In this document: positions 1-15,177 of the stretch, one piece after another
How the letters are laid out: the number at the start of each line of letters is the position of its first letter
Position numbering within the stretch: the stretch's first letter is position 1
DNA from: Gammaproteobacteria bacterium
GTDB taxonomy: Bacteria > Pseudomonadota > Gammaproteobacteria > Steroidobacterales > Steroidobacteraceae
NCBI GenBank assembly: GCA_030043215.1
Contig: JASHYG010000306.1
Location: 1-15,177 of the forward strand
Length of the DNA stretch: 15,177 nucleotides
Direction: 5' to 3'
Notes under the pieces: generated by a model
Told to the model about the DNA's origin: nothing
Database searches by the model: none
The model's input: the letters and a program-made list of their open reading frames with translations, nothing else
Position numbers and translations under genes: made by a program

Positions 1-1722
1 GTTGGCGAGGTAGTAGTCGTTCGTGTCCTGCAGCGGCTGCTTGTCCGGGGCCAGGACGAAGTCGTTCCAGCAGGAGGCGAGGATGGACGCAATAGCCGGT
101 TTGCAGACGTCGCACCCCAGGCCCTTGCCGTGCTTCGCGAGCGCATCGGCGAAGCTCTTGAGGCCGCCCACGCGGACGAGATGGAACAGCTGCTGCCGCG
201 AGTACGGGAAGTGCTCGCAGAGACGGGTATCGACCGCCATGCCGCGGCGCTTGAGCTCCACGTTGAGAATCTGCGTGACGAGCGTCGCGCAGCCGCCGCA
301 CGTCGTCGACGCCCGGGTCTTTGTCTTGATCGCGCCGAGAGTGGTGCAGCCCTGCTCGACGGCCGCGCAGATCGCCTGTTTGCTGACGTTGTTGCAGGAG
401 CAGATCTGGGCGGAGGGCGCCAGCGCCGCGAGACCCGTTGGAGCCTCCACACCGCCGCGCGCCCCGGCCGCGCCGGACGCGCCAGCCGCCCCGCCGCCCG
501 CCGCGGGCAGGATCAGCTCCTCGGGGCGCTCGGGCAGCGGCAGGCCGTTGAGCATCATCTGCAGCCATACGCCGAAGCTCTCCGCGTCCCCGACCAGCAC
601 GCCGCCGAGGAGGCGACGTCCGGACTCATCCACCACGAGCTTCTTGTAGAGCTGCCGGCGCTCGTCCACGAACGTGTAGCACTGCGCGCCGGGAGACGCC
701 GCATGCGCATCGCCGATCGATGCCACGTCCACGCCGAGCAGTTTGAGCTTCGTGCTGAGATCGGCGCCCGTGAAGCGCACCGCGGCACCGGCGGTAGGCG
801 CCTTGGCGCCTGCGATGTGCGCCGCGGCGACTTGCGCCATCTGGTAGCCCGGCGCCACGAGTCCGAAGGCCTTTCCGTTCCACAGGGCGCACTCGCCGAT
901 CGCGTAGATCGACGGATCGGACGTGCGGCAGGCATCGTCGATCACGATGCCTCCGCGCTCGCCCACCTCGAGACCGGCGCTGCGGGCGAGCGCGTCGCAG
1001 GGGCGGATGCCGGCGGAGAAGACGATCAGGTCAATCTCGAGCTCGGAGCCGTCGGTGAAGCTCATGCGGTGCCGCGCGCCCGTGCCCGCGGAGATCTCGC
1101 GCGTGCTCTTGCCGGTGAGCACATGCACGCCGAGCGCTTCGATCTTTCGGCGCAGCAGCGCGCCGCCCAGCTCGTCGACCTGCAGCGCCATCAGGCGCGG
1201 CGCGAACTCGACGACGTGTGACTCGAGCCCGAGGTCGCGCAGGGCCTTTGCCGCCTCGAGCCCAAGCAGGCCGCCGCCCACCACGGCGCCCGAGCGCGCG
1301 TCCCGCGCGGCGCCTCGAATGGCTTCCAGGTCCTCGAGCGTGCGATAGACGAAGCACGCGGGGCGATCCCGTCCGGGCACCGGTGGAACGAAGGGATACG
1401 ATCCCGTCGCCAGCACCAGCGTGTCGTAGGCCGCCTCGCGGCCGAGCGCCGTGCGCACGAGCTTCGACTCACGGTCGATGCCGGTGACGCGCTCGCTCAG
1501 ATGCAGAGCGATGCCGTGACGCTCGAAGAAGTCCGGCGGCGCGAGTGCGAGGTCGCCGGCTGTCTTGCCGTTGAAAAAGCTCGAGAGCCGAACGCGATCG
1601 TACGCCGCGCGGCTCTCCTCGGCGAACACGGTCACATCGAGGTTGGCCGAGCTTTCCGCCAGCGCCTCGAGGAAGCGCTGGCCGACCATTCCGTTGCCGG
1701 CGACGACGATCTTGCCCTGCAT
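1..1722 (-). CDS. nirB: Nitrite reductase [NAD(P)H] large subunit NirB, 3' end cut off by the window
   Basis: This is the large subunit of the cytoplasmic siroheme nitrite reductase, which reduces nitrite to ammonium with NAD(P)H. The first 574 residues are visible; the family is usually about 800-850. Seen in order: an N-terminal FAD site (GNGMVG near residue 10), an NAD site (GGGLLGLEAA near 150), and an Ala/Gly-rich linker near 405-430. A BFD-type [2Fe-2S] domain follows with C441/C443 and C475/C478, then a second BFD-like segment with C502 (CEHFPYSR) and C537/C540 (GCDVCKP). The sequence ends at DTNDYYLAN, the usual lead into the nitrite/sulfite reductase ferredoxin-like half domain, so the siroheme/4Fe-4S part lies outside. 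ATG at 1722 is preceded by GAGGAAGGA with 9 nt spacing. A terminator and a sigma-54 promoter lie upstream, and nasT diverges. The small subunit nirD and a nitrate reductase would be expected further left, but that is inference. Confidence 0.95.
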   Translation of the reverse strand, partial: MQGKIVVAGNGMVGQRFLEALAESSANLDVTVFAEESRAAYDRVRLSSFFNGKTAGDLALAPPDFFERHGIALHLSERVTGIDRESKLVRTALGREAAYDTLVLATGSYPFVPPVPGRDRPACFVYRTLEDLEAIRGAARDARSGAVVGGGLLGLEAAKALRDLGLESHVVEFAPRLMALQVDELGGALLRRKIEALGVHVLTGKSTREISAGTGARHRMSFTDGSELEIDLIVFSAGIRPCDALARSAGLEVGERGGIVIDDACRTSDPSIYAIGECALWNGKAFGLVAPGYQMAQVAAAHIAGAKAPTAGAAVRFTGADLSTKLKLLGVDVASIGDAHAASPGAQCYTFVDERRQLYKKLVVDESGRRLLGGVLVGDAESFGVWLQMMLNGLPLPERPEELILPAAGGGAAGASGAAGARGGVEAPTGLAALAPSAQICSCNNVSKQAICAAVEQGCTTLGAIKTKTRASTTCGGCATLVTQILNVELKRRGMAVDTRLCEHFPYSRQQLFHLVRVGGLKSFADALAKHGKGLGCDVCKPAIASILASCWNDFVLAPDKQPLQDTNDYYLAN

Positions 1723-1745
1723 GGCTCGCGGTCCTTCCTCGTTGC

Positions 1746-1804
1746 AAAAAAAAGCGCCGACCGAAATCGTGCCACGGGGGCTCGTGGCACGAGATCGGCG
1801 GCGC
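1746..1804 (-). terminator. Intrinsic terminator (attenuator) in the nirB leader
   Basis: Read on the minus strand, this is a stem of three perfect segments (GCGCCG/CGGCGC, CCGA/TCGG and the 9-bp CGTGCCACG/CGTGGCACG). It has a 6-nt loop (AGCCCC), a 3x3 internal loop and one bulge, and is followed at once by eight U. It ends only 23 nt before the nirB ATG and just upstream of its ribosome-binding site, so it must be read through for nirB to be expressed. NasT/NasR-type ANTAR proteins are known to antiterminate at such leaders in nitrate assimilation operons, and nasT is the divergent neighbour. The hairpin is seen; control by NasT is inferred. Confidence 0.9.
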
Positions 1805-1881
1805 TGCCGTGGCGGGCCGAGATTGGGCCCACCCTCGCGACGAGCCCGAGGGGACGAACTCGTCCAAGCGAGGATCGACGA

Positions 1882-1897
1882 TGCAACCCGTATGCCA
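1882..1897 (-). promoter_or_regulatory. Sigma-54 (-24/-12) promoter for nirB
   Basis: The minus strand reads TGGCATACGGGTTGCA. GG and GC are separated by exactly 10 nt, and the TTGCA -12 element is perfect; the consensus is TGGCACG-N4-TTGCW. The predicted start site is near 1871, giving a leader of about 149 nt that contains the terminator. Two other sigma-54-like sites in this cluster share the pattern. The -24 element deviates at two positions (TGGCATA), so this is weaker than the narK site. Confidence 0.72.
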
Positions 1898-2022
1898 CGC
1901 CGCCCGCGGCCCGGAGGAAGCTCTCCCCGCCGCGCATACAAGGACTTACGGCGAATCACGCGGACACCGCGCCCTGGAGGGCCCGCCCGCCGACCTGAGA
2001 TGGGGCAACGGGAAGCCGCGGC

Positions 2023-2037
2023 GCACGATGTTCGTGC
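2023..2037. promoter_or_regulatory. Palindromic enhancer-like site, probable NtrC-type UAS shared by nirB and nasT
   Basis: GCACGATGTTCGTGC is a perfect inverted repeat around a 3-nt centre. It matches the NtrC half-site arrangement GCAC-N7-GTGC. It lies about 159 nt upstream of the predicted nirB start and about 119 nt upstream of the predicted nasT start, within the usual range for bacterial enhancers. A 13/15 match occurs at 3945-3959 upstream of narK. NtrC as the binding protein is inferred; another sigma-54 activator is possible. Confidence 0.62.
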
Positions 2038-2122
2038 ATCGCGGGCTGAGCCCGTGCGCCTGCGGCGTCGCCTCGCCCGGCGATTTCGCGGGACCCGTGA
2101 GTGCGAGCCCCGCCGGCGAGAT

Positions 2123-2138
2123 CGGCACGAGCGTTGCA
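2123..2138 (+). promoter_or_regulatory. Sigma-54 (-24/-12) promoter for nasT-nasS
   Basis: CGGCACGAGCGTTGCA has the invariant GG-N10-GC spacing and a perfect TTGCA. It shares GGCACG-N2-CGTTGCA with the narK promoter. The predicted start site is near 2149, which would leave the ATG at 2151 almost leaderless. It favours the in-frame ATG at 2166, preceded by GAGAG. Confidence 0.68.
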
Positions 2139-2165
2139 ACCTCCCGGCTCATGAGCGAGAGCGGC

Positions 2166-2753
2166 ATGAGGATTCTGCTGGTCGACCAGAACATATTGCG
2201 GGCGTCCGTTCTGGAGGAGGGCCTGCGCGAGGCGGGCTGCGCGGACGTGATCGTGGTCCGCGACATGCAAAACCTGCTGCGCCGGATTCTCGATGCCGAT
2301 CCGGATGTGATCTTCATCGATCTCGCGAACCCCAACCGGGATGTCCTCGAGCAGATGTTCCAGGTCTCGCGCAGCGTGCGGCGGCCGATCGCCATGTTCG
2401 TGGACCGGTCGGACACCGACATGATCGCCGCCGCTGTGGATGCGGGCGTCGGCGCCTACGTCGTCGATGGACTGAAAAAGGAGCGGGTGAAGTCCATTCT
2501 CGAGCTCGCCGTGAGCCGCTTCCACGCGTTCAACCGCATCCGCGACGAGCTCGAGCACGCGAAGCAGGCGCTCGAGGACCGCAAGATCATCGATCGTGCG
2601 AAGGGGATCCTCATGAAGGAGCGCAGCCTCACCGAGGAGGAGGCCTATGCGCTGCTGCGCAAGGCGGCGATGAACGAGAACCGGCGGCTCGCCGAGGTGG
2701 CGCAGAGCCTGCTCACCGCGGCGCGGCTGCTGAGGTCGCCCGATCTGAAATGA
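2166..2753 (+). CDS. nasT: NasT, ANTAR-domain RNA-binding response regulator (antiterminator)
   Basis: This 195-residue protein opens with MRILLVDQN, as NasT proteins do. A receiver-like domain (residues 1-120) keeps the acidic D7 and a phospho-acceptor-position D52 (FIDLANP). It is followed by a helical coiled linker and a C-terminal ANTAR domain at about 138-190 (DRAKGILMK and EEEAYALLRKAAM). In the family, NasT is held inactive by NasS; nitrate releases it, and it binds leader RNA to prevent termination of assimilation operons. The start at 2166 is chosen because the sigma-54 site predicts transcription from about 2149 and GAGAG precedes this ATG; ATG 2151 is the alternative. The stop overlaps the nasS ATG. 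Both leader terminators (nirB, narK) are likely targets. Confidence 0.92.
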   Translation: MRILLVDQNILRASVLEEGLREAGCADVIVVRDMQNLLRRILDADPDVIFIDLANPNRDVLEQMFQVSRSVRRPIAMFVDRSDTDMIAAAVDAGVGAYVVDGLKKERVKSILELAVSRFHAFNRIRDELEHAKQALEDRKIIDRAKGILMKERSLTEEEAYALLRKAAMNENRRLAEVAQSLLTAARLLRSPDLK

Positions 2754-3931
2754 ACCCTGCTATCCGGAGGCGCGCGCGGGATATGATCAAAGTGGGCTTC
2801 ATGCCGCTGCTCGACGGCGCATCGCTGGTCGCGGCCGCCGAGCGGGGCTTCGCGGCCGAGGAAGGCGTCGAGCTCACTCTCGTCCGCGAGACCTCGTGGG
2901 CCAACATCCGCGACCGCACGATCATCGGACACTTCGATGCTGCGCACATGCTCGGGCCGATGGCCGTCGCCTCGACGCTCGGGATCGGGCACGTGCGCGT
3001 TCCGCTCGTCGCGCCGTGCGCGCTCGGTCTCGGCGGCAATGCCATCACCGTCTCAGTCGCGCTGTGGGAGCAGATGGCGGCGGCCGGGGCGGCGGTGGGC
3101 GGTACCGCGGCCGCGCAGGGCGCCGCGATGCGCGCGGTCGTGATGGGACGGGAGCGGGCCGGGCGCGAGCCGCTCACTTTCGGCACGGTCTATCCCTTCT
3201 CCTCCCACAACTACGTGCTGCGCTACTGGCTAGCCGGCAGCCGCATCGATCCGGATCGCGATGTGCGTCTCGTCGTGATTCCACCGCCATTCCTGGTGGA
3301 CGCGCTGCGCGCGGGCCAGATCGACGGCTTCTGCGTCGGCGAGCCGTGGAGCAGCGTTGCCGTGCAGGCCGGCGCCGGCGTGATGCTCATGGCGACCACC
3401 GCCATCTGGCCGCAGAGCGGCGAGAAGGTGCTCGGATGCCGCCGCGAATGGGCCGAGAGCCACCCGCAGGAGCTCGCGGCGCTCGTGCGCGCGATCCACC
3501 GCGCCTCCTCGTGGTGCGAGCAGCCCGAGAATCATGCCGAGCTCGCGCGGATTCTCGCGGAGCCTCGCTACGTCGGCACGGCCGCCGAGCTGCTGCGCAG
3601 CGCGCTCGCGAGCCGCTTCGTGCTGTTGCCCGGCTGCGCGGCTCGACACGTCGAGGGATTCTTCTCGGCGGCGAGCCACGATGCGACCTTTCCGTGGACC
3701 AGTCACGCCCTGTGGCTCTACACGCAGATGGTGCGCTGGGGCCAGGTGATGCATTCCGGGGAGAATGCCGCCGCCGCGCGCCGCACCTATCGCCCGGATC
3801 TCTATCGCCACGCCGTCGATCCGCTCGGCGTACGGCTGCCGGACGAGGACTCGAAGATCGAGCGCTTCTTCGACGGTGGCGTGTTCGATCCCGCCGCCCT
3901 CACCGAGTACCTCGAGCGCCAGAGCCGCTGA
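2750..3931 (+). CDS. nasS: NasS, cytoplasmic nitrate/nitrite sensor (NrtA/CmpA-like)
   Basis: This 393-residue protein is of the NrtA/CmpA nitrate-binding family. It has no signal peptide or lipobox, which marks the regulator NasS rather than a periplasmic transport subunit. Family-typical segments seen are GHFDAAHMLGPMAVAS, TFGTVYPFSSHNYVLRYW, IPPPFLVDALRAGQIDGF and VGEPWSS. In known systems NasS binds NasT without nitrate and lets it go when nitrate is bound. The ATG at 2750 overlaps the nasT stop (ATGA), implying coupled translation and matched amounts of the two partners. ATG 2783 (MIKVGFMP), 12 nt after GGAGG, is an alternative start. No transporter permease or ATPase gene adjoins it, again favouring a sensor role. 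Confidence 0.92.
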   Translation: MNPAIRRRARDMIKVGFMPLLDGASLVAAAERGFAAEEGVELTLVRETSWANIRDRTIIGHFDAAHMLGPMAVASTLGIGHVRVPLVAPCALGLGGNAITVSVALWEQMAAAGAAVGGTAAAQGAAMRAVVMGRERAGREPLTFGTVYPFSSHNYVLRYWLAGSRIDPDRDVRLVVIPPPFLVDALRAGQIDGFCVGEPWSSVAVQAGAGVMLMATTAIWPQSGEKVLGCRREWAESHPQELAALVRAIHRASSWCEQPENHAELARILAEPRYVGTAAELLRSALASRFVLLPGCAARHVEGFFSAASHDATFPWTSHALWLYTQMVRWGQVMHSGENAAAARRTYRPDLYRHAVDPLGVRLPDEDSKIERFFDGGVFDPAALTEYLERQSR

Positions 3932-3944
3932 GCCGGGCGGCGGC

Positions 3945-3959
3945 GCACGATCTGCGTGC
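3945..3959. promoter_or_regulatory. Palindromic enhancer-like site upstream of narK
   Basis: GCACGATCTGCGTGC follows GCAC-N7-GTGC and differs from the site at 2023-2037 at only two central positions. It is about 154 nt upstream of the predicted narK start, close to the 159 nt for nirB. Equal spacing and sequence make chance unlikely. An NtrC-type activator is inferred. Confidence 0.6.
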
Positions 3960-4031
3960 GTGCGGCCGCCTGTTGCCCCTCGTCGAGTCACGGATGCGCG
4001 CGTGAGTGGCGGCATGCGCCGCCTCGCCGTG

Positions 4032-4056
4032 CGCTTAAGTATCTGGTCCGTAAGCG
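4032..4056. repeat. Inverted repeat CGCTTA-N13-TAAGCG upstream of narK
   Basis: A perfect 6-bp inverted repeat with a 13-nt spacer lies between the enhancer-like site and the sigma-54 promoter. It could be an operator or part of a bend site. I recognise no regulator consensus, and a 6-bp repeat can occur by chance. Confidence 0.3.
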
Positions 4057-4079
4057 ATCCCGGCCTTGCGGGGGTGTTG

Positions 4080-4095
4080 TGGCACGGTCGTTGCA
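4080..4095 (+). promoter_or_regulatory. Sigma-54 (-24/-12) promoter for narK
   Basis: TGGCACGGTCGTTGCA matches the sigma-54 consensus TGGCACG-N4-TTGCW at every defined position, with the required GG-N10-GC spacing. The predicted start site is near 4106, giving a leader of about 140 nt. An enhancer-like palindrome lies at a suitable distance upstream. It is the best of the three sigma-54 sites in this cluster. Confidence 0.83.
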
Positions 4096-4169
4096 CCGGT
4101 CCTCCCGTGCCGGATGGCATCCCCCGCCGGCATGAGGCAGGTCTCAAGACCGGATCTGCTGGAGGCAAC

Positions 4170-4221
4170 GCCGCCAACCGTACGCATTTGCGGCATGCGT
4201 ACGAGTTGGCGGCATTTTTTT
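4170..4221 (+). terminator. Intrinsic terminator (attenuator) in the narK leader
   Basis: GCCGCCAAC pairs with GTTGGCGGC and CGTACGCAT with ATGCGTACG. Together they make an 18-bp stem with one bulged A and the 7-nt loop TTGCGGC, followed by A and seven T. It ends 24 nt before the narK ATG, inside the leader downstream of the sigma-54 promoter. It cannot be the nasS terminator alone, since narK transcription must pass it. Antitermination by NasT under nitrate is the likely release, inferred from the family and from the matching nirB leader. Confidence 0.9.
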
Positions 4222-4245
4222 GCTCACTTGGGCAGGAGAGTCTCG

Positions 4246-5700
4246 ATGAGCCGTCTGATGGCGTCCCTGCGCAGCGGAAACTGGAAGTCCCTGATCGCCT
4301 GCTTCGTGTACTTCGACACGGGATTCACGGCGTGGGTCCTGTTCGGACCGCTCGCCCCATTCATCGCGAGGCAGATCTCCCTGTCGCCCGCGCAGTCGGC
4401 GTTCCTCGTGGCCGTGCCGGTGCTCGCCGCGTCCATCGTCCGGGTGACGCTCGGCAATCTGTTTCAATGCGTCGACGGCAGGCGGCTCGCCCTGCTCGGC
4501 ATCACGCTCTCCTCCGTCCCCTCGCTCGTGCTCCTCACGCCCGTGACGCCGGGCTACGACCTGTTGCTCGTTCTCGGAGCGTTCCTCGGCGTGGGAGGCG
4601 CCAGCTTCGCGATCGCGTTGCCCATTGCGGGCAGCAGCTATCCGCCGCGCGTGCAGGGCCTGGTGCTCGGACTCGCCGCAGCGGGCAACGTAGGAGCGGT
4701 GCTCGACGGATTCCTGCTCCCCGGGCTTGCCGAGCGCTTCGGCTGGCGGAGCGCGACGGCTGCGGTGCTGCCGCTGCTCGCGCTCGCCGCGGCGGCCATG
4801 TTGCTCTGGGCGCGCGATGAGAGCGCGAAGAGCGGCAGCGTGGCGCGTGCCTTCGCCGGGCTCGCGGCCGCGTTCACGGGTCTCACCGCGCTGGTTCTCC
4901 TCGTGAGCGGCGGCGCGCTCGGCTCGCAGGAGAGGGGACAGCTGCTGCTGCCGCTGCTCGGCGCTCTGCTCGCCCTCGCCGTTCTTCCCCGCAAGTACCT
5001 CGCCGTCCTCGCGGAGCGTGACGCCTGGGTGCTGATGCTGGTGTACAGCATCACCTTCGGCGGATTCGTCGGCATGTCCTCGTACGTGAGCTTGCTGCTC
5101 ACCACTCAATATGGGATCTCGAAGGTCCATTCGGGGCTCGTGATGGGCGTGCTCTCCTTCACCGGCGCCATGGTCCGCCCGGTCGGAGGACTCATCGCCG
5201 ATCGCGTCTCGGGCGTGCGGGCGTTGCTCGTGGTGCTGCTCGGCGTCGCCTTTGCGAATTTCGGGTTCGCGACGCTCATGCCGTCCTTGAGCGGCGGCAT
5301 CGCGCTGCTTGCCACGCTCTATCTTTGCTTCGGGCTCGGAAACGGAGCGGCGTTCCAGCTGGTCCCCCACCGCTGGAAGGAGCAGACCGGACTGATGACC
5401 GGCATCATCGGCGCGGCGGGAGGCATCGGCGGCTTCTACCTGCCGGTGGTGATGGGAATCGCGCGGCAGGGCACGGGCAGTTACCAGCTCGGCTTCGCCG
5501 TCTTCGGGGCGCTCGCCGCGCTTGCGTTCGTGCTGGTGGTCACCTTGCGCGAGCGCTGGCTCGTCTGGGCGCTTCCGCAGGATGCGAGCGCACGCCTCGA
5601 GGTGCCGGCCGCGAGCGGCAAGTGCGCCCGGAGCGCCGGCGTACTAAGCTCCCCCCATGAGTCCCTCACCGCTTGCCGGACGAACGATCGCGGTGCCTGA
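4246..5700 (+). CDS. narK: NarK/NasA-family MFS nitrate/nitrite transporter
   Basis: This 484-residue inner-membrane protein has about 12 hydrophobic helices. Nitrate-porter signatures are present: GGASFAIALP with SSYPPRVQGLVLGL at about 115-145, and GNGAAFQLVP followed by GAAGGIGGFYLP at about 362-400. Candidate substrate-binding arginines are R66 in TM2 (SIVRVTLGN) and R311 (MVRPVGG). In assimilatory clusters such proteins import nitrate and may exchange nitrite. ATG 4246 is chosen because AGGAG lies 7 nt upstream; the frame is open back to 4066, but that part is leader and terminator. The C-terminal tail after residue 450 is hydrophilic and unconserved-looking, and its last 44 nt overlap the next gene. 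Expression probably needs both sigma-54 activation and antitermination. Confidence 0.93.
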   Translation: MSRLMASLRSGNWKSLIACFVYFDTGFTAWVLFGPLAPFIARQISLSPAQSAFLVAVPVLAASIVRVTLGNLFQCVDGRRLALLGITLSSVPSLVLLTPVTPGYDLLLVLGAFLGVGGASFAIALPIAGSSYPPRVQGLVLGLAAAGNVGAVLDGFLLPGLAERFGWRSATAAVLPLLALAAAAMLLWARDESAKSGSVARAFAGLAAAFTGLTALVLLVSGGALGSQERGQLLLPLLGALLALAVLPRKYLAVLAERDAWVLMLVYSITFGGFVGMSSYVSLLLTTQYGISKVHSGLVMGVLSFTGAMVRPVGGLIADRVSGVRALLVVLLGVAFANFGFATLMPSLSGGIALLATLYLCFGLGNGAAFQLVPHRWKEQTGLMTGIIGAAGGIGGFYLPVVMGIARQGTGSYQLGFAVFGALAALAFVLVVTLRERWLVWALPQDASARLEVPAASGKCARSAGVLSSPHESLTACRTNDRGA

Positions 5701-6508
5701 GACTCGCGAGCTCGACGTCTTCGCCGGGTTGCTGGAGCGCCGGGGCGCAAGCGTGCTGCGCTGTCCGCTGGTCGCCATCCGCGACGCGCCGGACCCCGCG
5801 CCGGTGCTCGCGTGGGCCCGCCGGATCTCGGAGGGCGCCTGCGACGACCTCATCCTGCTCACCGGCGAGGGCCTGCGCAGAATCATCGGGTGCATCGAGC
5901 GACACGAGCCTTCCTTGAGAGCGCCGTTCGTTCGCGAGCTCGGACGGGTACGGAAGATCACGCGCGGCCCGAAGCCGGCGCGCGCGCTGAGGGAGCTCGG
6001 GCTCGGCACCGACCTTCCCGCCGAGCCGCCGACCACGGCGGGGATCATCGGCACGCTGCGCCGGGTGGATCTCGCAGGCCGCCGCGTCGGCTTGCAACTC
6101 TACGGCACCGAGCCGAACCGGCCTCTCATCGAGTTCCTGAGCGGCGCCGGCGCGAGCGTCCTGCCGGTCGCCCCTTACGTCTATGCCGACGAGGCCGATG
6201 ATCGGGCTGTCCGCGCGCTGCTCGAGCGGATGGCGTCGGGCACGGTGGATGCCATCGCATTCACCAGCACGTCGCAGGTGGAGCGCCTCTACTCCGCCGG
6301 ACTCGGGCACCTCGTCAGCCAGGCGCTCGGCAAGACCCTCGTCGCGGCCGTGGGGCCCGTCGTGGCGGCTGCGCTCGAGGCTCGCGGCGTCCGCGCTGAC
6401 GTGATGCCGGCCGGATCCTTCTTCCTGAAGCCGCTCACCGCGGCGCTCGAGAAGGCGCTGGCAGGCTCACGCGGCGTCCCGGCCGGCGAACGCCAGCCGG
6501 GGCCCTAG
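5657..6508 (+). CDS. hemD: Uroporphyrinogen-III synthase (HemD-like)
   Basis: This 283-residue protein resembles the HemD family, which closes and rearranges hydroxymethylbilane to uroporphyrinogen III, the precursor of heme and siroheme. Seen: an N-terminal LAGRTIAVPETRE, the mid-protein segment GRRVGLQLYGTEPN at the start of the second half, the family-typical DAIAFTSTSQVERL, and GPVVAAALEARGV near the C-terminus. This two-lobed layout is usual. ATG 5657 lies inside the end of narK (44-nt overlap) without a clear Shine-Dalgarno, so translation is probably coupled to narK. Because nitrite reductase needs siroheme, a dedicated copy in the nitrate operon makes sense. Whether it is the cell's only HemD cannot be told. 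Confidence 0.85.
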   Translation: MSPSPLAGRTIAVPETRELDVFAGLLERRGASVLRCPLVAIRDAPDPAPVLAWARRISEGACDDLILLTGEGLRRIIGCIERHEPSLRAPFVRELGRVRKITRGPKPARALRELGLGTDLPAEPPTTAGIIGTLRRVDLAGRRVGLQLYGTEPNRPLIEFLSGAGASVLPVAPYVYADEADDRAVRALLERMASGTVDAIAFTSTSQVERLYSAGLGHLVSQALGKTLVAAVGPVVAAALEARGVRADVMPAGSFFLKPLTAALEKALAGSRGVPAGERQPGP

Positions 6509-6512
6509 CGCG

Positions 6513-6529
6513 GGCGCGGATACCGCGCC
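6513..6529. terminator. GC hairpin between convergent hemD and can
   Basis: GGCGCGG-ATA-CCGCGCC is a perfect 7-bp stem with a 3-nt loop. It sits in the 21-nt gap between the converging stop codons. It lacks a U-tract on either strand, so efficient intrinsic termination is uncertain. Confidence 0.5.
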
Positions 6530-7210
6530 TCAGCGGCGCTTCACGCGCGCCTCGATCCGCTCGATCGCGCTCGCAAGCTCCGCGGCCGGCTCCGCCGGCG
6601 TCGAGGCGGCAAAGCCGAGATCCTGCAACAAGCCGTCCGACAGCCGATAGATCAAAGCATGCACGCAGAGTGGCTGGCCCCTGCTCCAGGCATCCTGCGC
6701 GATCGTCGTGCGGCACACGTTGTGCGCCTGCTCCAGCACGTTGAGCTCGCAGAGCCGGTCGGCGCGGCGGGCCCGGTCCGTCTCCGGTGCAAGCACCGCG
6801 CGGCGGCGCTCGGCCACGTCCTGGATGTGCCGCAGCCAGTTGTCGATGAGCCCGAGCGGCGTGGCCCGCTCCGCCGCGGCAATTCCGCCGCAGCCGTAAT
6901 GTCCGCAGACGATCACGTGCTCCACGCGCAGGACTTCCACGGCGTACTGCAGCACCGAGAGGCAGTTGAGGTCCGTGTGGACGACGAGGTTCGCGACGTT
7001 CCGGTGCACGAAGAGCTCGCCCGGCAGGAGACCCACGATCTCGTTGGCCGGCACGCGGCTGTCGGCGCAGCCGATCCACAGGTACTTCGGCGCCTGCTGC
7101 TCGACGAGCCGCTGGAAGAACGTCGGGTCCTCCCGCACCGAGCCCTCGGCCCAGCGGCGGTTGCTGTCGAGAAGGTGATCCAGTCCCTGATGGCCCGATT
7201 CGCGCTTCAT
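6530..7210 (-). CDS. can: Beta-class carbonic anhydrase (Can type)
   Basis: This 226-residue cytoplasmic zinc enzyme interconverts CO2 and bicarbonate. The zinc ligands are C48, D50 (CADSR), H104 and C107 (CGHYGCGG), the same spacing as C42/D44/H98/C101 of E. coli Can, which has about 220 residues. The NVANLVVHTD stretch is also typical. The start is ATG 7210 (MKRESGHQ); the frame stays open further upstream through xthA, but that is a shadow. It follows xthA by 29 nt on the same strand, so co-transcription is likely. The ribosome-binding site is weak. It converges on hemD with a hairpin between them. Confidence 0.94.
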   Translation of the reverse strand: MKRESGHQGLDHLLDSNRRWAEGSVREDPTFFQRLVEQQAPKYLWIGCADSRVPANEIVGLLPGELFVHRNVANLVVHTDLNCLSVLQYAVEVLRVEHVIVCGHYGCGGIAAAERATPLGLIDNWLRHIQDVAERRRAVLAPETDRARRADRLCELNVLEQAHNVCRTTIAQDAWSRGQPLCVHALIYRLSDGLLQDLGFAASTPAEPAAELASAIERIEARVKRR

Positions 7211-7239
7211 GTGCGGGTATTCCGGCGTCTCATGCGCAG

Positions 7240-8037
7240 CTACGCCGCAAGCGTGATGCTGACGGGGCAGTGATCGCTTCCCATCACCTCGGGATGGATC
7301 TCCGCGGCTGTCACGGCGCTGCGCAGCTGCGGCGAGACGAGAACGTAGTCGATTCTCCACCCGACGTTGCGCGCCCGCGAGTTGGCGAAGTGGCTCCACC
7401 ACGTGTAGTAGCCCTTGCCTTGCTTGTAGAGGCGCAGCGTGTCGATGAAGCCGGCATCGATCAGGTTCTGGAATCCCGCGCGCTCCTCGTCCGTGAACCC
7501 CTTCTTGCCGCGATTGGGCCCGGGGTTGGCGAGATCGAGCTCCGTGTGGGCGACGTTGAGATCCCCGCAGAACACGACCGGCTTGCGCCGCTCGAGCTGC
7601 TTGCAGTAGAGGAGAAAGGCGGGGTCCCACTGCCGGTGTCGCAGCGCGAGCCGGCTCAAGTCGTCCTTGGCGTTCGGCGTGTAGACGGTGACGACGTAGA
7701 GCTTCGGGAATTCCGCTGTGATGACGCGGCCTTCCTCGCTGCTGTCCCGCTCGAGCTCGTCCGCGAACTTGAACCGCTCGGCGAAGACCCGCGGAAAGCC
7801 GTTGATCACCGAGAGCGGCTCGGCCTTGGAGAAGATCGCGGTCCCCGAGTAGCCCTTCTTCACCGCGGAGTTCCAGTACTCGTGATAGCCGGCGAGATCG
7901 ATCTCGATCTGGCCGCGCTCGGCCTTGGTCTCCTGCAGGCACAGGACGTCGGGGCGATGCGTCTCCATGAAGCTTTGAAACAGCCCCTTCTTCAGCACGG
8001 CTCGAATGCCGTTCACGTTCCAGGAGTAGATTCTCAT
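7240..8037 (-). CDS. xthA: Exodeoxyribonuclease III (AP endonuclease, EEP family)
   Basis: This 265-residue protein matches the ExoIII/ExoA family length. It repairs abasic sites by cutting 5' to the lesion and also has 3'-5' exonuclease and 3'-phosphatase activity. Motifs seen: MRIYSWNVNGIRA with N7, LQETK with the metal-binding E36, YTPNA, the active-site GDLNVAHTELDL, the DNA-contact NVGWRIDYVLVS, and the terminal GSDHCPV with the catalytic Asp-His. GGAAG lies 8 nt before ATG 8037. It is first in a likely two-gene unit with can and is divergent from radC across a 171-bp gap. Confidence 0.95.
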   Translation of the reverse strand: MRIYSWNVNGIRAVLKKGLFQSFMETHRPDVLCLQETKAERGQIEIDLAGYHEYWNSAVKKGYSGTAIFSKAEPLSVINGFPRVFAERFKFADELERDSSEEGRVITAEFPKLYVVTVYTPNAKDDLSRLALRHRQWDPAFLLYCKQLERRKPVVFCGDLNVAHTELDLANPGPNRGKKGFTDEERAGFQNLIDAGFIDTLRLYKQGKGYYTWWSHFANSRARNVGWRIDYVLVSPQLRSAVTAAEIHPEVMGSDHCPVSITLAA

Positions 8038-8208
8038 CCGCTCGCTTCCGGTTGCCGGGCTTCACGCTCCGGCGCAGGCGAATAATCGCATGCTTTCGCT
8101 CGATTAGCGCGTGGCGCCTCGGGCCGCCGGCCTCCAGAATCCCTCGCGGGCTCGCAAGCTCGCGCCCTCGCGGGCCTGGGGGCCGGGGGGCTTGCCCCGA
8201 GGTGCATC

Positions 8209-8883
8209 ATGGCGATTCGTGAATGGCCGAAGGCCGAGCGGCCGCGTGAGAAGCTCCTCGATCGCGGCTCGGAGGCCCTATCGGACGCGGAGCTGATCGC
8301 GATCCTGCTCGGGTCCGGAGTACGAGGCAGCTCCGCCGTCGATCTGGCCCGCAAGCTGATCGAGCGGTTCGGCTCCATCCGCGAGCTGCTGAGGGCGGAC
8401 CGCAGCGAGTGCCTGAGCCAGCTCGGCCTGGGCCCCGCGCGCTATGCGCTGCTCCGCGCGGCGCTCGAGCTCGCCCGGCGCCATCACCTCGATCGGCTGC
8501 GGGCCGGACCCCTGGTCTCGAGCCCCGAGACGACACGGGAATTTCTGCTCTCGCAGCTTCGCGACCGGCCGTATGAGGTCTTCTGCTGCCTGCACCTGAA
8601 CGCTCGACACCATCTCATTGCGTTCGAGGAGCTGTTCCGTGGCACGATCGATGGAGCGAGCGTGCATCCGCGAGAAGTCGTCAAGGCAGCTCTGGCGCGA
8701 AACGCGGCGGCGGTGATTCTTGCCCACAATCACCCTTCCGGAGTCGCCGAGCCCAGCCACGCCGACGAGCTCATTACCAACCGTCTGCGGGACGCCCTGG
8801 CGCTGGTAGACATCCGGGTGCTGGACCATCTCGTGGTTGGTGACGGGCTCTGTATGTCCTTCGCGGAACGGGGGCTGCTCTGA
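8209..8883 (+). CDS. radC: RadC family protein (UPF0758, JAB/MPN domain)
   Basis: This 224-residue protein has the normal full length of the family. The N-terminal half holds the helix-hairpin-helix-like part ([16 protein letters not shown]). The C-terminal half is the JAB/MPN metalloprotease-like domain with H173-N-H175-P-S-G and D186. The historical link to DNA repair is weak, and the biochemical role is unsettled; mobile-element relatives act in anti-restriction loci, but this is the chromosomal type. GAGGTG lies 5 nt before ATG 8209. It is divergent from xthA. A hairpin lies after its stop. Confidence 0.94.
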
Positions 8884-8895
8884 AATGTCGAGTCG

Positions 8896-8928
8896 CCGGC
8901 CCCGCGGATCTCTACCGCCGTCGGCCGG
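8896..8928. terminator. Hairpin between convergent radC and the small membrane gene
   Basis: CCGGCC/GGCCGG forms an outer 6-bp stem and GCGG/CCGC an inner 4-bp stem around a 7-nt loop (ATCTCTA). It lies in the 52-nt gap between the converging stops. No U-tract follows on either strand, so it is only a plausible shared terminator. Confidence 0.4.
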
Positions 8929-8935
8929 GACGCCC

Positions 8936-9250
8936 TCACTCCGGGGTAAACAGCTTCTCCGTCCGCAGTCCCCGGTAGATCCCAACGGCGATCCCAAAGA
9001 CGGCGAAGATCAGGGCACACGCGAGGAAAATCAGGATCGGCAGCAGGGAGCCGGTGGATGTGTGTCGCGGAGATATCGACACCCACATCGGGATGTACGA
9101 TGGGCCCATGCAGAGGAGCAGGATCCACCAGGTCCCCCAGACAGAGCCGCTCTGTCCTGCGGTCGATGGGGGGACAGGCTCCGCCGACCGCAGCGACCGC
9201 CGGTAGGCCAGCAGTCTCCGCTCAGGAAAGAACCCCTCAGCTTCGTCCAT
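8936..9250 (-). CDS. Small two-helix membrane protein, function unknown
   Basis: This 104-residue protein has two hydrophobic segments, at about 39-59 and 69-91. It has a basic, hydrophilic N-terminal part (RRLLAYRRSLRS) and a short C-terminal tail. I recognise no family. Its ATG lies inside the end of the SRPBCC gene (14-nt overlap), and GGAGG precedes the start, so it is probably translated with that gene. The helices and the overlap support a real gene. Confidence 0.7.
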   Translation of the reverse strand: MDEAEGFFPERRLLAYRRSLRSAEPVPPSTAGQSGSVWGTWWILLLCMGPSYIPMWVSISPRHTSTGSLLPILIFLACALIFAVFGIAVGIYRGLRTEKLFTPE

Positions 9251-9716
9251 TGCGTCCCTCCGCCACCCCGCTGTCGATCAGGACCTTGAGGCGAGCCATC
9301 GCCCGCTCCCAGCCCGTGCGCTGACGCAGATAGATCGTATCCCAGTCCGAGGCGCTCGGAATGCCGGAGCCGAGCAAGCGGACGATGGTCCGGCTCTCGG
9401 ACGCGTCGAGGACGAAGTCGTCGATGAGAGTGCTGTCGGTCGGCGGCAGCGCGGACGAGGGAAGGTGGATGAGACGCATTCGGCACTGCGGCCTGAAAAC
9501 GTCGATATGCGCCTCTAATTCCGTGACACGATCCACATTCGCCCGGAACGAGCCGCCCTCCCGGGCGTCGATCTCCGCGCCGGCCGAGCACCACCGATTC
9601 AGTGCCGCGGACGTCGTGAGCGCCTCCCACGCAACCGTCGCTGGCGCCGTGACGTCAATTCGGTACGCGTATCCCCGTGTGCGGTCGGTCATACCCCAAT
9701 TCTGCCACGCATCCAT
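9237..9716 (-). CDS. SRPBCC / AHSA1-like domain protein
   Basis: This 159-residue protein is made of one START/Bet v1-like fold of the AHSA1 type. It begins YRIDVTAPATVAWEALTT, then has ALNRWCSAGAEIDAREGGSF (the usual W...G...REGG pattern). It ends with a helix, GWERAMARLKVLIDSG, like the family's terminal helix. These domains bind hydrophobic ligands, and the ligand here is unknown. ATG 9716 gives the longest form; ATG 9692 (MTDRTRG) fits the family start better, but neither has a good Shine-Dalgarno. It precedes and overlaps the small membrane gene and is divergent from the hybrid kinase gene across 125 bp. Confidence 0.82.
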   Translation of the reverse strand: MDAWQNWGMTDRTRGYAYRIDVTAPATVAWEALTTSAALNRWCSAGAEIDAREGGSFRANVDRVTELEAHIDVFRPQCRMRLIHLPSSALPPTDSTLIDDFVLDASESRTIVRLLGSGIPSASDWDTIYLRQRTGWERAMARLKVLIDSGVAEGRNGRS

Positions 9717-9735
9717 TGTGACGTATCACTCGGAC

Positions 9736-9762
9736 GGCATACGGCTTCTTCCGCACTATGCC
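9736..9762. repeat. Imperfect inverted repeat in the SRPBCC-kinase divergent gap
   Basis: GGCATA and TATGCC flank CGG/CCG around the loop CTTCTT, with a 3-nt bulge on one side. It sits between two divergent genes and may be an operator or chance structure. No regulator is recognised. Confidence 0.25.
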
Positions 9763-9841
9763 TTGGGCGTTATCCGTGCCAGCCCATCTCGTGAGCGTCC
9801 GGCGTATTCCGAGGGGGACGCCTCCACCCAAGTCCTGACCC

Positions 9842-13767
<3,926 letters not shown>

Positions 13768-13771
<4 letters not shown>

Positions 13772-14730
13772 GCGCGGAGTCTCCCCTGCGGCTGCTGCTC
13801 GTCGAGGACGAGCCCACGCAGCTCCTGCTGATGCAGCGGCTGCTGCGCCGCGCGGGCTATGCCGTCGAGACCGCCGCCAACGGCGAGGAGGCCTTCGAGA
13901 AGATCTCGACGGGCCGGATCCAGATGATGGTCACCGACTGGGACATGCCCGGCATGGACGGGGTGACGCTGTGCCAGCGCGTGCGCGAGGCGCAGTCGCA
14001 GCTGCCCGGCTATCTCTACGTCCTGCTCCTCACGGGCCATGGGTCCACGGAGAGTCTCGTCACCGGGCTGGAGGCGGGCGCCGACGACTACATCCGCAAG
14101 CCGCCGAACGAGGCGGAGCTGCTCGCGCGCCTGAAGGCCGGACAGCGCGTCGTGCGGCTCGAGCAATCGCTGCGGGAGGCGAACGAATTGCTGCGGGACG
14201 CGAACGAGCAGATCAAGCTCCTCTCGATCACCGATCCGCTCGTCGGCACCTTCAACCGCCGCTATCTGAACGATCAGCTGATCCACGAGGTGGAGCGCGC
14301 GCGGCGCTATGGGCGCCCGCTCGCCGCGGTCATGGCGGATCTCGACTTCTTCAAGAAGATCAACGACGAGCACGGGCATCAGGTCGGAGACGATGTCCTG
14401 CGTGGCTTCGTCGATCTCGCCAAGTTCTCGATCCGCCAGTCGAGCGACTGGGTCGCGCGCTACGGCGGCGAGGAGTTCGTCGTCGTGCTTCCCGAGACCG
14501 ACCTCGGAGGCGCGGCGAAGACCGCCGAGAAGATCCGCAGCTACTGCGCCACCACGCCGTTCGCGACCGCTGCCGGCGGGATCGTCGTCACGGCGAGCTT
14601 CGGCGTCGCCTCCCTCGATGCCGGCGGCTCCATCGCCGCCGCGGCCGAGGCGCTCCTGCGCCAGGCGGACGGCGCGCTCTACCGCAGCAAGCACGAAGGG
14701 CGCAATCGCGTCACCGTCGCCGGACCCTGA
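13768..14730 (+). CDS. Response-regulator diguanylate cyclase (REC-GGDEF)
   Basis: This 320-residue protein makes c-di-GMP from two GTP when activated. The receiver (about 5-125) has the acidic pair in LLVEDEPTQ and D57 (TDWDMPGMDG). A heptad-like linker (EQSLREANELLRDANEQ) joins a GGDEF domain with DLDFFKKINDEHGHQVGD and the active-site GGEEF at 233-237, a functional variant. The inhibitory RxxD site is displaced: the sequence reads RQSSD before WVARYGGEEF, with Q where Arg is expected. The start ATG 13768 overlaps the kinase stop, so the two are co-translated and the HPt of the kinase is the likely phosphodonor. The longer frame from 13738 lies inside the kinase gene and adds nothing recognisable. 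Confidence 0.93.
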
Positions 14731-14747
14731 GCCGGGAGCAACCCGGC
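14731..14747. terminator. Hairpin between convergent cyclase and DedA genes
   Basis: GCCGGG-AGCAA-CCCGGC is a perfect 6-bp stem with a 5-nt loop. It fills the 18-nt gap between the two stops. There is no U-tract, so a bidirectional terminator role is only likely from its place. Confidence 0.5.
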
Positions 14748-14748
14748 G

Positions 14749-15177
14749 TCAGGCTGTGCGAGCGGCCCGCAAGGCCGTCCAGGCCATCGGCAGGAGCGAG
14801 ATCGCGATGATCGCGAGCGTGACGAGGCCGAAGTGGACCTTGACCGTGGGGATGTTCCCGAAGAGATAGCCGCCCCAGATGAAGAGCGCCGTCCAGGCGA
14901 GGCCGCCCACGACGTTGTAGATCTGGAAGCGCGCGTACGGCATGCGGCCGATCCCGGCGACGAACGGCGCGAGCGTACGGATGATGGGCACGAAGCGGGT
15001 CAGCACGACCGTCATGCCGCCGTAGCGCTTGAAGAAATCCTCCGTCCGGCGCAGATGCTCGACACGCAGCAGGCGATAGCGGCCCGTGAATGCCCGCGGG
15101 CCGACGATGCGGCCGGCGGCGTAATTGACGGTGTTGCCGAGCACGGCGGCTGCCGCAAGCAGCGCCCAGGTGAACGG
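14749..15177 (-). CDS. DedA-family inner-membrane protein, 5' end cut off by the window
   Basis: The C-terminal 142 residues are visible; the family is usually about 190-220 residues. The frame is open to the window edge, starting PFTWALLAAAAVLGN. An internal GTG at 15144 is not needed as a start, because the upstream residues continue the family pattern (alanine-rich helix, then LGNTVNYAAGR). DedA hallmarks seen: FFKRYGGMTVVLTRFVPIIR, APFVAGIGRMPYARF, YNVVGGLAWTALFIWGGYLFG, and a last TM helix ending in basic residues. DedA proteins support membrane homeostasis and lipid-carrier (undecaprenyl phosphate) translocation; the exact substrate here is not known. It converges on the cyclase gene. 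Confidence 0.92.
   Translation of the reverse strand, partial: PFTWALLAAAAVLGNTVNYAAGRIVGPRAFTGRYRLLRVEHLRRTEDFFKRYGGMTVVLTRFVPIIRTLAPFVAGIGRMPYARFQIYNVVGGLAWTALFIWGGYLFGNIPTVKVHFGLVTLAIIAISLLPMAWTALRAARTA

What the first reader, a model, noticed from the sequence alone, without database searches (positions are those of the whole stretch)
1746..4245. Two matched attenuators (nirB and narK leaders) next to nasT-nasS
Both leaders carry an 18-19 bp intrinsic terminator with a 7-8 nt U-tract placed 23-24 nt before the ATG. Both have about 65 nt between the predicted start site and the terminator. Matched geometry in oppositely oriented transcripts flanking nasT-nasS suggests one NasT-NasS switch controlling two transcripts, reductase and transporter. 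The hairpins are seen; NasT control is inferred from the family.
Basis: partly seen in the sequence, partly recalled or inferred. Interest (0 to 1): 0.72.

Follow-up and report, generated by a model that had tools for sequence, protein, structure and literature searches.

The report
Paired nitrate-sensing RNA switches
Two messenger-RNA leaders, one before a nitrite-reductase gene and one before a nitrate-transporter gene, each carry a built-in stop signal that a nitrate-released protein probably overrides; the design is known from other bacteria, but here the first of its two usual docking hairpins has lost its signature letters.

Summary
Both leaders carry a strong intrinsic terminator (18 and 21 bp; U7 and U8) ending 24 and 23 nt before the ATGs of narK and nirB; these are the only T-runs of 6 or more in the window. 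The interpretation gains direct support: each terminator's 5' arm holds an ANTAR P2 hairpin, GGC-A(A/G)CGCC-GCC, with the A1/G4 hexaloop that ANTAR proteins read. Both leaders follow sigma54 promoters with an NtrC-type site (GCAC-N7-GTGC) 135-140 nt upstream; a sigma54-like site without attenuator precedes nasT. Relatives carry such leaders before nirB, narK, nrtA, hemD and once nasT. Best reading: an AND gate of nitrogen limitation (NtrC/sigma54) and nitrate (NasS releasing NasT).

The switch type is known (Pseudomonas nirBD leader; narK and nirA under NasT in Bradyrhizobium). What departs is P1: its stem is kept, but the A1/G4 hexaloop is missing in both window leaders and present in 3 of 33 distinct Steroidobacteraceae-type leaders against 31 of 36 alphaproteobacterial ones. 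One relative's predicted start leaves no room for P1. NasT's loop-reading residues are nearly all kept. Nothing was tested at the bench.

The parts
1..1722 (-). nirB, NADH-dependent nitrite reductase large subunit (5' part; cut by the window edge)
   Evidence: TIGR02374 680.8 bits, over its cut-off 578.35
1746..1753 (-). U8 tract of the nirB-leader terminator
1753..1805 (-). intrinsic terminator hairpin of the nirB leader (21 bp, -41.4 kcal/mol); its 5' arm holds the P2 loop
1797..1808 (-). ANTAR P2 hairpin GGC-AGCGCC-GCC (hexaloop A1, G4), exclusive with the terminator
1811..1833 (-). P1 hairpin of the nirB leader, GGUGGGCC-CAAUCUC-GGCCCGCC: 7-nt loop, no A1/G4 hexaloop
   Evidence: as strong a hairpin in 0.4% of 500 shuffles
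1882..1897 (-). sigma54 promoter of nirB, TGGCATACGGGTTGCA
2023..2037 (.). NtrC-type palindrome GCACGATGTTCGTGC between the divergent nirB and nasT promoters
2123..2138 (+). sigma54-like site before nasT, CGGCACGAGCGTTGCA (11 of 12), no attenuator
2166..2753 (+). nasT, receiver plus ANTAR antiterminator
   Evidence: PF03861 E 2.5e-21, PF00072 E 1e-07; P0001 starts three codons upstream of this ATG
2783..3931 (+). nasS, NMT1/NrtA-like nitrate sensor
   Evidence: PF13379 E 3.3e-76
3945..3959 (.). NtrC-type palindrome GCACGATCTGCGTGC upstream of the narK promoter
4080..4095 (+). sigma54 promoter of narK, TGGCACGGTCGTTGCA (12 of 12)
4136..4160 (+). P1 hairpin of the narK leader, GGCAGGUCU-CAAGACC-GGAUCUGCU: 7-nt loop, no A1/G4 hexaloop
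   Evidence: as strong a hairpin in 5% of 500 shuffles
4164..4175 (+). ANTAR P2 hairpin GGC-AACGCC-GCC (hexaloop A1, G4), exclusive with the terminator
4170..4213 (+). intrinsic terminator hairpin of the narK leader (18 bp, -33.2 kcal/mol); also lies downstream of nasS
4215..4221 (+). U7 tract of the narK-leader terminator
4246..5700 (+). narK-family nitrate/nitrite MFS transporter
   Evidence: TIGR00886 253 bits, below its cut-off 311.7; PF07690
5657..6508 (+). hemD, uroporphyrinogen-III synthase; overlaps the end of narK, so probably in the same transcript (siroheme supply for NirB, inference)
   Evidence: PF02602 E 8.2e-33

Best explanation
Each leader is a NasT-controlled transcription attenuator fed by an NtrC/sigma54 promoter. 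Under nitrogen limitation NtrC activates sigma54 RNA polymerase at nirB, nasT-nasS and narK-hemD. Without nitrate, NasS holds NasT; the nirB and narK transcripts fold the terminator and stop before the ATG. With nitrate or nitrite, NasS lets NasT go; NasT binds the short P2 hairpin (hexaloop A1, G4), which uses bases of the terminator's 5' arm, so the terminator cannot form and transcription runs on. The narK terminator may also end nasT-nasS. Shown by sequence: promoter elements, upstream sites, terminators, the P2 target, their conservation. Inferred: binding, antitermination, the nitrate and nitrogen responses. P1 is kept as a stem without the canonical loop, so NasT probably acts mainly through P2, with P1 in a weaker or sequence-independent role (inferred, less sure).
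For: P2 with A1/G4 lies inside both terminators. Forcing P2 costs 14.6 (narK) and 16.1 (nirB) kcal/mol of local folding, so a protein should be needed to hold it. A scan blind to P2 (sigma54 plus terminator; window and L005-L024) gave 15 rows in the Steroidobacteraceae-type loci: 13 promoter-terminator pairs, all with GGCA(A/G)(C/T)GC(C/T)GCC, one row that pairs the L005 promoter with a later T-run, and one weak hairpin in L013 without P2; of 5 rows in alphaproteobacterial loci, L024 has the box and four, with poor sigma54 matches, do not. Best tblastn hit behind 77 leader rows: narK-like 39, nrtA 13, nirB 11, nasS/NrtA-like 7, nasT 1, hemD 1, unassigned 5 (most narK hits in alphas are at 24-28% identity; three rows, L029 -, L030 at 7885 and L058 at 6876, look spurious). 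GCAC-N7-GTGC lies within 250 nt upstream of the promoter in 19 of 25 leaders; other spacings 0-3; mononucleotide shuffles mean 0.16, reversed control 0. A sigma54-like site precedes nasT in 15 of 18 loci. NasT has the only ANTAR domain found in the assembly. In 150 family genomes model R1 matches 13 of the 16 with a NasT hit and 13 of the 134 without. Same-type control elsewhere: PMC4724949, PMC3795266, PMC5424462, review PMC12830290.
Against: No binding or transcript data. P1 fails the A1/G4 rule in both leaders, although P1 was required in the eut system (PMC3369931). Thirteen family genomes have a model match but no NasT hit at E 1e-30; several are incomplete, but G022, 96% complete, has a leader before hemD with only a nasT remnant beside it. 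Of 15 loci fetched for model matches that I inspected, 6 showed no P2 box. One counted leader, L171, precedes an M16 peptidase gene. RpoN was not found in the window's own 63% assembly, though it is in 2 of 4 genomes of the genus; NtrC-like proteins there are below the family cut-off. R1 and most leader counts come from a finder that required the P2 box. Other spacings of GCAC/GTGC also occur in the window, N10 three times.
Confidence: 0.86

Rival explanations
1. Ordinary boundary terminators: the hairpins only end other transcripts and are not regulated.
For: The narK hairpin follows nasS in the same direction and could end nasT-nasS. No Rfam family matches at threshold.
Against: No gene seen in the window runs into the nirB hairpin: it lies between a divergent sigma54 promoter and nirB. 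Both hairpins sit between a promoter and an ATG, carry the ANTAR box, and recur before nitrate genes in relatives.
Confidence: 0.06
2. Attenuators controlled by another ANTAR or RNA-binding protein, with nasT-nasS nearby by coincidence.
For: Eight genomes of the family carry a second NasT-like response regulator at 36-39% identity. Thirteen family genomes have a model match but no NasT hit at E 1e-30.
Against: One ANTAR domain was found in the window's assembly, that of NasT (63% complete). Such leaders flank nasT-nasS on both sides in the window, L006, L005 and L016.
Confidence: 0.05
3. The canonical dual-hexaloop mechanism is intact and P1 is read in some form that folding hides, for example a 7-nt loop with one base flipped out.
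For: A P1 hairpin of -8.8 kcal/mol or better is predicted in 31 of 33 leaders. Both window P1 loops contain AA (CAAGACC, CAAUCUC). Apart from G4 the EutV contacts described are largely to the backbone (PMC8934654).
Against: No A1/G4 hexaloop with a 3-bp stem exists within 45 nt upstream of P2 in either window leader; the same search finds one in 5 of 33 family leaders and 32 of 36 alphaproteobacterial ones. Loops of 3, 6 and 7 nt occur within the genus. L019 has 2 nt between predicted +1 and P2.
Confidence: 0.3

Closest known systems
NalA, the nirBD leader RNA of Pseudomonas (NasT, sigma54/NtrC)
   Same: sigma54/NtrC-started leader of nirBD with a terminator that NasT overrides (review PMC12830290, passages seen). 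The primary papers it cites (Romeo 2012; Nie 2024) were not read; Nie 2024 was looked up and is not held.
   Different: Here a second leader of the same type serves narK-hemD on the other side of nasT-nasS. NalA's own P1 loop was not compared.
NasS-NasT control of narK-bjgb-flp-nasC and nirA in Bradyrhizobium
   Same: One NasS-NasT pair controls a transporter operon and a nitrite-reductase gene; lacZ fusions in nasT and nasS mutants (PMC4724949, passages seen).
   Different: There the two targets lie about 2 Mb apart and NirA is ferredoxin-dependent; later work found narK up-regulated in a nasT mutant under denitrifying conditions (PMC6759348, passages seen).
ANTAR dual-hexaloop antiterminator (EutV, NasR, AmiR)
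   Same: P2 hexaloop A1/G4 overlapping an intrinsic terminator, P1 hairpin just upstream (PMC3369931, passages; PMC8934654, abstract, passages and two sections).
   Different: P1 lacks the A1/G4 hexaloop here.
Paracoccus nasA leader with hairpins HI and HII
   Same: NasT binds the leader RNA; HI needed for activity, HII linked to attenuation (PMC3795266, passages; PMC5424462, passages).
   Different: Single leader behind nasTS for nasABGHC. There the upstream hairpin HI is needed; here the loop of the upstream hairpin has drifted.

Membership tests
ANTAR dual-hexaloop target RNA | P2 hairpin with hexaloop A1, G4 overlapping the terminator | tested here: met
   Both leaders.
ANTAR dual-hexaloop target RNA | P1 hairpin with hexaloop A1, G4 | tested here: not met
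   7-nt loops CAAGACC and CAAUCUC; no A1/G4 hexaloop hairpin within 45 nt.
ANTAR dual-hexaloop target RNA | Short linker between P1 and P2 | tested here: met
   3 and 2 nt.
NasT-regulated attenuator leader | Cognate NasT and NasS genes | tested here: met
   2166-2753 and 2783-3931.
NasT-regulated attenuator leader | NasT keeps the residues that contact the hexaloop in EutV | tested here: met
   K143, Y164, R168, M172, N173, R177 identical by script; R142, K149, E160 identical by eye on the alignment; K147 is R and R175 is N.
NasT-regulated attenuator leader | NasT binds the RNA and gives nitrate-dependent read-through | not testable with these tools
   Needs purified protein or mutants.
NtrC/sigma54 promoter | -24/-12 element | tested here: met
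   4080-4095 and 1882-1897 exact; 2123-2138 with one mismatch.
NtrC/sigma54 promoter | Upstream NtrC-type palindrome | tested here: met
   2023-2037 and 3945-3959; 19 of 25 leaders. That GCAC-N7-GTGC is the NtrC consensus is recalled, from no call.
NtrC/sigma54 promoter | RpoN encoded in the genome | tested here: inconclusive
   Not found in the 63% assembly; present in 2 of 4 genomes of the genus.

The most novel reading that the evidence does not exclude
In this family NasT antitermination has become a P2-only switch: NasT reads the single hexaloop inside the terminator, while the upstream recruitment hairpin keeps its stem but no longer carries a readable loop, and in one relative (L019/L127) the sigma54 start site leaves P1 out altogether. 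This would be a natural test of the single-hexaloop model proposed from the EutV-RNA structure.
Probability: 0.4. Interest if true: 0.6.

Novelty: new variant of a known kind. Interest (0 to 1): 0.45.

Why it matters
It turns a guess about two hairpins into a complete, testable circuit (NtrC-type site, sigma54 promoter, ANTAR target, terminator) in a little-studied family. The family also supplies a natural series, from canonical P1 through drifted P1 to no P1, with the same kind of P2 and a nearly unchanged reading pocket in NasT. Whether ANTAR proteins need both hexaloops is unsettled: eut genetics says both are needed (PMC3369931), while the EutV structure paper takes a single hexaloop as the minimal binding unit but still has the dimer contact each in turn (PMC8934654). 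These leaders make that directly testable. Leaders also persist when the transporter behind them is exchanged (NarK, NrtA-like, a divergent NarK-like MFS) or lost.

Tried and rejected
Rfam: no usable match. The generic promoter/terminator scan listed neither hairpin and does not cover sigma54 sites. A riboswitch reading was dropped: no Rfam hit, and the conserved part is the ANTAR box. RNAalifold on the 25-leader alignment recovered only five terminator pairs, because loops and middles differ in length; P1 was therefore judged leader by leader. A class-wide search for NasT (369 genomes) gave only 3 genomes besides the window's own at E 1e-50; their leaders, read by eye, show A1/G4 P1 and P2. 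A CTTAA/TTAAG motif upstream of the promoters was looked for and found in 2 of 25. Plasmid homologues are mostly rhizobial and were not taken further. Fisher's test on P1 (p 4e-11) ignores relatedness; many alphas are Mesorhizobium.

Rows left out of the P1 count: 6 inspected model-match loci without a P2 box (L161, L162, L163, L165, L166, L167); three model matches never inspected (G136:C179, G124:C40, G120:C135); the L016 nirB leader, seen only; duplicates of one locus fetched twice; and finder rows whose box was not GGCA..G..GCC. In one search duplicate and pattern-only loci were dropped before counting.

Full report
What is there. The window holds nirB (minus strand, cut by the edge), nasT, nasS, a narK-family transporter and hemD. 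Between nirB and nasT, and between nasS and narK, lie two leaders of 118 and 109 nt from predicted start to U-tract. Each has, in order, a sigma54 -24/-12 element, a P1 hairpin, a 2-3 nt linker, a P2 hairpin and an intrinsic terminator that reuses part of P2, then U8 or U7 and the ATG 23-24 nt on.

More than chance. In this 69% GC window the only T-runs of 6 or more on either strand are these two; shuffles give 0.023 runs of 7 or more. The exact sigma54 pattern occurs 9 times in the 2.49-Mb assembly (reversed control 1) and two of the nine are these promoters. The P2-box-plus-T-run pattern occurs only at these two places in the assembly, with 0 reversed-control matches. P1 hairpins as strong as the observed ones occur in 5% (narK) and 0.4% (nirB) of 500 shuffles.

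The P2 target. Both terminators begin inside GGC-A(A/G)CGCC-GCC, a 3-bp hairpin with a hexaloop that has A at position 1 and G at position 4. That is the element ANTAR proteins read, and its overlap with the terminator is the published mechanism (PMC3369931, passages). Forcing P2 costs 14.6 and 16.1 kcal/mol, so it should form only when held by protein. A scan that asked only for sigma54 plus a terminator (window and L005-L024) gave 15 rows in the Steroidobacteraceae-type loci: 13 promoter-terminator pairs, all with the same kind of P2 box, one row pairing the L005 promoter with a later T-run, and one weak L013 hairpin without P2. Of 5 rows in alphaproteobacterial loci only L024 has the box.

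The promoters. A sigma54-like site also lies before nasT (2123-2138, one mismatch), with no terminator; 15 of 18 nasT loci of relatives and window have such a site, one of them (L014) with an attenuator. The palindrome GCAC-N7-GTGC, recalled as the NtrC site, occurs twice in the window: between the divergent nirB and nasT promoters, and 135 nt before the narK promoter; its placement, not its number, is what counts, since other spacings occur too (N10 three times). Within 250 nt upstream of the promoter it occurs in 19 of 25 leaders; other spacings occur in 0 to 3, and mononucleotide shuffles average 0.16. So nitrogen status most likely gates all three transcripts and nitrate gates two of them. 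RpoN was not found in the window's own 63%-complete assembly but is in 2 of 4 genomes of the genus; NtrC-like proteins are present below the family cut-off.

Relatives. The call for related loci kept 80. Leaders were found before nirB, narK-like MFS, nrtA, hemD and nasT (77 rows by best tblastn hit, low identity for most alphaproteobacterial narK hits, 5 unassigned, three rows that look spurious). Two leaders flanking nasT-nasS, as in the window, occur in L006, L005 and L016. The second leader keeps its place while the transporter behind it changes: NarK in the window and L006, NrtA-like in L007, L009, L016 and L132, a NarK-like MFS below the family cut-off in L005. In G001 of the same genus both leaders persist about 530 bp apart while no nirB, nasT, nasS or narK was detected in the 15 kb around, tatC abuts one leader and hemD follows the other. 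In G022 a leader precedes hemD with a nasT remnant beside it. In 150 family genomes, model R1 (built from 25 leaders, which match it by construction) matched 26; 13 of the 16 genomes with a NasT hit matched, against 13 of the 134 without; one of the 16, G134, has only the more distant NasT-like protein. Of 15 model-match loci inspected, 9 had the P2 box and 6 did not.

P1, the departure. In the alphaproteobacterial set P1 is a hairpin with an A1/G4 hexaloop in 31 of 36 distinct leaders, most often AAUGGC. In Steroidobacteraceae-type leaders it is 3 of 33 (loops by minimum-energy folding, tetraloops opened by one pair). P2 was required to have A1 and G4 in this set, so the P1-P2 contrast leans on the P2-blind scan. 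Three leaders from other gammaproteobacterial families, read by eye, have A1/G4 P1, so loss in this family is the likely direction. Both window P1 loops are 7 nt. In G026 the loop is 3 nt. In L019/L127 the predicted +1 lies 2 nt before P2, leaving no P1. The NasT residues aligned to the EutV hexaloop contacts are kept, K143, Y164, R168, M172, N173 and R177 by script and R142, K149 and E160 by eye; K147 is R and R175 is N. P1 hairpins of -8.8 kcal/mol or better are predicted in 31 of 33 leaders, so P1 may still help by shape.

How it compares. NasT antitermination of a sigma54/NtrC-started nirBD leader is reported for Pseudomonas (review PMC12830290, passages; primary papers not read). One NasS-NasT pair acting on a transporter operon and a nitrite-reductase gene is shown in Bradyrhizobium (PMC4724949, passages), with a later result that complicates narK (PMC6759348, passages). 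NasT binding to a leader is shown in Paracoccus (PMC3795266, PMC5424462, passages). In the eut system deleting P1 abolished induction (PMC3369931), while the structure paper takes a single hexaloop as the minimal binding unit and P1 as a recruitment hairpin, with each hexaloop contacted in turn (PMC8934654, abstract, passages and two sections). NasR binds a single hairpin with poorer affinity (PMC7496416, passages). The listed parts of searches (16 of 16, 20 of 166, 20 of 37, 19 of 19, 12 of 989 and 12 of 57 papers) showed no title or abstract start on NasT leaders in Steroidobacteraceae or on NasT leaders with a degenerate P1; subscription papers are mostly not held.

Verdict. The pair is very probably a NasT-type attenuator pair within an NtrC/sigma54 circuit. 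The kind is known; the P1 departure makes it a variant worth a bench test.

Noticed in passing
L117 (G001), 7741-7840 - and 8299-8389 +: Same-genus genome with both leaders intact about 530 bp apart but no nirB, nasT, nasS or narK detected in the 15 kb fetched; tatC abuts one leader and hemD follows the other. The orphan leader could be a relic or make a short terminated RNA.
   Followed up: partly
L118 (G026), 1-6000: nasT and the nirB leader are kept while nasS and narK were not detected in the 6 kb fetched; if nasS is absent from the genome, NasT would be unrestrained.
   Followed up: partly
L014, leader at 7843 before nasT at about 8001; L120 (same genome, G087): A P1-P2-terminator leader precedes nasT itself, suggesting autoregulation; nasS is not adjacent, but a nasS-like gene with a short nasT remnant before it lies behind narK elsewhere in that genome.
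   Followed up: partly
L158 (G022): A leader precedes hemD, with only a nasT remnant (residues 16-68) upstream of it.
   Followed up: partly
L007, L008, L009, L132, upstream of nirB: In Steroidobacter-type loci the nirB leader has a sigma54 site and a P1-like hairpin with an A1/G4 loop near +1 (clean in L007; interrupted stem, read by eye, in the others) but no P2 box and no T-run of 5 or more: a P1-only counterpart.
   Followed up: partly
L157 and L160: NasT-type leaders precede a two-domain ABC ATPase gene; ModF (molybdate) is among its best matches, below the family cut-off.
   Followed up: partly
L171 (G004:C161): A leader-like element with sigma54 site precedes an M16 peptidase gene, not a nitrate gene.
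   Followed up: partly
L135, G411: Leader with apparently three ANTAR hexaloops in a row (AAUGAA, AACGCG, AACGGC) before the terminator, read by eye.
   Followed up: no
window 13738-14730 +: Receiver-GGDEF response regulator near the cluster; a review reports c-di-GMP inhibition of NasT function.
   Followed up: no
G114, G122, G084, G105, G044, G073, G128, G134: A second NasT-like response regulator at 36-39% identity, target unknown.
   Followed up: no
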